Assembly (NCBI GenBank): GCA_015522645.1 | Contig: WALV01000011.1 | Span: 1-64,000 of the forward strand | Reading direction: 5' to 3' | Source of the DNA: Candidatus Tiamatella sp. | Lineage (GTDB): Archaea; Thermoproteota; Thermoprotei_A; Sulfolobales; Acidilobaceae | DNA length: 64,000 nt | In this document: positions 1 through 64,000 of the stretch, piece after piece | How the letters are laid out: every line of letters begins with the position of its first letter | Position numbering within the stretch: the stretch's first letter is position 1 | Position numbers and translations under genes: made by a program | The notes under the pieces: generated by a model | What the model was told of the DNA's origin: nothing | The model's database searches: none | Seen by the model: the letters and a program-made list of their open reading frames with translations, nothing else

Positions 1-402
1 CTAGTTATAATTGATACAAGTTTACTAATGGCAGTAGGGTCGGGAAGACCCTCCTTTGAAAGCCTTCTGGAAATGATTGAAGGGAAACCCATTCTAATCG
101 TTCCTGAAACTGTTATGAGTGAGCTGGAAAAACTCTGTAGTGACAGCCGGTTTTCAATATCGTCTAAAGCCTCCTTAGCGTTGGCAATACTTGAGAAAGC
201 CCGGGTACCGGTATATCTATTAAATACCTTACGTACAGGTAACGCTGACGATGATATCTATCTTATAGCTTCTAATTTAAAGAAGCTTGGGTTCAATTTA
301 ATCGTAGCTACTGTAGATCGAGGGCTACGTCAAAGAATTAAGACTATAGGTGTTCCCGTAGTGTACCTAAGGAGAACGGAAAGCAGGTTTGAATTGAGTT
401 AA
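1..402 (+). CDS. PIN-domain nuclease, Fcf1-like (5' end missing)
   Basis: The reading frame is open from base 1, so the gene starts before the window. It encodes at least 133 residues of a PIN-domain metal-dependent RNase fold. The acidic residues expected for the active site are visible: IIDTS at the left edge, SELEKL in the middle, DDDIYLIA, and ATVDRGLRQR near the end. In crenarchaea a PIN protein of this type commonly lies between eIF2-gamma and rpoE1, which fits the next gene. The archaeal family resembles eukaryotic Fcf1/Utp24 rRNA-processing nucleases; the substrate here is inferred, not shown. Confidence 0.75.
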   Translation, partial: LVIIDTSLLMAVGSGRPSFESLLEMIEGKPILIVPETVMSELEKLCSDSRFSISSKASLALAILEKARVPVYLLNTLRTGNADDDIYLIASNLKKLGFNLIVATVDRGLRQRIKTIGVPVVYLRRTESRFELS

Positions 403-484
403 ACTAACATTATAGTATAGTTTAATGGGATGGTTGTTTAAATACCTTGTGAAGCAGGTTTAGAACCATGGGGATGGACTGGAA

Positions 485-1051
485 ATGTACTACCTATCCA
501 GAGTCAGGAAAGTATTGAAGATACCTCCCAACATGATGTATGAAGGACGTGATATTAGAAAAGTGGCCCTGGAGCTTCTGAGAAAGGATTTCGTTGAGGG
601 ACTTGAAGGAAGAAACGATGAGGATCTAGGCATAATCCTCTCAGTAGATAACATCGATGTATTATCTCAGGGCATAATCGTTCCTGGAGATCCTAGAATA
701 TACATGGAAGTAGAATTTGATGTACTAAGCTATAAGCCAGTTTTGAATGAGATAGTCAGGGGAAAGGTTATTGATGTAAAGAACTTTGGTTTATTCGTAA
801 ATATAGGCCCAGTTGAAGGTTTAGTTCATAAGACTCAGATAATGGATGAGCCAGTAAAATATGATCCTTCGAGGAGTGCTTTCATAGGCGTAAAATCTAA
901 CAGGGTAATAGAGTTAGGCGACATTGTTAGAGCGAGGGTAGTTCAAATATCAACTAAAAGCGGCTGGATTAAAGTTGGTTTAACGATGAGACAACCTTTC
1001 CTAGGAAAGGAGGAGTGGATTGAAGCTGAAAAAGAGAAGGTGAGTAGTTAA
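485..1051 (+). CDS. rpoE1: DNA-directed RNA polymerase subunit E' (Rpo7/RpoE1)
   Basis: This 188-residue protein is the stalk subunit of archaeal RNA polymerase, equivalent to eukaryotic Rpb7. The N-terminal half carries the IPP-type tip motif (KIPPNMMYEG) and the conserved LGIILSV segment. The C-terminal half, from about residue 85, is an S1/OB RNA-binding domain (RGKVIDVKNFGLFVNIGPVEG). Its ATG is the only in-frame start that gives the normal N-terminus. It overlaps the first base of spt4 and forms the usual rpoE1-spt4 pair, so both are probably on one transcript. Confidence 0.95.
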   Translation: MYYLSRVRKVLKIPPNMMYEGRDIRKVALELLRKDFVEGLEGRNDEDLGIILSVDNIDVLSQGIIVPGDPRIYMEVEFDVLSYKPVLNEIVRGKVIDVKNFGLFVNIGPVEGLVHKTQIMDEPVKYDPSRSAFIGVKSNRVIELGDIVRARVVQISTKSGWIKVGLTMRQPFLGKEEWIEAEKEKVSS

Positions 1052-1287
1052 TGAGCTATAGACGTACACGTAAACCGATTTTTAAAGCTTGCAAGAAATG
1101 CGGCGGGTTAGTTCCTTTAGACGCTAAAAGCTGCCCTTACTGCGGCTCTACCAGTTTTACTGAGGACTGGGAGGGCATGGTTATCATAATTGACCCGGAA
1201 AAATCACTGGTTGCTAAAATGATCGACCGAGCAGATAAGCCGGGTATATATGCAATTAAGATAGGGGGAAAGGTGGCATTAAAATAA
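1051..1287 (+). CDS. spt4: Transcription elongation factor Spt4 (RpoE'')
   Basis: This 78-residue zinc protein is the partner of Spt5/NusG on elongating RNA polymerase. Two CxxC pairs (C14/C17 and C28/C31) form the zinc ribbon, followed by the DWEGMVIIIDPEKS core typical of archaeal Spt4. It starts on the last base of rpoE1. Its TAA stop at 1285-1287 overlaps an ATA codon that appears to be the start of the next gene, giving an ATAA overlap where ATGA would be the usual form. Confidence 0.95.
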   Translation: MSYRRTRKPIFKACKKCGGLVPLDAKSCPYCGSTSFTEDWEGMVIIIDPEKSLVAKMIDRADKPGIYAIKIGGKVALK

Positions 1288-1820
1288 CTAAAAAATGCCT
1301 CGGAATCCCAGAGAACATTAGAATAGATTTCGCGGTTCCTAGAGGTATAATAGTTTCCAGTAGAATAAGTGAGTGGATAAAATTAAACCTTAAAGATAGA
1401 GTCATAGTTTCTGTGGGTGATGTTGTCACATCCTCTATAATATCAAATGGCATGAAACCCTACTTGTCTATAATTGACAGGAAGACTAGGCGAAATGACG
1501 TATCTCCTAAAATACCCGGTGTTCTGTTGGAGCAATGTAATGTGCAGAAAGTAGCTAATCCTTCAGGGAAAATTTCAATGGATGCCGTTGATATTCTATG
1601 CAGATTACTTGAAGAATTTAATGCATCTAAATGCCATGTAGTTATTGTGGATGGAGAGGAAGACATGCTCGCGTTACCAGCATTGTCATGCGCACCTGAG
1701 GGATCCGTGGTTGTATACGGTGTTCCAGAAGTTGGCATAGCGGTTTTCTATGTCGATAACTCTATAAGATATCTGGCATCCAATAGATTATTGTATCTAA
1801 AACCTGTAGAATGCATGTAA
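1284..1820 (+). CDS. GTP-dependent dephospho-CoA kinase (DUF359), apparent ATA start
   Basis: Family COG1909 performs the last step of archaeal CoA synthesis, phosphorylating dephospho-CoA with GTP. Seen here are the VSVGDVVTSSI motif, IDRKTRR, VVIVDGEEDMLALPA and VVYGVPEVGIAV, all in family order. The first canonical start in frame is GTG 1413, but the 43 codons before it are open and match the family N-terminus (IPENIRIDFAVPRGIIV lines up with the LPPELR...PFGRVY region as I remember it). The frame opens only after a TAA at 1257 and contains no ATG, GTG or TTG before 1413. GGTGG at 1272-1276 lies 7 bases before ATA 1284, which is therefore the best start (178 residues). Confidence 0.85.
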   Translation: MTKKCLGIPENIRIDFAVPRGIIVSSRISEWIKLNLKDRVIVSVGDVVTSSIISNGMKPYLSIIDRKTRRNDVSPKIPGVLLEQCNVQKVANPSGKISMDAVDILCRLLEEFNASKCHVVIVDGEEDMLALPALSCAPEGSVVVYGVPEVGIAVFYVDNSIRYLASNRLLYLKPVECM

Positions 1821-1889
1821 GACATATAAGCCTATTAAGAATAGCGTAGATAATACCGATGATGTGTTGAGGCGCAGGGTGTTGGAAAA

Positions 1890-2228
1890 TTGAGTGGTAA
1901 CGAAAAGAAGCAAATACAGATAGGGGAAGGGGTTGTAGCTACAGTTGTAAAGGAACTTTACAATCCACTGGTAGGTAAGAAGAAGCTACATCTCTTGATA
2001 AACCATCCTAACCAAGGCACACCAATGAGGTTCTCTGTGAGAATGGCAGTAGCCAATGCATACAGTGTGGACATGAAAAGAGTCTATGTGAAATTAATCA
2101 AGTCTGAATATGGTAAGGCTGAGTCGAAGGCGGTAGTTAATATATATGATACTGTTGATAGAGCCCTAAAGTATGAGTCGAAATATATAATAGATAGGAA
2201 TGGTGGAGTAGAAGGCTTCGAAGAGTAA
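1890..2228 (+). CDS. rps24e: 30S ribosomal protein S24e
   Basis: This 112-residue small-subunit protein starts at TTG 1890. The family core is clear: [21 protein letters not shown], the [16 protein letters not shown] segment and IYDTVDRA. The length is normal for S24e. It lies directly upstream of S27ae, the standard archaeal pair, with a 16-base gap suggesting one operon. An alternative upstream GTG would only lengthen the N-terminus. Confidence 0.95.
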
Positions 2229-2244
2229 TCCTGGGTGGATAAAC

Positions 2245-2424
2245 ATGGCATGGGTTCACAAATTATATGAGTACGACTACAATAGTGGAACTATAAGGCT
2301 CAAGAACAAAAAATGCCCTAGATGCGGTAGCATAATGGGTTATCATAAGAAACCCGTGGAGAGGTGGCACTGTGGAAAATGCGGTTATACAGAGTTTATA
2401 CAATCTCCCCCGAGAAAGAAATAG
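2245..2424 (+). CDS. rps27ae: 30S ribosomal protein S27Ae
   Basis: This short gene encodes 59 residues. The protein begins [19 protein letters not shown] and carries a four-cysteine zinc ribbon (C24, C27, C43, C46) with the conserved [16 protein letters not shown] region. It is the ribosomal part of eukaryotic ubiquitin-S27a fusions. GGGTGG upstream of ATG 2245 serves as ribosome binding site. Its 3' end overlaps the annotated GTG start of kae1 by about 50 bases. Confidence 0.95.
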
Positions 2425-3424
2425 TGTTATATTAGGAATAGAATCTACAGCTCATACCCTGGGTATAGGAATAGTTTCCTATCCCCCATTCGAAATTCTA
2501 TCAGATATAAGATTCAAGTATAACCCGCAAACCGGAGGGCTTCACCCTAGACTTGTAACAGAATACATGGTAAGCAATGCAGGGAATGCATTAGAAAAAG
2601 CTATCACAGAAGCAGGTATCAAGAGTAGTGATATAGACGGTATAGCCGTAGCTTTAGGCCCAGGGATAGGTCCTCAGCTAAGAGTGGGAGCAACCCTAGC
2701 TAGAGCACTAGCTCTTTCCCTGAAGAAACCATTGATTCCTGTAAACCATGCCGTAGCGCATATAGAGATAGGTAGACTATTATGTGGTAAGAAAGACCCC
2801 CTTGTGGTCTATATATCAGGTGGAAACACCCAATTGATAGTCTATAAAGAAACCCGGTATCGTGTTGTTGGCGAAACACTTGATATAGCTCTAGGTAATT
2901 TATTAGACATCTTTTCTAGAGAAACCGGTATAGCCCCACCTTACATAGTAAACGGTAGGCATGCTGTTGATATTTGCGCTGAGGGAGGATCATTTATTAG
3001 AGGATTCCCATACACCGTCAAAGGACAGGATATTTCTTACTCTGGACTCCTAACCGCAGCGTTGAGATACGCTATGAAAAATCCCCATGCAATAAATAAC
3101 GTGTGTTATACCCTCAGGGAAATAGCGTTTGCCCAGCTAATAGAGGCTTCTGAACGTGCATTAACCAGTACGGATAAAAAAGAAATCCTAATGGTGGGAG
3201 GGGTAGCAGCAAATGACTGTTTACATGGAAAATACTTTGAAATGTCTAAGGAAAGAAGAATCGATTATTGCAGGGTAGATAAAATGTATGCTGGAGATAA
3301 TGGAGTGATGATAGCTTGGACAGGCGTCCTAGGCTATTTGCACGGGTTATCAGTTCCCATAGAAAACGCTGTGGCTAGACAAAGATGGAGAATAGATGAG
3401 GTTGGTATACCATGGATGCCCTAG
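2372..3424 (+). CDS. kae1: KEOPS tRNA threonylcarbamoyltransferase catalytic subunit Kae1
   Basis: Kae1/TsaD transfers threonylcarbamoyl to A37 of ANN-decoding tRNAs within the KEOPS complex. The ASKHA fold motifs are visible: [14 protein letters not shown], the metal-binding [21 protein letters not shown], and [11 protein letters not shown]. The only canonical in-frame start is GTG 2372, preceded by GAGAGGTGG, but it adds about 19 residues read inside rps27ae. Related proteins begin directly before LGIE, which is where ATA 2429 lies, so the true start is uncertain. The last 13 bases overlap bud32; these two genes are fused in some archaea. Confidence 0.93.
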
Positions 3425-4140
3425 AAGAACTGGCAGGGCTCCTTACCTCAGGTAAAATGCTTTCAATGGGGGCTGAAGCAGCTGTCTATCTAACTAGTTT
3501 CATGGGAGAGAATTTTGTGGTAAAGTATAGGTTTCCCAAAAAGTACATTCATCCATTACTTGCAGAAGAGCTGATAGTAAAAAGGACTAAAAGAGAAGCG
3601 AGAGTTTTACTGAATACCAGGTTAAACGGTTTATGTGTACCACGACTCTTTTTCACTATGCTATCAAAAGGGATCCTTGTTATGGAAAAAATTAATGGAT
3701 CAAGACTAGACGAGTTAATAGGGAAAGTATATCCTGGAGAAGAGCAAAGTACAACCTTTTCCAGGATATATTATAATATAGGAGTGGTTCTAGGGAAACT
3801 GCATTCTATGAATATTATACACGGCGACTTCTCTGTATCTAATTTAATGATAAAGGATGAAGGATTAACAGAGTTATGTATTATTGACTTTGGTTTAAGT
3901 GACTTCTCGAACGACCCAGAAGATCGTGCCATGGATTTACGCATACTCTTCAAGTCTATGGAATCGAGGTTCCCGCGGTACCTACCTTCCTTTAGAGATA
4001 AAGTCATTCAAGGCTATAAGGCTGGAATCACCGGCTTTAACTTTAATAGCGTGATTCAACGTTTACGTGAGATGGAGTTGAGGGGAAGATATGTTAAAGA
4101 AAGGAGGAGGAAACATAAAACTAGCGTTCATAACATCTAA
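3412..4140 (+). CDS. bud32: KEOPS complex kinase/ATPase Bud32
   Basis: This 242-residue member of the small atypical RIO-like kinase family switches Kae1 activity. Visible motifs are the glycine-poor loop GAEAAVYLT, the lysine in FVVKYRFPKKY, the HGDFSVSNL catalytic loop and the metal-binding DFGLSD. The C-terminus is basic (RYVKERRRKHKT), as expected for a tRNA-contacting protein. It overlaps kae1 by 13 bases and the ITPase gene by about 50 bases at its 3' end, so the three are translationally linked. Confidence 0.93.
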   Translation: MDALEELAGLLTSGKMLSMGAEAAVYLTSFMGENFVVKYRFPKKYIHPLLAEELIVKRTKREARVLLNTRLNGLCVPRLFFTMLSKGILVMEKINGSRLDELIGKVYPGEEQSTTFSRIYYNIGVVLGKLHSMNIIHGDFSVSNLMIKDEGLTELCIIDFGLSDFSNDPEDRAMDLRILFKSMESRFPRYLPSFRDKVIQGYKAGITGFNFNSVIQRLREMELRGRYVKERRRKHKTSVHNI

Positions 4141-4675
4141 TCAGCACAAGTATTTTGAAGCTAGACAAGTGTTATCGAGCTGGAATATCGACCTGTATAT
4201 GGTTGATTCCGTTAAACTCGAAGTACAGGATGAAGAAATTGAGAACATCTCTAGAACAGCAGCTATATACGCCTACAACGTGTTGAAGAAACCTCTCATA
4301 GTGGAGGATTCTGGCTTATTCATAGAAGCCTTAAACGGTTTTCCGGGGCCATTCTCTAGTTATGCTCATAAGACGATTGGAAATGAAGGAATCTTGAGAT
4401 TATTGTCGGGAGAATCAAATAGGAAAGCGTATTTTAAGGCATCTGTTACCTGTGTATGCAACGAGTTTGTTATGACATTTAATGGATTGGTCTACGGTAC
4501 AATATCGATGGAACCTAAAGGCGATAAAGGATTTGGTTTTGACCCAATATTCGTTCCTAAAGGTTTTGATAAAACCTTCTCGGAACTAGGTGAGGATGTA
4601 AAAAACAAAATAAGCCATAGGTCAAAAGCGTTTACAGAACTTGCTATGTGGTTATCTCAGAGCAGAAACCTATAA
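4091..4675 (+). CDS. Non-canonical purine NTP pyrophosphatase (Ham1/RdgB family)
   Basis: This enzyme hydrolyses ITP, XTP and dITP to the monophosphate, keeping deaminated purines out of nucleic acids. The signature segments are FITSNQHKYFEAR, the VEDSGLFIEALNGFPGP loop, GDKGFGFDPIFVP and the C-terminal SHRSKAF. ATG 4091 has a ribosome binding site (GAGGGGA at about 4079) but adds MLKKGGGN to the usual N-terminus. ATA 4115 falls exactly at the family start and follows GGAGGAGG by 4 bases, so initiation there is possible. The gene overlaps the end of bud32. Confidence 0.9.
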   Translation: MLKKGGGNIKLAFITSNQHKYFEARQVLSSWNIDLYMVDSVKLEVQDEEIENISRTAAIYAYNVLKKPLIVEDSGLFIEALNGFPGPFSSYAHKTIGNEGILRLLSGESNRKAYFKASVTCVCNEFVMTFNGLVYGTISMEPKGDKGFGFDPIFVPKGFDKTFSELGEDVKNKISHRSKAFTELAMWLSQSRNL

Positions 4676-4735
4676 AACCTTAAAAGCATGGAGACATGTA
4701 TTACAGTGCTGATAGTAATGGGGGTGTATTAGCGT

Positions 4736-5200
4736 TTGAACAAGAAAAGAAATAAGGGTGAATCTCATTCGACACGGCCTGCGACACTTATGCCACCTAG
4801 CTGGGTTCCATACAGACCTGAGGAAATCGAAATAATCATCGAGAACCTTGCAAAGAAAGGGTACGGGCCATCTATGATAGGAGTTATACTTAGAGATCAG
4901 TTCGGCATTCCTCTAGTAAAGCCTTATCTAGGCAAAAAACTATCTAGAATATTAGAGGAAAAGAATTTGAGCCCTCCCCTACCGGAGGACTTGTTCCATT
5001 TAATACGTAGAGCAGTCAATTTGAGGAGGCATTTAGAAGAGCATCCTAAAGACTATCATAGCAAGCGAGGGTTAATTGAAATAGAAAGTAAGATTCATCG
5101 CTTGGCTAAATACTATAAGAAGACTGGTAAACTGCCAGCGGACTGGAAGTATAAACCAGAAGAAGCTAAATATTTGGTAGCATCGTATGCTGGCATGTAG
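4736..5200 (+). CDS. rps15: 30S ribosomal protein S15
   Basis: The 154-residue archaeal S15 form has an N-terminal extension ([20 protein letters not shown]) and the S15 helical core ending in the [18 protein letters not shown] segment. The TTG start at 4736 follows GGGGGTGT. The order S15, RecJ-like protein, Pcc1-like protein, S3Ae is a known archaeal arrangement and supports all four calls. The gene stands about 60 bases after the ITPase, and a small promoter could lie in the gap. Confidence 0.95.
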
Positions 5201-5262
5201 CCGGTTTCATATTTTACTGCATTTCTAGTTTCTATGTATAAGTAGGCTTCCTTACCATCAAT

Positions 5263-6618
5263 ATGTATGCTTCTAAAACCTATAATCTAGCAGTATCATT
5301 ACTTACTGTTGGTTCAGATAGGTCTGGGGGTATTTTCATGCTTGCATTAAGAATTCATGGACATAACGATCTGGAGTCGAAACGTGACATATTGAATGGT
5401 ATTGCCAGAGATTTGCTTAATAACGGAGTTGAAAACGGGGCAATTAGAATATATTCGTATCCATCAGTTGATGCAGTGTTTTCTTCGAACCTTCTCTTCT
5501 TTAATCTACAACGGCTTGGTATAAACACGACGATGTCTGTCTCTATTAATCCACCAAAATACGTTGAGGAGCCTCATATAATTATAGGCTATTCATCGCC
5601 TAAGATATCTGACAACAAATCTAGCTCAATGAGGGTGTGCATAACTAAAAAGTTGACAGAACCACCATCCCCTAATACGTTTTGCATAGAATATAATTCT
5701 AGTTTAGGTATAGCCGTAGCAACATTCCTAGAAGGGTCTGGAGTTTTATCAAAAGAATCCTCTCAACTATCTATGTTTTCAGTGTATTTATCTTCAAGAA
5801 CACTAAAACCGGTGATTACTGAGATAGATAGGGCATACATTAACGACTGGATCTCAAGAAGGGAGCTAGAAGACGTGAGCCTTAGGGAGGATCTACTCAT
5901 ACAGGGTATAGATTCCTATAATATTGTAGACTCTCTGTATTATACGGTGGAGCCTTTGATCCCGGGATTAACGGGGGACAGGCAATCTATTGTAGAAGAG
6001 TTCAAGTCTAAAGGACTGGACTCTGTTATGACAGAGAAGGCTGGCGGTATCGATGATAAGGATATGGCTGAAATACTGAAATTAATGGTTTCAAAGATAA
6101 ACGAGCATTCCAAGAGGAAAATAGATCCCAGAGACCTCGTAGGCGAAGTTTTAATATCAAGGGGAATAGGGCTAGATTTTGTCTCACTCAAGAGGATACT
6201 GTACTATGCTATAGCCAGAGAGGGGACCTTCGATCCGGTAACACGATTGGTATATGATCCCACTTCATTCGCTGCTGTCTATGTAAAGAGGTATGAAAAG
6301 TTAATAGATGGGGAGGAAATACAGGATATTGTGAGAAGATCGTTTGTTCGGTTCGAGAGAGTAAGGCAGTATCCTTGGCTGAATCTTTATCTAGTGCCAG
6401 GGATGCCAGTATGCTATGCCCATATAATAGGGTTTAACTTGAGGTTCGGCGGGTTCATAGAAAATGAGTCGATAGTAGCTGTTAGAGGGGAAGATGGGAA
6501 AATAGTTACTACATTACCTGAAATGGAATACGGTCAAGAGTCATCTATACTCAAAAAAATAGAAACTCAAATGCTTGCAAAACTGGTAGATACTAGGGTG
6601 TTCTTTAATATTGCCTAG
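5263..6618 (+). CDS. RecJ/Cdc45-like DHH-family protein lacking the DHH catalytic motifs
   Basis: By position between S15 and Pcc1-S3Ae this is the archaeal RecJ-like (GAN/Cdc45) gene, 451 residues. The segment SYPSVDAVFSSNLLFFNLQRLG lies where active homologues have an H-x-D-x-DG...S metal-binding motif, and no DHH triplet is present. It is therefore more like the crenarchaeal Cdc45-type partner of MCM and GINS than a nuclease; that role is inferred. ATG 5263 could be leaderless behind TATGTATAAG near 5235. ATG 5338 has a better ribosome site (GGGGGT) and would remove 25 residues. Confidence 0.7.
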   Translation: MYASKTYNLAVSLLTVGSDRSGGIFMLALRIHGHNDLESKRDILNGIARDLLNNGVENGAIRIYSYPSVDAVFSSNLLFFNLQRLGINTTMSVSINPPKYVEEPHIIIGYSSPKISDNKSSSMRVCITKKLTEPPSPNTFCIEYNSSLGIAVATFLEGSGVLSKESSQLSMFSVYLSSRTLKPVITEIDRAYINDWISRRELEDVSLREDLLIQGIDSYNIVDSLYYTVEPLIPGLTGDRQSIVEEFKSKGLDSVMTEKAGGIDDKDMAEILKLMVSKINEHSKRKIDPRDLVGEVLISRGIGLDFVSLKRILYYAIAREGTFDPVTRLVYDPTSFAAVYVKRYEKLIDGEEIQDIVRRSFVRFERVRQYPWLNLYLVPGMPVCYAHIIGFNLRFGGFIENESIVAVRGEDGKIVTTLPEMEYGQESSILKKIETQMLAKLVDTRVFFNIA

Positions 6619-6898
6619 GATATGTGTGCATCTAATTATTACAGGCTCTCCAGACGAACTTGATGTGATTTCAAAGGCCGTTTCTCCTGATAATAAAATA
6701 GGTCTACCCATTGGAGTGACATTGGAGTGCTTCCCACGAAATGATAGTATTGAATATAATGTATGTATGAACACTAGGGATGGACGAGATGTACTAACTT
6801 TGAAGAGCACGGTTAATGATCTTATAGAACATTTGAAGTTAGCCAGGAAGGTCTATGATACAGTTTCATCAGATACTGTAAGTACAGATAATACTTAA
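6611..6898 (+). CDS. Pcc1-like KEOPS subunit (paralogue 1, possibly Pcc2)
   Basis: A 95-residue protein starting at TTG 6611, overlapping the RecJ-like gene. The pattern of two strands, a hydrophobic helix (TVNDLIEHLKLARKVY) and the conserved S3Ae neighbourhood fits the Pcc1/CTAG fold that dimerises in KEOPS. A second Pcc1-like gene lies at 20396. Archaea are known to carry a Pcc1 paralogue (Pcc2) as an additional KEOPS subunit; which of the two is which cannot be settled from sequence alone. Motif support is weaker than for the 20396 gene. Confidence 0.6.
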   Translation: MPRICVHLIITGSPDELDVISKAVSPDNKIGLPIGVTLECFPRNDSIEYNVCMNTRDGRDVLTLKSTVNDLIEHLKLARKVYDTVSSDTVSTDNT

Positions 6899-6950
6899 AA
6901 ACTAAGAAGCCTCCAGACCCTATTATAGGAGTCGAGGACGGTGTAGAGAT

Positions 6951-7601
6951 GTGCCTAGACCGAGAAGAACAGCTGTAAGAGACAAGTGGAAAATGAAGAA
7001 GTGGTACAAGGTAGTTGCACCTCCACTGTTTGGAAACGCTGTGTTGGGAACAACACCTGCAGACGATCCCGATAAGCTTATAGGTAGAGTATTAGAGGTC
7101 ACTTTATATGATTTAACAGGGGAATTCACTCATGTTCACATAAAACTCTACTTCCAAGTAGAGAGAGTAGAGGGTGATACAGCTTATACTAGATTCAAGG
7201 GACACGAACTCCTCAGGGATTATATTAAGAGTTTGACGAGGAGAAAGAGCAGTAAAATTCAGGGAATATTTGATGTATGGACTAAGGACGGTTATGGTCT
7301 GAGAATAACAGCGATAACTTTCACTTCATTCAGATGTAAGAGCAGTCAGAAGAAAGCCATTCGAAAAATAATGGAGCAGATAGTAAGGAAGAGAGCTAGT
7401 GAGTCCACACTCGATGAGTTGGTTCAATCAATGATATTCTCTGAGAACGAGAATAGTCTGGTAAGAGAAATAGAATCGGAAGCAAGAAAGGTTTACTCTA
7501 TAAGAAAAGTCGAGGTCTATAAATCTAAATTGTTGTACATGAAAACGGAGGAAGGAATAAAGAAAGCTGTTATAGTATCTCCTCTTCAACAGGGGCGCTA
7601 A
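6951..7601 (+). CDS. rps3ae: 30S ribosomal protein S3Ae (eS1)
   Basis: This 216-residue protein starts at GTG 6951. Family signatures include the basic N-terminus, DKWKMKKWYKVVAPPLFG, LIGRVLEVTLYDLTG, KGHELLRDYIKSLTRR and GYGLRITAITFTSFRCKSSQ. The length is normal for archaeal S3Ae. The gap from the Pcc1-like gene is 52 bases and it is followed by an 80-base gap, so it may end the S15 transcription unit. Confidence 0.95.
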   Translation: MPRPRRTAVRDKWKMKKWYKVVAPPLFGNAVLGTTPADDPDKLIGRVLEVTLYDLTGEFTHVHIKLYFQVERVEGDTAYTRFKGHELLRDYIKSLTRRKSSKIQGIFDVWTKDGYGLRITAITFTSFRCKSSQKKAIRKIMEQIVRKRASESTLDELVQSMIFSENENSLVREIESEARKVYSIRKVEVYKSKLLYMKTEEGIKKAVIVSPLQQGR

Positions 7602-7684
7602 GCGTTTTCTTCCAACCCTATATCATTGAATACTATTTAGATATACTGCCCTGAACCCTTAGATAGGAATGTGATGTTCTTTTG

Positions 7685-8743
7685 ATGATTCCATGCATTA
7701 TAGCTAAAACACCTTTAGGTATGGAGAAAACAGCCGCCGCACGTATTAAGGAAATCAAACCTTATATTAAGGTAGAACCATCACCTAAAGGATACCAAGG
7801 GCTACTGTTAGTCTATGATTGTAAGAAAAAAGACATGGAAATCGAAGAGTTCTCTAGAGAAATCCCAGAGATAGAAAGAGCATACATAGTGCAAGCAGCT
7901 GCCCCGGCCGATCCAGGTAAAATAGCAGAAGCTGCTGTAAAGATTATTCAAGGAAAAATAGATGAGAACAAATGTTTTGCAGTTAAAACCGTTAGAAGGG
8001 GAAAACATGCCTTTACCAGCATAGATGTTAATGCAGTTGTTGGGGCAGTAATAAAAGAAAGGACTGGGGCTTGTGTAAACTTAACTAAGCCGGACATAAT
8101 TGTGGGAATAGAGATTATAGAAGAAAATGCTTACATAACAACGTACCCAGGATCGTTTGTCTATAGGAAATACGAGGATAAGAAAATGTTGTATAGCTAT
8201 ACAAGGAAAATAAGTGTAATCCAAATGCCATACTTAGCGGAACCTAGTGTTTCCTATAAAATGGGTGTAAGAGTTGGTAGAGAAGTACAGAACTTTGAAA
8301 TCAAGGAGTTAATCATAGCTCCTATAGGTTTAATTGATGGTTTACCTCTCGCAAAATTTATTGAAGGCGTTGAGGAAGGTATAGAAAGCCGCTATAAAAT
8401 ACAGAAGAAAAGTTACTCCAGAATACCTCATAGAGTTAGGGTAAAGATGCAAGACTTATACCAAGTCGTTAGATCAAGAAGAGATGAACCCTTAATAGTT
8501 TTAGAACCCGAAGGCAATTATATCACGCATGAAAAAGCATACATATGCAAAATTTTCTCAAACAGTAAGAGAATAAATATTCTAGCCGGTTCGCGTGAAG
8601 GAATACCTATAGGTATTTACCGTATAGCTAATAGAGTCCTGGATATCGCGCCAGGAATAACTTTGTCAACTGAATTTGCAGTAGTATCTGGTTTAATAGC
8701 CATAATGACAACGATATACGATTGGGTAGAAGATATTGAGTAA
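7685..8743 (+). CDS. THUMP domain plus SPOUT methyltransferase-like protein
   Basis: A 352-residue cytosolic protein of the COG1818 type. Residues about 60-150 form a THUMP RNA-binding domain (KCFAVKTVRRGKHAFTSIDVN, then the KPDIIVGIEII strand). Residues about 165-345 resemble a SPOUT-class fold, ending in the GITLSTEFAVVSGLIAIMT segment. Such proteins are thought to modify tRNA or rRNA, but no target is shown here. ATG 7685 is preferred over the preceding TTG, with GTGATG upstream. The stop overlaps the next gene's TTG start by 8 bases. Confidence 0.75.
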   Translation: MIPCIIAKTPLGMEKTAAARIKEIKPYIKVEPSPKGYQGLLLVYDCKKKDMEIEEFSREIPEIERAYIVQAAAPADPGKIAEAAVKIIQGKIDENKCFAVKTVRRGKHAFTSIDVNAVVGAVIKERTGACVNLTKPDIIVGIEIIEENAYITTYPGSFVYRKYEDKKMLYSYTRKISVIQMPYLAEPSVSYKMGVRVGREVQNFEIKELIIAPIGLIDGLPLAKFIEGVEEGIESRYKIQKKSYSRIPHRVRVKMQDLYQVVRSRRDEPLIVLEPEGNYITHEKAYICKIFSNSKRINILAGSREGIPIGIYRIANRVLDIAPGITLSTEFAVVSGLIAIMTTIYDWVEDIE

Positions 8744-10010
8744 GAAAGCGATCATCTTGGCAGCTGGTAAAGGAGAACGTTTACGTCCTATCACATCGAC
8801 GAGACCAAAGCCTTCAATACCAATAGGAGGAGAACCAATTATTTGTAAACACATAAGGGCGTTATCTACAGTAGCTGATTCTATAGTAGTTGTTGTAGGC
8901 TATATGAAAGAAAAACTTATAGAAAGCGTGGAGTTATGCAAAGAGTATGACCCTAATATTTCCCGCATAACCATAAAATTAGTTGACCAGCAACAGGAGT
9001 TAGGAACGGGGCATGCAGTAAAGACAGGTTTACAAGAAATAGTGAAAGATGAAAACCTGGATGAAATAATCATTGCTTATGGGGATGTATATCTGCCTCA
9101 CAGAAAGTATGTCGAATTCTTAGATAGGGATGGGGAAATCCTAGCTTCAGTAGTAGATAATCCTTGGGAGTACGGTGTTTTACTCGTAGAACATGGCTTA
9201 GTTAAAGGAGTGATAGAGAAACCCCGGAGAGGTGAAGAGCCTAGTAAATTGGTTTTCTCCGGCCTACTAAAGATGAATCGTATCGATATTGACAGTCTTG
9301 ACGGATTAAGGCTTTCTCCAAGAGGGGAGTATGAGTTGACGGATGCGATTGGAGTTATAGGAACGAAACGGGGATTGAAGCCGTATACTCTTGATAGAGG
9401 ACTATGGACAGATGTGGGGAGACCTTGGGATTTACTAGAAGCCAACTCTAGGGCTATTTTGGAATGCATAGAAAATAATTGTTGGAACTCAGAAAACTAT
9501 AACCTAAGGGAATCCGATAACGGCGAATTATCCGTTTTGCATAAGGAATCCATTGTTGAGAGAAATTCGGTGATTTACGGTCCGGTAGCAATTGAGGCAC
9601 ACGCACGTCTTAAGCCTTATGCTTTTATCAGAGATTTTACACTCCTTTACAGGAATACTGTTGCAGGAGCTCATACTGAAATAAAAAACTCTATGCTCCT
9701 AGAAAATGCTAAGGTTCCACATCAAAGCTATATCGGCGACTCTATAATTGGTGAATACTCCAATCTAGGTGCATCGACTCAAACAGCTAATCTAAGATTC
9801 GATGATAAACCTGTCAAAATGACTATTAAGGATAAAAGAGTTTCAACAGGGAGGAGAAAGATGGGAGCAATTATCGGAGCCCACGTAAAGACAGGAATAG
9901 GTGTTCTTATATATCCAGGGGTAAAAATCGGTGCATACAGCTGGATATATCCCGGATGCGTGGTATCCCGCGACGTCCCTGATAGAACAGTAATGAAATG
10001 CAATAGTTGA
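8736..10010 (+). CDS. Sugar-1-phosphate nucleotidyltransferase with left-handed beta-helix (GlmU-like)
   Basis: A 424-residue bifunctional-looking protein starting at TTG 8736. Residues 5-230 are the nucleotidyltransferase domain: AAGKGERLRPITSTRPKP is the NTP-binding signature and LGTGHAVKTG and YGDVYLP are conserved sites. Residues 260-424 carry hexapeptide repeats (YGPVAIEAHA, GEYSNLGAS, IIGAHVKTGIGVLIYPGVKIG) of an acyltransferase helix. Homologues make UDP-GlcNAc or dTDP-glucose; the exact sugar is not determined. A paralogue next to glmS lies at 58423-59580. Confidence 0.85.
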   Translation: MSKKAIILAAGKGERLRPITSTRPKPSIPIGGEPIICKHIRALSTVADSIVVVVGYMKEKLIESVELCKEYDPNISRITIKLVDQQQELGTGHAVKTGLQEIVKDENLDEIIIAYGDVYLPHRKYVEFLDRDGEILASVVDNPWEYGVLLVEHGLVKGVIEKPRRGEEPSKLVFSGLLKMNRIDIDSLDGLRLSPRGEYELTDAIGVIGTKRGLKPYTLDRGLWTDVGRPWDLLEANSRAILECIENNCWNSENYNLRESDNGELSVLHKESIVERNSVIYGPVAIEAHARLKPYAFIRDFTLLYRNTVAGAHTEIKNSMLLENAKVPHQSYIGDSIIGEYSNLGASTQTANLRFDDKPVKMTIKDKRVSTGRRKMGAIIGAHVKTGIGVLIYPGVKIGAYSWIYPGCVVSRDVPDRTVMKCNS

Positions 10011-10017
10011 TGGTGGA

Positions 10018-11553
10018 TTGAATAGAACTGTAGGATTAGTATATCTCTCTGAGTTGAGAGCGGCTCTTTCAAGTTTAGCTTTCCACATGTTATCAGAGAT
10101 GACAAAGGCATATGGAGCTAACTTGCATAGAGTGACTATTGAGAAGGGAGAAATAAAAAACTGGGATAGTAGGAGTTTCTATCCTTCCAAGTATGCAGTG
10201 CTTTTCATTAGTATACCATATGAACTCATGTACAAAGATTTGTCAAGCTTCCTTCATAGAACAGGTATCCCGTACTTTTCTAAAGCTAGGGATAAGGAGC
10301 CTATAGTGATACTAGGAGGACCAGCTGTTACAGGTAATCCTTTACCGGTTGCCCCAATAGCTGATGCTGTAATAATAGGAGAAGCCGAGGATATTATGGA
10401 TCAGATCCTGGATATAGTCAACTCAGACTATAAAAGACCTGAGAAACTTGGGAAAATGTCTGAAATTAAAGGGGTGCTTGTCTGGGAAGAAGGTTATAAG
10501 ACTGAGAGGGTGTTCGCAAAAGACTTAGATGAATCCTTTTATCCCACTAGGCAAACCCTACCTGAAAATATAGAGCCTATTTGGGGAAGAGCGTTTCTCG
10601 TAGAAGTCTCAAGAGGATGTAGTAGAGGATGCCTGTTTTGCATGGAGGGAAGAATATTCAAGCCGTTCAGATACAGATCCCTTGAATCTATAACTAAAAT
10701 GCTATCCAGTGCTCCAGGAGGCATGGATTCGTATGAAAAACTAATATTATACAGCCTCTCATTCTTCGACCACCCGCAAGCCGATTCCCTTTTGGAGTAC
10801 CTTATAAGCAGTAAATTCAAGGCATCAGTTCCCAGCGTTAGAGTAGATACATTAAACGATAATCGCCTAGAACTAATCAGGAAGTTAGGCCAGAAAACCC
10901 TTACTTTAGCACCAGAAACTGGTAGCACTAGATTATCCAAAGCGCTAAGGAAAGAGATATACGCTAGTCAAGTTGAGCAAGTGGTGGAATCTGCCTTGAC
11001 CATAGGATTACAGCAGTTTAAACTATATCTGATGACAGGCTTTTACGGTGAGACAAAAGAAGACATAGAAGATACAGTAGGCATGATCAATAAACTAGGG
11101 GCTATGATAAAGGCGAAAGGTGGAAAACTAAAGATATCACTTAACCCGTTCATTCCTAAACCGTTCACCCCTTTGCAGTGGCATGGTTTTGCCGGCATGA
11201 ATAAACTTAGGAGAAACATACAGTTAATGAGGGCAATGTTTGGCAAAAAAGTTTCTAGTTTCTCTGCACTTGACCCCAGATATGCTAGACTCCAAACTAT
11301 ACTGTCAAGAGGGGGACCGGAACTGTCTAAGATCATAGCTTTATGGGGGCAAACAGAAGGGTTCCTATCGTCATGGAGGAGTGTTTCATTGAGGCAAGAG
11401 TTGAGGGAGAGCCAATATCTTTCTTTTTGGGATCCAGAATACACTCCGTTATGGCATAAATACATTATTGATCATTTTAACAAGCCAAGTGTACTAAGAG
11501 AGCTATATCTAGCTTTTCTGGATGTTCAGAACAGACTTCCCGAGAATTCTTAG
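10018..11553 (+). CDS. Radical SAM protein with B12-binding-like N-terminus
   Basis: A 511-residue protein. The [4Fe-4S]-binding CxxxCxxC motif is at C201, C205 and C208 (EVSRGCSRGCLFCMEG). Residues 1-180 include ILGGPAVTGNPLP and DAVIIGEAED, typical of the cobalamin-binding-like domain found before the barrel in COG1032 proteins. TLAPETGSTRLSKALRK is a conserved SAM-barrel segment. The specific reaction is unknown. It starts at TTG 10018 just after the sugar transferase; GGTGG lies only 1 base upstream, so the start is tentative. Its 3' end overlaps the convergent Rpp30 gene by 45 bases. Confidence 0.8.
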   Translation: MNRTVGLVYLSELRAALSSLAFHMLSEMTKAYGANLHRVTIEKGEIKNWDSRSFYPSKYAVLFISIPYELMYKDLSSFLHRTGIPYFSKARDKEPIVILGGPAVTGNPLPVAPIADAVIIGEAEDIMDQILDIVNSDYKRPEKLGKMSEIKGVLVWEEGYKTERVFAKDLDESFYPTRQTLPENIEPIWGRAFLVEVSRGCSRGCLFCMEGRIFKPFRYRSLESITKMLSSAPGGMDSYEKLILYSLSFFDHPQADSLLEYLISSKFKASVPSVRVDTLNDNRLELIRKLGQKTLTLAPETGSTRLSKALRKEIYASQVEQVVESALTIGLQQFKLYLMTGFYGETKEDIEDTVGMINKLGAMIKAKGGKLKISLNPFIPKPFTPLQWHGFAGMNKLRRNIQLMRAMFGKKVSSFSALDPRYARLQTILSRGGPELSKIIALWGQTEGFLSSWRSVSLRQELRESQYLSFWDPEYTPLWHKYIIDHFNKPSVLRELYLAFLDVQNRLPENS

Positions 11554-12135
11554 AGGGTATGATGTTATAGGCATCAAACTGTACGGTTCGGGTATACCGA
11601 GAAGTTCAAGCAACCCTTTAACCATTCTCGGATGCCATAATTCATACGCGCTTTTTGCGTCAGATACTAATGCATACGGTATATCATAGGCATGCATTCT
11701 CCTTATCGCTATTGCAAATCTATATAGATTGTTTTTTGTGGATGTGAATATTGGAAGCGGTAGTTCTAGTAGCTTCATTGATCTAGCTAGTAGTCTCGCC
11801 TGCGATTTATCTATATATTTAGCCATATCCGGGTTTATCCGTATCACATTGACATTCCTTACTAATGGAACACGTCTTAAATCAGATAGCTTATCAACTG
11901 TAACTACAACCAAACTGTCAAGGTTCCGGGCTTTCTTCCGGAGATCCCCAAGATTTTTCTCCTCCAAGACTACTCTTGGGATAAAGGTTAGATCATAGCA
12001 TTTTACATTACATTTCTCCAGGAAATCCTTATTGACTCCTATTAACTTATAGCCTAGCAATCGTGCTTTTTCACAAATAGGTGTTAGAGAACCACATTCC
12101 TCGGGATTAACGGATAAGTCTATATAGGAGGCCAA
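11509..12135 (-). CDS. rnp3: RNase P protein component 3 (Rpp30)
   Basis: A 208-residue protein, one of the archaeal RNase P proteins that support the RNA in removing tRNA 5' leaders. The TIM-barrel (PHP-like) family pattern is seen in MASYIDLSVNP, VVTVDKLSDLR, VNVIRINPD and YALVSDAKSAYELWHPR. TTG start with GGTG six bases ahead. It overlaps the upstream COG1325 gene by 16 bases, and both follow L15e on the minus strand, a remnant of the archaeal exosome super-operon. Confidence 0.92.
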   Translation of the reverse strand: MASYIDLSVNPEECGSLTPICEKARLLGYKLIGVNKDFLEKCNVKCYDLTFIPRVVLEEKNLGDLRKKARNLDSLVVVTVDKLSDLRRVPLVRNVNVIRINPDMAKYIDKSQARLLARSMKLLELPLPIFTSTKNNLYRFAIAIRRMHAYDIPYALVSDAKSAYELWHPRMVKGLLELLGIPEPYSLMPITSYPLRILGKSVLNIQKS

Positions 12136-12584
12136 TCCTTACACCATGCAGTCATTTGACTGGACAAGAATTCCACCCAGAAATTACCACGATGGTATCG
12201 GGGTTTGAAGACCACTCTAATAATATCATCTCCTTCCAGAAGCTCAATTCTACCTTTATAAGCGTTTTGTTTCCCAATTCTCAGATATAGATTTCCCGAA
12301 CAATCTGTTCTTTCGTCTAGCGTGTCTAAGAGCATACCGGTAGATGACCTAGCGAGATTACAGAAAACATTTTCCAATAGGAGCATAGCATCTTTTCCCT
12401 TTATAACAATCTGTATAAACTTAATCTCATTGCCATGAAATCCCTTATATACGTGTAACGTAAATCTCTCAGCATATTTCCCCCTGATATCCCTTGGTAG
12501 AAGTTCGAGCATTGACATTTTCACTTTTTCAGGATCCTCAGTAGAATGCGAAATCGTTGACACAACCGCTTCTCTAAGCACCAT
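12120..12584 (-). CDS. COG1325 RNA-binding protein (exosome-operon protein)
   Basis: A conserved archaeal protein of about 154 residues that in many archaea sits between L15e and the RNase P/exosome genes; its exact function is not established. The family N-terminus VLREAVVSTISHSTEDPEKV and LLPRDIRGKY are present. I chose ATG 12584 because GTAGGAGGG lies 4 bases upstream; a longer ATG-initiated form from 12614 or 12623 is possible. The product overlaps rnp3 by 16 bases. Confidence 0.8.
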   Translation of the reverse strand: MVLREAVVSTISHSTEDPEKVKMSMLELLPRDIRGKYAERFTLHVYKGFHGNEIKFIQIVIKGKDAMLLLENVFCNLARSSTGMLLDTLDERTDCSGNLYLRIGKQNAYKGRIELLEGDDIIRVVFKPRYHRGNFWVEFLSSQMTAWCKDWPPI

Positions 12585-12733
12585 TTGCCCTCCTACCTTT
12601 CTTTTCGAGTTCATTTCTACCACGTTACCTTACAGTTTGTTGCTTTACAGTGACATTCTACTCTATTGTTATTATGTACAATGAAGGAATAATGATTTAG
12701 TTAAAACAATTCATTAAAACTGGAAAACTTGGA

Positions 12734-13411
12734 TTACTGCAGGTCTCCTTTGTGGTATTTATAACGAATTTCGTCTGGTACTATAAGCCTTGCTCCTCTA
12801 CTAGCTTCGTGTCTCTTCTTTAATTCCCTTTCCTTGGTTTTCTTCTTCCATTTCTGTTTAGTTGTATTCTTTAACCCTCTACTCTTCCTAAGGCCCCTCA
12901 TCTTTTTACCAGCACTAGTGAGGCCTCTGAACGGCCTGCCTCTATGTTTTCTTGTAGTAACCCATTTCAACTCCGGATCTCTTTTTATTGCAGGATGATG
13001 TGGATCAATGAGTATAACCTCATACCACTTATATCTCCCGTCTTCAGCTACATAGTAACTATTTAATACTACCAGGTTAGGGTATTTTCTTTGAGCTCGT
13101 TCCTCTGCTATAAGTCTAATGCTTTTCGATGGTGCGAAACCGTAAACACCCATTCTTTTCGGCCTTCTACCCTTATTGGGCCTCTGTTTCCTAAGGCCTC
13201 CCTTTCTTACTCTCACGCGTACAATGACAATTCCTTGCTTCGCCTTATAGCCTAGTTGCCGTGCTCTATTAAGCCTTAGTGGTTTCTCTGCCCTGATTAT
13301 ACTTGGCTGTCTTCTCCATCTGATTAAAAGCTGCTTGACATATTCCCCATGAGCACCATTATATGGCCTCTTCCATGTTGCCGCAATGTAATGGTATGCT
13401 GATTTTGACAT
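12734..13411 (-). CDS. rpl15e: 50S ribosomal protein L15e
   Basis: A very basic 225-residue protein with the L15e hallmarks [58 protein letters not shown] and the [22 protein letters not shown] tail. Archaeal L15e is usually about 190-200 residues, so this version has a slightly longer C-terminus ([12 protein letters not shown]). It leads the minus-strand L15e-COG1325-Rpp30 group and diverges from the YchF-like GTPase. Confidence 0.95.
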
Positions 13412-13585
13412 TACTCTTCTCCCACCATAGAGTACGCTGAATCCAAAGTAATACTATTAAGAGGATATAATAGTTTTCTCTCCTGAACAGGACAGCATGG
13501 TTGCCTGCATTTATCCGGGTTGTTTTCCGTATAAACTATTATTAAGGCCCTTTTTAATGTGTCATGCAGGGCTAAGGTGACATAT

Positions 13586-14803
13586 ATGCCTCCCAGAGAC
13601 ATTCTGCTTGGGGTTGTAGGGAAAACTAATGTAGGAAAATCAACTTTCTTCGCAGCCGCTACTGAAACCGTCGTAGAAATAGAGAACCGTCCTTTCACTA
13701 CAATAGACCCCAATATTGGAGTAAGCTATGCAAGAAAGCAATGCGTTCATGTAGAGCTAGGCTTGAAACAATGTAATCCGAGGAATTCCTTATGTATAGA
13801 AGGTAATCGGTTTATACCTGTAAAACTGATGGATGTAGCTGGATTAGTTCCGGGAGCTCATATGGGTCGCGGTTTAGGTAATAAGTTCTTGGACAATATT
13901 AGGCAGGCAGACGCAATTCTCTTAGTAATCGATGCAAGTGGTTCAACATCAGAGGATGGTGTACCGGTAAAACCAGGCAGTTTCAATCCAGTTAAGGAGG
14001 TTGAATTCATATTAAACGAGATAGATATGTGGATATTCAATAATATTAAGCGAGACTGGGATAAGTTTGCTAGAGCGTTAGACACCGGATCTTATACAGA
14101 CAAATATAGTGTTATAGCTCAGCGATTCTCAGGTTTTAGTGTTAGAAAAGAACATATAATCAGAGCGTTTGAGAGAACCAGGAGATCTCCAACTAAGTTA
14201 ACTACTTGGAGTGATGAAGATCTCATGGAGTTTGTTAAGGTTCTGAGAGAGGAATCTAAGCCAGTAGTAATTGTGGCAAATAAGGCAGATCACCCCATAT
14301 CGACTGAGAACATTAAATGTTTACAAGAACAATTCCCGGAAATACCAGTTATACCGGTTAGTAGTATAGCTGAACTGGCATTGAGGCATGCTTCAAAGAA
14401 AGGATTGATAAAATACATACCAGGAGATTCGTCATTTGAAGTCATACAAAATGTCACTGAACGGCAGCAAGAGGCGTTGGAGTCTATAGAAAATAATGTG
14501 TTACGTAAATGGGGTTCGACGGGCGTTCAAAAAGCGATTAATATAGCAGTGTTTGACGTGCTTAAAATGATCACAGTTTATCCGGTTGAAGATGCAACGC
14601 ATTATACAGACAAGGAGGGGAGAGTACTCCCAGATGCTTTCCTGGTTCCACGTGGGACTACGGCTAGAGGGCTTGCTTATATGATTCATACAGATCTAGG
14701 AAAAGGATTCCTTTATGCTGTGAACGCAAAAACTAAGCAGAGGATTGGTGAGAATCATGTTCTTTACGATAATGATGTAATAAAAATTGTTTCAACTCTC
14801 TGA
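13586..14803 (+). CDS. YchF/Ola1-like translation-associated GTPase
   Basis: A 405-residue archaeal Obg-class GTPase. G1 is [11 protein letters not shown], the switch region contains [12 protein letters not shown]3 is [20 protein letters not shown]4 is NKAD, and a C-terminal TGS domain holds the [20 protein letters not shown] segment. ATG 13586 is chosen because AAGGTGA lies 5 bases upstream; GTG 13559 would add nine residues. It diverges from L15e and converges on pop5 with a 15-base gap. Confidence 0.9.
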
Positions 14804-14818
14804 GTGAGAGTGTCCTTA

Positions 14819-15280
14819 TTATTTTCCTTGAAAGCTTCTCGCTTTCCTGATGCTTCCGGTTACAGTTATCACAGCTAGCTTCGTAGGGCTACGGGAATTA
14901 TGTACTCCTACGACACCTAGTATACTATCGAGTTTATGGTGATAGACTCGTATAATGACTCTATGACTGCGGGGATTATAGTCTATTAGTGTAAAACCAG
15001 CGTTTACCAGCCCTATCTCGCCAATTATTTGCCTGAAACTTTCCTCAAACCATTTCATTGCTCTCCTATAATTATCTAAGATCTCATTGGAACTATCTAC
15101 AGCTTCTATTACAAGGTACCTTTTCCTAGGCTTTCCTTTTAGCTTTTGAATATGTGAAAAAGAGTTGATGCATGTTGTTTTTGATGCATGTTTTTGTTTC
15201 CTGTAAGTATCTAAGTGAAGGATTACTAGTAATACGAGAACCACTGCTTCTCCATAACATAATATTGTCAAATAGGTCAT
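14819..15280 (-). CDS. rnp2: RNase P protein component 2 (Pop5) with hydrophobic N-terminal extension
   Basis: The C-terminal 100 residues are Pop5/Rnp2: PRKRYLVIEA, WFEESFRQIIGEIGLVNAG, RSHRVIIRVYHHKLDS and ITVTGSIRKA. Before these, about 50 extra residues include a strongly hydrophobic stretch (GEAVVLVLLVILHL) that looks like a membrane anchor and is not part of the family. No canonical start exists between GTG codon 13 and the Pop5 core, so the extension may be real, or translation may begin at a non-standard codon. A tandem repeat lies in the extension DNA at 15165-15196. It converges with the YchF-like gene. Confidence 0.82.
   Translation of the reverse strand: MTYLTILCYGEAVVLVLLVILHLDTYRKQKHASKTTCINSFSHIQKLKGKPRKRYLVIEAVDSSNEILDNYRRAMKWFEESFRQIIGEIGLVNAGFTLIDYNPRSHRVIIRVYHHKLDSILGVVGVHNSRSPTKLAVITVTGSIRKARSFQGK
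15165..15196. repeat. Tandem 16-base repeat inside the pop5 extension
   Basis: Two adjacent copies of a 16-base unit beginning TTGATGCATG (15165-15180 and 15181-15196) agree at about 14 of 16 positions. The unit length is not a multiple of three, so the two copies are read in different frames. This is more typical of slippage in weakly constrained DNA than of conserved coding sequence. Confidence 0.7.
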
Positions 15281-15286
15281 GATGTG

Positions 15287-15343
15287 TCAGCTCGTCGTGA
15301 GTCGATCATCGCAATGCTCACACTGGAGCGACATCCTCATCCG
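15287..15343 (-). ncRNA. Candidate C/D box guide sRNA upstream of pop5
   Basis: Read on the minus strand: C-like box CGGATGA, 15-base guide, D'-like GTGA, 5-base spacer, C' box GCGATGA, 15-base guide, D box CTGA. The 57-base length and the symmetric guides suit an archaeal C/D box sRNA, though the C and D' boxes are imperfect. Nine bases of the D guide (CTCACGACG) are complementary to the conserved CGUCGUGAG of 23S rRNA helix 93, recalled from memory, but pairing does not reach the D box. It ends 6 bases before the pop5 ATG, so it may instead be just the pop5 leader. Confidence 0.35.
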
Positions 15344-15623
15344 ATAAACCATACCATTCTATTTGTATTAAATTTATCCTGCGGTTATACTTACAAGCTT
15401 TATTCTTGAATGTGGGAGTCAGTGGATAAAATATTTGGAGAGGCTTTGGGGCATCAGTTGAGAGAGGATTGATCTCTAGTTACTAATCAGACTAATCCTC
15501 GCAGGGCACACTATATCCTTTAATAATATAATTATAGGGATAATTGTTTTTGGATCAAGAAGCAATACGTTTAATAAAACATTGTTTATAAGGCTAATCA
15601 TGAGATTATAGAGGCGGTGGTTT
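15344..15623. promoter_or_regulatory. Intergenic stretch with hairpin and psmA promoter
   Basis: No convincing gene is seen. A hairpin at 15464-15500 pairs GAGGATT with AATCCTC, with an inner GAT/ATC pair; no box motif identifies it. A TATA-like TTTATAAG at 15585-15592 lies about 32-39 bases before psmA, and GAGGCGGTGG at 15611-15620 is its ribosome binding site. The region also holds the promoter for the minus-strand pop5 side. Confidence 0.5.
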
Positions 15624-16373
15624 ATGGCAGGATTGCCTGGGCAAGCAATGGGTTATGATAGAGCGATAACCATTTTCTCACCTGAAGGGAAGCTCTACCA
15701 GGTAGAATATGCTTTCGAAGCAGTTAGGAAGGGTTGGACTAGCTTAGGGGTAAAATCTAACAGTGCAGTAGTTCTATTGTCCGAGAAAAAGTATGTAACA
15801 AAACTTATGGAACTTGATAGCATAGAAAAAGTATTCATAATCGACGATCATATAGGTGTTACTTTTGCGGGATTCGGATCTGATGGGAGAGTTCTAATAG
15901 ATTATGCCAGGCTCGTTAGTATAAGACATAAACTTCTCTACGGTGATCCGATAAGTATTGAGTATCTAACTAAACAAGTAGCTGATATTAAGCATCAATA
16001 CACGCAATATGGAGGAGTAAGGCCTTTCGGTGTCTCCATGATATTTGGCGGGATAGATCCTGACGGTGCTCCAAGGCTATTAAGGACTGAGCCGGGAGGG
16101 CAATATATTGGTTATCACGCAATAGCAATAGGAATGGGTGCTCAAGGGGCTAACGAGTATTTAGAAGCCCATTATAAGCACGATATGACTCCTGAAGAAA
16201 CTTTAGAGCTAGCGTTCAAGGCAATGATTTATTCAATGCAACAGAGAAATGAGAACATTAAAGAGTTGGCGGAAGAAAACTTTGATGCTGGCATGGCTCT
16301 AGTCGAGACTGGCAAGTTTGGGAAGTTATCGAGAGGGGAAGTAAAGGACGTTCTCTCTAGGGTTCTATCTTAA
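15624..16373 (+). CDS. psmA: Proteasome subunit alpha
   Basis: A 249-residue alpha subunit of the 20S core, forming the outer gating rings. The N-terminal gate and signature (GYDRAITIFSPEGKLYQVEYAFEAV) and the ARLVSIRHKLLYGDP, YTQYGGVRPFGVSMIFGGID segments are typical; no catalytic threonine, as expected for alpha. ATG 15624 has a TATA box and a strong ribosome site. In the archaeal exosome super-operon psmA precedes Sdo1, as here. Confidence 0.96.
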   Translation: MAGLPGQAMGYDRAITIFSPEGKLYQVEYAFEAVRKGWTSLGVKSNSAVVLLSEKKYVTKLMELDSIEKVFIIDDHIGVTFAGFGSDGRVLIDYARLVSIRHKLLYGDPISIEYLTKQVADIKHQYTQYGGVRPFGVSMIFGGIDPDGAPRLLRTEPGGQYIGYHAIAIGMGAQGANEYLEAHYKHDMTPEETLELAFKAMIYSMQQRNENIKELAEENFDAGMALVETGKFGKLSRGEVKDVLSRVLS

Positions 16374-16492
16374 ACTTGACAGGGTTGTTTTTAAATATCA
16401 CACTATATCAGTTCTGCAGAGGATATTGATTTTAATCTGATAACCATACAGGCTTTTAATGATAATTATTTGATCGATTAGGTGGCTATATA

Positions 16493-17191
16493 TTGAGCGG
16501 GCACGAGTATGTTATAGCTAAAATAGAAATAGGAGGCAATAAATTCGAGATCTTAGTTAACCCCGATTTGGCTTTTAAATATAGGTCCAGTGAGAAAGTA
16601 AATCTTGACGACTTACTGATGAGCGATACTATATACAAAGATGCGAGAAAGGGCTTGAAAGCAAGCCCCGAGTCCATCAAGAAGGCTTTTGGAACTGATG
16701 ATATGAGGAAAATCACCGATATCATACTACGCCAAGGAGAACTCCAGTTAACTTCTGCTCAGAGACGGCATTTGCTTGAGGCGAAGAAAAGGCAGGTAAT
16801 TAATTATATAGTTAAGAATGCGGTGGATCCAAAGACCAAGTTACCTATACCTGTTAAGAGAATCGAAAATCTATTCGAGGAGCTACGTATAAGTGTTGAT
16901 TTGAACAAGTCAGCTGAGGTACAAGCCGTTGAGGCCGTTAAAAGGATTGCACGTGTAATTCCCATAAGGCTTGCTAAAGCGATAATTAAGGTTTCAATTC
17001 CACCTGAATTTTCAGGAAGATCATATAATGAACTCAGCAGGCTAGGAGAGCTAAAGAAAACCGAATGGAAGTCAGACGGAAGCTTAGTTGCAGAAATCGA
17101 AATCCCCGCAGGTGCCCAAAACGAAATCATAAATGCAGTTAATAAGCTTACAAAAGGAAAAGCACAAATCCAGATAAAAGTGGTGGATTGA
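16493..17191 (+). CDS. sdo1: Ribosome maturation protein Sdo1/SBDS
   Basis: A 232-residue homologue of the Shwachman-Bodian-Diamond protein, which acts with EF-2-like GTPases to free aIF6 from the 50S subunit. Domain I covers residues 1-90 (KFEILVNPDLAFKY, FGTDD, IILRQGELQLTSAQRR), followed by the helical domain II and a ferredoxin-like domain III ending IQIKVVD. TTG 16493 follows AGGTGG by 7 bases. It lies 4 bases before rrp4, so the two are co-transcribed. Confidence 0.95.
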   Translation: MSGHEYVIAKIEIGGNKFEILVNPDLAFKYRSSEKVNLDDLLMSDTIYKDARKGLKASPESIKKAFGTDDMRKITDIILRQGELQLTSAQRRHLLEAKKRQVINYIVKNAVDPKTKLPIPVKRIENLFEELRISVDLNKSAEVQAVEAVKRIARVIPIRLAKAIIKVSIPPEFSGRSYNELSRLGELKKTEWKSDGSLVAEIEIPAGAQNEIINAVNKLTKGKAQIQIKVVD

Positions 17192-17195
17192 TAAA

Positions 17196-17897
17196 ATGGC
17201 TGAAGAGAAGACAATCGTATTGCCAGGAGACAAATTAAACGGCTCTGAACTGGAAGTAAGAGGACTCGGAAGAAACTATGCTACATACAAATTAGGAAAC
17301 GAGGTTTACGCCGCTCTCCCAGGAGTACTAGAGATTAGCGAGGAAAAGAAAGTTTTCATCCCACTTGAAAATATATACATACCAAAACCTGGAGACATAG
17401 TTATAGGCATAGTGATTAATGTGGGACTGTCATACTGGACAATAGATATACGAGCGCCATATAACGCGGTTCTAACAGCTCAAGAATTCCTAAACAGACC
17501 CTTCAACCCTGCGAATGAAACATTATCTCTTTATCTAGTAGAAGGAGACTACGTTATCGGCAAAATAAGCTCATTTGACAGGTTTAGAAGCCCATTTATA
17601 ACATTAAAGGGAAGTGATAAGTTCGGAAAAATTGTGAACGGGAAAGTGATAGAAATAAAGCCTAGTCGGATCCCCAGGGTTATTGGAAAGAAGAGGAGCA
17701 TGATTAACATGTTAATAGAGGAATCAGGATGCGATATTACTGTAGGTGTCAATGGACTTATACATATTGACTGCGAGAACTCTCATTTAGAAGACGTAGT
17801 TACACTTGCGATAAAGAGAATTGAAGCCGAAGCCCATACATCAGGACTCACCGATAGGGTGAGGAGTTTTCTGAAAGAGCAACTTTCAAATTCCTAG
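17196..17897 (+). CDS. rrp4: Exosome RNA-binding subunit Rrp4
   Basis: This 233-residue protein is a cap of the archaeal exosome. It has an N-terminal strand domain, a central S1 domain (KPGDIVIGIVINVGLSYWTIDI, SLYLVEGDYVIGKISSFD) and a C-terminal KH domain (RIPRVIGKKRSMINMLIEES). The cap threads substrate RNA into the Rrp41-Rrp42 ring. It is separated from rrp41 by 14 bases with AGGAGGTTGAT in between. Confidence 0.96.
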   Translation: MAEEKTIVLPGDKLNGSELEVRGLGRNYATYKLGNEVYAALPGVLEISEEKKVFIPLENIYIPKPGDIVIGIVINVGLSYWTIDIRAPYNAVLTAQEFLNRPFNPANETLSLYLVEGDYVIGKISSFDRFRSPFITLKGSDKFGKIVNGKVIEIKPSRIPRVIGKKRSMINMLIEESGCDITVGVNGLIHIDCENSHLEDVVTLAIKRIEAEAHTSGLTDRVRSFLKEQLSNS

Positions 17898-17911
17898 GAG
17901 GTTGATTGTAG

Positions 17912-18643
17912 ATGAAGTACGGTGAAACCCCTCAGTTAATCAAAGAAGACGGAACAAGGCTTGATGGAAGGAAACCAGAGGATCCGCGCCCTATACACAT
18001 GGAAGTAGGTGTTCTCGAGAACGCGGATGGATCAGCATATGTTTCCTTTGGGAAAACGAGGGTGCTAGCTGCGGTTTATGGTCCTAGGGAACCAATACAG
18101 AAATACATGGTTCTGCCTGATAGAGCCATATTGCGTGTACGATACCACATGGCTCCATTCTCAACCGGAGAAAGGAAGAGCCCAGCACCGTCTAGAAGGG
18201 AAATAGAGTTGTCTAAAGTAATTAGAGAAGCCCTTGAACCCGTTGTTATCACGGAGCTATACCCTAGAACGATGATCGATCTCTTCATCGAAGTACTGCA
18301 AGCCGATGGTGGAACAAGGACTACGGGAGTAACAGCTGCATCCCTAGCCCTCGCAGATGCTGGGATAGCTATGAGGGATTTAGTATCAGGTGTTGCTATA
18401 GGCAAAGTTAACGGGGTTCTAGTTGTTGATATAGATGAGGTTGAAGACATGTATGGAGAAGCTGATATGCCTGCTGCCATGGCTACGAAGTTAGGTTTAG
18501 TTACTTTGCTCCAGCTGAACGGTGTTCTTACCAAGGAAGAATTTGTCCAGGCTATGGAAATGGCGAAAAAAACTCTTGAGAAGGTCAGTGAAATGCAAAG
18601 GAAAACCCTGCTTGAAAAATATTCAAGTGTACTTCAAGTTTGA
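17912..18643 (+). CDS. rrp41: Exosome 3'-5' exoribonuclease Rrp41
   Basis: This 243-residue RNase PH-fold protein is the catalytic subunit of the exosome. The signature [16 protein letters not shown], the phosphate/RNA-binding [23 protein letters not shown] stretch (given in two overlapping pieces in the family), [11 protein letters not shown] and the catalytic [15 protein letters not shown] are present. It pairs with Rrp42 as a trimer of dimers. It overlaps nothing but is followed within 10 bases by rrp42. Confidence 0.96.
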
Positions 18644-18653
18644 GGTGAATAAA

Positions 18654-19496
18654 GTGTCGTTTACACCGTTTAGGGTACCTATAGTCCCTCAGCTCAAGAA
18701 GAACATGATACTTTCAATGATCGAGAAAGGGCTGAGGATAGATGGAAGAAAACCAGAAGACATTCGTCCAATTAAAATAGTCACAAATTATCTAGACAAG
18801 GCCGAAGGTTCAGCATATGTTGAGCTAGGGAAAACGAAGGTGATTGCCGGCGTGAAAATGGAAGTAGGGGAGCCATTCCAGGATATGCCTGATTTAGGCG
18901 TCCTAACGGTGCATGCAGAGTTCGTCCCCTTGGCATCTCCTTCGTTTGAGCCCGGACCTCCGGACGAGAACGCCATAGAGCTTTCCAGGGTAATTGATAG
19001 AAGCTTCAGAGAACTTGGGGCAGTTGAATTAGAAAAGCTTGTAATTATACCAGGTAAGAAGGTATGGATAGTGTGGGTTGACCTATATATAATAGATCAT
19101 GACGGGAACCTTCTGGATGCCTCAATGTTAGCTGCATTAACTGCATTAAAACTAACTAAAATACCAAGCTATACCATAGAAGGAGAAGACATAATTATCA
19201 ATAAAGAGTCAGCAAAAACTACGTTACCCCTAAAGGAAGAGGCTATCTATGTGCATATAGCAAAAATAGGTAGCCATTTCATAGTGGATCCTAGTCTAGA
19301 TGAGGAAGTAGTAGCAGATTCACGTATAGCGTTTTCCATCAGCCGTGACGGGAGAATAGCAGGTATTCAGAAAATGGGTCAAGGCGGGATGTCGGTGGAT
19401 GAAATTATTAAAGCTATGGAATTAGCTGTAACTGTTGCCCCGAAATATTTTAATGCAGTTGACTTAGTCCTAAACAAAGAGGGGAATGAAGGATAG
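18654..19496 (+). CDS. rrp42: Exosome non-catalytic ring subunit Rrp42
   Basis: This 280-residue RNase PH paralogue shares the active site with Rrp41 but lacks the catalytic acid cluster. Visible: MIEKGLRIDGRKPEDIRPI, EGSAYVELGKTKVIAGVKME, and DLYIIDHDGNLLDAS. GTG 18654 is chosen because GAGGTGA sits 5 bases upstream. Upstream codons in the same frame overlap rrp41 and are not family sequence. Confidence 0.95.
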   Translation: MSFTPFRVPIVPQLKKNMILSMIEKGLRIDGRKPEDIRPIKIVTNYLDKAEGSAYVELGKTKVIAGVKMEVGEPFQDMPDLGVLTVHAEFVPLASPSFEPGPPDENAIELSRVIDRSFRELGAVELEKLVIIPGKKVWIVWVDLYIIDHDGNLLDASMLAALTALKLTKIPSYTIEGEDIIINKESAKTTLPLKEEAIYVHIAKIGSHFIVDPSLDEEVVADSRIAFSISRDGRIAGIQKMGQGGMSVDEIIKAMELAVTVAPKYFNAVDLVLNKEGNEG

Positions 19497-19511
19497 CAAG
19501 GTAGATGAGGC

Positions 19512-19796
19512 ATGGCAAGGAGAACGAAACTCGTAGGTGTAGTAGGTCGTTATGGCCCACGTTATGGTTCAACGCTGAGAAAGAGAGTTAAGAAGATATT
19601 AGGGAGACGATATGCGCCTCACAAATGCCCTGTCTGCGGTTCTGTCGGGACAGTCTATAGAGTTTCCACGGGAATATGGAAATGTAGGAAGTGCGGTGCG
19701 ACTTGGGCTGGAGGAGCATATATTCCAAATACGGGTCTAAGCACAACTTATCCACAGGTAATGGTGTTGGATAGAGAAGAGTTTCTATCAAAGTAG
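19512..19796 (+). CDS. rpl37ae: 50S ribosomal protein L37Ae (eL43)
   Basis: This 94-residue protein has a four-cysteine zinc ribbon (CPVCGSVG and CRKCGATW) within the family frame GRYGPRYGSTLRKRVKKI ... GGAYIPNT. It ends the exosome transcription unit in many archaea. RpoP, which often follows, is absent here; the 85 bases to the Brix gene hold no zinc-protein ORF. Confidence 0.95.
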   Translation: MARRTKLVGVVGRYGPRYGSTLRKRVKKILGRRYAPHKCPVCGSVGTVYRVSTGIWKCRKCGATWAGGAYIPNTGLSTTYPQVMVLDREEFLSK

Positions 19797-19881
19797 AACG
19801 CGTTAAATGCTCTAATCAGCCATTGGTTTCATCTATTTTTTAACTAAAAAAGTTAGCGATTGTAGGTGAACTGTTTTACCG

Positions 19882-20427
19882 GTGCTAGTGACTACCTCTA
19901 GAGAACCTAGCAATAGAACTAGAAGTTTCATTAATGAATTAGTGTCTACAGTCCCGGTTTTCGTAAAATACAACCGTGGAAAGGCCACTTTGGAGGAATT
20001 ACTTGATAATGCTATATCAAGTAAAACTAGTTATATTCTAGTAGTACATGAGAAAAAGGGAAACCCCGGTCTCATAAAGGTATATCATGTAAATGTTATA
20101 AAACATGTATTAGATGAATGGTTTAACTTGATTCTGAAGGGTATTACTCTTTATAAAGAAAAAACCGGATCAAAGCCTAAGCCTTATGACGGTAAGTACT
20201 GTATTTCGTATTCGGTTGGAACAGAGTTATTAGCAGATTTAATTAACCGTTTAACAGGTTATACCTTTTGTTTAAAGAGAAGTGATAAAGAAGTGTCTAG
20301 ATACATTGAAATTGATACTATGAATGAATTGTTTGTCATTAGGTTTTATCGTCAAACTGGGACTATAGCAGGCCCGATCATTAGGGTGAGGAAGATTGTT
20401 GATAGAAGCAATAATAGAAGTTACTGA
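19882..20427 (+). CDS. Brix domain protein, Imp4-like rRNA processing factor
   Basis: A 181-residue single-Brix-domain protein. The N-terminal LVTTSREPSNRTRSFINEL is the family signature, followed by FVKYNRGKATLEEL and the VHEKKGNPGLIKVYH strand pair. Archaeal members are thought to assist rRNA folding and processing. GTG 19882 is used; AGGTGA lies somewhat far upstream, so a slightly earlier start is not excluded. It overlaps the next Pcc1 gene by 32 bases. Confidence 0.88.
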   Translation: MLVTTSREPSNRTRSFINELVSTVPVFVKYNRGKATLEELLDNAISSKTSYILVVHEKKGNPGLIKVYHVNVIKHVLDEWFNLILKGITLYKEKTGSKPKPYDGKYCISYSVGTELLADLINRLTGYTFCLKRSDKEVSRYIEIDTMNELFVIRFYRQTGTIAGPIIRVRKIVDRSNNRSY

Positions 20428-20641
20428 AGCTGGAGCGGATTTTTATGGAGTATTATGTGATTCACTCGCACCTGAGATTAAGGAGGAAGAGAAGATGGCT
20501 CGGGGAATAATTAGATTATACTGTAATAAACGAGTTGTAATCAGTTTAAAAGCCCATAAAAAAGGAGATCTACAGGCTTTACTGAGTTCTTATCTAGGAT
20601 TATTGAAAGTAATACTGGATGTTTATAAGGCTAATCTTTAA
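20396..20641 (+). CDS. pcc1: KEOPS complex subunit Pcc1
   Basis: An 81-residue Pcc1. The conserved pattern of SLAPEIKEEEK, then RVVISLKAHKKGDLQALLSSYLGLLKVI matches the Pcc1 dimerisation fold (strand, then helix with ALxxxLNSxLRxI-like spacing). The Brix-Pcc1-prefoldin beta order is well known in archaea. Together with kae1 and bud32 at 2.4-4.1 kb, this gives three of the KEOPS components in the window; Cgi121 is not here. Confidence 0.8.
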   Translation: MLIEAIIEVTEAGADFYGVLCDSLAPEIKEEEKMARGIIRLYCNKRVVISLKAHKKGDLQALLSSYLGLLKVILDVYKANL

Positions 20642-20679
20642 TACTACCCTAAAACAGCGTTTTCTCTGGGTGTAATTCG

Positions 20680-21051
20680 ATGGCAGAACAGGTTCCACCG
20701 GAAGTGCAATCCCTAGCGGTGAGGTATAATCAGTTAAGAGATTTCATATCAAGCCTTTTGCAGCAGAGAATGGCCACAGAAGCTGAAATAGAGGAATTAA
20801 AACGCTTAATAGAAGTCCTGGAGCAGAAAGTCGAGGAAGACTACGTGTATGAAGCAATAGGAGGAGTCCTCGTTAAAAGAAAGAAAGAAGACATTCTCAG
20901 CGAAGCCAAAGAGAAACATGAAATTTTAGAGGCAAGACTAGGGAAATTCAAGAACCAAGAAGAAAAATACACGGCTGAACTAAAGGAAACTGAAGAGAAA
21001 CTGAAGGCATTACTTGCGAAGCAATATCAGTCAGTTAGTAAACAGGAGTAA
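20680..21051 (+). CDS. pfdB: Prefoldin subunit beta
   Basis: A 123-residue coiled-coil chaperone subunit; prefoldin hands unfolded proteins to the thermosome. Two long helices flank the hairpin VYEAIGGVLVKRKKEDI, which is diagnostic for the beta subunit. It starts at ATG 20680, 38 bases after pcc1, after GGGTGTAATTCG. Confidence 0.95.
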   Translation: MAEQVPPEVQSLAVRYNQLRDFISSLLQQRMATEAEIEELKRLIEVLEQKVEEDYVYEAIGGVLVKRKKEDILSEAKEKHEILEARLGKFKNQEEKYTAELKETEEKLKALLAKQYQSVSKQE

Positions 21052-21141
21052 GACTCTTTCCCTTCCTACACGCTTCTCAATAGGCTATTCCATATTCATC
21101 TTTAACCCTGAATTTACCAACCTTCATTTGAGGGATACGGT

Positions 21142-21414
21142 TTGGGCATGGACGCTGATAAAGCCACTTGCATTATTGAAGAACTACAAAGCTACTTACA
21201 TAAACTACTTCGCTCCTATCCCTGGCGGGCGTTTGACTCTCTAGATCTAGTATTGAATGTTGATATAACTGAAAATAACACATTGAAGTTGAGAATCGAT
21301 GTAAATGCAAAGGGCAATAAGCCGGTTCCACCGAGTTATGACGATGCTTTAGCAAGGCTTGTTGATAAGCTTAGGGAAAAATTCGAGGAGATAGTTGATG
21401 AAGGATATTGTTGA
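21142..21414 (+). CDS. DUF3194 family protein
   Basis: A 90-residue archaeal protein of unknown function that typically sits next to prefoldin beta. It has helix-strand-strand-helix character: an N-terminal helix (IIEELQSYLHKLL), the strand region LDLVLNVDITENNTLKLRIDVNAKG and a C-terminal helix. TTG 21142 and ATG 21148 are both possible starts. It overlaps the DHH gene by 17 bases. Confidence 0.7.
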   Translation: MGMDADKATCIIEELQSYLHKLLRSYPWRAFDSLDLVLNVDITENNTLKLRIDVNAKGNKPVPPSYDDALARLVDKLREKFEEIVDEGYC

Positions 21415-22444
21415 CCTTATATCAGGTAAGTTAAAAGAAGATAATAGGTCTAGGATATGTATCGTGACTCACAAAAACGCTGATCCTGACGCAGTTGCCT
21501 CCTCTTTAACAGCATATTACATAGTTAACAATCTATGTAGCAAATGTAGGTTAACGCTATGCTACCCCGAAGGAATCGCGGCTTACTCTCATAAGATACT
21601 GGAAAGATATGCGAAATGTTCAGGGAGTCACATTAGTAGCATTTCTACATCCGAATGTAGTGAAGTAGACCAGAACCCTGATATTGTTATAACCGTTGAT
21701 ACAGCTAATCCAGAGCAATTGGGGTGTTTCTCTGAAATTTTAAGACACTCTAAATACGTGATCACAGTTGACCACCATAAAACAGGAGAATTAAAACTCC
21801 AGTCCAATCTATATGTGGGCGGTGAGAAGTATTCTTCTACCTCAGAAATAATGGCCCTTATCTTAGAAGCTTTTCTGAAGGGAAAAAACCGTGATGACAA
21901 TATACTTCCATGTCTTGCTACTATGCTAATGTCTGGTATCGTGTATGACTCAAGGAGATTCCTGAATATAACTTCGAAAACTTTCAAGGTAATGGAAATA
22001 CTAAGGGTTTTTGGAGGAAACTATTTTGAGGCGCTGAATCTACTAGAAAAAGAGGAAGACCGGAGTCAACGTATTGCCATATTAAAAGCATGTCAAAGGA
22101 TCATTCTAAGAGAAATATGCGGTTTCATAGTGGTTGGAACCCACATTGGGTCCTTCGAGTCTAACGTAGCTAGAGTACTAGTTAATAATGGAGCAGATAT
22201 TGCTATCGTCCTTTCAGACAAAAAGGATGCCACTAGAATAGCGTTGAGATCTAGGGATAACACTGTAGATATATCGGCTTTTGCATCCTGGCTTGCTGGA
22301 AAACTAGGAACAGGGAGTGGTGGAGGCCACTTTAACAGTGCATTATTTGAAGGTGTTTTAAAAGGATTTGAGAGAAGTAGGGATAAAAAAGTGAAGAAAT
22401 TTCTGGATCTTTTTGGTGAATTTTGTAATGAGCGAAGCTCCTGA
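21398..22444 (+). CDS. DHH/DHHA1 phosphoesterase (NrnA-like)
   Basis: A 348-residue phosphoesterase. Metal-binding motifs are intact: THKNADPDAVAS (motif I), VDTANPEQLG (II), TVDHHKTGEL (DHH motif) and VYDSRRF (IV). The C-terminal DHHA1 half includes GTGSGGGHFNSA. Relatives degrade nano-RNAs or pAp; the substrate here is inferred. ATG 21398 is used, with GAGGAG 7 bases upstream. The stop lies inside the next gene, overlapping by 17 bases. Confidence 0.85.
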   Translation: MKDIVDLISGKLKEDNRSRICIVTHKNADPDAVASSLTAYYIVNNLCSKCRLTLCYPEGIAAYSHKILERYAKCSGSHISSISTSECSEVDQNPDIVITVDTANPEQLGCFSEILRHSKYVITVDHHKTGELKLQSNLYVGGEKYSSTSEIMALILEAFLKGKNRDDNILPCLATMLMSGIVYDSRRFLNITSKTFKVMEILRVFGGNYFEALNLLEKEEDRSQRIAILKACQRIILREICGFIVVGTHIGSFESNVARVLVNNGADIAIVLSDKKDATRIALRSRDNTVDISAFASWLAGKLGTGSGGGHFNSALFEGVLKGFERSRDKKVKKFLDLFGEFCNERSS

Positions 22445-23114
22445 CGCCAAGCTGAGGGTATATGTGGATGTTAGAGAGAAAGGCAGTACAGTTGCCTCTC
22501 TACTGGAGAGAAAACTCCTCGTTGTTTATAAGAGGCTTGATATAGGAGACTATCTTGTTTCGAACGATGTTGTCATAGAACGGAAAACAGTGAGCGATTA
22601 TATTAAAAGCCTATATGATGGAAGGCTGTTTGATCAAGCCTCCAGAATGGCATCTTCATATAGTTATCCCATGATTATAGTTGAAGGAAAATATGTCTCC
22701 TATAAGGATCGAGTCAAATTCTATTCGTCTCTAGCCTCTCTTGCAATAACTTATGGACTACATATCTTAATGGCGAATAACTCTCAAGACGCTGCAGAAG
22801 TGATTTACTATATTGCGAAAAGAATATATTCTAATAGAGGTCAGTTCATAGTTATCCATAAAAAACCCAAGTTATCCGGTCTAAAGGACTGGCAGCTATA
22901 CATAGTCCAGTCACTACCTCACGTTGGCCCCAAACTAGCCAAGCGTCTTTTGGAGCGTTTTGGCAGTGTAGAAGGAATAGTAAACGCTCGATTATCGGAT
23001 TTAGCTAAAATCCCAGGGATAGGTGAGAAAAGAGCACTTGAACTCTATAAGGTTCTACACACGAGTTACTCTTCTCATTCAGAGAAAAGTTATCGCTTAG
23101 ATGACTTTACTTAG
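22428..23114 (+). CDS. xpf: XPF/ERCC4-family structure-specific nuclease (short crenarchaeal form)
   Basis: A 228-residue nuclease without helicase domain, the crenarchaeal XPF form that works with PCNA. The active-site signature is VDVREKGSTVASLLE, GDYLVSNDVVIERKTVSDYIKS (the ERKxxxD motif). Two helix-hairpin-helix units follow (SLPHVGPKLAKRLLERFGS and LAKIPGIGEKRALELYK). The C-terminal end SYRLDDFT resembles a PCNA-interacting tail, which is inference. ATG 22428 has GGTGA 8 bases upstream. Confidence 0.92.
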   Translation: MSEAPDAKLRVYVDVREKGSTVASLLERKLLVVYKRLDIGDYLVSNDVVIERKTVSDYIKSLYDGRLFDQASRMASSYSYPMIIVEGKYVSYKDRVKFYSSLASLAITYGLHILMANNSQDAAEVIYYIAKRIYSNRGQFIVIHKKPKLSGLKDWQLYIVQSLPHVGPKLAKRLLERFGSVEGIVNARLSDLAKIPGIGEKRALELYKVLHTSYSSHSEKSYRLDDFT

Positions 23115-23137
23115 TACAAGCACCTCCTTTCGAGTCA

Positions 23138-23147
23138 TTATTTAAAA
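23138..23147 (+). promoter_or_regulatory. Probable TATA box for the EF-2 gene
   Basis: TTATTTAAAA lies in the gap between the XPF gene and EF-2, about 50-60 bases before the ATG at 23199. A start of transcription about 25 bases downstream would leave a short leader holding GTGGGTGT. Confidence 0.45.
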
Positions 23148-23198
23148 CCCCCGATGGAGAATCCACCCAAAACGATGTGATATAGTGGGTGTAAAGTA

Positions 23199-25409
23199 AT
23201 GGCCCGTTTCAAGATGGTATCTGAAATAGAAAAACTGATGAGAGACCTAGAGCATGTTAGAAACATAGGTATAATAGCGCACGTCGACCATGGAAAGACA
23301 ACAACGAGTGATTCATTGTTAGCTGCTGCTGGAATGATTTCCGAGAGAATAGCTGGGGAGGCCCTGGCACTGGATTATCTTAGCGTTGAAAAGCAGAGGG
23401 GTATAACAGTAAAATCGGCTAACGTTAGCCTTTACCACGAGTATAAAGGGCAACCGTACATTATCAACCTAATCGACACTCCCGGCCACGTGGATTTTAG
23501 CGGTAAAGTAACCAGGAGCCTTAGAGTACTTGATGGTGCCATTGTAGTAGTTGATGCGGTTGAAGGCGTTATGACTCAGACAGAGACCGTTATAAGACAA
23601 TCGCTCGAGGAAAGAGTAAGGCCACTCTTGTTTATAAACAAGGTTGATAGGCTCATAAAGGAACTAAGGTATACTCCGCAACAAATACAGCAGAGGTTTG
23701 TAGAAGTTATTCGAGAGGTAAATAACCTGATAGATCTTTACGCAGAACCGCGGTTCAAGAGTAAGTGGAAACTTAATCCCGCAGACGGTACAGTAGCATT
23801 CGGCTCTGCAAGAGATAAGTGGGGTTTCACTATACCGATGGCACAAGAGAAAAAGATTACGTTTGCAGAAGTCATAGAAGCATACAATAAAGGTAAGGAA
23901 GGTGTTGCCGAGTTATCGAAGAAAGCATCATTACATGAAACACTGTTAGACATGGTTGTACGGTTTATTCCCAACCCTAGAGAAGCACAGAAATATAGAA
24001 TAGAAAAAATATGGAAGGGAGACCTCAATAACTCTCTAGCTAAAGCAATGATAGAAGCTGATCCGGAAGGACCTGTAGTGTTCTTCATTAATGACATACG
24101 AATAGATCCACATGCAGGGCTTGTAGCTACAGGCAGGGTCTTTTCGGGGACGCTGAAACCCGGAAAGGAGTTATGGCTAGTGAACAGCAGAGTACAGCAG
24201 AAAGTATTGCAGGTTAGCCTCTTCATGGGTCCTTATAGAGAAGTTACAAAGGAAATAACAGCTGGAAACATAGCTGCTGTATTAGGATTAGATAGGGCTA
24301 GGGCAGGTGAAACAGCGGTTGATATTGAAGCAAAAGACATGGCAGCTCCCTTCGAGAGAATGCATTACGTAAGTGAACCAGTAGTTACTATTGCAATAGA
24401 ACCAAAGAAACCTCAGGAGCTCTCTAAAATGATTGAAGCACTTAGGAGACTAAGCATTGAAGACCCGAACCTGGTTGTGAAGATCAATGAAGAAACAGGG
24501 GAATACCTACTCTCTGGTATGGGTCCATTACATCTTGAAATCACCCTACAGCTCCTAAAAGAGAACTATGGAATAGAGGTAGAAGCAAGCCCTCCAATAG
24601 TAGTATATCGTGAGAGCGTACGTAAATCCAGCCAAGTCTTCGAAGGTAAGAGTCCAAACAAGCATAATAGATTCTATATATCAGTTGAGCCGTTAAACGA
24701 GGAAACAATAAAACTAATGCAGAGCGGGGACATTGGAGAAGACCAAGATGTAAAGGAAAGGGCGAAAATTCTTCGCGATAAAGCTGGATGGGATTACGAT
24801 GAGGCAAGGAGAATATGGGCATTCGACGAAAACCTCGATATATTTGTGAATAAAACCTCGGGTATACAGCACCTCAGAGAAGTGCAAGATACTATAATTC
24901 AGGCGTATAGGCTAGCAATGAGGGAAGGGCCGTTAGCAGCTGAACCTGTTCGAGGAGTTAAAGTAGTATTGCACGATGCAATGGTTCACGAGGATCCTGC
25001 ACATAGGGGTCCAGCTCAGATATACCCGGCAGTTAGAAACGCTATTTACGCTGGGATACTAACCGCTAAACCTACTTTACTAGAGCCTATACAGAAGCTA
25101 GACATACGTACTCCAATGGATTATGTAAGTACTATTGCTTCTGTTCTAGCAAAGAGAAGAGGAAAAATGCTGGATGTTATAAGCATGGGTCACGTCGCTA
25201 GGATCATAGCAGAAATACCTGTAGCCGAGACGTTCGATTTAGCAGCTGAGCTTAGAAGCGTTACCGCGGGAAGAGCTTTCTGGGGCACGGAATTCAGCAG
25301 ATGGAGTCCAGTTCCTGATTCAATGATCGACGAGTTAATTAAGAAGATAAGGGAAAGGAAAGGTCTACCTCCTCACCCGCCAAAGCTAGACGATCTCATA
25401 GGGTTCTAA
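23199..25409 (+). CDS. fusA: Translation elongation factor aEF-2
   Basis: A 736-residue GTPase that drives ribosomal translocation. G1 [15 protein letters not shown], switch 2 [10 protein letters not shown] and G4 NKVDR are intact, followed by the other EF-G-type domains. Domain IV has [14 protein letters not shown], whose second histidine is the expected diphthamide site. Length is normal for archaeal EF-2. It is monocistronic in appearance, with a TATA box before and a T-rich stretch after. Confidence 0.97.
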
Positions 25410-25452
25410 ATCCCTTTTACTCGTCAAGACACATTTTCCTCTTTTCTCTTCG
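25410..25452 (+). terminator. T-rich termination region after EF-2
   Basis: The bases following the EF-2 stop contain several pyrimidine runs (CCCTTTTACTC, TTTTCCTCTTTTCTCTTC), typical of archaeal intrinsic termination, and no stable hairpin. The next promoter starts about 15 bases further on. Confidence 0.4.
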
Positions 25453-25460
25453 GATAATGT

Positions 25461-25480
25461 TAATTAAAGTTTATATATAC
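25461..25480 (+). promoter_or_regulatory. Strong promoter for the nuo operon
   Basis: A purine-containing BRE-like TTAAAG followed by TTTATATATA at 25470-25479 is a near-ideal archaeal TATA box. Transcription would begin near 25503, leaving a short leader with GAGGGG at 25509-25514 before the nuoA ATG at 25521. Confidence 0.6.
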
Positions 25481-25520
25481 AAATGTGGGCAAGCTAATCC
25501 CTCGGCTAGAGGGGATGCTT

Positions 25521-25928
25521 ATGGGCTTAGCGTCGTTATTGTCGGATCCTATGGTGGCTGCGGTCACAGGGCTAGTAGTGCTTCCAGTTATTTTAATACT
25601 AGTTTTATGGTTAGTTGTCATTTTTATCAGGAAAATAGTCAGGGAACACCCTGTTGTAGAGGAAACTGAGCCGTTTAAGTATCAGAGATACGAAGCCTCG
25701 AATCCACCGTCAGGAGAGGCTAAGACGAGGGTCTCTATGCAGTACCTCGGTTATTTGATTTCATTCCTGGCCTTGGAGCCCATCATTGTGTTATCTTTTA
25801 TTGTGTTTAACACGACAAAACTGAATTATGCACTTCAATTCTATAGTATATTCCTTATAGTATATATACCATTTCTAGCTTATGCAGTGTATGAATCTAG
25901 GAAAATATGGGAATGGATGTGGAGGTGA
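25521..25928 (+). CDS. nuoA: NADH-quinone oxidoreductase-like subunit A
   Basis: A 135-residue membrane protein with three predicted membrane helices (about residues 10-38, 70-92 and 100-125). NuoA lies at the junction of the peripheral and membrane arms. ATG 25521 is chosen for the GAGGGG six bases upstream; ATG 25515 or GTG 25485 would add residues. First of an 11-gene operon ordered A-B-C-D-H-I-J-K-M-L-N. Confidence 0.88.
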   Translation: MGLASLLSDPMVAAVTGLVVLPVILILVLWLVVIFIRKIVREHPVVEETEPFKYQRYEASNPPSGEAKTRVSMQYLGYLISFLALEPIIVLSFIVFNTTKLNYALQFYSIFLIVYIPFLAYAVYESRKIWEWMWR

Positions 25929-25934
25929 CGCATT

Positions 25935-26510
25935 ATGGTCGAAGAGAAAGGAAAAGCTTATGTTGGTAATATAGATGTTGCAGCTAACAAAGCAGCAGAG
26001 CTACTTATGAATAAGGCTAAACTAGGAAAAATGATTGATTGGGCTACGGCATTCAGTTTATGGCCCGTTCACCTTACAACAAGTTGTTGCGGCTGTGAGT
26101 TCGCTGCAACATGGAGTCCAAGATTTGATGCAGAGAGATACGGAGCATTACCCTGGATTGGTTCTAGGCAAACGAATTTCATGCTAATCGAGGGAACAGT
26201 CACCAAGAAAATGGCTAAAGCGGTTAGAATCACATGGGAACAGATGCCTTTCCCCAAATTCGCTATTGCCATGGGTGCATGTGCCCTTGATGGAGGGATT
26301 TTCCATAACAGTTATAATATAGTTAGGCCTTGGCAAATTGTTCCTATCGATGTTTACATACCGGGATGCCCGCCGAGACCAGAGGCTGTTGCTAGATCTA
26401 TTGTTGAGCTTCAAAAGATCATACGCAGCAAGGGTGTAGCAAGCTCTTGGATAACCAAGGGAGTGAGAGAGGATAAGATAGAATACCTCGTGAAAAAGGA
26501 GGGTGAGTAG
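25935..26510 (+). CDS. nuoB: NADH-quinone oxidoreductase-like subunit B (N2 cluster)
   Basis: A 191-residue peripheral subunit carrying the terminal [4Fe-4S] cluster N2. The ligand pattern is SCCGCEFA (adjacent cysteines), MGACALDGG and PGCPPRPEAV. It passes electrons to the quinone site between NuoB and NuoD. It starts six bases after nuoA with GGAGGTGACGC upstream. Confidence 0.95.
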   Translation: MVEEKGKAYVGNIDVAANKAAELLMNKAKLGKMIDWATAFSLWPVHLTTSCCGCEFAATWSPRFDAERYGALPWIGSRQTNFMLIEGTVTKKMAKAVRITWEQMPFPKFAIAMGACALDGGIFHNSYNIVRPWQIVPIDVYIPGCPPRPEAVARSIVELQKIIRSKGVASSWITKGVREDKIEYLVKKEGE

Positions 26511-26513
26511 GCT

Positions 26514-26978
26514 ATGACTATCATTGATGAACTCAAGGAAAAACTGGTTGATCTAAACCCGGAGATTACGGAGGGGAAGGGATTCATTTCTGTATCTGTT
26601 GAAAGCGCTAAACTCCGTGAAGCCGCAAAACGCCTGTTAGATATGGGGTTCGACCATGTAAAAACGGTGACAGCAGTTGACTATAAGAAGGAAAACCAAT
26701 TCGAAGTCATATACCACGCATCGAGCTATCTAAACACTGAGTTGGCAAAATATATTATAGAGCTAAAAACGAGAATACCTAGAGAAAACCCAGAGGTAGA
26801 CTCGCTAAGTGATATATGGGTTAGTGCAGAGTTCTTAGAAAGAGAGACATTTGAATTCTTTGGCATAAACTTTAAAGGCCACCCCGACCTCAGACCCATT
26901 CTCCTGTTACAGGAGATAGCTGACCAGCATCCTCTGCGGAAAGACTTCATTGTAAAAGAGGAGGGGATATTCAAATGA
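26514..26978 (+). CDS. nuoC: NADH-quinone oxidoreductase-like subunit C
   Basis: A 154-residue 30-kDa-type subunit. The family core is YHASSYLNTELAKYIIELKT, ISDIWVSAEFLERETFEFFGINF and HPDLRPILL, with the final DQHPLRKDF. It supports NuoB-NuoD. Its stop overlaps the nuoD ATG (ATGA). Confidence 0.93.
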   Translation: MTIIDELKEKLVDLNPEITEGKGFISVSVESAKLREAAKRLLDMGFDHVKTVTAVDYKKENQFEVIYHASSYLNTELAKYIIELKTRIPRENPEVDSLSDIWVSAEFLERETFEFFGINFKGHPDLRPILLLQEIADQHPLRKDFIVKEEGIFK

Positions 26979-28192
26979 GCATGACAACAACAATACCAAG
27001 TAAACTCCCAGGAATGGATCTAAAGAAAATTGGTAAGGATCTATACGAAGTGTTCATAGGTCCACAGCATCCTGGAAGCGGACATATGAGAATAATAATT
27101 AGAGTAGATGGAGACGTTATAGTAGAAGTAGATCCAGACCTAGGATACGTACATCGGACAATGGAGAAACTAGCTGAAGGCCGTGAATTCATTAAGATTG
27201 TTCCATTAATGGAAAGAATGGCTATTCTCGACGCGTGTAATATTACATTACCTTACGTAGAAGCAGTTGAAAAACTCATGGACATAGAGCCCCCGCCTAG
27301 AGCTAAATATCTAAGGGTTCTTTTATGCGAAATAAACAGAGTTGCCAGCCACCTTTATGGCATGGGGATATTCGGAGTATTCCTAGGGCACTCAACCATG
27401 TACATGTGGCCATTTGGAGATAGAGAAGTATTTGTCGAGCTAGCTGAGAGACTAACTGGAGCCCGCCTCACTCACACCTATGCTGTTCCCGGAGGAGTTA
27501 GAAGAGATCTTCCTCAAGGCTTCAAGGAGGATGCAGAGAAAGCGGTTCGGTATATGTCCAAGAGGCTCATGGAGTATAAGCAGATCTTTCTCGATAACCC
27601 TGTTATTCAGAAGAGGTTGATAGATGTAGGAGTAATAAGTAAGAATCTAGCAGCTAAGCTTGGAATAGTGGGTCCAAATGTAAGGGCTTCAGGTATAAAA
27701 TACGATGTTCGAATAATAGAGCCCTATGAGGCGTATGACGAAATAGATTTCGAAGTCCCCGTATATGATGAGGGAGACTCCTTTGCACGGGCATGGATCC
27801 GTATAGTTGAAATTCAGCAAAGCCTTAATATAATAAAACAGGTTCTAGAGAAGATCCCTGATGGAGATCCTATGCATGAAAAGTTCTGGGCTAAAGCTCC
27901 GCCGCTATATAAGAAAGTGTTCCAAGAAACCAAGAGGGTCAAGCTTTTACCACTGCTCGCTAATCTAAAAGTTCCGGCTGGTAGAGCATTTGCAAGAGCA
28001 GAGGCTGGGAGGGGAGAGGTAGTTTATATGGTAGAAAGTCAAAACGCTATGAAACCTTATAGGGTGAGAGTAGTATCTCCTTCGTTTAGAAATGCGATTG
28101 TTTTCAAATATATAGTGCCTGGTCACAGAATAGCCGATCTTCCCGCGATATACGGTAGTATAGACTACTTCCCACCCGAAGCAGATAGGTGA
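26975..28192 (+). CDS. nuoD: NADH-quinone oxidoreductase-like subunit D
   Basis: A 405-residue 49-kDa-type subunit lining the quinone cavity, related to the large subunit of NiFe hydrogenases. The N-terminus has IGPQHPGSGHMRI in place of the usual HPxxHG, followed by DLGYVHRTMEKLAEGR, NRVASHLYGMGIF, and the C-terminal RAEAGRGEVVYMVES and DYFPPEADR. No hydrogenase-type CxxC pairs are present, so it is a quinone- rather than hydrogen-reacting form. Confidence 0.95.
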   Translation: MSMTTTIPSKLPGMDLKKIGKDLYEVFIGPQHPGSGHMRIIIRVDGDVIVEVDPDLGYVHRTMEKLAEGREFIKIVPLMERMAILDACNITLPYVEAVEKLMDIEPPPRAKYLRVLLCEINRVASHLYGMGIFGVFLGHSTMYMWPFGDREVFVELAERLTGARLTHTYAVPGGVRRDLPQGFKEDAEKAVRYMSKRLMEYKQIFLDNPVIQKRLIDVGVISKNLAAKLGIVGPNVRASGIKYDVRIIEPYEAYDEIDFEVPVYDEGDSFARAWIRIVEIQQSLNIIKQVLEKIPDGDPMHEKFWAKAPPLYKKVFQETKRVKLLPLLANLKVPAGRAFARAEAGRGEVVYMVESQNAMKPYRVRVVSPSFRNAIVFKYIVPGHRIADLPAIYGSIDYFPPEADR

Positions 28193-28198
28193 TGTGCC

Positions 28199-29236
28199 GT
28201 GATAGACTGGGTTAGACTGATTATAGATATTATATTCTGGCCTCCGCTCTTCCAGCTAGTGATAGCACCAGGCCTAGTAGCTGCCTTACTGATAGTTATT
28301 TTCATAATATGGTTTGAACGAAAAACAGCTGCTAGAGTCCAAATGAGAATAGGGCCCTATCATATAAGCCCTAGAATAGGAGGATTCCTACAGTTAATTG
28401 CCGACCTAACGCGATACGCGTTCCAGGAAATTATAGTTCCAGCAACAGTTGATAAACCAATATTTATAGGTGCCCCATTGACAGCTCTTATACTATCATT
28501 ATTACCAGTAGTGTCAATGCCCTTTACAAGCACGTCCTATTATTATCCATTCCCAATGAAATATAGTCTCCTACTAACAATAGCTCTTAGCACGCTTTCT
28601 CCAATATTCATTGTAGCTGCAGGGTGGGCCAGTAATAACAAATTCACCGTCATAGGCAGTCTTAGAGAATCATTCGTAATAACAGCATATGAATTACTCA
28701 TAGTTATCACGGCTTTATCAGGAGGAGTCGCCGTCTTATCGTATAATCTTGTCGATATAGTGAATGCTCAAACCCCATTCTACAAATGGATGTTGTTCAC
28801 AAACCCCATAGCAGCTCTTACTATGTTTGCAGCCATATTGATGGCGACAAGTGGGTTCCCATTCGAAATCCCTGAGGCGGAGAATGAGATAGTAGCTGGA
28901 GCATTTACAGAGTATTCAGGGTTAATGTATGGTATAAACATGGGATCTGCGTATATTAAAAGATTTGTCTATACAGTGCTTTTTACACTTGTCTTCCTAG
29001 GCGGATGGCTGCCATATAAGCCGGGGATGCATCTTATAGACGGCTATATAATCCCAGTTATAATAGTTCTCGTGAAGGCGACAATAGTTATGGCTGTAAT
29101 AAGTTTCCTAAGAGCAGTTTACGGTAGATTTAGGGTAGACCAAGCTCTAGATGGGGCTTGGAGAGTATTCATGCCTCTGGCCCTAATAGGGTTCGGTATT
29201 GCTCTACTTGAAGCATACATGGGGGTGTATGGGTAA
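28199..29236 (+). CDS. nuoH: NADH-quinone oxidoreductase-like subunit H
   Basis: A 345-residue protein with about eight membrane helices that closes the quinone channel. The loop IWFERKTAARVQMRIGP and the acidic loop SGFPFEIPEAENEIVAGAFTE are both diagnostic. It starts at GTG 28199 and its stop overlaps the nuoI ATG by one base. Confidence 0.95.
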   Translation: MIDWVRLIIDIIFWPPLFQLVIAPGLVAALLIVIFIIWFERKTAARVQMRIGPYHISPRIGGFLQLIADLTRYAFQEIIVPATVDKPIFIGAPLTALILSLLPVVSMPFTSTSYYYPFPMKYSLLLTIALSTLSPIFIVAAGWASNNKFTVIGSLRESFVITAYELLIVITALSGGVAVLSYNLVDIVNAQTPFYKWMLFTNPIAALTMFAAILMATSGFPFEIPEAENEIVAGAFTEYSGLMYGINMGSAYIKRFVYTVLFTLVFLGGWLPYKPGMHLIDGYIIPVIIVLVKATIVMAVISFLRAVYGRFRVDQALDGAWRVFMPLALIGFGIALLEAYMGVYG

Positions 29237-29772
29237 TGCCGGGTAAGGTAGTTCAAAAAGAAACACCTAAACCGCGTTTCATCAACGCCATAACGGGTAA
29301 TCTAGGTGCTATACTTGTAGGCCTGAAGTACTTTGCTAATCCAAACAGATTCACACTAAAATACCCATATGAATATATAGAGTTGAGGAATACGTATAGG
29401 GGATTTATAGTATTAGATATGAAAAAATGTATAGGATGTATGACTTGTGCAAGAATATGCCCGGCCTCTGCGATGAAAATGATTAAAGTAACACTTGAAG
29501 AAGGCAAGAAACCCAAGCCATATCCTGTTATTAATTATAACAGATGCATATTCTGTGGAATGTGTGTAGATGTATGCCCGACAGAGGCTCTGTATCACCT
29601 ACCAGTGCATGATGTTGTTTATCTAAATATGGATGAGATGGATCTTGATCTTGAGAAGTTCCAGCAGAAAGTAGAGTCGCCTAGCATTAAGGAAGGGGTT
29701 CCCGTTAGATACGTCTTTGACCCGGAGAAGGGGTTAGTTAAGGTTCCTGCAAATGAGGGGGGTGAGTCTTAG
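29236..29772 (+). CDS. nuoI: NADH-quinone oxidoreductase-like subunit I (2x[4Fe-4S])
   Basis: A 178-residue ferredoxin-like subunit with two cluster motifs, CIGCMTCARICP and CIFCGMCVDVCP. In complexes lacking NuoEFG, NuoI is thought to be close to the docking site for a soluble electron donor such as ferredoxin; that is inference here. Its stop and the nuoJ GTG start share a base. Confidence 0.95.
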   Translation: MPGKVVQKETPKPRFINAITGNLGAILVGLKYFANPNRFTLKYPYEYIELRNTYRGFIVLDMKKCIGCMTCARICPASAMKMIKVTLEEGKKPKPYPVINYNRCIFCGMCVDVCPTEALYHLPVHDVVYLNMDEMDLDLEKFQQKVESPSIKEGVPVRYVFDPEKGLVKVPANEGGES

Positions 29773-30245
29773 TGGAGCTGGTTTATACTTATCTCGGGAT
29801 AACGATTCTTTCCGCGTTCATACTTTACTTTGCATACTTAACTGTAAGAGGAAAAGATTTAGTTTATTCTAGCGTGTCATTGGCATTGACAGCATCAATG
29901 GTTAGTTTGATGGTTGCCTTCATGGGATTCCATTTAGTGGCCATAGTCCAGTTACTAGTATATGTTGGAGCTGCTGTTATGTTCATTATTGTAAGCGTCT
30001 CATTACTTGGAGCCAAAGAAACCACTGTTAGAAACGAGTATCTAGGCTTGACCGCGGGGATACTTACACTAGCAGTTTTAGCACTTTACTTAAATCGGTT
30101 CTACACCGCGTTTACTTTTGCCAAAGTACCATCTACGGCTGTTATAAGCGATCTACTGTTGTCACGGTATATGGGTGTGCTAGTACTAATCATTGTGGCA
30201 CTTGCAGCCACGATAATTGAAGCTATATCTCTAGCAAAGAGGTGA
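29772..30245 (+). CDS. nuoJ: NADH-quinone oxidoreductase-like subunit J
   Basis: A 157-residue hydrophobic subunit with about five membrane helices, starting at GTG 29772. The third helix contains LVAIVQLLVYVGAAVMFIIV, the segment with the family's conserved pi-bulge. It is followed by nuoK after six bases. Confidence 0.92.
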   Translation: MELVYTYLGITILSAFILYFAYLTVRGKDLVYSSVSLALTASMVSLMVAFMGFHLVAIVQLLVYVGAAVMFIIVSVSLLGAKETTVRNEYLGLTAGILTLAVLALYLNRFYTAFTFAKVPSTAVISDLLLSRYMGVLVLIIVALAATIIEAISLAKR

Positions 30246-30251
30246 TGTGCC

Positions 30252-30575
30252 ATGACAGCTATAACATTAGAGTCTATAGGATATACGATCACTATAACTG
30301 GTTTGCTACTCATAAGCATTGGAGTATACGGGTTCGCAGCTACTAGAAATCTAATTAGAATGCTGCTTTCATTGGAGATAGTTTTCAACGGTGTCTTTCT
30401 AGTTATTCTAGAAGTCATAACTTCAGCCCCGGTGTATGCAACTATTCTAGGAGTTATACTGGTAAGCGTTGTATCAGCCGAGGTAGCTGTTGTTGTCGCT
30501 ATAATAGCTGCATATTATAGGAAGACGGGAGTTTTGGATTCCGAATCAGCTGAAAACGTTGAAGGAGGTGTGTAG
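30252..30575 (+). CDS. nuoK: NADH-quinone oxidoreductase-like subunit K
   Basis: A 107-residue three-helix subunit related to MrpC antiporter proteins. Conserved glutamates lie in the helices LIRMLLSLEIVFNGVFL and VSVVSAEVAVVVAIIAAYY. These residues form part of the proton path next to NuoJ. ATG start after GAGGTGATGTGCC. Confidence 0.92.
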   Translation: MTAITLESIGYTITITGLLLISIGVYGFAATRNLIRMLLSLEIVFNGVFLVILEVITSAPVYATILGVILVSVVSAEVAVVVAIIAAYYRKTGVLDSESAENVEGGV

Positions 30576-30577
30576 CC

Positions 30578-32125
30578 ATGGAGGCATCTATACCTATACT
30601 ATGGATAAGTATTATCCTCCCGTTACTTGTTGCTCTGATCGGGGTCAAAGTTAGGGATGAAAAAATAGATGGTATAGCATACGCGTTAGCAGTAACCTTA
30701 TTATTACCTGTAATTCTGGTTGCGATAGCTGCGTTTAAGGGTTTGCTTGGAGAGGGATTGGTTGACCCTTGGATGGCTCATATAGGTGGAGTGGGGACGT
30801 TTGCATTAACACTGGACGGTCTCTCGAGCTTGGTAATTGCAGGTGTAAGCCTTGTAACGGCCTTCGTCTCGATTTATTCTATTCCTTACATGAAAACAAG
30901 AATTACTGAGATGAAGGAGGCTGGTGAGACGCCGCCGTCGCTAGGTGTTTATTTCTTCCTTTACTCTCTATTCTCTGTTTCCATGCTGGGGCTCGTATAC
31001 GCAACGAATATGGTGCTTTTCTACATATTCCTTGAACTAACACTACTACCTTCATTTCTTCTGATAGCGTATTATGGATACGGTGACCGGAAGAGAATAG
31101 CTATACTTTATCTTGTTTGGACTCACATAGGTGCAGTAATGTTCCTATCAGGCGCCCTTTACTACGGGTTCCATGTAGGGAATTTTGACTACCTAGATGT
31201 TAATACTATGACTCCAATAACCGGTACTGCAAACATGCTAGGAACTGCAGCCAAATATGTTGCGTTACTAATGGTATTAGGCTTATTCGTTAAGATGGCA
31301 GTATTCGGTTTCCATATGTGGCTGCCATATGCTCATGCAGAAGCTCCAACGCCCATTTCAGCGCTCTTATCCCCGAATCTTATCGGCTTAGCCGGCTATG
31401 CACTAGCTAGAATAACAGTACCCATATTCCCTAGTTTCTTTGCTCAGTACAAGTGGATCCTGATTTACTTGGCGTTTACTACTGTAATATACGGCGGCCT
31501 CGTTGCACTAAAACAAACAGATTTCAAGAGATTCCTAGCTTACTCTAGTATAAGCCAAATGGGATATATGCTTCTTGGAATAGCTACCCTGACACCTATA
31601 GGGATAACGGGAGCCATGATACAGTATCTTTCACATGCCCTCGGAAAAGCCCTCCTCTTCATGACTGCAGGCGTATTTATAACAGAGTTACATGGCCTTA
31701 GGGATATTAGACTTATGGGCGGTCTTGCTAGAAAGTACCCGTTAACTGCAGCGCTAGCTTTACTAGGCTTCATGCATCTGGTTGGAATGCCTCCAACTAT
31801 AGGTATGTGGAGTGAGTTATTCATAGTATTCGGGTTATTTAAGGATGTGGCATTGACGACTGAATTCATACCTATTGTCATGCTAGTGATAGTAGCTTTA
31901 ATGGTATCAGCGTCGTATTCGTTTGTCACTATGAGGAGGATATTCTATAATAAGCCGAGGAGTGATAAGGCTGAAATGAGAACGGAAACTCCTGGAGCAT
32001 TACAATACTCTATGCTCTTCATAGGGGTAATGGGTGTTGTTTTCTTCCTCTGGATAAACCCCTATTATCACGGGTTGCTCGAAGTGATTCATAAAACATT
32101 CTTGTTTGCAGGAATAGGAGGGTGA
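30578..32125 (+). CDS. nuoM: NADH-quinone oxidoreductase-like subunit M (antiporter-like)
   Basis: A 515-residue protein with about 14 membrane helices. The helix-broken motifs KMAVFGFHMWLPYAHAEAP and SHALGKALLFMTAGV carry the conserved lysines and histidine of Mrp-type antiporter subunits, and the glutamate in VLFYIFLELTLLPSFLLIA is the usual helix-5 acid. Its position between nuoK and nuoL is unusual, as most operons have K-L-M-N. Confidence 0.92.
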   Translation: MEASIPILWISIILPLLVALIGVKVRDEKIDGIAYALAVTLLLPVILVAIAAFKGLLGEGLVDPWMAHIGGVGTFALTLDGLSSLVIAGVSLVTAFVSIYSIPYMKTRITEMKEAGETPPSLGVYFFLYSLFSVSMLGLVYATNMVLFYIFLELTLLPSFLLIAYYGYGDRKRIAILYLVWTHIGAVMFLSGALYYGFHVGNFDYLDVNTMTPITGTANMLGTAAKYVALLMVLGLFVKMAVFGFHMWLPYAHAEAPTPISALLSPNLIGLAGYALARITVPIFPSFFAQYKWILIYLAFTTVIYGGLVALKQTDFKRFLAYSSISQMGYMLLGIATLTPIGITGAMIQYLSHALGKALLFMTAGVFITELHGLRDIRLMGGLARKYPLTAALALLGFMHLVGMPPTIGMWSELFIVFGLFKDVALTTEFIPIVMLVIVALMVSASYSFVTMRRIFYNKPRSDKAEMRTETPGALQYSMLFIGVMGVVFFLWINPYYHGLLEVIHKTFLFAGIGG

Positions 32126-32130
32126 TGGCA

Positions 32131-34146
32131 ATGATAGATCCTATCTGGATATGGTTAACTCCATACTTAGGTGCGTCAGTACTAGCAATACTCTGGATTT
32201 TAGGTGTAAGAGATGAAAGGGTTTACGATTGGGTTTCAGTAGGTAGTATACTCGTATCAGCTATTATAGCTACTGTATTACTACCTGTTGTATACAGTGG
32301 CCATCTAATTTATACTAAATATTCTTGGCTGCCAAGTTTAGGTATTAATTTTGGAACATACATGGATGGGTTAGGAGCCTTTATGGCTCTCGTAGTCTCA
32401 TGGTTATCATTTCTAATAGCAGTCTACAGTACAGAGTACATGAAAGGAGACTGGGGCGTTCAAAGATATTTCTTCTTCTTCACATTCTTCGTTGGAAGCA
32501 TGTTATTGCTAGTGCTAGCTGACAACCTCGTGCTGATGTTCGTGGGTTGGGAAGGTACAGGATTAGCTAGCTATGCATTAATCGGTCATTGGTATACAGA
32601 TGAAGAGGAGACATGGGTAGGAGATCCGGGCAGAAAAGCCTTCGGAACACCCATGTATTTCGAGCCAAGCCACAGCGGTGTTAGAGCTATTCTTTTCACT
32701 CGAGCCGGAGATATAGGGATGATAATAGGAATGGCTCTATTCTATATGGTGACAGGTACATTTAGTATACCTGAGATTTCGGAGACTGCTTCAGGGTGGA
32801 TGGGGTTCCTTGCATCAAAAGGCGTACTAACTGCTGCACTATTAGTCTTTAGCCTTGGTGCATTGGCAAAAAGCGCGCAATTCCCGTTCCACGAATGGCT
32901 TGTAACTGCAATGACCGGTCCCACACCTGTTTCAGCTTTAATACACGCTGCCACAATGGTGAAAGCAGGAGTCTACTTCATGCTGAGATTCTCACCGATA
33001 TTCTATAACGGGGCAGTAGCGTTAGGAGGATCCGCTCTTGCAGCAACTGAACAGTACTTCAACATAATTGCACTACTAGGCGGTATAACGGCCTTCATGA
33101 TGGCCACCATGGCGCTCGTGTCCAGGGAACTCAAACTAATCTTCGCCTTCTCGACAGCATCGCAACTAGGATATATGTTCCTAGGAGTTGGGGCAGCAGG
33201 TTTACTTACTCAGAAAGAATTGGCGTATGAAGGCATAGCAGCTAGTGCAGCCCATTTAATGAGTCACGCTGTCTTCAAGGCAGCATTATTCCTCATTGCT
33301 GGATGGGCAATACATGCCGTTCACAGCCGCTTCATAGACAACATGGGTAACTTCAGCAAGTACATGAAAATAACAACACTCTCCATATGGCTTGCTGGAT
33401 TAAGCCTTGCAGGTTTACCACCCTTCTCTGGCTTCTGGAGCAAAGAAGGAATTATACACGCGGCTGAGGCAGCTCATCTGGAAAGCCTCTGGATACTCGC
33501 AGTCTTTACAGCAGGTTTAACCGGTTTTTACACTACAAGAGCAATTATAAGGGTATTCCACATGCCGCCTTACGAGCCACCTCATCATGAAGCAGAGCTT
33601 CATGAAGCTCCTCCACGGATGTTATGGCCTTACACAATACTGGCTCTCACTGCTCTCGTCATAGGATTAGTATGGCCTTTTGGTTTCGGTGCAGACTTCT
33701 CCAACTTGATTTCAAGAACACTAGGATTCAAGGAACCAGTGAAACTGGCAGTAGAATTCAATGCAACGACCTATGGTATAATCACATGGGTACTCGCAAT
33801 GGTTCTCCTAGTTCCAGCACTATATTTGGCATTAAAAGTTGACTTTGTTTCAATGTTAAAGACGAGTAAAACTGCGAGAATATTCCATGCTTTCCTATAT
33901 GATAGATGGTATATCAACGCGTTAATCTACATATTCATAGTAGGAGGCTTCCTTGGAATAATAGATATACTAGGATACGTTGACGGGTTTATAGACGCGT
34001 TCTATCATATAGGCATACCAATAGCATTTATATTGATCTCCAAGGGATTCAGGTCAACCCATAAAGGGAGACCTGACCTATACTTGGCATACTATGCATA
34101 TGGGATAGGCCTACTACTACTTCTACTCTACATGATTTGGGGGTGA
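32131..34146 (+). CDS. nuoL: NADH-quinone oxidoreductase-like subunit L (antiporter-like)
   Basis: A 671-residue subunit, the largest of the antiporter-like set. Key motifs are FVGWEGTGLASYALIGHWY, AKSAQFPFHEWLVTAMTGPTPVSAL and AHLMSHAVFKAALFLIAGW. The C-terminal 150 residues include a final helix after a long amphipathic region, as in NuoL. ATG 32131 is preferred because GGAGGGTGAT ends 4 bases before it; GTG 32122 and ATG 32125 are alternatives. The start overlaps the end of nuoM. Confidence 0.92.
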   Translation: MIDPIWIWLTPYLGASVLAILWILGVRDERVYDWVSVGSILVSAIIATVLLPVVYSGHLIYTKYSWLPSLGINFGTYMDGLGAFMALVVSWLSFLIAVYSTEYMKGDWGVQRYFFFFTFFVGSMLLLVLADNLVLMFVGWEGTGLASYALIGHWYTDEEETWVGDPGRKAFGTPMYFEPSHSGVRAILFTRAGDIGMIIGMALFYMVTGTFSIPEISETASGWMGFLASKGVLTAALLVFSLGALAKSAQFPFHEWLVTAMTGPTPVSALIHAATMVKAGVYFMLRFSPIFYNGAVALGGSALAATEQYFNIIALLGGITAFMMATMALVSRELKLIFAFSTASQLGYMFLGVGAAGLLTQKELAYEGIAASAAHLMSHAVFKAALFLIAGWAIHAVHSRFIDNMGNFSKYMKITTLSIWLAGLSLAGLPPFSGFWSKEGIIHAAEAAHLESLWILAVFTAGLTGFYTTRAIIRVFHMPPYEPPHHEAELHEAPPRMLWPYTILALTALVIGLVWPFGFGADFSNLISRTLGFKEPVKLAVEFNATTYGIITWVLAMVLLVPALYLALKVDFVSMLKTSKTARIFHAFLYDRWYINALIYIFIVGGFLGIIDILGYVDGFIDAFYHIGIPIAFILISKGFRSTHKGRPDLYLAYYAYGIGLLLLLLYMIWG

Positions 34147-34153
34147 ATGAGTA

Positions 34154-35560
34154 ATGGTATACGATGTTGCGGAGGAAGTCACGGTTTTAACCTATATAAT
34201 TCTGGCACTTGGTATAGTTATACCATTAACTAAGCCGCTTAGACTAGAGAAATCTAGGATACCCTATGCTTTCGGATGGCTATCCACTCTGCTATTTGCA
34301 TCTGTTTCCTATGTTATTTTCGATGCACTCAGAAGTACTGACTCAGTAACACTGTTCAACGGACTAGTGACATATAATAGTTTCTCAGCGTTCATGCTGT
34401 TGGTATCTGCATTGTCAAGCTCTCTAGTTCTTATGGCCATAAAGGGGAAGGCTGAGGAGTGGCCCACTGCTCCCGCAGTTTACGGATTACTGCCGCTTAT
34501 ACAGTTTGGCTTGATATTTGCAATGGGTATAAATGATGCATTACTATTGCTTGCTATATGGTTGCTTGTATCAGTGGCTAGCTATGTTGTAATAGCATTA
34601 CCTAAAGATACTGAAAGTGTCAAGGGAGCTGTTAGATACGCTTTCATGGGTTCGCTTGCGACTTTATTCCTGGCCGTCTGGGTCTCTCTGAACATAGTAA
34701 TAACGGGCTCTTTCACAATATTGTCCTACCAGACTGGTTTAGCAGCATTACTAGCTTTCGGAGCATTTATCCTAAGTATAGGATTCAAACTGGGTATAGT
34801 ACCGTTCCACTGGTGGCTACCGGATGTATATGGAAAGGCTAACGGGTACAGTGTATCTATAGTAGCCGGCATAGTGAAGATAGGTTTCATAGCAATAACA
34901 GCTAGAGTGGTATATTCCATTTCTTCCACAGGGTTTTCTACAATAGTCACTATAACCCTGGCCTCATTAGCTGTTATAACGATGTTCTGGGGCAACCTTG
35001 CGGCATTAACTACTAGAAACCTCCAACGCATACTGGCATACAGTAGCATTGCTCACATAGGATATATTCTAGTTGGATTGACAGCTATATCATACGCTGC
35101 CGGAACCCAGAACATTCAACTAGCTATGTATTCGTTTGCAGCAGTAGCTATACATGTGGCTGCTTACGCTATAAGCAAAGCACCTCTATTTGCTGTTATG
35201 GGAGAAGGTTACACAGAGCTCGATGATATAAAAGGCCTGTTCCATAGAGATCCGGTGTCATCTGTTTCAATGGCAATATTACTATTGAGCCTTCTAGGGC
35301 TACCGCCACTCCTAGGCTTCTGGGGTAAGCTTTACATGTTTACAGCAATAGCAAGCTACTCTTTACCTCTACTAGTAATTGCTCTATTGAACAGTGGTAT
35401 AAGTGCAGTCTATTACGGTATAGCCATTAGAGACATGTTGTCTACTGAGTACGGATCTGCTATATATGATGCACCTAGAAAATCGTCACTAGCGACTGCT
35501 GCAGTGATCATAGTAGTGGCTGGATTATTGGCCTCGACATTCTTCCACATAATTTTCTAA
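34154..35560 (+). CDS. nuoN: NADH-quinone oxidoreductase-like subunit N (antiporter-like)
   Basis: A 468-residue polytopic subunit with the third antiporter-like channel. Visible motifs are FKLGIVPFHWWLPDVYGKAN, AYSSIAHIGYILVGL and the lysine-bearing AAYAISKAPLFAVMG. It closes the operon. No nuoE, nuoF or nuoG gene precedes or follows it, so the complex has the 11-subunit form that accepts electrons from a donor other than NADH. Confidence 0.93.
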   Translation: MVYDVAEEVTVLTYIILALGIVIPLTKPLRLEKSRIPYAFGWLSTLLFASVSYVIFDALRSTDSVTLFNGLVTYNSFSAFMLLVSALSSSLVLMAIKGKAEEWPTAPAVYGLLPLIQFGLIFAMGINDALLLLAIWLLVSVASYVVIALPKDTESVKGAVRYAFMGSLATLFLAVWVSLNIVITGSFTILSYQTGLAALLAFGAFILSIGFKLGIVPFHWWLPDVYGKANGYSVSIVAGIVKIGFIAITARVVYSISSTGFSTIVTITLASLAVITMFWGNLAALTTRNLQRILAYSSIAHIGYILVGLTAISYAAGTQNIQLAMYSFAAVAIHVAAYAISKAPLFAVMGEGYTELDDIKGLFHRDPVSSVSMAILLLSLLGLPPLLGFWGKLYMFTAIASYSLPLLVIALLNSGISAVYYGIAIRDMLSTEYGSAIYDAPRKSSLATAAVIIVVAGLLASTFFHIIF

Positions 35561-35621
35561 TCAAACATTAAACGTCCAATCTTTTAACTTTTAAATCCTA
35601 CCGAACTCCCGGGGTTTAGTA

Positions 35622-36326
35622 TTGGATAATAGACAAGGGTTCACTGATACTCTCCGAAAAGTTGCAAAGCGATATAACATTGATATTGATCACTCTTATG
35701 CAGTTAAGATTGAATCGATCCAGGAGGCGATTAGAGGTAAAACCAGCGAGTACATAGAAGTCAACGGTATAGATGTAACCCTGGATAACACGTTATCTGT
35801 TTTGGACAATATCCTCAAAGAGGTGGATTTGAATAATGAGAGGGAGATTATCAAGGATATACTGAACTCGCATGGAATAACGGATATCTCATATGTTGAA
35901 CTCCTAATAGGTCAAGCCATTCTACAATCTTTATCCCACATATTAATGGAAAAAAACGAACCTTCAGAGAATAAGACAGCTATCTGCCCGGTTTGTGGTA
36001 CAGAAACCGATCAGGGGTTTATATCCAATGACGGATCAATATGGCTCTACTGTCCATTATGCGGTTATACATGGAAGCAATCCAGCTTATCCCACCCAGT
36101 ATGCCCTTACTGCGGTATGGATCACAAGGAAATGATAGGCGTACTGAGAGATAAGACGAATCCTACAGTAGTCGTAATGCTTTGCTCAAACTGTAAAAGA
36201 TACTGGATACTTGTAGATGAGAGATACATAAAGCATGTCCCTAGGAATCTTTATCCGCTATTGAGGAGTAAAGCGGAAAAGATTATAAAATCTATCCCAA
36301 GGGAGTTTCTAGGAGAATCGAAATAA
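35622..36326 (+). CDS. FdhE-like four-CxxC zinc protein
   Basis: A 234-residue protein starting at TTG 35622, 61 bases after nuoN. The first 120 residues are helical without a recognised motif. The rest has four CxxC pairs (CPVCGTE, CPLCGYTW, CPYCGMDHKEM, CSNCKRYW), the arrangement seen in FdhE, the formate dehydrogenase accessory protein. No formate dehydrogenase or sulfurtransferase gene is in the window. A role in maturation of a molybdenum/tungsten enzyme is possible but inferred. Its 3' end overlaps a convergent membrane-protein gene by 35 bases. Confidence 0.65.
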   Translation: MDNRQGFTDTLRKVAKRYNIDIDHSYAVKIESIQEAIRGKTSEYIEVNGIDVTLDNTLSVLDNILKEVDLNNEREIIKDILNSHGITDISYVELLIGQAILQSLSHILMEKNEPSENKTAICPVCGTETDQGFISNDGSIWLYCPLCGYTWKQSSLSHPVCPYCGMDHKEMIGVLRDKTNPTVVVMLCSNCKRYWILVDERYIKHVPRNLYPLLRSKAEKIIKSIPREFLGESK

Positions 36327-36876
36327 TACTTTCCAACCTCTTTTCCAGTATAGAAAGAATATTCCTCAGATCAGTCTTACACCCAAGTATTAAGCCTAGA
36401 TAACATGATAGCCTACCAAGTCTCTCGTCAATACCTAGCTTCATTAAAGACCTGTTCAACTTAGAGATGCCTATTGGAACACTTATCCATAATAGAAAAG
36501 AGATTGAGGTAAGTAGGATTCCCTCCATAAGATTTCTCACACTAATAAACCCAACTCTGTTTAAAGAGTTGGGTAACTCGGAACTAGAATCTTGAGAGTA
36601 GGCAAGTAGCGATAATTCAAACGCTAGATCGCTAATCCATGAGATATAGACATATACCCTTAAAAGGTCTAAACCTGCTAGCATGCCGAGAAAAAGGGAA
36701 GAACCTATAAAGGCATTGTTCATGATATCGTGGCTAAAGAAGCCTGTGTACCACAAGGTTTTCCTCGAGATCTCTATAAGAATCGTTGCGAGTACAAGAA
36801 AGTTTCCCCTAACCCACAATCTGGGAATATCATTAATTGCTTTATGGATATCTTCCGTGATCAAAAGACGAAACAC
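36292..36876 (-). CDS. Hypothetical membrane protein
   Basis: A 194-residue protein I do not recognise. Hydrophobic segments suggest three or four membrane helices (about 24-38, 52-70, 80-92 and 118-135). The C-terminal 50 residues are amphipathic with regularly spaced leucine/isoleucine (LRNILSILEKRLESIISILL), possibly a coiled coil. It starts 3 bases after the MBL nuclease stop, so the two are probably co-transcribed. It overlaps the FdhE-like gene by 35 bases. Confidence 0.55.
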   Translation of the reverse strand: MFRLLITEDIHKAINDIPRLWVRGNFLVLATILIEISRKTLWYTGFFSHDIMNNAFIGSSLFLGMLAGLDLLRVYVYISWISDLAFELSLLAYSQDSSSELPNSLNRVGFISVRNLMEGILLTSISFLLWISVPIGISKLNRSLMKLGIDERLGRLSCYLGLILGCKTDLRNILSILEKRLESIISILLETPLG

Positions 36877-36879
36877 CCA

Positions 36880-37884
36880 TTATAAGGGCATAGCTATCGC
36901 GTCTATACCTAGTTTTCTCCTAACTATATATGCAAAAAACCCAGCGTACTCAGATCTAGAAGAGTCCACGACTACCATTTTCGGTTTAGACTCTTCAACA
37001 TATCTGAGGGTTCCAAGGTAATCTGAATGGTCACTATATGATGCTATAAATGATTTCTGATCCACTTGGACTACCGGTTTTCTAAACTCCCAACCGTTTA
37101 AAAGAATATGCATTCCTATTCTAGTGTTTCTATACCGGTAGAAGCTAGTTGCGTGATCCATCACCAGTACCTTGCTTCTAAGCAAATCTTTTGCTTCTCT
37201 TGTGCCTAGAAGGAAATACTCTCCGAAACCGTCTGGGATGATTTTGGAGAGATTCCTAGTTATCCTGTACATTTTCGATGTCATAACCACTGGTTCATTG
37301 AACCCCAATTCCCTAAGCTTAAGCAGTACTCCCTGGATTTTACCATAATAACCATATAGCCATACCCTATTCTCAGATTCATTATAAAGTGCAAGGATCT
37401 CATTCAGTACATCCATATTAGTCCATGATCTAATATGATTAGGAGATCCATAGGTTGCATCAATAATGAGAATATCAGGCTTAGATATAACTTCCGTGCC
37501 TTCGAACTTGAAATCCCCAGTATATCCAACCGTCATTTCATTGGCTGTTAAAACGGTCGAAACGCTACCTGGAATATGCTCTGACTTCAAGAACTCAATG
37601 CTCACCATATCATTAAGTTCAATCTTCCTGCCAGTACTGAGCTCATATCTCTTGTTATAAGGTACTACAATGCCAAGTCCATCGAGAATCGCGAATGTTT
37701 CAGGTGTGGCTATAATTTTTTTCGCATTCTTTGAACTAGTTAGAATATGCTTATAGTGATCTGCATGGGCATGTGTGACTACACGGTATTCCTTGTTTCC
37801 ACAGCCGTCTATACTTACATTTCCAAACACGATTGCACCATTTTTCAAGATCTTTAATGGAATATTCCCAGTTCTCTGAAGCAT
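36880..37884 (-). CDS. Metallo-beta-lactamase fold protein, COG1236-like nuclease
   Basis: A 334-residue MBL protein with the HAHADH zinc motif at residues 38-43, a second histidine region in SEHIPGS, the GYTGDF aspartate and the late SDHSDYLG histidine. The length and the SYSDHSDY C-terminal motif fit the exonuclease-like group related to mRNA 3'-end processing proteins, but the beta-CASP insert is short. It is likely cytosolic and acts on RNA or DNA; the substrate is inferred. Confidence 0.75.
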   Translation of the reverse strand: MLQRTGNIPLKILKNGAIVFGNVSIDGCGNKEYRVVTHAHADHYKHILTSSKNAKKIIATPETFAILDGLGIVVPYNKRYELSTGRKIELNDMVSIEFLKSEHIPGSVSTVLTANEMTVGYTGDFKFEGTEVISKPDILIIDATYGSPNHIRSWTNMDVLNEILALYNESENRVWLYGYYGKIQGVLLKLRELGFNEPVVMTSKMYRITRNLSKIIPDGFGEYFLLGTREAKDLLRSKVLVMDHATSFYRYRNTRIGMHILLNGWEFRKPVVQVDQKSFIASYSDHSDYLGTLRYVEESKPKMVVVDSSRSEYAGFFAYIVRRKLGIDAIAMPL

Positions 37885-37902
37885 TATCCAAGCCCCACTG
37901 TT

Positions 37903-38562
37903 CTATACTATTCTATACTTACCCGCCCGTGAGATGACCAGGAATGCTGCTATCGTTATTAACATTACAGATAACAAGACAAAAAGCCTAATAGACCCAG
38001 AGTTTAGAGAATTGCTACCAGGTAGTGCGCTATTAGATGATACTATCGTATACTCTAACTCATTTATCAGAACATTGTTACGATAGATTTTGATTCTGCC
38101 ATACAACGGAATACAGTACTTGCTTGGATAATAACTGTATGATTGTAAATGCACTTCACCGCTGGATTCCTCTAACTCAGAAATTCTACTTGCTCTAATT
38201 ACATACATCTCCCTTGTAGCTTCAACATAATATGTTAAGGCTTGATCAACTGAGCCGGTATGCCCCGTAGAGCAGTAGTTTTCCGAGGTTTTTAGCAAGT
38301 AGAAAACTGCTTGCTCTAGTTGGCTATACTGGGGAGAAGTGGGGTGGTATTTTATAACTTTTAGTTCCATGTAATAAGGATTAGCCATAACGTCGATGGA
38401 CCCTATCGGGACATAATTTATTGATATAAAGTAACTTATTTTATAGAATTGCGCTCCCTCGCCTTGAACAGAATTACTAATGCTGAAAAGTAGAATAGAT
38501 GTTAATGCAAAAAACAAGAATACTTTGTAAGGAGTACTCCGCTGTTTATTCAAAACACGCAC
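37903..38562 (-). CDS. Secreted or membrane-anchored protein of unknown function
   Basis: A 219-residue protein starting at GTG 38562. A signal-peptide-like stretch (VFLFFALTSILLFSISNSVQG) lies at residues 14-34 and a C-terminal membrane helix (LFVLLSVMLITIAAFLVI) near residues 193-210, followed by a basic end. The region between would be outside the cell and contains two cysteines (YCSTG and KYCIP) that might form a disulfide. I recognise no family. It lies between the MBL protein and pyrophosphatase. Confidence 0.55.
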   Translation of the reverse strand: MRVLNKQRSTPYKVFLFFALTSILLFSISNSVQGEGAQFYKISYFISINYVPIGSIDVMANPYYMELKVIKYHPTSPQYSQLEQAVFYLLKTSENYCSTGHTGSVDQALTYYVEATREMYVIRASRISELEESSGEVHLQSYSYYPSKYCIPLYGRIKIYRNNVLINELEYTIVSSNSALPGSNSLNSGSIRLFVLLSVMLITIAAFLVISRAGKYRIV

Positions 38563-38588
38563 CTATTATTCAGCAACATCTATCATGA

Positions 38589-39110
38589 CTATTTGTACCT
38601 TTCAATAGCTTTGGTAATCTCTTCATGTGCGTTTTCAGCTGGAAGCCAGTCCTTCAGTTTTACCCATTTACCCGGCTCCAGTTCTTTATAGTGCTCAAAG
38701 AAGTGCTTGATTTTATTCTTAGTGATTTCAGGTACGTCATTGATGTCGTTTATATTACTATAAAGTGGGTCAAGTTTTTGTTTCGGTACCGCTATGATTT
38801 TAGTGTCAATACCTGCTTCGTCCTTCATTACTAGCATTCCTATAGGTTTAACCTCTATTATACTGCCTGGATAGACAGGTTCTCTGCTTAGAACTATTAT
38901 ATCAATAGGATCTCCGTCTTCAGCTAGTGTTCCTGGCACGAACCCATAATTGAATGGGTAAACCATGCTGGTGTATAGAAACCGGTCTACCTTGATGATG
39001 CAGTATTCCTTATCAAGCTCGTATTTTACACTACCGCCCATCGGAATTTCTATTAGCGCATTCACGAGTTTTGGGGCTTTATCCCCGGGACCTATCTTCA
39101 AGCAGGACAT
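38589..39110 (-). CDS. ppa: Inorganic pyrophosphatase, soluble family I
   Basis: A 173-residue enzyme splitting PPi, pulling forward nucleic acid and aminoacyl-tRNA synthesis. The metal-binding signature [10 protein letters not shown] is intact, with [15 protein letters not shown] and the [16 protein letters not shown] segment. ATG 39110 is used because GGAGGTG lies 6 bases upstream; GTG 39119 would add three residues. It diverges from rpl7ae. Confidence 0.95.
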
Positions 39111-39144
39111 TGAAGGCACCTCCTAGTCATACAAGATGCTTACC

Positions 39145-39165
39145 ATAAGTTTAAAAATAAATTAC
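39145..39165. promoter_or_regulatory. Shared A/T-rich promoter between ppa and rpl7ae
   Basis: AGTTTAAAAATAAATT in the 108-base divergent gap provides TATA-like boxes in both directions: TTTAAAAA for rpl7ae (about 65 bases before its ATG) and TTTATTTTTAAA for ppa on the other strand. Assignment of each box is tentative. Confidence 0.4.
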
Positions 39166-39218
39166 ACCCACTTTTCTAGTATCCGCAAAGACGACCCATA
39201 TGGGGAGGAGGATGAAAG

Positions 39219-39590
39219 ATGTCTAAACCGTTTTACGTGAGATTCGAAGTACCATCCGATTTAGCCGAAAAGGCATATGATGCAGTGAAGAAGGCTAAAG
39301 AAACGGGGAAACTCAAAAAGGGAACCAATGAGACCACTAAAGCTGTTGAAAGGGGAACAGCTAAGCTGGTTGTAATAGCCGAAGACGTAGATCCGCCAGA
39401 GATAGTAGCGCATTTACCGTTGTTGGCTGAAGAGAAGAAGATACCGTATGTATACGTACCCAGTAAGAAGAAGTTAGGAGAGGCGGCTGGAATAGAAGTT
39501 CAGGCTGCTAGTGTGGCTATCGTTGATGCTGGAGAAGCAGCTAGTTTAGTGAGCGAGATAACTGAAAAAGTTAAGGAGCTAAAGAAGTAA
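39219..39590 (+). CDS. rpl7ae: 50S ribosomal protein L7Ae
   Basis: A 123-residue kink-turn-binding protein. The core [21 protein letters not shown] and [21 protein letters not shown] is diagnostic. In archaea it is part of the 50S subunit, C/D and H/ACA RNPs, and RNase P, so it is a direct partner of the C/D box RNA, Cbf5 and RNase P genes in this same window. ATG with GGGGAGGAGGATG upstream. Confidence 0.97.
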
Positions 39591-39633
39591 ACATGCGTAA
39601 TTTATCCTTAAATTATTTTTAGAAGAAAGGTGT
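39591..39633. terminator. Convergent gap with T-rich terminator for rpl7ae
   Basis: The 43 bases between the convergent L7Ae and superoxide reductase genes contain TTATCCTTAAATTATTTTTAG, giving a T-run in the rpl7ae direction. No further feature is seen. Confidence 0.35.
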
Positions 39634-40008
39634 TTACTCTGCTTTTATATTAACGCTAGATTCCCATAATCCATGTAGGTTGCAGTAGCCTAACGCGTAT
39701 ATAGTCCCCGATTTCTTTATTCTAATAGTGAACACCAGTTTGGGGTCCGCGTATTCTGGTTCTAACATCGCTGTAGCTAGGTGAATAGGGTTAAAGGCTC
39801 TTCCTTCCTCCTTGAAGAATAGTTGTACATACCTTATTGAATGAACTGCTTGATTAGGATGCGGGCCGATCTCGATTTCCACGGTAAACGGTTCTCCAGC
39901 TTTAACTTTTTCAGGAGCCTTTATCTTAGGTGTATGTGTTTCCTTCTTACCTGCCGCTTCACCCACAGCTTTCTCGGGCTTGTATATGAGATCTCCAAGA
40001 TATGACAT
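39634..40008 (-). CDS. sor: Superoxide reductase (neelaredoxin type)
   Basis: A 124-residue non-haem iron enzyme that reduces superoxide to hydrogen peroxide, a typical defence of anaerobic hyperthermophiles. The iron ligands are visible as H25, H50, H56, C109 and H112 (IGPHPNQAVHSIRYV and GYCNLHGLWE), with the E23-T-H25 region bearing the catalytic glutamate/lysine pair. No N-terminal desulforedoxin zinc domain is present. ATG 40008 has GGTGG 5 bases upstream. Confidence 0.93.
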   Translation of the reverse strand: MSYLGDLIYKPEKAVGEAAGKKETHTPKIKAPEKVKAGEPFTVEIEIGPHPNQAVHSIRYVQLFFKEEGRAFNPIHLATAMLEPEYADPKLVFTIRIKKSGTIYALGYCNLHGLWESSVNIKAE

Positions 40009-40155
40009 GTTTTCCACCGTGCATATCTTTCTGCCTCTGTATATAATATATTAATCGTATAAATAACCCTGACAATAGGAGGTAGCATTTATAATGCCTA
40101 AACGTTTACTGCTATTACACCAGCGTTTAGATAGGTATAATGGATGGTGTAGAAC
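40009..40155. promoter_or_regulatory. Divergent promoter region sor / rps13 with a possible leader ORF
   Basis: A/T-rich boxes near 40040-40062 (GTATATAATATATTAATCG) can serve sor, and TTTATAAT at 40088-40095 can serve rps13. A 25-codon ORF (40094-40171) begins MPKRLLLLHQRL, has AGGAGGT 10 bases upstream and overlaps the start of rps13 in another frame. It may be accidental, because its ATG lies within the putative TATA box. Confidence 0.4.
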
Positions 40156-40614
40156 TTGGCTGGAGAAGTAGAGAATTTCAGGTACATAGTACGTATTGCA
40201 GGGACGGACATTGAGGGAACCTGGAAAGTAGTCTATGGATTATCTAAGATTAAGGGAATAGGCATTGCTACAGCAAATGCTATTTGTAGGATTTTAGGAA
40301 TAGATGAAGACAAGAGAATAGGGTTCCTGACTGAGGCGGAGGTAAAGAAAATAGAGCAAGCTATAACTGATATAAGACAACTTGGCCTTCCATCCTGGAT
40401 GTATAATAGGAGAAAAGACTATGAAACCGGTGAAGACATGCATTTGTACGGCGCCAATCTACTATGGGTGGCAAGGAGAGATATTGAAAGGGAGAAGAAG
40501 ATTAAGAGCTGGAGAGGCTTACGCCACGCTGTTGGTTTGAAGGTTAGAGGGCAAAGAACACATACAACGGGTCGTCTAGGAGTTACTGTCGGCGTTTCAA
40601 AGAAAAAGAAGTGA
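40156..40614 (+). CDS. rps13: 30S ribosomal protein S13
   Basis: A 152-residue protein starting at TTG 40156. Family segments YIVRIAGTDIEGTWKVVYGL, IKGIGIATANAICRILGI and the C-terminal GLRHAVGLKVRGQRTHTTGR are present. S13 contacts tRNA and the 50S subunit. It heads the archaeal alpha-type operon S13-S4-S11-RpoD-L18e-L13-S9-RpoN. Confidence 0.96.
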   Translation: MAGEVENFRYIVRIAGTDIEGTWKVVYGLSKIKGIGIATANAICRILGIDEDKRIGFLTEAEVKKIEQAITDIRQLGLPSWMYNRRKDYETGEDMHLYGANLLWVARRDIEREKKIKSWRGLRHAVGLKVRGQRTHTTGRLGVTVGVSKKKK

Positions 40615-40626
40615 GGTGATAGCTTC

Positions 40627-41139
40627 ATGGGCGATCCTCGAAAACCAAGGAAGAAATGGATAGGACCCAAGCATCCCTGGATAAAAGAGAGATTAGCTGT
40701 AGAACTTGAAATAATGGGTAGGTATGGTCTTAGAAATAAGAGAGAACTCTGGCTAGCTCAGACCATGGCGAGAAAATTCAGGCATGAAGCTAGAAGCTTA
40801 CTAGCTTTACCCGACGCTGTTAGAGTGGAAGAAGAAAAGTCGCTGTTGACAAGGCTTACAAACCTAGGTTTAATAGATGAAAACACTAAGCTAGACGATG
40901 TCCTAGGACTTACAGCTGAGCATGTTCTAGAACGAAGGCTGCAAACCATTGTTTACAGGAAGGGTCTCGCGAAGACTGTTCAACAGGCTCGTCAATTCAT
41001 TGTCCACGGCCATATAGCTATAAACGGAAGGAGAGTCACATCTCCTGGGTACCTAGTTAATAGAGAGGAAGAAAAACTCATCGACTACGCGTCTGGGAGT
41101 CCTATTATAGCCCAATTAAAAGAGGAGGTTGAAGAGTGA
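40627..41139 (+). CDS. rps4: 30S ribosomal protein S4
   Basis: A 170-residue primary rRNA-binding protein. The N-terminal [17 protein letters not shown] and the S4 RNA-binding domain [20 protein letters not shown], then [20 protein letters not shown], are typical of the archaeal protein. Its TGA overlaps the first base of the S11 ATG. Confidence 0.96.
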
Positions 41140-41540
41140 TGTCATTCCAGTCCAGAGAACTGAAATGGGGAGTAGCCCACATATTCAGTAGTTTTAACAA
41201 TACAATTGTTCATATAACAGATTTAACAGGAGCTGAGACAGTTGCAAGAGTCTCTGGGGGAATGGTTGTTAAGGCAGACAGGGAGAAACCGTCTCCATAC
41301 GCAGCAATGATAGCTGCAGGTAAAGCTGCTCAGCAAGCCATAGAAAAAGGTGTGACCGCTATACACATAAAGGTTAGAGGAGTAGGGGGACATGGTCCTA
41401 AAACACCTGGTCCAGGTGCACATGCAGCCATTAGGGCTCTCGCTAGATCAGGCTTTATTATCGGTAGAATAGAAGATGTTACGCCAATACCTCACGACAC
41501 AACTAGGCGCCCAGGTGGGCGGAGAGGAAGGAGAGTCTGA
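41139..41540 (+). CDS. rps11: 30S ribosomal protein S11
   Basis: A 133-residue protein with [35 protein letters not shown] and [16 protein letters not shown]. The C-terminal tail [16 protein letters not shown] is typical. ATG 41139 is used; the GTG three bases earlier is less likely because GAGGAGG is spaced better for the ATG. Confidence 0.96.
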
Positions 41541-41573
41541 TCTTTCCCCTAAACCTTCTTTCTTGGGGTGAAC

Positions 41574-42455
41574 ATGTTTTTGAAAAGCGTTAAAATTTTA
41601 GAATCGTCCCCCAATCGAATAGCTGTAGCGGTTGAAGGATTCCCGCTCGAACTAGTTAACTCTGTTAGGAGAGCAATTTTATCAGAAGTACCTGTCATGG
41701 CCATAGAATGGGTGTATGTGACGAGGAACGATTCCGCATTATTCAACGAGATGCTCTCACATAAGCTTGGACTCCTAGTTATAAAGTCGGATAAGGCCAT
41801 TGAAAAATATCTCCCTCCAGAAGAGTGTAGGGCTGATCTTGAATGCTCGGAGGATCCTTCTTGTGTTGACGCTTTCATAACCAAGAAACCAGAATGCTTT
41901 GTAAGAATGGTTTTAAAGAAGGAGAACCCTACTGATGCCCAGGAAGCATTCCTTACTGTAAAAGCATCGGATATCGAAAGTGAAGACCCGGACGTTTATC
42001 CGGTGCATGGCGAAACACAGCTTACCTTGCTTGCTCCGGGACAGAGTTTAGATGTCGAAATGTATGCTAGATTAGGTAGAGGAAAGGAGCACGCGAAGTT
42101 TATACCAGCAGTTGTAGTATTGAAATACGTCCCCGTGATTAAATACGATTCGAAAAGCATAGCCGAAGAGTGCTTAGAATGCATTAGAAAGTATAGCCCG
42201 GAACTAGCGGAAACCGTTTCGAAGGGTTCTAAGAGTAGGATAATATGGTACGATACAGGTAACACTAGCCTGTTAAGGTATTGTGCCGAAAGAGTTTGTG
42301 AGACAGGTTTAAAAGTAGAATACGATAAGAATAGGCTTATACTTGTGGTTGAGTCTCACGGGGCTTTAGATTCCAGAAAAATAATTAGTCTGGCAATTAA
42401 AGAGCTAGATAAAAAGGTTAGGGTATTACAAGATAAGATAGGAGGTGTGGCTTGA
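41574..42455 (+). CDS. rpoD: DNA-directed RNA polymerase subunit D (Rpo3)
   Basis: A 293-residue subunit that pairs with RpoL as the alpha-like assembly platform. VEGFPLELVNSVRRAILSEVP is the family signature. Cysteines fall in two groups: C85, C91, C97, C108 in the middle and C200, C203, C237, C242 in the accessory domain that binds an Fe-S cluster in Sulfolobus and some others. The second group does not keep the CxxCxxC run I know from Sulfolobus, so cluster binding is doubtful. GTG 41568 is an alternative start. Confidence 0.94.
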   Translation: MFLKSVKILESSPNRIAVAVEGFPLELVNSVRRAILSEVPVMAIEWVYVTRNDSALFNEMLSHKLGLLVIKSDKAIEKYLPPEECRADLECSEDPSCVDAFITKKPECFVRMVLKKENPTDAQEAFLTVKASDIESEDPDVYPVHGETQLTLLAPGQSLDVEMYARLGRGKEHAKFIPAVVVLKYVPVIKYDSKSIAEECLECIRKYSPELAETVSKGSKSRIIWYDTGNTSLLRYCAERVCETGLKVEYDKNRLILVVESHGALDSRKIISLAIKELDKKVRVLQDKIGGVA

Positions 42456-42820
42456 TGAGTAAGAAGACGGGTCCAACAAACATAGTATTAAGGAAAACGG
42501 CTGACAAACTGTTGAGGGCATACAGACAGTCGGGATCTAAGTTATGGATGGATGTAGCGGAACACTTGTTGAAGCCTACACGTAGACGGATAGCAGTGAA
42601 TTTATCCAAGATCAATAGATATACTGAGGACGGGGAAATCGTGGTGGTTCCTGGAAAGGTAATAGGCAGTGGTGCATTGGATAAGAGGGTGACGGTAGCC
42701 GCTTTCTCATTCTCGGAAAAAGCATTAGAGAAGATCGCGAACAGCGGTAGTTCTGCAGTAACAATAGACGACTTACTCGATAAGAAAGTCTCTCCATCTA
42801 ATGTTAAGGTAATTGTTTAA
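42455..42820 (+). CDS. rpl18e: 50S ribosomal protein L18e
   Basis: A 121-residue protein of the L18e/L15 family. KTGPTNIVLRKTADKLLRAYR and RIAVNLSKINRYTEDGEIVVV, then VPGKVIGSGALDKRVTVAAF are diagnostic. ATG 42455 follows GGAGGTG by 7 bases and overlaps the rpoD stop. Confidence 0.95.
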   Translation: MSKKTGPTNIVLRKTADKLLRAYRQSGSKLWMDVAEHLLKPTRRRIAVNLSKINRYTEDGEIVVVPGKVIGSGALDKRVTVAAFSFSEKALEKIANSGSSAVTIDDLLDKKVSPSNVKVIV

Positions 42821-42839
42821 GATCGGGGTTGAAGGAGCT

Positions 42840-43283
42840 ATGAATGGTAAAATAGTTGTAAACGGGGAGGACCATATTCTAGGAAGGCTTTCGAGTATAA
42901 TTGCAAAGAAGCTTCTGGAAGGGAATGAGGTTATAGTTGTAAATGTCGAGAAGATTGTTGTAAGCGGAGAAAAGAGAATGGTTGTTGATGCTTACAGAAA
43001 GGTTCTAGGTGTGAAGGTACATCTTTCACATAAATGGAGGCCTAAAAGACCGAGAAGTCCTATCAGGCTATTCAAAGCTTCTGTTAGGGGAATGCTACCT
43101 AAGAACAATAGGAAAGGGAGAGAAGCTTTAGGTAGGTTAAAGGCTTTTATCGGTGTTCCCGAAGAGTATAAGAGTGCTGAGATGACTGTTTTCAGGGATG
43201 CCTATAAAGATAGGCTTAAAACCAACAAGTATGTCGAACTTGGAGTTATAGCTAAAGAAATGGGTTGGAAGGGTGTTGAGTAA
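42840..43283 (+). CDS. rpl13: 50S ribosomal protein L13
   Basis: A 147-residue protein with the family start VVNGEDHILGRLSSIIAKKLL, then VEKIVVSGEKRMVVDAYRKVL and MLPKNNRKGREALGRLKAFIG. ATG 42840 gives the normal N-terminus; TTG 42813, inside rpl18e, would add nine residues. It is joined to rps9 by a one-base overlap. Confidence 0.95.
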   Translation: MNGKIVVNGEDHILGRLSSIIAKKLLEGNEVIVVNVEKIVVSGEKRMVVDAYRKVLGVKVHLSHKWRPKRPRSPIRLFKASVRGMLPKNNRKGREALGRLKAFIGVPEEYKSAEMTVFRDAYKDRLKTNKYVELGVIAKEMGWKGVE

Positions 43284-43720
43284 TGAAAATGGTGTTAGTA
43301 ACTGGTAAGAGGAAGAGGGCAATCGCTACAGCCATGGTAAAACCTGGTAAGGGGAGAATATGGATTAACGGTATCCCAATTGATTTATACCCAATAGAAA
43401 TGGCTAGGCTCAAAATGCTTGAGCCCTTGCTGGTAGCAGGGAGGAAATTGAGGAAGCTCGTTGACATAGACATTAAAGTACGTGGTGGGGGATATATGGG
43501 TCAGGCAGAAGCGGTTAGGACAGCTATAGCCAAAGGATTAATAGAGTACCTTAGAGGGGTTGAAGGAGAAACTGAAAAAATGAAGGAGCAGATCAAACTC
43601 CTGGAGAAGTTCTTTAACGAATACGATAGTCATATGCTGGTAGGAGACCCACGCAGAACAGAGCCGAAGAAGCCCATGAGATATAGTGCTAGGAGGAGAT
43701 GGCAGAAGAGTTATAGGTGA
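43283..43720 (+). CDS. rps9: 30S ribosomal protein S9
   Basis: A 145-residue protein whose C-terminus (KKPMRYSARRRWQKSYR) reaches the P-site tRNA. VTGKRKRAIATAMVKPGKGR and VRGGGYMGQAEAVRTAIAKGL are typical. It is followed after six bases by rpoN. Confidence 0.96.
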   Translation: MKMVLVTGKRKRAIATAMVKPGKGRIWINGIPIDLYPIEMARLKMLEPLLVAGRKLRKLVDIDIKVRGGGYMGQAEAVRTAIAKGLIEYLRGVEGETEKMKEQIKLLEKFFNEYDSHMLVGDPRRTEPKKPMRYSARRRWQKSYR

Positions 43721-43726
43721 TGCGGC

Positions 43727-43951
43727 ATGCTTGCCCCAGTAAGATGCTTTACATGCGGAGCTCCCTTAGCTCATCTATGGCCTGAGTTCAAGAAAAGAGT
43801 GGAAGCCGGGGAGGATCCAGGTAAGGTACTAGATGATCTTGGTGTAAAAAGGTATTGTTGTAGGAGAACGATGCTGGCAACAGTTGCTTATATCGAAGAG
43901 CTAGTCGTTTACACACATATAGGTTTCAAGAAGAAAGTTAAACCCTACTAG
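43727..43951 (+). CDS. rpoN: DNA-directed RNA polymerase subunit N (Rpo10)
   Basis: A 74-residue zinc-bundle subunit homologous to Rpb10. The invariant [12 protein letters not shown] and the adjacent cysteine pair in RYCCRRTML are present. It stabilises the D-L platform, encoded next to it in this operon. RpoK, which sometimes follows, is not found here. Confidence 0.96.
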
Positions 43952-43965
43952 AAAGGTGATATAGT

Positions 43966-44598
43966 ATGAGCGATCAAGAGCAAGCAAAAGCACAGGAAGA
44001 ATTCTTGGTTCCCCTGGAGACATATAGAAAAGCAGGGGTTTTCCTAGGAACTCATATATGCACTAAATACATGGAGCAGTTCGTGTATAAAATAAGGCCA
44101 GATGGCCTATATATACTGGACATTAGAAAGATTGATGAGAGACTCCGTATAGCATCTAAATTCCTCTCGAATTATAATCCAGAGAAAATTGCTGTTGTTG
44201 CTGTTAGGCAATATGGTCAGAAGCCTGTTAAAATGATGTGTGAAAGAGTGGGATGTAACCCTATTACAGGAAGAGTGATCCCTGGTATTTTTACTAATCC
44301 TAAACTAGAGTGGTATATGGAGCCTGATATAGTGCTGGTAACTGATCCGAGGGCAGAAGCGCAGGCTATAAAAGAAGCATTTAAGGTAGGCATACCTATA
44401 GTAGCCTTAACAGATACCGACAACCGTATTGAGAATATTGACCTCATAATTCCCGTAAATAATAAAGGAAGAAAAAGCTTGGCTTTAGTTTACTGGATAC
44501 TGGCTAGGGAAATCCTCAGAAATAGAGGTATTATTGGGCCTGACCAAGATCTTGACGTTACTTGGGAGGACTTCATCGTAAGACCTGTTAGAAAATAA
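43966..44598 (+). CDS. rps2: 30S ribosomal protein S2
   Basis: A 210-residue archaeal S2 without the bacterial coiled-coil insertion. [31 protein letters not shown]-type strand ([12 protein letters not shown]), [11 protein letters not shown] and [21 protein letters not shown] are diagnostic. It is followed by T-rich CTATTTTTATT, which may end the ribosomal transcript before the isoprenoid genes. Confidence 0.95.
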
Positions 44599-44687
44599 TC
44601 GGTACTATTTTTATTCCAATTTATCCAACTAATTTCCTTTATGATTTGAACAGTATCCCAACATTAAAATACGGACGGGTATGTAGA

Positions 44688-45503
44688 ATGAGAGTATCTA
44701 CTAGCATTCCATTACTAGGATTGAACTGGAATGTGACAGCGAACCCTTATCTAGTTATACCAGTCAATCAGTTCATACAAGTAGAATTAACTGCTTGCGA
44801 ATCTAAGTATGGGGTTGAAATAAAAAGCATGCAACCGGGAGCTGTTCTAGAAGAGCATCTCAAGTTAGCATCGCATAAACTCACGCAGGTATACAACCAT
44901 TTATCGAGTAAGGCAGGTAAAGGCTTTTGTCTAAGTGTATATATACCGGAAGACAATTATGTACCGCTTGTCTCAGCATATACAGCCTCAATTCTATCTG
45001 CTATTTACATCGTTCTAAAAGAAATACTGAAGGGAAAGCCTGGGGAAGAAGACATTATCGACATCGCGAGTTTCATATGGTCTGATAAGAAACCTGGTAT
45101 TAAAATGCTCTATGAAGCTTTACTTATATCTGCTATGAGACGAAAGCCGATTCTCTATAGGGGGAGTGGGGAGCAGATACTGCTAGAAGATTTTGTGTTA
45201 AATAGCATTCAACAAGGAAGAGTTATTCCTTTGGACGACATTATTGAAAGGTATTTTGACCCACAACTAGAATCGGCGTTGGTTAAGCTAGAGGGAATTT
45301 CTATTATAAGTGCAGTAAACACTTTAGCCTCAAAGAGCATTGGAAACAGTTTTGATTCTAAACTAGTAGCTCTCCAAGATTTCTTTAAGATAGATAATGC
45401 TATAGGCTATATATTGTACGACTTACCAGTATCACGGGAAAACTGTAAGTATATCCAATCAGTTGAAGGCTACTTAGAGGAGATATGCCTTGGCAGAGAT
45501 TAA
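44688..45503 (+). CDS. Degenerate GHMP-kinase-like protein in the mevalonate kinase position
   Basis: A 271-residue protein from ATG 44688 (TTG 44646 would add 14 residues). The first 30 residues (STSIPLLGLNWNVTANPYLV, then IPVNQFIQVEL) can be laid on the start of archaeal mevalonate kinase, where GLN replaces the GEH substrate motif. The expected glycine/serine-rich ATP loop is absent; VPLVSAYTASILSAIYIVL lies in its place. The gene sits between rps2 and isopentenyl phosphate kinase, where mvk is common. It may be a diverged kinase, a pseudoenzyme or unrelated. It overlaps the next gene by 14 bases. Confidence 0.45.
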   Translation: MRVSTSIPLLGLNWNVTANPYLVIPVNQFIQVELTACESKYGVEIKSMQPGAVLEEHLKLASHKLTQVYNHLSSKAGKGFCLSVYIPEDNYVPLVSAYTASILSAIYIVLKEILKGKPGEEDIIDIASFIWSDKKPGIKMLYEALLISAMRRKPILYRGSGEQILLEDFVLNSIQQGRVIPLDDIIERYFDPQLESALVKLEGISIISAVNTLASKSIGNSFDSKLVALQDFFKIDNAIGYILYDLPVSRENCKYIQSVEGYLEEICLGRD

Positions 45504-46257
45504 CGGTTACATTGTTAAGCTAGGAGGAAGCGTGATAACAATAAAGGATAAGAAATACAAGACAGACAAGGAGACATTGTGTAGAATAGCAGATTATCTA
45601 AGGATATCGAAACCTCTCGTCATAATTCATGGTGGAGGAAGCTACGGTCATTATGTGGTATTTAGCATAATACAGGAAAAGACAAAAGTGGAGGATGTTG
45701 ATTTACCCCGAATCAGCCATACTATGGATAAACTGAACCATGAGGTAGTACAATGCCTTTTGAAGAAAGGAATTCCAGCAGTCAGCTTTCCACCTCATTC
45801 AATATGCCAAGTTATTAACGGTAGTATAGTATGCAGTTTGGAAACTGTGAAAGAGGCAGTTACCAGAGGATTGATACCGGTATTGTATGGAGATAGTATA
45901 CTGTCGAGTAACGGGATTGAGATAGTTTCTGGGGATATATTGATGGTTTTAGCGGCAAATGAACTTGGAATCAAGAGATTATACTTCCTAACAGACGTTG
46001 ATGGCCTTTACGAGGATTTGGAAACTAAGAAAATAGTTAGGCATTTAATGGTAAGTAAAAATAAACAACTGCACCTTGATATAAGGGGGTCATCTGCTAT
46101 TGACGTCACTGGAGGTATGAGGGCTAAAATAGAGTCATTGAGAAACCTCATACCAGGAGCTAGAGCTTATATTCTAAATGGCAGGAAAGAGGATCACCTA
46201 TATAAGGCATTAATTAAAGGCGAGAATCCCAGTACGCTTATAGAAGTGTCAGAGTAA
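45490..46257 (+). CDS. ipk: Isopentenyl phosphate kinase
   Basis: A 255-residue amino-acid-kinase-fold enzyme making IPP from isopentenyl phosphate in the archaeal mevalonate pathway. VKLGGSVITIKDKKYKTDKE binds ATP phosphates, and HGGGSYGHYVV contains the histidine that distinguishes IPK. GDILMVLAANELGIKRLYFLTDVDGLY and VTGGMRAKIE are also present. It starts at TTG 45490 and is followed by idi2 and GGPP synthase. Confidence 0.93.
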   Translation: MAEINGYIVKLGGSVITIKDKKYKTDKETLCRIADYLRISKPLVIIHGGGSYGHYVVFSIIQEKTKVEDVDLPRISHTMDKLNHEVVQCLLKKGIPAVSFPPHSICQVINGSIVCSLETVKEAVTRGLIPVLYGDSILSSNGIEIVSGDILMVLAANELGIKRLYFLTDVDGLYEDLETKKIVRHLMVSKNKQLHLDIRGSSAIDVTGGMRAKIESLRNLIPGARAYILNGRKEDHLYKALIKGENPSTLIEVSE

Positions 46258-46282
46258 GAACTCTATGTTGGGAGTGAATAAA

Positions 46283-47431
46283 TTGGAGTTTGATTTAACC
46301 ACTAAGGATAGGAAGCTTGATCATATTAAAATAACAGTTGATAAAAATGTTGAGTCAGAAGCATCAACTCTTCTGGAAGGAATTTTCGTCACCCATAATT
46401 CACTGCCAGAGGTCGATATGAACGAGGTTGACGTTTCCACCAATTTTTTGGGAAAGAGAATTGATGCTCCAATCATTATAACTGGGATGACTGGCGGTCA
46501 TCCTGATACCGCAAAGATAAATGAGTATCTCGCCCTTGAAGCGGAGAAGCATGGTATCGCTCTTGGAGTTGGAAGCCAAAGAGCTGCTATTGAGCATAAA
46601 GATCTAGAATGGACGTTCCGTGTGGCCAGGAAATACGCGCCTAATGTTCCACTGGTTGCAAATATCGGGGCTTCACAGCTGATTAAAGGCTATGGCATAA
46701 AGGAAGTACTCGATGCTATACAGATGATTGAGGCTGATGGAATAGCGATACACTTGAATCCTTTACAAGAGGTATTCCAGTTAGAGGGAGACACTGAGTT
46801 TAATGGGATATTATCTAAGATAATCGAGATAGTTGACGAAAGCCCTGTGCCTGTTGTAATAAAAGAAACGGGTACGGGGCTTTCGCCGGAAGTTGTATAT
46901 GTTCTGTATAGACTGGGTGTAAGATATTTCGATGTTTCAGGGCTAGGAGGAACTAACTGGGCTAAAGTAGAGGTTCTTAGAGCTAAAGCTAGAGGTAACA
47001 GGAAATTTGCTGCCAGGCTTGACGGGTACGGGGATTTCTGGGGGAATCCCACGGCATACTCTGTTATAATGGCTAGAATGAGTGCACCTGACTCGACGAT
47101 TATTTCCAGCGGCGGTATCCGGACAGGTATGGATATTGTCTATTCTATAGTTATAGGAGGAGATTTAGGAGGATTTGCTCTACCAGCATTGAGAGTACTA
47201 GTTAAGGAAGGAAGGGAAGGATTGAATAGGTTCGTTGAAAGCATTATCTATCAAGTTAAGGTTGGGATACTGTTAACAGGCTCTAGGAATATCGAAGAAC
47301 TCAGATGCAGGAAATTCACAATAAAATCTAATGAGTTACGGTTAATATTAACCAACGAGGGTTATGACCCGTATCGTTATAATCGAGTTAAATGCCATAA
47401 TAAGCTGAAGGTGCCATTAGGATGGATGTGA
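46283..47431 (+). CDS. fni: Isopentenyl-diphosphate delta-isomerase type 2 (FMN)
   Basis: A 382-residue FMN enzyme interconverting IPP and DMAPP. PIIITGMTGGHPDTAKINEYL, GVGSQRAAIEH, HLNPLQEVFQLEGD and GLGGTNWAKVE are diagnostic, with the flavin phosphate loop SSGGIRTGMDIV. TTG 46283 follows GGAGTGA by 5 bases; ATG 46265 would add six residues. It overlaps the GGPP synthase gene by 10 bases. Confidence 0.93.
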   Translation: MEFDLTTKDRKLDHIKITVDKNVESEASTLLEGIFVTHNSLPEVDMNEVDVSTNFLGKRIDAPIIITGMTGGHPDTAKINEYLALEAEKHGIALGVGSQRAAIEHKDLEWTFRVARKYAPNVPLVANIGASQLIKGYGIKEVLDAIQMIEADGIAIHLNPLQEVFQLEGDTEFNGILSKIIEIVDESPVPVVIKETGTGLSPEVVYVLYRLGVRYFDVSGLGGTNWAKVEVLRAKARGNRKFAARLDGYGDFWGNPTAYSVIMARMSAPDSTIISSGGIRTGMDIVYSIVIGGDLGGFALPALRVLVKEGREGLNRFVESIIYQVKVGILLTGSRNIEELRCRKFTIKSNELRLILTNEGYDPYRYNRVKCHNKLKVPLGWM

Positions 47432-48420
47432 TGGGGAAATTTATCGAGAAGTACGTTCCATTAATAAATAGGGAACTAGACAGAGTAACGAGAGGTTTCC
47501 CAGAGAACGTGTATAATGCAGCCCGTCACCTATTGTTGGCCGGCGGTAAACGCGTTAGGCCGTCATTAACCTTAACATACGCGAGAATGCTTGGAGGAGA
47601 GGAGGGCGAGGATAGTGCCCTGCCTTTCGCGGTTTCAGTGGAGTTACTGCATAACTTTACACTTATCCATGACGACATCATGGATAAAGACGAGTTCAGA
47701 AGAGGTGTAAAAACCGTCCATACGGTTTTCGGGGAAAACATAGCTATACTTGCAGGGGACTTATTGTTCGCTATCTCCTTTGAAAATGCACTTTCTAACG
47801 AAAAAGTTCAACCCGAAAATAGAGTAAAAGCTGTGAATTTACTCTCTCAGGCGTCTAGAATAGTGGCTGAAGGCCAAGCATTGGATGTGAGCTTCGAGGA
47901 GAGCTGGGATGTTAAACTAGAAGATTACTTGGACATGATTTACAGGAAGACGGGAGCTTTAATAGAAGCAGCTACAGGTATGGGTGCGCTAGCAGTTACG
48001 CAAAACGACGGTATTGTAAGAAATGCAAGGATATATGGGAAAAATATTGGTATTGCTTTCCAGTTAAGGGATGATGTTTTAGGAGTTTTCGGAGATCCCT
48101 CAAAAACGGGTAAGCCTATATATAGCGATATAGCTCGGGCAAAGAAAACAGTGCTAATACTGTATGCTCTATCAAATCTAAATATAGATGAATCTGAGAG
48201 ATTGAAGGAGATACTTGAGGGCAAAACAACTGACATCGAGTTGTTGAAGGAAGCTGCGGGTTTAATTGAAAAATCAGGTGCGAAGGAGTACGCGTTAAAT
48301 CTGGCTTACAAGTATTCTAAAGATGCAATAGAAATGGTAGAGAAAACCAATGCTGTTGACGAGGATGCCAGAAAGGCTTTAGTAGAATTCGCTAAATTCG
48401 TTGTTGAGAGGGAAAAATAG
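47422..48420 (+). CDS. Geranylgeranyl diphosphate synthase
   Basis: A 332-residue trans-prenyltransferase. The first aspartate-rich motif DDIMD is at residues 84-88 and the second (QLRDDVLGVFGD) near residue 213; GGKRVRPSLT binds the allylic diphosphate. A bulky residue pattern upstream of the first motif (SVELLHNFTLIH) would set chain length, consistent with C20 for archaeol lipids, though this is inferred. It ends the ipk-fni-GGPPS isoprenoid set. Confidence 0.9.
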   Translation: MDVMGKFIEKYVPLINRELDRVTRGFPENVYNAARHLLLAGGKRVRPSLTLTYARMLGGEEGEDSALPFAVSVELLHNFTLIHDDIMDKDEFRRGVKTVHTVFGENIAILAGDLLFAISFENALSNEKVQPENRVKAVNLLSQASRIVAEGQALDVSFEESWDVKLEDYLDMIYRKTGALIEAATGMGALAVTQNDGIVRNARIYGKNIGIAFQLRDDVLGVFGDPSKTGKPIYSDIARAKKTVLILYALSNLNIDESERLKEILEGKTTDIELLKEAAGLIEKSGAKEYALNLAYKYSKDAIEMVEKTNAVDEDARKALVEFAKFVVEREK

Positions 48421-48422
48421 AA

Positions 48423-48899
48423 TTGAGAAATATTTATGAGTATCCTTCTCTTTTCATTAAAGGCACTAGGAACCCTCCATTCTGTAAAGTTGAAAACGAG
48501 TGTTATCATATTAGTATGAGGGAATCAAGCGAATTCGGGTATGCCATGATAGAGAACTCTTTGGAAAAAGTGATAGATATTGACTACTCACGTGTAAGAG
48601 AAGACTATTGCCTTGAAATACCATGGCTTGGCAAAGCACTGAAAATTGCAAGGGGTACTCCGTTAGAGCTAACGGAGATCTCTGCTATGAAAGTATTGTT
48701 GGTTAAGAGAGAAGGCGATTATGTGAGTAAGGGAGAAATAATAGCACACACGATAACAGTCAAAGATGCGTCAAGAAGCATAAGAGCAGGCTCTGAGGGA
48801 GTTATTGTCTTTATAGGATCACGAAGTCTTTCTAATCCTGAGGCGTATGTAGTGGCGGTGGCAGATAGTGACATCGTCGAATGGTTCAAAAGATCTTGA
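48423..48899 (+). CDS. DUF2118 family protein (biotinyl/lipoyl-like fold)
   Basis: A 158-residue archaeal protein of unknown function, starting at TTG 48423. The C-terminal half has a barrel-sandwich hybrid pattern, VLLVKREGDYVSKGEIIAH ... SRSIRAGSEGVIVFIG, but no lysine modification site of the usual MKM type. Orthologues are found next to GGPP synthase and GltX in crenarchaea, as here. It overlaps gltX by 32 bases. Confidence 0.7.
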   Translation: MRNIYEYPSLFIKGTRNPPFCKVENECYHISMRESSEFGYAMIENSLEKVIDIDYSRVREDYCLEIPWLGKALKIARGTPLELTEISAMKVLLVKREGDYVSKGEIIAHTITVKDASRSIRAGSEGVIVFIGSRSLSNPEAYVVAVADSDIVEWFKRS

Positions 48900-50586
48900 G
48901 AAGATAGTCTGGGCTTATGCTCTAAAGAACGCATTAGACTATGATGGAAAAGCTGTTACAAAGAGCGTTATATCTAAGGTGTTTAAAGAGAAATCGGAGT
49001 TAAGAAGCAAAGCCAAGGACGTGGTAAGTATTGTTAGCGATATAGTGGACAAGGTAAACCGTATGACGTATGAAGAGCAAGTAAAATTATTTGAACAGTA
49101 TAAAGAGCTGGTTACTCCTCCTGAGAGAAAAGAGAAGGAATTATTGCCTCCTCTCCCGAATGCTGTTGAAGGCAGAGTTGTTACTCGTTTTGCCCCTAAT
49201 CCAGACTTTGTTATCCATCTAGGAAATGCAAGACCAGCTATTCTAAGCCATGAATATGCAAGGAAATATAAGGGGAGATTTATTCTTAGATTTGAAGATA
49301 CTGATCCTCGAACTAAGACACCGATAAAAGAAGTCTATGACTTAATTAAAGAGGACTTGAAATGGCTAGACATAAGATGGGATGAAGAATATATTCAATC
49401 TTTAAGGATGGAGGTATTCTATGAAATAGCCAAGGAGCTTATAAAAAAGAATGGAGCATATGTTGACACTTGCGAGTTAGAAGAATCTAAGAAGCTCATA
49501 AAGGAAGGAATAGGATGTCCTACTAGAGAGAACCCTGTATCCTGGCAATTAGAACACTTTGAAAAAATGATCGAAGGTTACTACGGTGAGGGGGAGGCGG
49601 TTCTAAGAGTTAAAACAGACTTGAAACACCCTGATATTAGTGTTAGAGATTGGGTTGCTTTCAGGATAATAGATACAGGAAAACACCTTCATCCTCTTGT
49701 CGGAGATAAATATGTTGCATGGCCAACGTATAATTTCGCCGTATCAGTAGATGATCATTTGATGGGGATTACACATATACTTAGAGGAAAAGAACACACG
49801 CAAAACGCGACTAAACAAATGTTCTTATTCAATCATATGGGTTGGAAATATCCTACAGCTATTCATTTTGGAAGAGTCCATTTTGAAGGGTTCATAATGA
49901 GTAAATCCAAAATAAGGGAGCTAATATCAAAGGAACCAAATAGATTCTGGGGATATGAGGATCCTAGGTTTGGAACTCTGAGAGGTCTTAGAAGAAGAGG
50001 AATTTTACCTCAGGCAATAAAACAATTAATACTCGAAGTAGGCATAAAGGGAACCGATACTAGGATAACTTATACTAATTTAGCTGCTATAAACCGCAAG
50101 ATACTAGATGAGAAAGCCCATAGAATAATGTTTGTTTACGAGCCACAAGAATATACGATAGTAACGGATGTTCCTCTAGAATCGAAAGTTCCTATACATC
50201 CATCATCGGAAAAAACTAGAGTTTACACTATTAAACCAAGAGATAAGATATGTATCAACAAAAGCGACTCAAACTCGAAAGTAGTTAGGCTCCTAGGATT
50301 AGGAAACTTTATGGTTGAAGGAGATAAATTGAGGTATATTGGTTCTGATATATCTATAGTTAAGGAACATAGAGTACCTATAATTCAGTGGGTTCCATGC
50401 ACTCAGAATGTAAATGTGTCAGTCTACAGGCCATCTGGTCTTGATCTCCTAGTGCAAAAAGGGTACTCAGAACTAGGGATTCTGGACTATAAAGTCGATG
50501 ATAAACTTCAATTCATCAGATACGGATTCGTTAGAGTAGATCAAATTACTGATAACGAGATTAAGGTGGTTTTTGCTCATGAGTGA
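48868..50586 (+). CDS. gltX: Glutamyl-tRNA synthetase (archaeal type)
   Basis: A 572-residue class I synthetase that charges tRNA-Glu (and tRNA-Gln where Gln is made by amidation). The HIGH-equivalent is VIHLGNARPA and the KMSKS-equivalent is IMSKSKIREL; RFEDTDPRTK and RGKEHTQNATKQ are further signatures. An archaeal-type helical N-terminal extension of about 100 residues precedes the catalytic core. GTG 48868 follows GGCGGTGG. The end overlaps a small membrane gene. Confidence 0.95.
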   Translation: MTSSNGSKDLEKIVWAYALKNALDYDGKAVTKSVISKVFKEKSELRSKAKDVVSIVSDIVDKVNRMTYEEQVKLFEQYKELVTPPERKEKELLPPLPNAVEGRVVTRFAPNPDFVIHLGNARPAILSHEYARKYKGRFILRFEDTDPRTKTPIKEVYDLIKEDLKWLDIRWDEEYIQSLRMEVFYEIAKELIKKNGAYVDTCELEESKKLIKEGIGCPTRENPVSWQLEHFEKMIEGYYGEGEAVLRVKTDLKHPDISVRDWVAFRIIDTGKHLHPLVGDKYVAWPTYNFAVSVDDHLMGITHILRGKEHTQNATKQMFLFNHMGWKYPTAIHFGRVHFEGFIMSKSKIRELISKEPNRFWGYEDPRFGTLRGLRRRGILPQAIKQLILEVGIKGTDTRITYTNLAAINRKILDEKAHRIMFVYEPQEYTIVTDVPLESKVPIHPSSEKTRVYTIKPRDKICINKSDSNSKVVRLLGLGNFMVEGDKLRYIGSDISIVKEHRVPIIQWVPCTQNVNVSVYRPSGLDLLVQKGYSELGILDYKVDDKLQFIRYGFVRVDQITDNEIKVVFAHE

Positions 50587-51031
50587 CCAGGAGAAACGAA
50601 ATAGGTCATTTTTAGATAAATTTCTAAGAGGAATTGTTGCATCAATAGAATTAATTATTGCAGGGATACTTATCGTAACTCTACTAATAGCTAGCATCAA
50701 GGTTATAGACTATCTTTCTATATTCTTTTACTATAATGGTTTTGATAAACAAATATTCCTCGAAATACTAGATGTTATTCTCCTTTCTGTATTGGCAGTC
50801 GACTTATTAAGAACAATGGTCATTGCAGTGATTAAAAGGACATTACCAATATCCATAGTGATAGAGGTCGCGTTGCTAGCAGTTCTCAGAGAAATTATAG
50901 CTATAGAAGTGAGAAACCCTACAAACGCAAGAATACTTGTTTACGGGATAGTTATATTGATACTTGTATTCTCATGGATATCAATTCAATGGTTCAGGGT
51001 TAGGATAGAAGGATCACAGATCAACGCTTAG
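50579..51031 (+). CDS. PsiE-like small membrane protein
   Basis: A 150-residue protein with four predicted membrane helices (about 18-45, 62-84, 92-108 and 122-140). The pattern VDLLRTMVIAVIKRTLPISIVIEVALLAVLREI resembles the conserved part of the phosphate-starvation-inducible PsiE family (shown in two parts: VDLLRTMVIAVIKR and VIEVALLAVLREI). Function is unknown. ATG 50579 overlaps the gltX end; TTG 50573 is an alternative. Confidence 0.6.
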   Translation: MSDQEKRNRSFLDKFLRGIVASIELIIAGILIVTLLIASIKVIDYLSIFFYYNGFDKQIFLEILDVILLSVLAVDLLRTMVIAVIKRTLPISIVIEVALLAVLREIIAIEVRNPTNARILVYGIVILILVFSWISIQWFRVRIEGSQINA

Positions 51032-51048
51032 TGACGTTTTCTTGTTAA

Positions 51049-51135
51049 TGGCGCCGGGGGCGGGATTTGAACCCGCGCGGGCTTCCGCCCACTGGCTCTC
51101 CAGGCCAGCCCCTTGGGCCGCTCGGGCACCCCGGC
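51049..51135 (-). tRNA. tRNA-Ser (anticodon GGA)
   Basis: The minus strand folds as a class II tRNA: acceptor GCCGGGG pairs with CCCCGGC, discriminator G73 and an encoded CCA. The anticodon stem CTGGC/GCCAG holds loop CTGGAGA, giving anticodon GGA. A long variable arm (GGGCGGAAGCCC) and T-loop TTCAAAT are present. The long arm and G73 identify serine. No intron is seen. It lies 45 bases downstream of cbf5. Confidence 0.95.
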
Positions 51136-51180
51136 ATAACAGTGTGCTTCCAGTAATCCTGTATTGATAATGGGATCATA

Positions 51181-52248
51181 TTAATTGTTTAACGTCTCAC
51201 TCTTTTTCCATACACTGGGATAAACTTTTGGTTTCATCACAACACGTCTCGACTTTACTACAAGGCCTTTCTCCATTACCTTTAAATCTACCGAGTTAAC
51301 AAGAGCCTTGCCGATGCCTACCAATTCCCCCTTAAGTGTTAGGAGTGCTACAGTTTCCCCTTTCTCGAAAGGCTGGAAAGCCGCTATTCCCGGTGCAGCT
51401 AAATCCGCTCCATGTGCTATACTGTCTACAGCGGAATCTCTTATAGTAATCTTCGGTATATGGCAAACAGCATATTCAACGGGGAGTATGATTTCTCTAA
51501 GCATGTCATCTTCCCCCTCTTCTCTATACCTATAAAGAGCTTCAGAGACCTCTTGAAGATGATGCAGCTCTCTATCTTCGGTAAATGGTCCTGTCCTGAT
51601 TCTTCTCAATTCCCTCATATGTGCCCCTACACCTAATAGTAGGCCAGCGTCGTGACAAATTTTTCTCATATAAGTTCCAGCCTCACTGTCAATCACAAGA
51701 AGAGCATATTTACCAGTATACTCGAGGAGATCTATTTTATTCACGTGTTTTACTCTGACAGCTCTTTTGACCGAACTTCTAAGAGGAGGCCTCTGATAAA
51801 TAGGCCCCTCAAGCATCTTCAGAACTCTAGCTAAATCTGATTCTGCTACAGGTGAATGGAGCTGCATGACGCATACATACGTCTTAGAAGAGTGGATTAT
51901 ATTCCCGAGTACCTTAGTAGCACTAGCTAAAGCCACTGGTAATACTCCGGTCACTTTGGGGTTTCCCTGGAACCGTCCTCAGACGGTTTCCTCTAGGGTG
52001 CCTCCGTGACCGGCTTTCTTTAATCTGAGCATTCTTTTTATCCAGGCGACCACCTCATGGCTTGTGGGACCTGGTGGTTTGTCGAGATTTATAACGCCGA
52101 GATCGAGGAGTTCCTCTAGATTACGCTCTAATGGTAATTTCCCATACGAGTAGTCAGTTTCTTCATCCCTTAAGATGACCCACTCTCTATTATCATTGCA
52201 GAACAATGATATGTCTCTAATGAAACTCCATCCTTTATCCTCCAACAT
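51181..52248 (-). CDS. cbf5: tRNA/rRNA pseudouridine synthase Cbf5 (two exons, archaeal intron)
   Basis: The catalytic subunit of H/ACA RNPs, also modifying tRNA U55. Exon 1 (52248-51993) encodes the N-terminus up to HGGTL. Exon 2 (51962-51181) starts with the catalytic aspartate region and runs through the TruB fold ([21 protein letters not shown]) to a C-terminal PUA domain. Unspliced, the frame stops at TGA within the intron. Joined, the exons total 1038 bases, giving a 345-residue protein with the intact [18 protein letters not shown]. The split codon is that of the catalytic aspartate, residue 86. Cbf5 introns are known from crenarchaea. Confidence 0.93.
51963..51992 (-). other. 30-base bulge-helix-bulge intron in cbf5
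   Basis: On the minus strand exon 1 ends CCCTAG and exon 2 starts ACCCC. CCCT of exon 1 pairs with AGGG near the intron end (the 4-bp central helix), flanked by 3-base bulges AGA and AAA, each cut after its second base. Inside, AACCGTC pairs with GACGGTT around a TGAG loop, and outer exon segments GGTCAC and GTGACC can pair. The intron length is a multiple of three, but it carries an in-frame TGA. Confidence 0.9.
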
Positions 52249-52356
52249 GAATCCCTCTAGTGTTTGTTTTGTTTCCGTAGGGTCTTAATTTATTATACCA
52301 AGTAAAAGATTACAGGGATGCGATTATCAACAATTATAGAAGCTATGCTCCGGTAA

Positions 52357-52647
52357 TCAGAACAATTTGGTCTCAATTTTCACGGGCTCTTTCATAAAGC
52401 CTGTTAGTCCTGCTTCTTCTAAAGCCTTAGCCACCGCTTCGTCACTAGCTCCTCTCTCGATTTCAACCTTCTTGTCGGTTGGTTCAATGTGGCTTACATT
52501 TGCTTTTCTACGTCTTACACCAGTTAAATTCTTGGGGCCCGTGATAACAACGAAGTTTTCATCTACTATATCTATTATAACACACTTTCTCCCAGCTTCT
52601 CTGCCTCTAACTTTTACGCATATTCTCCCTATCTCTATTGCAGGCAT
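52357..52647 (-). CDS. rpl14e: 50S ribosomal protein L14e
   Basis: A 96-residue KOW-domain protein: IEIGRICVKVRGREAGRKCV, then VVITGPKNLTGVRRRKANVSHIEP (quoted in parts) are typical. ATG 52647 has GGGTGAT 4 bases upstream; an upstream ATG at 52713 overlapping cmk would add non-family residues. The order L34e-cmk-L14e-cbf5 is a standard archaeal cluster. Confidence 0.93.
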   Translation of the reverse strand: MPAIEIGRICVKVRGREAGRKCVIIDIVDENFVVITGPKNLTGVRRRKANVSHIEPTDKKVEIERGASDEAVAKALEEAGLTGFMKEPVKIETKLF

Positions 52648-52684
52648 CTTTATCACCCATACACATGCAGCGTTAATGGGTTTG

Positions 52685-53290
52685 TCACTGTTGTCCCATT
52701 TTAAATTTTCCAAGTATGTTTTCTACACTCCTTCTTATTATGGAATAAACTGTATCAATATCTAGCCCTTCCGTATTTATGACTATGTCAAATTTCTCTA
52801 GGATATTTGTATCTACACCATAGAGAGCCATGAACCGCATATACTGGCTTTCCTCCCTAGCCAATGTTTCTCTTAATATATCCAGGAATTCACGTGTTTC
52901 TCTCCCCGCTATCCTCTTTATTCTAGTATCTAGAGGCGCGTTAATGTATATAGATAAGTCAGCTAAGTCTGCTAGTACGAAGGCTGATAAGTGGCCTTCA
53001 ATTACTCCTCCCTTGTTGACAGCTCTTTCCAGAGTTGTTCTATCAATTAATACGTCTATAGAAGAGTTTCTCTCAGCAATCTGGCTGAGTTCGATTAGAC
53101 TGATACCTTTAGACTTAGCTATTTCACGGAAAATTTGTCCGGCAGAATAATAGGGTAGAGAAAGATCGGAGGATAGCCTTTTTGCATATGTAGTTTTCCC
53201 GCTTCCTGGTGGGCCGCTTATAACTATTACTGGATTCCTGCTTCTCCTCTCACTTTCATTCTCAGTAACTCTGTCAAGCACTCGTGGCAA
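52685..53290 (-). CDS. cmk: Cytidylate kinase, archaeal type
   Basis: Phosphorylates CMP and dCMP. The P-loop is VISGPPGSGKTTYAKRL, followed by YYSAGQIFREIAKSKGISL, DVLIDRTT and GHLSAFVLADLADLSIYI. The canonical starts TTG 53290 and GTG 53281 lie inside rpl34e and add about 20 residues absent from relatives. ATA 53227 overlaps the rpl34e stop (TAATA) and gives the expected N-terminus immediately before VISGPP, so it may be the real start. The 3' end is close to L14e. Confidence 0.9.
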   Translation of the reverse strand: MPRVLDRVTENESERRSRNPVIVISGPPGSGKTTYAKRLSSDLSLPYYSAGQIFREIAKSKGISLIELSQIAERNSSIDVLIDRTTLERAVNKGGVIEGHLSAFVLADLADLSIYINAPLDTRIKRIAGRETREFLDILRETLAREESQYMRFMALYGVDTNILEKFDIVINTEGLDIDTVYSIIRRSVENILGKFKMGQQ

Positions 53291-53508
53291 ATATACCCAC
53301 CATATATTCTTTCTGGTCTTTTCTTAGTTTTCGATAGCCTCCTTAAATCTGGTACTTTGAGTCTAGGGACGCCTTGAAGCGGCCTACCGCAGAGAGCGCA
53401 ACGGGCTTGCCCCGGGTTTCTTCTCTCATAATGTATTGTATTCCTCCCTCCCGGTGTACTAAGTTTAATTTTTCTCAGGCTTCTGGTTCTATATGCCAGC
53501 CTAGGCAT
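53227..53508 (-). CDS. rpl34e: 50S ribosomal protein L34e
   Basis: A 93-residue basic protein with MPRLAYRTRSLRKIKLSTPG, two CxxC pairs (CALCGRPL and CHECL) and GVPRLKVPDLRRLSKTKKRP. GGTGAGAG precedes ATG 53508. It is followed on the same strand by cmk, with the stop overlapping a putative ATA start. Confidence 0.94.
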   Translation of the reverse strand: MPRLAYRTRSLRKIKLSTPGGRNTIHYERRNPGQARCALCGRPLQGVPRLKVPDLRRLSKTKKRPERIYGGYICHECLTELLRMKVRGEAGIQ

Positions 53509-53573
53509 GGTCTCTCACCACTACCTACTCCGGCTTACCAGTGTGAAGGTAAAATAAGGGATTTCTAGGTATA

Positions 53574-54005
53574 TTAAATTATCAGGTCTTTTCTGAAGAG
53601 AACAAGCGCATAAATGTATCCTAGGAAATGTACAAAGACACTTGGGATATAGTATAAGCCATTATTGATGATCGTGAGACCGGGAACGTAAACGGGGCTT
53701 ATTATCGTTGTTCCAATGGTTGCCAGAATCACCAACGATGATATAGAATAGGCTATTATTAAAAGAATCATTTTTTTGAGACTTGAGAATAACAAATAGT
53801 TTCTAGCTTTTTTATATTCTTTGTAGAGGATACGGAGTCTCTTTTTGAGCCTTGGTCTGGATGATGCTTCTTCGGCTGTTTTCCTGTATTCTGTTATAGT
53901 GTTCAAGGCCTGTTCGACATCTGATTCCTTAACGATTAGTCTGGAGAATAGAACCGCGATCCAAGCAAATATGAGTGCTGTTAGAAATACAATAAGAGAA
54001 ATCAT
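53574..54005 (-). CDS. EMC3/TMCO1-like (DUF106) membrane insertase homologue
   Basis: A 143-residue protein with three membrane helices (about 2-22, 82-104, 114-138) and a cytosolic charged coiled-coil between the first and second (YRKTAEEASSRPRLKKRLRI). This is the arrangement of the archaeal DUF106 group of the Oxa1 superfamily, related to Get1, EMC3 and TMCO1. Its place beside AdkA and SecY supports a role in membrane protein insertion, which is inference for this organism. Confidence 0.75.
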   Translation of the reverse strand: MISLIVFLTALIFAWIAVLFSRLIVKESDVEQALNTITEYRKTAEEASSRPRLKKRLRILYKEYKKARNYLLFSSLKKMILLIIAYSISSLVILATIGTTIISPVYVPGLTIINNGLYYIPSVFVHFLGYIYALVLFRKDLII

Positions 54006-54026
54006 CTATGACACCGGGAATGGAAG

Positions 54027-54635
54027 TTAAATGTTTTGGAGAAGCTCTATTATCTTAGAAGCCGCGGCTTCTGGGCGTCCCTCTGGGTTTTCTACTATTG
54101 CTACGGCTGAGCCATATAATACAGCGCTGGCTACAGCTGAGTAGCGAGCAAAGTCACGGAGTTCTCTAATTGCTTGCGGGCCACCAAAATCGCTTCTCTT
54201 CCTTGTAGTGTCTTTTATTTGTCTTTGATGTATAAGTTCCGGGGTTGACTCTATAAGTACTATAAGGTCAGGCTTAAACACATCAATAACATGCTCCGGT
54301 AATCCAGGCCAGTAACCTACTATTGTTTTAACCACGCTATGAGTGTCGACGAGCAAATACCCGGTTGCCCCTAATTTCTCGAAGGCGTCCTTAATTATAT
54401 TTTCTGCAGCCAGCCTCTGAAGTTCTAATTGATCTCTCAGCTTTAGTTTCCTCAGTTCATCTCTATCCTTTGCTATCCCTTCCTTGGCTGCGGTTTCAAT
54501 CATATACGTCCCATAGTTTGCTATGAAAATATTCATTCTTTCTTCTACAGCTTTTTCTTCTACAAGCTGTAAAACCGTGGTTTTACCTACACCAGGTATC
54601 CCTGTTATAATTGCGACTCTAAACGGGTTTCTCAT
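54027..54635 (-). CDS. adkA: Adenylate kinase, archaeal type (AdkA)
   Basis: A 202-residue nucleoside monophosphate kinase. The P-loop is ITGIPGVGKTTVLQL; DTHSVVKTIVGYWPGLP and LIVLIESTPELIHQRQIKD are typical of the trimeric archaeal form, distinct from bacterial Adk. It overlaps the secY stop by one base, the usual secY-adkA-EMC3 operon. Confidence 0.95.
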   Translation of the reverse strand: MRNPFRVAIITGIPGVGKTTVLQLVEEKAVEERMNIFIANYGTYMIETAAKEGIAKDRDELRKLKLRDQLELQRLAAENIIKDAFEKLGATGYLLVDTHSVVKTIVGYWPGLPEHVIDVFKPDLIVLIESTPELIHQRQIKDTTRKRSDFGGPQAIRELRDFARYSAVASAVLYGSAVAIVENPEGRPEAAASKIIELLQNI

Positions 54636-56023
54636 TACTCCTCACCTAGGATACGGCGGAGCAAGGGATAAGTCTCTAATGCCCTCTCATATGAGATCAT
54701 TGTATAGTATTGGTATATTATACCTACTGCTAGAAGTATGCCTGTACCGCTTCCATATGCACCGAATATGTCAGCAGTTACAGCTATGATACCGACTAGA
54801 ATAGAGCTAAGTAGAGTCAACGGATAGATGTATTTTGCAAGTACTCTTTCAATTATTTTCGGGTTCCTACGCATACCAGGTATTTCCATACCCGACTTAA
54901 CAAGGTTCTCAGCTTGTTGTGAAGGGTTTAGTCCAGCTATCTCTACCCACATGAACCCGAATAGAATGGAGATCACTGTCCAGGACACGGCGAAAACGAC
55001 GGTTTTCACCGGGTCGGCTAAGGACATGAGGACTCCTCTAGGTGGGCTTAGGTAATAAACAGTGTCACCAAGTATTTTACCCCATATGGAGTTCGGATTA
55101 AGCAGGTTTGCTGAAAGGTTTCCAAGTAGCTGAAGGTCTGCAACCGTAATCCCGAGTAAGAGTACGGGTATATTTGTGACGTACATGAATTGAAGCGGGA
55201 TTTTGCTTCTTATACCCCTCATTCTTTGTGACGTAATTGGGATCTCAACACGTGTGGATTGCGTATAAACGAGGAGCAATATTATTCCTAGCGTGAATAT
55301 AAGCCCTGTTAAATCGGGGAATCCTCTAGGTCTCACTATTAGATCCATAACAGGTGTCTTCAATAAGGCAGGTATGAATCCATAGTAGTTTGCTGTTCCT
55401 GGCACAAATCCAAGCAGGCTCCACATCATTGTTTCGGCTACACCGGCTAGAATGAATAAGCTTATAGCGCTCCCTATACCCCAGCCTTTCTGTAGCATTT
55501 CATCCATAAGTATGACGATGAAAGTTGCTAGACTGAGTTCGATTATTACGAGCGTTCTATCCAGCCAAGAGGCTGTACAGCCTGTAATAGGGTTTCCTGC
55601 TCCAGGAGCTAGTGTCCAGTATCTGCAACCTAGGACGTACATGCTAGCCTCGAATATTCCGAATAATACTGCCAGTGTTTTCTGTGCAGCCGTGAAAGTA
55701 CGCTTATCATCAGGATCGGTGAGATCCATGTCTATTATTTTGGCACCTATCAATACTTGCAGGATAAGTCCAGCTGTTACTATAGGACCTATACCCAACT
55801 CCATTAACGTGCCTGCTTTCGACGCGAATATTATTCTCTGTAGATCTATTTGCGTTTGACCCTGCTTTGCTATACCAAACAGGGGAGTGTTGGCCATGAT
55901 AAGGTAGATAACGAGAACTATACCCGTCCATGCCAGCCTTCTATATAGAGACGGTTTCTGAACCGGTTTTGAAATTGTTGGTATGTAATTGGCCATCTTA
56001 GCTAGAGCAGCCACGATTCCCAT
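54635..56023 (-). CDS. secY: Preprotein translocase subunit SecY
   Basis: A 462-residue channel protein with ten membrane helices. RLAWTGIVLVIYLIMANTPL is the first helix region, the plug and the conserved MELGIGPIVTAGLILQVLIG follow, and the loop between helices 8 and 9 contains the cytosolic MRGIRSKIPLQFMYVTNIPV and ENLVKSGMEIPGMR segments. ATG 56023 follows GGTGGATG. It starts the secY-adkA-EMC3 unit. Confidence 0.96.
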   Translation of the reverse strand: MGIVAALAKMANYIPTISKPVQKPSLYRRLAWTGIVLVIYLIMANTPLFGIAKQGQTQIDLQRIIFASKAGTLMELGIGPIVTAGLILQVLIGAKIIDMDLTDPDDKRTFTAAQKTLAVLFGIFEASMYVLGCRYWTLAPGAGNPITGCTASWLDRTLVIIELSLATFIVILMDEMLQKGWGIGSAISLFILAGVAETMMWSLLGFVPGTANYYGFIPALLKTPVMDLIVRPRGFPDLTGLIFTLGIILLLVYTQSTRVEIPITSQRMRGIRSKIPLQFMYVTNIPVLLLGITVADLQLLGNLSANLLNPNSIWGKILGDTVYYLSPPRGVLMSLADPVKTVVFAVSWTVISILFGFMWVEIAGLNPSQQAENLVKSGMEIPGMRRNPKIIERVLAKYIYPLTLLSSILVGIIAVTADIFGAYGSGTGILLAVGIIYQYYTMISYERALETYPLLRRILGEE

Positions 56024-56053
56024 TAAACATCCACCTTACGTGATCCGTTTCCG

Positions 56054-56080
56054 CCTATTCATTGAACGCTATTCAATAGG
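56054..56080. repeat. Hairpin in the secY upstream region
   Basis: ATTGAA and TTCAAT pair around CGCTA (56061-56077), extended by CCT/AGG with a small bulge. On the minus strand it follows TATA-like CCTTTTTATG (56082-56091) by a few bases, so it overlaps the predicted transcription start of secY. It could be an operator, a terminator of the upstream gene or chance. Confidence 0.4.
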
Positions 56081-56108
56081 ACATAAAAAGGATATTCTAG
56101 CATATTCC

Positions 56109-56444
56109 TTAACATATTTTCTCTCCAGGTTCCACATCCTCTTCAACTGTCAGTAGAACAGGTTTAGACTCTTCTGAACAACCAGCAGCCAGAACCATTC
56201 CTTGACTAACCAACCCGGCCATTCTCTTAGGTTTTAAGTTGGTGATAACTATGACTTCCTTACCAAGGAGGTCCTCTGGCTTATACCATTTCGCAAGGCC
56301 GGCAAGGATTTGCCTTTTCTCCTCGCCTAAGTCGATGATCAATCTTATTAGTTTACGCGAAGTCGGTACTGGCTCCGCTTCAACGATTTTACCTACGCGT
56401 AGATCCATTTTTGCAAAATCAGTGTATTCGATTACTTCAGGCAT
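56109..56444 (-). CDS. metG2: tRNA-binding domain protein (MetRS beta-like, Trbp111/EMAPII fold)
   Basis: A 111-residue OB-fold protein equal to the C-terminal dimerisation/tRNA-binding part of methionyl-tRNA synthetase. IEYTDFAKMDLRVGKIVEAE, SRKLIRLIIDLGEEKRQILAG, then VITNLKPKRMAGLVSQGMVLA are family signatures. The catalytic MetRS would be encoded elsewhere. ATG 56444 with GGTGG 5 bases upstream is used. It follows the M28 peptidase closely. Confidence 0.88.
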   Translation of the reverse strand: MPEVIEYTDFAKMDLRVGKIVEAEPVPTSRKLIRLIIDLGEEKRQILAGLAKWYKPEDLLGKEVIVITNLKPKRMAGLVSQGMVLAAGCSEESKPVLLTVEEDVEPGEKIC

Positions 56445-56445
56445 G

Positions 56446-58200
56446 TCAACCACCATCAAGCTTCTTCAGAAGGTTCTTCTTGTAAAGCTCTTCAATAAAA
56501 TGTTTGATAGTGCATAATATGTCATTGTCAGAAATACCATAATATCCCCTTAAGTATCTCTCTATATTCCTAGTATTCCAACCCATCCCCAGTAGTCTAT
56601 AAAACTCTAGGAGCAGTGTTTTTATCAGAGGATCATAGTATTTCTCCAAGTATTCGTAATCCAAATCCTCTGCGAATTTATTTGGTATGTATTTCAAAGA
56701 GGTTTCATAGCTTTCTTCTTTAAAACATTCATTTCTCTCATGATATGTAAATATGTTTGTGAAGGAATTTAGCAGGGTAATTATCCTGTCTAACTGCTCT
56801 TCAACAAGTTTTCTTAGATTGGGATCATGTAATTCCTCAGTTTTGATGAGGTTGTATCTTTGGATAAGGGACTCTATTCCATTTCTCACTAAAGATTCCT
56901 TTCGTTTCATCGTGTCTTCCAGAGAGTGGAATAAGTATTTCCATATGATTTTTGAAAGACTATCTCCTTCTTCGCTGGTTAAACCCGAAATGTAGTCTAG
57001 AGATTTCAATGCCGATTGGCCTACTATTTGAAGTATTTGAGGAGATATTTTATCGGGGCTGTCCTCGTTTGTATGGTAGTACCGGTCTGGCCATTGATTA
57101 ATCATAACGGCAGGAATACTATATGAGGCCAATACGTCATGGTCACTGCCAAACTCGAACAATACTCGGGTGCTAAGTGGTATATAAGGTAGTTTTGATG
57201 AGCCGCCAAAGCTTTTGTTATCACGTGCTTCATTCTCGAGGAAATAGCTTACAATAGCCTCTTCTATACTCGGAGAAGAGGGGCTAGATTCTATTAGATT
57301 TAGCGACCCCCCATTTAATCGTGGATCGCCACCTACCATGTCTAAGTTTAAAGCGAATATGGTGTTCTCTGGGTTGATGAAGCCTGTTTCTAACGCGTAG
57401 AAGGTACCTAGATACTCGGGGGTCCATACTATTTGTATGTTATGATTCGGTTGCCAGTTTTCCCTCATTTTTTCATTGAATTGTTCTGCTAGCCATAGAA
57501 GAGTTGCTGACCCGCTAGCGTTATCGTTCGAGCCGGGTTTAGGATGGCATAAGTGTGCTATTACAAGTATTTTTGAATCGGTTTTCCCTGGGATTTCTGT
57601 TTTAATTATTGGGATATTATAGTTGTCATTGTTTACTTCAATGAATAATTCCAGTTTGGGTTCTTTCTTGGCGAGCTTTTTAGCTAAGATCCTTGAAGCC
57701 GTCATAACCGGAACAAACAGCTGTCTCCTTAGAGCTGACGGAATCCGAATATATGGGAACCCGGTGTCCGTCCTCTTCTCATCACTGGTATAGTAAATTA
57801 TTCCAGAAAGATCGTTCAATTTTTCTCCACATTTTCTGTATAGTATGGATGGATATTTACTTGTTAAAAGGATACCACCAGGCTCCCCGCATTCCCTCCT
57901 TTCGTCGGGTATTATTTTACCTTCATATATCTCTCCATTTGTCGATTTGGAGTATGCTGCAACTAATGTAGGAATATTCCCATAATTCCACTTTGAATTA
58001 TCCCATTTTATCCATGCATCCTGAACAGTCCATGCAGGAGGTTTTGTAAAATAGTCCGTATCTTCTAGATGCACGGTTTCCACATTCATATTCAATTGCG
58101 TAAGATGGCTCTTAACGAATTCAGATGCTTTTAAGTACCCTTCTGACCCAGGTATCCTATGGTAGTTGCTGATTCTACCGATAAGTCTGTGAATACGGAT
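56446..58200 (-). CDS. M28-like zinc aminopeptidase with non-canonical start
   Basis: About 584 residues. The zinc-site pattern is HLCHPKPGSNDNASGSATLL, WTPEYLGTFYAL, NLDMVGGD and RYYHTNEDSPD. The first canonical start is TTG 58095, but the frame is open back to TGA at 58218-58216 and encodes clear family sequence including NYHRIPGSEGYLKASEFV. That extension has no ATG, GTG or TTG; ATC 58212, ATC 58200 and ATT 58194 are the possible starts, or a frameshift separates it from ATG 58225. The end coordinate given (58200) is provisional. The C-terminal 200 residues are helical and of unknown role. Confidence 0.75.
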   Translation of the reverse strand: MRIHRLIGRISNYHRIPGSEGYLKASEFVKSHLTQLNMNVETVHLEDTDYFTKPPAWTVQDAWIKWDNSKWNYGNIPTLVAAYSKSTNGEIYEGKIIPDERRECGEPGGILLTSKYPSILYRKCGEKLNDLSGIIYYTSDEKRTDTGFPYIRIPSALRRQLFVPVMTASRILAKKLAKKEPKLELFIEVNNDNYNIPIIKTEIPGKTDSKILVIAHLCHPKPGSNDNASGSATLLWLAEQFNEKMRENWQPNHNIQIVWTPEYLGTFYALETGFINPENTIFALNLDMVGGDPRLNGGSLNLIESSPSSPSIEEAIVSYFLENEARDNKSFGGSSKLPYIPLSTRVLFEFGSDHDVLASYSIPAVMINQWPDRYYHTNEDSPDKISPQILQIVGQSALKSLDYISGLTSEEGDSLSKIIWKYLFHSLEDTMKRKESLVRNGIESLIQRYNLIKTEELHDPNLRKLVEEQLDRIITLLNSFTNIFTYHERNECFKEESYETSLKYIPNKFAEDLDYEYLEKYYDPLIKTLLLEFYRLLGMGWNTRNIERYLRGYYGISDNDILCTIKHFIEELYKKNLLKKLDGG

Positions 58201-58340
58201 TCCTTCTAAGATAGGTCACCGTCATAAATATGTATGTAATGAAGTATTTGTGTGTTTGATGTCTATAGATGTGCCTCGTTTCGGGTTGATAATTAGCTGA
58301 TAACTAGATTATAATACTCTGCTTGATAGTTTAGCATATA

Positions 58341-58403
58341 ATCGGGATGAGGAGCTCAGATGGACTGAAGCGATTAATGATGTCACCTGTCTCATCTGAC
58401 CTC
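58341..58403 (+). ncRNA. C/D box guide sRNA
   Basis: All four boxes are in order: C GGGATGA (58344-58350), 14-base guide, D' CTGA (58365-58368), 8-base spacer, C' ATGATGT (58377-58383), 12-base guide, D CTGA (58396-58399). The D guide ACCTGTCTCA is complementary to UGAGACAGGU of the 23S rRNA peptidyl-transferase loop (around E. coli 2596-2605), recalled from memory. By the fifth-nucleotide rule the methylated residue would be near G2599. The D' target is unknown. TTATAATACT at about 58309 can be its TATA box. Confidence 0.72.
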
Positions 58404-58422
58404 ATTTATGCTTTAACAAATG

Positions 58423-59580
58423 TTAGTTAGGATTGTTACAGTCAATTATGTCTCCGGGATTGATTTTGGCTAGTGGCCCTACTGTACAATTGGGGGATAT
58501 TATTGATCCGAGTTTAGGTTTCTTATGACGGTAGTACACTTTGTCCCTAATTCTAGGAGGTAGATTTGTAATGTGCGAGCTCTGGAAGACGCTGTATTCA
58601 CGTATATCACAGTTTTCACCGATTATTGTATCTGCAATAATGACTCCTGTAGAGGTTCTTGTTTTTTGCATTATTATAGACCGTTTCACCTCGTTCTTCG
58701 ATCCAATGATGGTGTTTCTTTCGATAATGCTGTATGGTCTAATGTATGTGGAAAAACCCACAAAAGCGTTTTCCCCTATATAAGCTGGCCCCTGTATGTA
58801 GGCTCCCTCGTCTATAAATGCATTCTCCTCTATGAGTACAGGTCCCTTTATTATCGAGGTAGGTGAAACTTTTGCGCCTTTTGATACCTTGATGTTATTC
58901 CTTAACCTGTGTTCTAGTAGAACGGTTCCTGCTTCGAGGAGATCCCATGGATAACCTATCTCTATCCATTTACCGCTCCATATGTATACTCCTAGCTTAC
59001 CGTTCTTGGACAAATGATTTAAGCCTGGAGTGAACCCTTCACTGTATATTGCTTCTAATCCTTGTTTATTCAATATTAATACTCCCGCAAACACGTATCC
59101 ACTTTTACCTTGCTCTTTTTTGAATCCCTCAGCTCTATCACCGCTTATTATGACTTCACCATAGGTTTCCAGCCCAGAGACTATAGGGGTTACTATAATA
59201 GTGTTAGGATAATTGGATTCGTAGTGGTATTGTAGAGCGTATTTTACAATGTCTGGAGGGGTTGATATGAACCCTGTAAACGCTGTAACATACGGGCCTT
59301 CACGGTCTTCCTCCTTCACGTAAGGATAAGCCTTTTTGATAGCGTTGTCCTCCCCCGATCCATCCTGTGCTATTGTCTTTACTTGTACCTTATATGATGC
59401 GTGGAACTCGTCTCCGGGTCTTCCAATAATAAGTAAGTTAGTTACTCCTGCTTCATAGAGATATTCTATAGTATAATGAAATAGAGGTTTACCAAGGATT
59501 TCTATGAACGGTTTTCTTTTACGCTTAGTTAAAGGCATAAGCCTTTTCCCATATCCTCCTGCGAGTATAATTCCATACAA
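58423..59580 (-). CDS. glmU: Sugar-1-phosphate nucleotidyltransferase, GlmU-like
   Basis: A 385-residue protein with ILAGGYGKRLMPLTKRKRKP at the N-terminus, WIEIGYPWDLLEAGTVLLEH in the middle and a left-handed beta-helix (GPAYIGENAFVGFSTYIRP, IADTIIGENCDIREYSVFQS). It sits 10 bases from glmS on the same strand, so it most likely makes UDP-GlcNAc from glucosamine-1-phosphate for N-glycans and surface polymers. The paralogue at 8736 has a different, less specific context. Confidence 0.85.
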   Translation of the reverse strand: MYGIILAGGYGKRLMPLTKRKRKPFIEILGKPLFHYTIEYLYEAGVTNLLIIGRPGDEFHASYKVQVKTIAQDGSGEDNAIKKAYPYVKEEDREGPYVTAFTGFISTPPDIVKYALQYHYESNYPNTIIVTPIVSGLETYGEVIISGDRAEGFKKEQGKSGYVFAGVLILNKQGLEAIYSEGFTPGLNHLSKNGKLGVYIWSGKWIEIGYPWDLLEAGTVLLEHRLRNNIKVSKGAKVSPTSIIKGPVLIEENAFIDEGAYIQGPAYIGENAFVGFSTYIRPYSIIERNTIIGSKNEVKRSIIMQKTRTSTGVIIADTIIGENCDIREYSVFQSSHITNLPPRIRDKVYYRHKKPKLGSIISPNCTVGPLAKINPGDIIDCNNPN

Positions 59581-59590
59581 TTTACTCCAC

Positions 59591-61441
59591 CTATTCTACT
59601 GTAACTGTTTTAGCTAGATTCCGGGGTTTGTCCGGGTCATGCCCATTTTCTACTGAAATATAATATGAAAGTAATTGGTATGCAGGAATATGTGCATATG
59701 GCTCAAGTATTTCGCTATGATAGGACGCGATATTCAGAATCCTGGAATCTAATGTATTTTCCCTGATCATGTCAGCGGTAGGGGTAGACACGTAAATTAT
59801 GCCTTCTCTTGAACGCATTTCCTTTATATTGCCTATCAATTCCTTCCTATGGTTTAGTGTAAAAATGAAAAATACAGGGAATCCAGGTTCAACGAGAGCT
59901 ATCGGCCCATGCTTGCTCTCGCCTGCAGGATAAGCTTCAGCATGAATATAGTCTATTTCCTTCACTTTTAACGCAGCCTCTAGAGCCAATATGGAGCCTA
60001 ATCCTCTTCCAAGTATGTACATACTTTTACTGCTTTTCAAATCTTTCGCATACATCTTAACTAGTGGCTCACTGATTCGAATTGAAGACTCAGTGATTTC
60101 CGAAGCCTTTGAAAGGATATTTAAATGATCCCTATACTCGCTATCAGTGAGTCTCCCCGCTATATGGGCATACTGAATAGCTATGTAGGTTAATGTAAGG
60201 ACTTGCGTTAGATAAGTCTTGGTTGCAGCTACACCTATCTCGGGACCTGCACGCATATAAATAGCATAATTGCTTTCCCTAGGGATAGCGCTTTCAAGGA
60301 CGTTAGATATAGATACTATTCCACTACCGTTAATCTTGAATGATCTCACTGCTGTCAGTGTATCTATTGTCTCTCCACTTTGACTAATAGCGACAAGTAT
60401 ATCTTTTTCCCCTATTTCCTCTGAAACCTGCGAATATTCCGATGATATGAAGGGAAACGATGATCTCCCACCTAGTTTCGAGAGAAAGTATCTGAAAACC
60501 AGTCCGGCATGGAAGCTCGTTCCTGCTCCCGTAATATATATTTTTTCTGAGTCTACTAAACGCTCGGTTATTCTTTCGATATTTGGATCTGATTGAAGAC
60601 CGAAGAAGGTTTCCCTTAATGACAATGGTTGTTCATAGATTTCTTTAAGCATAAAATGGGGGTACCCTGCCTTTGAAACGTTTTCAACGTTCCAGTCAAT
60701 TGTTTTTATCCGAGATGTAAAATCTACGATTTCGTCTCCATATTTAATAACTATTTCATTCGGGGTTATCCAACCGTATTCCCCGTCCCTCAACGGTATA
60801 ATATGATTAGTATAACTCAAAACTGCTGGAATATCACTGGCAACCAGATTGACGTCTTTTCCTACACCAATAATCAATGGACTTAATTTTTTCGCAAAGT
60901 ATATTCTATTGGGCTCATTTTTATATATAATAGCGAAAGCATAACTACCTTCGATCTCATCTAATGCTTCTTTCAATGTTTCAAGGAATACTTTACTGTT
61001 TGACTTGTAGAGTTTATCCTCGATAAGATGAGCCATAACCTCGGTGTCGGTTTCACTCTTGAAAGAATGGCCTTTCTTCTGTAAATCTTTTTTGATTATA
61101 TAGAAATTCTTTATGATCCCATTATGAACCAGAGCTAGAGTTCCCTTGCAATCTGTGTGTGGGTGAGCATTCTCGTCACTAGGAGGCCCATGTGTTGCCC
61201 ACCTAGTATGACCTATTCCTGTTAAACCGTCTATTTCGCTGAAAATAACTTTACTCGATACTTCATCGATTTTACCCCGAGCCTTCCTAATTATTATATT
61301 CCCATCCGAGATTACGGCAATGCCTACACTATCATAGCCCCTGTACTCAAGCATTTTCAGGAGACTAGCCAAGGTCTTCCCAAGGCTTTTGTCTTTCAAT
61401 TTGTTTTTCTCTTTTACTGTTATCCCTACAATACCGCACAT
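59591..61441 (-). CDS. glmS: Glutamine-fructose-6-phosphate aminotransferase (isomerizing)
   Basis: A 616-residue enzyme that makes glucosamine-6-phosphate. The N-terminal glutaminase begins MCGIVGITV with nucleophile Cys after the initiator, followed by GIGHTRWATHG and SETDTEVMAHLIE; two SIS isomerase domains follow (ITGAGTSFHAGLVFRYF, AISQSGETIDTLTA and LGRGLGSILALEAALKVKEI). ATG 61441 is used because the catalytic cysteine must be residue 2; a TTG at 61456 would mask it. The C-terminus LAKTVTVE is typical. Confidence 0.96.
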   Translation of the reverse strand: MCGIVGITVKEKNKLKDKSLGKTLASLLKMLEYRGYDSVGIAVISDGNIIIRKARGKIDEVSSKVIFSEIDGLTGIGHTRWATHGPPSDENAHPHTDCKGTLALVHNGIIKNFYIIKKDLQKKGHSFKSETDTEVMAHLIEDKLYKSNSKVFLETLKEALDEIEGSYAFAIIYKNEPNRIYFAKKLSPLIIGVGKDVNLVASDIPAVLSYTNHIIPLRDGEYGWITPNEIVIKYGDEIVDFTSRIKTIDWNVENVSKAGYPHFMLKEIYEQPLSLRETFFGLQSDPNIERITERLVDSEKIYITGAGTSFHAGLVFRYFLSKLGGRSSFPFISSEYSQVSEEIGEKDILVAISQSGETIDTLTAVRSFKINGSGIVSISNVLESAIPRESNYAIYMRAGPEIGVAATKTYLTQVLTLTYIAIQYAHIAGRLTDSEYRDHLNILSKASEITESSIRISEPLVKMYAKDLKSSKSMYILGRGLGSILALEAALKVKEIDYIHAEAYPAGESKHGPIALVEPGFPVFFIFTLNHRKELIGNIKEMRSREGIIYVSTPTADMIRENTLDSRILNIASYHSEILEPYAHIPAYQLLSYYISVENGHDPDKPRNLAKTVTVE

Positions 61442-61730
61442 ATTAGTGTACCTCAACTCTGTAATAGTGCATAATTTTCCAACGCTATTATGAATTGATG
61501 TCTGAGTGATATTTATTTAATGATACTATGAGGCAGGGGCTCTTAGCTTTGGCCCTAACTCATCCGGGATCGTTAATACCCTAGGCTATATGTTTAACTA
61601 GGGTGAGTACAATCATCGCCCCCTCATTGCTCTTTTCTCTCTTACCTCCCTTAAATATAATCAAACCGTTATTATCATAATAGGATTTTGACTTGGATTA
61701 GAAAAGTTCTAGGGCGACATTTATTGTTGA
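61442..61730. other. Gene-free stretch upstream of glmS
   Basis: The glmS leader is at the left side, with A/T-rich TTAAATAAATATCAC near 61515 on the minus strand as a possible promoter. A short hairpin CCCTA/TAGGG lies near 61581-61604. No ORF, tRNA or C/D box set is seen. There is no glmS ribozyme-like structure that I can recognise. Confidence 0.4.
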
Positions 61731-62032
61731 GAAAATTTTTCTAGTGCAGTACAGGGCTTAAGGAAGAAACTGGCTGTTAGACTAGGTATAATAAAACTAT
61801 GCTATGACAGGGTTAATAATTCACATAGAGATAAGCTTATAGCTGTTACTAGGATAGCCGTTCCGTTAATAAGAAAATAGGCCTACTGTCGCCAGAGGAG
61901 GTGAGAAAGAGGTCGGGTTCGATGATTTGAGCTTACTAGAACTCTTAGAAAACTCTATCCGGGTGAACACACTTATTGTAATTCTATTGTTGCTGTGATT
62001 GGATTTGAACTTGTTGAAAAAGCTTAACTCTA
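61731..62032 (+). pseudogene. Relic of an unidentified gene, several frameshifts
   Basis: Four adjoining coding-like pieces in changing frames can be read in order: LRKKLAVRLGIIKLCYDRVN then HRDKLIAVTRIAVPLIRK (frame of 61731, stop at 61878); IGLLSPEEVRKRSG (from about 61877); FDDLSLLELLENSIRVNTLI (from 61918); VAVIGFELVEKA (to TAA near 62026). Each piece has coherent hydrophobic/charged patterning and the pieces join end to end, as expected for a decayed gene. I do not recognise the family, and no start codon is visible. Confidence 0.35.
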
Positions 62033-62034
62033 TC

Positions 62035-62058
62035 GATTATGAGCATTGATTATGAGCA
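62035..62058. repeat. 11-base direct repeat
   Basis: GATTATGAGCA occurs at 62035-62045 and again at 62048-62058, separated by TT. This looks like a small tandem duplication in unconstrained DNA next to the gene relic. Confidence 0.8.
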
Positions 62059-62110
62059 GGATAAAGGCAAGGATATCAGTCCGGGAGTAATAGCTTGAAT
62101 AGTTTCCGTT

Positions 62111-62272
62111 ATGGCGAGGATGAAACGGATGAAAGGAGAGGACTGTTCTCTTAGAATTAATAGTGTTAGAAAAGATGCGTATAACCTATATTGGGATCCA
62201 ATGAACAAGAGAGAAGCCTGGATTGTCCTCCGTAAATCACGCAAGAAACTTAAAAACCAGGAAACCATGTAG
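62111..62272 (+). CDS. Small basic ORF (53 residues), uncertain
   Basis: Begins MARMKRMKGEDCSLRINSVR and continues with LYWDPMNKREAWIVLRKSRK, ending in a lysine-rich tail. The composition is protein-like and strongly basic, but no ribosome site precedes ATG 62111. It lies 19 bases before the zinc-ribbon gene, so it could be a short upstream gene, or the last piece of the relic to the left. I recognise no family. Confidence 0.35.
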   Translation: MARMKRMKGEDCSLRINSVRKDAYNLYWDPMNKREAWIVLRKSRKKLKNQETM

Positions 62273-62291
62273 GAAACACGGTGAGTCTAGG

Positions 62292-62441
62292 TTGACTAGC
62301 TGGATATTGAGATGTGTGGAATGTGGAAGGGAGTGGAAGCTTGATGTTAGCTTTAATTTATATGATATGGGTAGAATATATCATTATTGCCCGTTCTGTA
62401 AGAAAAATACTTTTCACGTCGTTGTCAAACGGATTGATTAA
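62292..62441 (+). CDS. Small zinc-ribbon protein
   Basis: A 49-residue protein from TTG 62292, with GGTGAG six bases upstream. It has two CxxC pairs, C8/C11 (RCVECGREW) and C33/C36 (YCPFCKKNTF), and little else, suggesting a single zinc ribbon that binds nucleic acid or protein. A longer form from TTG 62223 would overlap the small upstream ORF. Function unknown. It overlaps the convergent ThrRS-ed gene by 4 bases. Confidence 0.6.
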   Translation: MTSWILRCVECGREWKLDVSFNLYDMGRIYHYCPFCKKNTFHVVVKRID

Positions 62442-63712
62442 TCAGTTATTTTCTCGATGAAACCTAAACTCGAGCTGCATGTATCCGTTAGTTCGTTTAG
62501 CTTTGCCTCTAGTTCATGTAAGCTCACCGAGAACTGGATTCCTTCCTTCCTATCTCTTATTGTTAAAGTCTTTTTTTCTAGGTCATTTCTACCTATAATC
62601 ATAACATAATTACTCCAAAGCTGCCCTGCATCTCTGAGCTTTTTGCCTAGTCTCACTCTTCTTACATCGATATATATACGCACATTATTGTATTTGCCGA
62701 GTGTTGATGCTATCTTCTCTGAATATACTGCTTCTTCCACATTGCTTGTTGCTGTTGCCAGATATACGTTTACCGGGGAGATCCAGCATTCAAGTACAGG
62801 CGGTTTATCCGTTGACATGGATTCTTTTATTGCAAGGTATATTCTCTTCGCCAAAACCGTTTCTAGGGGATGAGTTATGCAAAGAGAATTCTTGCAAATA
62901 CCTATCACTTCATTGTCTAAGTACAGTTTATCCCCGTTAATAGAGATGGGTTTTTCAAAGAGATTAGTAGAGACTCTGTTTAGGTCTTTGTTGGAGAATA
63001 GTAACTGCCTCCTGTTCGCATCTACTACTAGAGCTGGAGGCTCTATTTTCTCTTCCAGTATTTCATTGAGATCGCATGAATGCGTCACTACCATTTTAAG
63101 GCGGTCACCGAAAAGTGATTGAATCTTTGCTGTCAACGCATTTAACTGAACCAAGTAGACTCCGGTTTTGTCTAGATACCCCCATCTTCTATATACATCT
63201 TTAAAAACCGGTTTCAAGTCGAAGGAGTCAATAATCTTTTGTAGCGAATAACATTCTCTTCCCGGGATTCTTCTCTCACTAACGCCTCCATAACGTCTTG
63301 ATAGCTCACTTAATGGATGACCATAGCAATGTATGTAGAACTCTTTGTACCATCCAAATGGTGCTCTAATCATTTTTATCTCTTTACCTCTAAGGGTTTC
63401 CTTCACTAAAACCTCAAGTTCTCTCATTAATGAGACAGCAGTTGATGGAGGAGCTAGTTCATCTGAGAGATGCGCATAGGGATATAATACAATAGTACCT
63501 GGTTTCAGAGATTCCACAAGTTTATTAATATCGCTTAAAAAAGACTTCTTAATTTCTTCAATAAGTTCCTTATCATTTCTTTCTATACTTATGAATAAGA
63601 CTAGAGCATTGTAAAGGGGCTCATCTATTGATAGAAGGGGCTCCCTAATTTTCGTTGCTGGCTTATTTGATTTGAACCAGAACTCCTTCGCATGTATTAT
63701 TTGAACCTTCAT
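62438..63712 (-). CDS. Stand-alone threonyl-tRNA synthetase editing protein (ThrRS-ed)
   Basis: A 424-residue protein with the archaeal ThrRS N-terminal editing domain (residues 1-145: VLYPYAHLSDELAPPSTAVS, RAPFGWYKEFYIHCYGHPLS) related to D-aminoacyl-tRNA deacylase, and a class II anticodon-binding domain at the end (WISPVNVYLATATSN, YVMIIGRNDLEKKT). The catalytic core between them is reduced. In crenarchaea such a protein clears Ser-tRNA-Thr in trans while a separate ThrRS charges the tRNA. ATG 63712 has AGGTG six bases upstream. Confidence 0.88.
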   Translation of the reverse strand: MKVQIIHAKEFWFKSNKPATKIREPLLSIDEPLYNALVLFISIERNDKELIEEIKKSFLSDINKLVESLKPGTIVLYPYAHLSDELAPPSTAVSLMRELEVLVKETLRGKEIKMIRAPFGWYKEFYIHCYGHPLSELSRRYGGVSERRIPGRECYSLQKIIDSFDLKPVFKDVYRRWGYLDKTGVYLVQLNALTAKIQSLFGDRLKMVVTHSCDLNEILEEKIEPPALVVDANRRQLLFSNKDLNRVSTNLFEKPISINGDKLYLDNEVIGICKNSLCITHPLETVLAKRIYLAIKESMSTDKPPVLECWISPVNVYLATATSNVEEAVYSEKIASTLGKYNNVRIYIDVRRVRLGKKLRDAGQLWSNYVMIIGRNDLEKKTLTIRDRKEGIQFSVSLHELEAKLNELTDTCSSSLGFIEKITD

Positions 63713-63857
63713 TTCCTACACCTAGTAGAACATTTTCTTTCATATCTTTATAGTTTCGGTCACCGGTCTCTCTATGTGCTAACACACTATATTCATGTTT
63801 AATACCTTTCTCAGCTAAATCATAGTTTTTAGGATGTCTAATAAGGTGGTTTTTGTT

Positions 63858-64000
63858 TTGACAGAGGAAGAAGAGAAAGACGGGGAAGTACCGGAGGAAC
63901 ACAGTCTAGAAAGCCTAGGTAAGCTTCCTGGCGTTGGTTCTACTACTCTTTCCAAGCTGAAGGACGCAGGTTATACTACTCTACAAGCAGTAGCTGTAGT
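63858..64000 (+). CDS. radA: DNA repair and recombination protein RadA (5' part only)
   Basis: The reading frame runs off the window. From TTG 63858, with AGGTGG ahead, the first 47 residues include an acidic start and the helix-hairpin-helix LGKLPGVGSTTLSKLKDAGY followed by TTLQAVAV. This is the N-terminal domain of archaeal RadA, the RecA/Rad51-type recombinase; its ATPase core lies outside. It diverges from ThrRS-ed. Confidence 0.88.
   Translation, partial: MTEEEEKDGEVPEEHSLESLGKLPGVGSTTLSKLKDAGYTTLQAVAV

Follow-up and report, generated by a model that had tools for sequence, protein, structure and literature searches.

Comparison of the sequences led us to conclude, with considerable confidence, that translation of the dephospho-CoA kinase gene in this archaeon begins at an AUA codon at position 1284, and that a strong Shine-Dalgarno (SD) site acting together with the ordinary initiator tRNA is the best explanation for it. 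AUA 1284 was preferred because no canonical codon precedes GTG 1413, the intervening stretch is constrained as coding DNA, the SD spacing fits, ATA is conserved, a sister genus has ATG at the same place, and near-cognate codons are in excess behind SD sites. The gene lies in the window, the 64-kb stretch that was analyzed and that forms the first part of a 78-kb contig; the assembly (G000) comprises 1.54 Mb in 71 contigs and is 98% complete. The genus sample consisted of three species (G000, G001, and G002), and G012 belongs to a sister genus. The order at the locus is rpoE-like S1 protein, spt4, DUF359 kinase, rps24e, rps27ae, kae1, bud32, and ITPase, some of these names being presumptive. 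Elsewhere in the assembly, an ATPase-like gene (L050, G000:C20, 12540-12959, minus strand) apparently lies in two frames, by a frameshift or an assembly error.

In a Pfam search, the DUF359 frame matched PF04019 at an E value of 1.8e-29 over positions 1 to 120 of 126. The protein scored 84.7 bits against the NCBIfam equivalog profile NF041125, below its cut-off of 300, so that the name dephospho-CoA kinase rests on the family and not on a close equivalog. By family membership, the product is a predicted GTP-dependent dephospho-CoA kinase, an enzyme of coenzyme A synthesis. The features at the locus are as follows.

1051..1287, plus strand: spt4, transcription elongation factor Spt4 (Pfam PF06093, E 3e-15); its stop codon TAA 1285-1287 overlaps the proposed kinase start codon.
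1272..1276, plus strand: Shine-Dalgarno site GGTGG, 7 nt from ATA 1284 (8 nt when counted from GGTG); conserved as AAGGTGGT in G001 and G002.
1284..1820, plus strand: predicted GTP-dependent dephospho-CoA kinase (DUF359, PF04019), 178 codons from ATA.
1284..1286, plus strand: proposed AUA start codon with ATAA junction; ATA in G001, GTA in G002, ATG in G012.
1413..1415, plus strand: GTG, the earliest canonical codon of the frame; it lies inside the gene and is rejected as the start; the 42 codons 5' of it are under purifying selection.

The kinase frame (1260-1820, 186 codons) opens just past TAA 1257-1259, and the only in-frame codons near the expected start that come into question are ATT 1278-1280 and ATA 1284-1286, as the sequence-only reading had described. 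The same reading had counted 43 codons from the opening of the frame to the first ATG, GTG, or TTG, which is GTG 1413; that number holds when the count is made from ATA 1284, while the opening lies 51 codons away. Since no canonical codon occurs earlier in the frame, GTG 1413 might be taken for the true start, with the 43 codons before it untranslated, and we regard this as scarcely credible. Between G000 and G001, codons 1287-1412 gave a dN of 0.297 and a dS of 1.147 (ratio, 0.26), similar in kind to the remaining part of the gene (dN 0.192, dS 0.971), which argues that the stretch 5' of GTG evolves as translated coding DNA. Moreover, position 5 of NF041125, a Thermococcales kinase profile, aligns with residue 8 numbered from ATA, where the family profiles begin to match. 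The place where the family profile starts is consistent with ATA, and a start at GTG 1413 would cost the protein this conserved N-terminal part. Finally, GTG 1413 is not preceded by an SD site (score, 8).

SD spacing was then calibrated on genes having a single canonical codon near the opening of the frame, in which the SD sites of this organism proved strong. Among 30 such canonical starts preceded by AGGTG in G000, the gap was 7 nt in 15 genes, 8 nt in 7, and 9 nt in 3. At the kinase gene, AGGTG occupies 1271-1275, 8 nt from ATA 1284 (the second commonest gap) and 2 nt from ATT 1278. The previously noted placement of GGTGG at 7 nt 5' of ATA, and the overlap of that ATA with the spt4 stop codon as ATAA, were both confirmed in the sequence; the overlap (ATAA 1284-1287) is in the −1 frame relative to spt4.

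In bacteria, no non-AUG start is better known than AUU, and the ATT at 1278 is shared by G001, G002, and G012; both points speak for initiation at AUU 1278 instead of AUA 1284. However, a gap of 2 nt was absent among the 30 calibrating starts, and G012 has its ATG in the column of 1284 and not in that of 1278. The conservation of ATT is explained by its position inside the spt4 coding frame, in the part that encodes the LK end. We consider a start at AUU 1278 very unlikely.

The junction in G001 (AAGGTGGTATTAAAATAA) retains the same SD site, gap, ATA, and ATAA, with changed flanks and an orthologous protein 67% identical to that of G000. In G002 (AAGGTGGTATTGAAGTAG), the same SD site is followed by GTA at the site and by ATG two codons downstream. 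In G012 (AAGGTAGTATTAAAATGATG), ATG stands in the ATA column and ATGA replaces ATAA. An alignment of orthologues, to see whether ATG occupies 1284 in close relatives, had been proposed as a check; the sister genus has ATG exactly there, which favors AUA. The comparison also bears on whether ATA could be a sequencing error for ATG, or the gene a decayed one. The assembly is indeed fragmented into its 71 contigs, but the independent assembly of G001 shows the same ATA and ATAA, and the kinase gene is intact and constrained, leaving only a slight chance for either.

The kinase could also lack a start of its own, being produced as an Spt4-kinase fusion by −1 slippage where spt4 ends in A_AAA_UAA. 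Relative to spt4, the kinase lies in the −1 frame, and tRNA-Lys could re-pair from AAA to AAA at 1281-1284. Nevertheless, the site contains no X XXY YYZ heptamer, and no slippery site is conserved, the AAAA being gone in G002 (GAAGTAG). Relatives carry separate ATG or TTG starts, the SD spacing would be left unexplained, and the genes for LutB-like protein, HypA, and RNase Z share the arrangement of an SD site and a near-cognate codon. Frameshifting thus appeared to us very unlikely, and the data were better accounted for by initiation at AUA 1284.

Censuses of codons behind SD sites took in 389 kb of G001 and, for G000, 860 kb out of 1.54 Mb. When all 796 genes in the 860 kb were pooled, ATA was found behind SD-like sites at 49 of 887 occurrences near starts and at 51 of 919 in gene interiors, whereas ATG (215/653), TTG (182/526), and GTG (79/473) were strongly enriched near starts. 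Behind strong SD sites in G000, TTG came close to ATG in frequency (169 versus 209). The pooled census rules out AUA as a general, organism-wide start codon: with ATA at background, AUA can be no more than a rare start.

A sharper census was restricted to genes whose first canonical codon lies at least 8 codons downstream, and it scored codons 7 to 8 nt behind a strong SD site (score of at least 13). The near-cognate set (CTG, ATA, TTA, GTA, ATT, and ATC, with AAG, ACG, and AGG left out) was chosen after the first lists had been seen. For this post hoc codon set, 9 of 286 near-cognate codons in G000, in nine different genes, were so placed, compared with 7 of 1352 others (odds ratio, 6.2; P = 5e-4). 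The corresponding counts in G001 were 7 of 131 and 3 of 568, with the kinase gene alone contributing 4 of the 10 matches. The third census compared G000 with G001 in 303 orthologue pairs, requiring a strong SD site at the same gap in both species; this strict cut-off was adopted instead of a loose one, at which the signal in the same pairs was swamped by second codons. It returned 62 canonical starts and 5 noncanonical sites, 4 of which are near-cognate (4/73 versus 1/360 for other codons, P = 0.003). These four are the kinase (ATA in both species), an M28 peptidase and a Brix-like gene (TTA in both), and C11:71703 (CTG in both). The sole conserved match outside the set lies at about 4134 on the minus strand of L095 (G000:C36), before a thioredoxin-like gene; its AGGTG TTTACCC...GGGTAAA inverted repeat is conserved in G001 and is possibly a regulatory hairpin or operator.

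Small samples from G005 (1/153 near-cognate versus 4/514 other codons) and G051 (1/41 versus 6/492) showed no near-cognate excess, at a power so low that they do not establish a restriction of near-cognate starts to the genus.

Two further near-cognate candidates from the conserved-SD census lie in the window.

58217..58220, minus strand: SD site GGTG of the M28 peptidase gene, 7 nt before TTA 58209; SD site and spacing are the same in G001.
58207..58209, minus strand: proposed UUA start of the M28 peptidase gene (CDS 56446-58209); TTA in G000, G001, and G002.
19864..19868, plus strand: SD site AGGTG of the gene for a Brix-like rRNA maturation protein, 7 nt before TTA 19876; SD score of 15 in both G000 and G001.
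19876..19878, plus strand: UUA, candidate start codon of the Brix-like CDS, which runs to 20427; TTA conserved in G001, alternative GTG at 19882.

In G002, the frame of the M28 peptidase gene opens at a stop codon, and TTA comes immediately behind it. For the Brix-like gene, GTG follows two codons past TTA in G000, and no canonical codon occurs for 54 codons past TTA in G001.

The remaining examples lie on other contigs. The gene for a LutB-like iron-sulfur protein (G000:C8:12810) has GAGAGGTGA, a 7-nt gap, and ATA, as it does in G001; the codons flanking ATA differ between the two species, and TTG stands at the site in G009. RNase Z (C35:18467), which scores above the TIGR02651 cut-off in a profile search, has an SD site, a 7-nt gap, and ATA, with ATT in the same column in G001; in both species the next canonical codon comes only past the conserved LGTSAA motif. 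The HypA gene (C28:5780) reads AAGGTGATAAGGA CTG CAT GAG, and the CTG aligns with position 1 of the profile, while its orthologues have ATG, TTG, or GTG before the invariant His-Glu. In G051, a complete genome from the same order, both HypA copies (L217 and L233) have CTG before His-Glu, each 7 nt behind GGTG; such CUG starts may mean that the near-cognate habit is wider than the genus. Less certain candidates are CTG in C21:32091 (a NucS-like nuclease) and in C34:10150 (a CBS protein), and the ATA of C24:39888. The orthologue of the CBS-domain gene in G002 (L261) carries an in-frame TGA. About 1 in 100 of the examined genes would have one of these predicted near-cognate starts.

The sequence-only reading had listed kae1, ITPase, cmk, and the M28 peptidase in the window beside the kinase as similar cases and had suggested that the organism tolerates AUA initiation. 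Canonical starts are available to the first three.

2372..2374, plus strand: GTG available to kae1, inside rps27ae; SD site GAGAGGTGG at 5 nt; the frame is open from this GTG in all three members of the genus.
4091..4093, plus strand: ATG available to ITPase; ATG with a purine-rich SD site also in G001.
53279..53281, minus strand: GTG available to cmk; ATG there in G001 and G002, GTG in G012.

The gene kae1 has an in-frame GTG 2372 with a strong SD site; ITPase has ATG 4091 in frame, shared with G001, and the SD site before its ATA is not conserved; and cmk has GTG 53281 in frame, with no SD site before its ATA. For kae1 and cmk, conservation of the upstream GTG or ATG is not independent proof, since the preceding gene encodes zinc-finger residues across the same nucleotides; a canonical option being present, both rank as doubtful cases and were not counted as AUA examples. 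The M28 peptidase did stand as a noncanonical start, although its codon is UUA and not AUA. Tolerance of AUA was likewise retained only as a rare event (the kinase, LutB-like protein, RNase Z, and probably C24:39888), not as a general start, and the evidence supports AUA use as one case of a rare but broader near-cognate use that includes CUG, UUA, and AUU.

We propose the following mechanism. At the kinase gene, the strong SD site GGTGG (1272-1276) would place the 30S subunit at AUA 1284, and ribosomes terminating spt4 at the overlapping UAA probably also deliver 30S subunits there. The ordinary initiator tRNA (anticodon CAU) would accept AUA with a third-base mismatch and insert methionine; the SD site, here along with the overlapping upstream stop, would keep the 30S subunit in place until Met-tRNAi has accepted the mismatch. 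Through the same SD-driven tolerance, near-cognate codons (AUA, UUA, CUG, and AUU) could serve as starts in about 1% of the genes of the genus. We infer that the ribosome does start at AUA 1284, that the protein begins with methionine, and that such a start is less efficient than one at AUG. Weak near-cognate starts are expected because aIF1 of S. solfataricus disfavors noncanonical starts (PMC8211752, PMC6237735).

An absent or odd initiator tRNA was ruled out: G000 has one initiator gene of the usual archaeal type, with A1-U72, a GGG/CCC anticodon stem, and CAU. Introns interrupt many of the 46 tRNA genes of the genome, including those for Met, Gln, Thr, Ser, Cys, and Val. Loss of aIF1 was also ruled out, as the gene is present and full length; one of the searches for it used an approximate aIF1 sequence as bait only. 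With an ordinary initiator tRNA and aIF1 in place, no change of the machinery is visible. A bolder view, possible yet doubtful, is that the genus has a heritably relaxed start rule: given a strong SD site, third-base mismatches (AUA, UUA, and perhaps GUA) and CUG would be accepted in at least 1% of genes, and selection would maintain them as weak starts; a lineage-specific change in initiator tRNA modification or in aIF1 or aIF2 might underlie this.

In bacteria, infC (encoding IF3) has an AUU start, and other rare native non-AUG starts occur. The kinase gene resembles the infC type: it is a native gene, and its start codon, conserved in relatives and preceded by a strong SD site, mispairs with the initiator anticodon at the third base. 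In contrast to infC, the host is an archaeon with aIF1 and aIF2, the codons are AUA and UUA rather than AUU, several unrelated genes are involved, and there is no sign of feedback on an initiation factor. In reviews of archaeal initiation, no starts other than AUG, GUG, and UUG are named (PMC7531240), and no archaeal AUA or UUA start was found in the literature searched, for which subscription papers were mostly out of reach. Archaeal GUG and UUG starts are likewise SD dependent and read by tRNA-iMet with one mismatch (PMC7531240), but that mismatch is at the first base, whereas AUA mismatches here at the third base and UUA at both the first and the third. Archaeal termination-reinitiation at ATGA (PMC10666635) has the same 4-nt overlap with the upstream stop, and the sister genus itself has ATGA; here the junction is ATAA and the start codon AUA. 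Eukaryotic CUG and other near-cognate starts, limited by eIF1, are similar in that acceptance is policed by e/aIF1, while placement here would be by the SD site and not by scanning.

Taken together, these results point to near-cognate initiation that is rare, SD dependent, and conserved. Archaeal gene callers recognize only AUG, GUG, and UUG; if AUA, UUA, and CUG do serve as conserved starts, the N termini of core genes such as those for RNase Z, HypA, and dephospho-CoA kinase would be missed or misplaced in annotations. The list of candidate genes makes the near-cognate question directly testable, and, if true, it would constitute a natural set of sites at which to test how archaeal aIF1, aIF2, and the SD site set start-codon fidelity.
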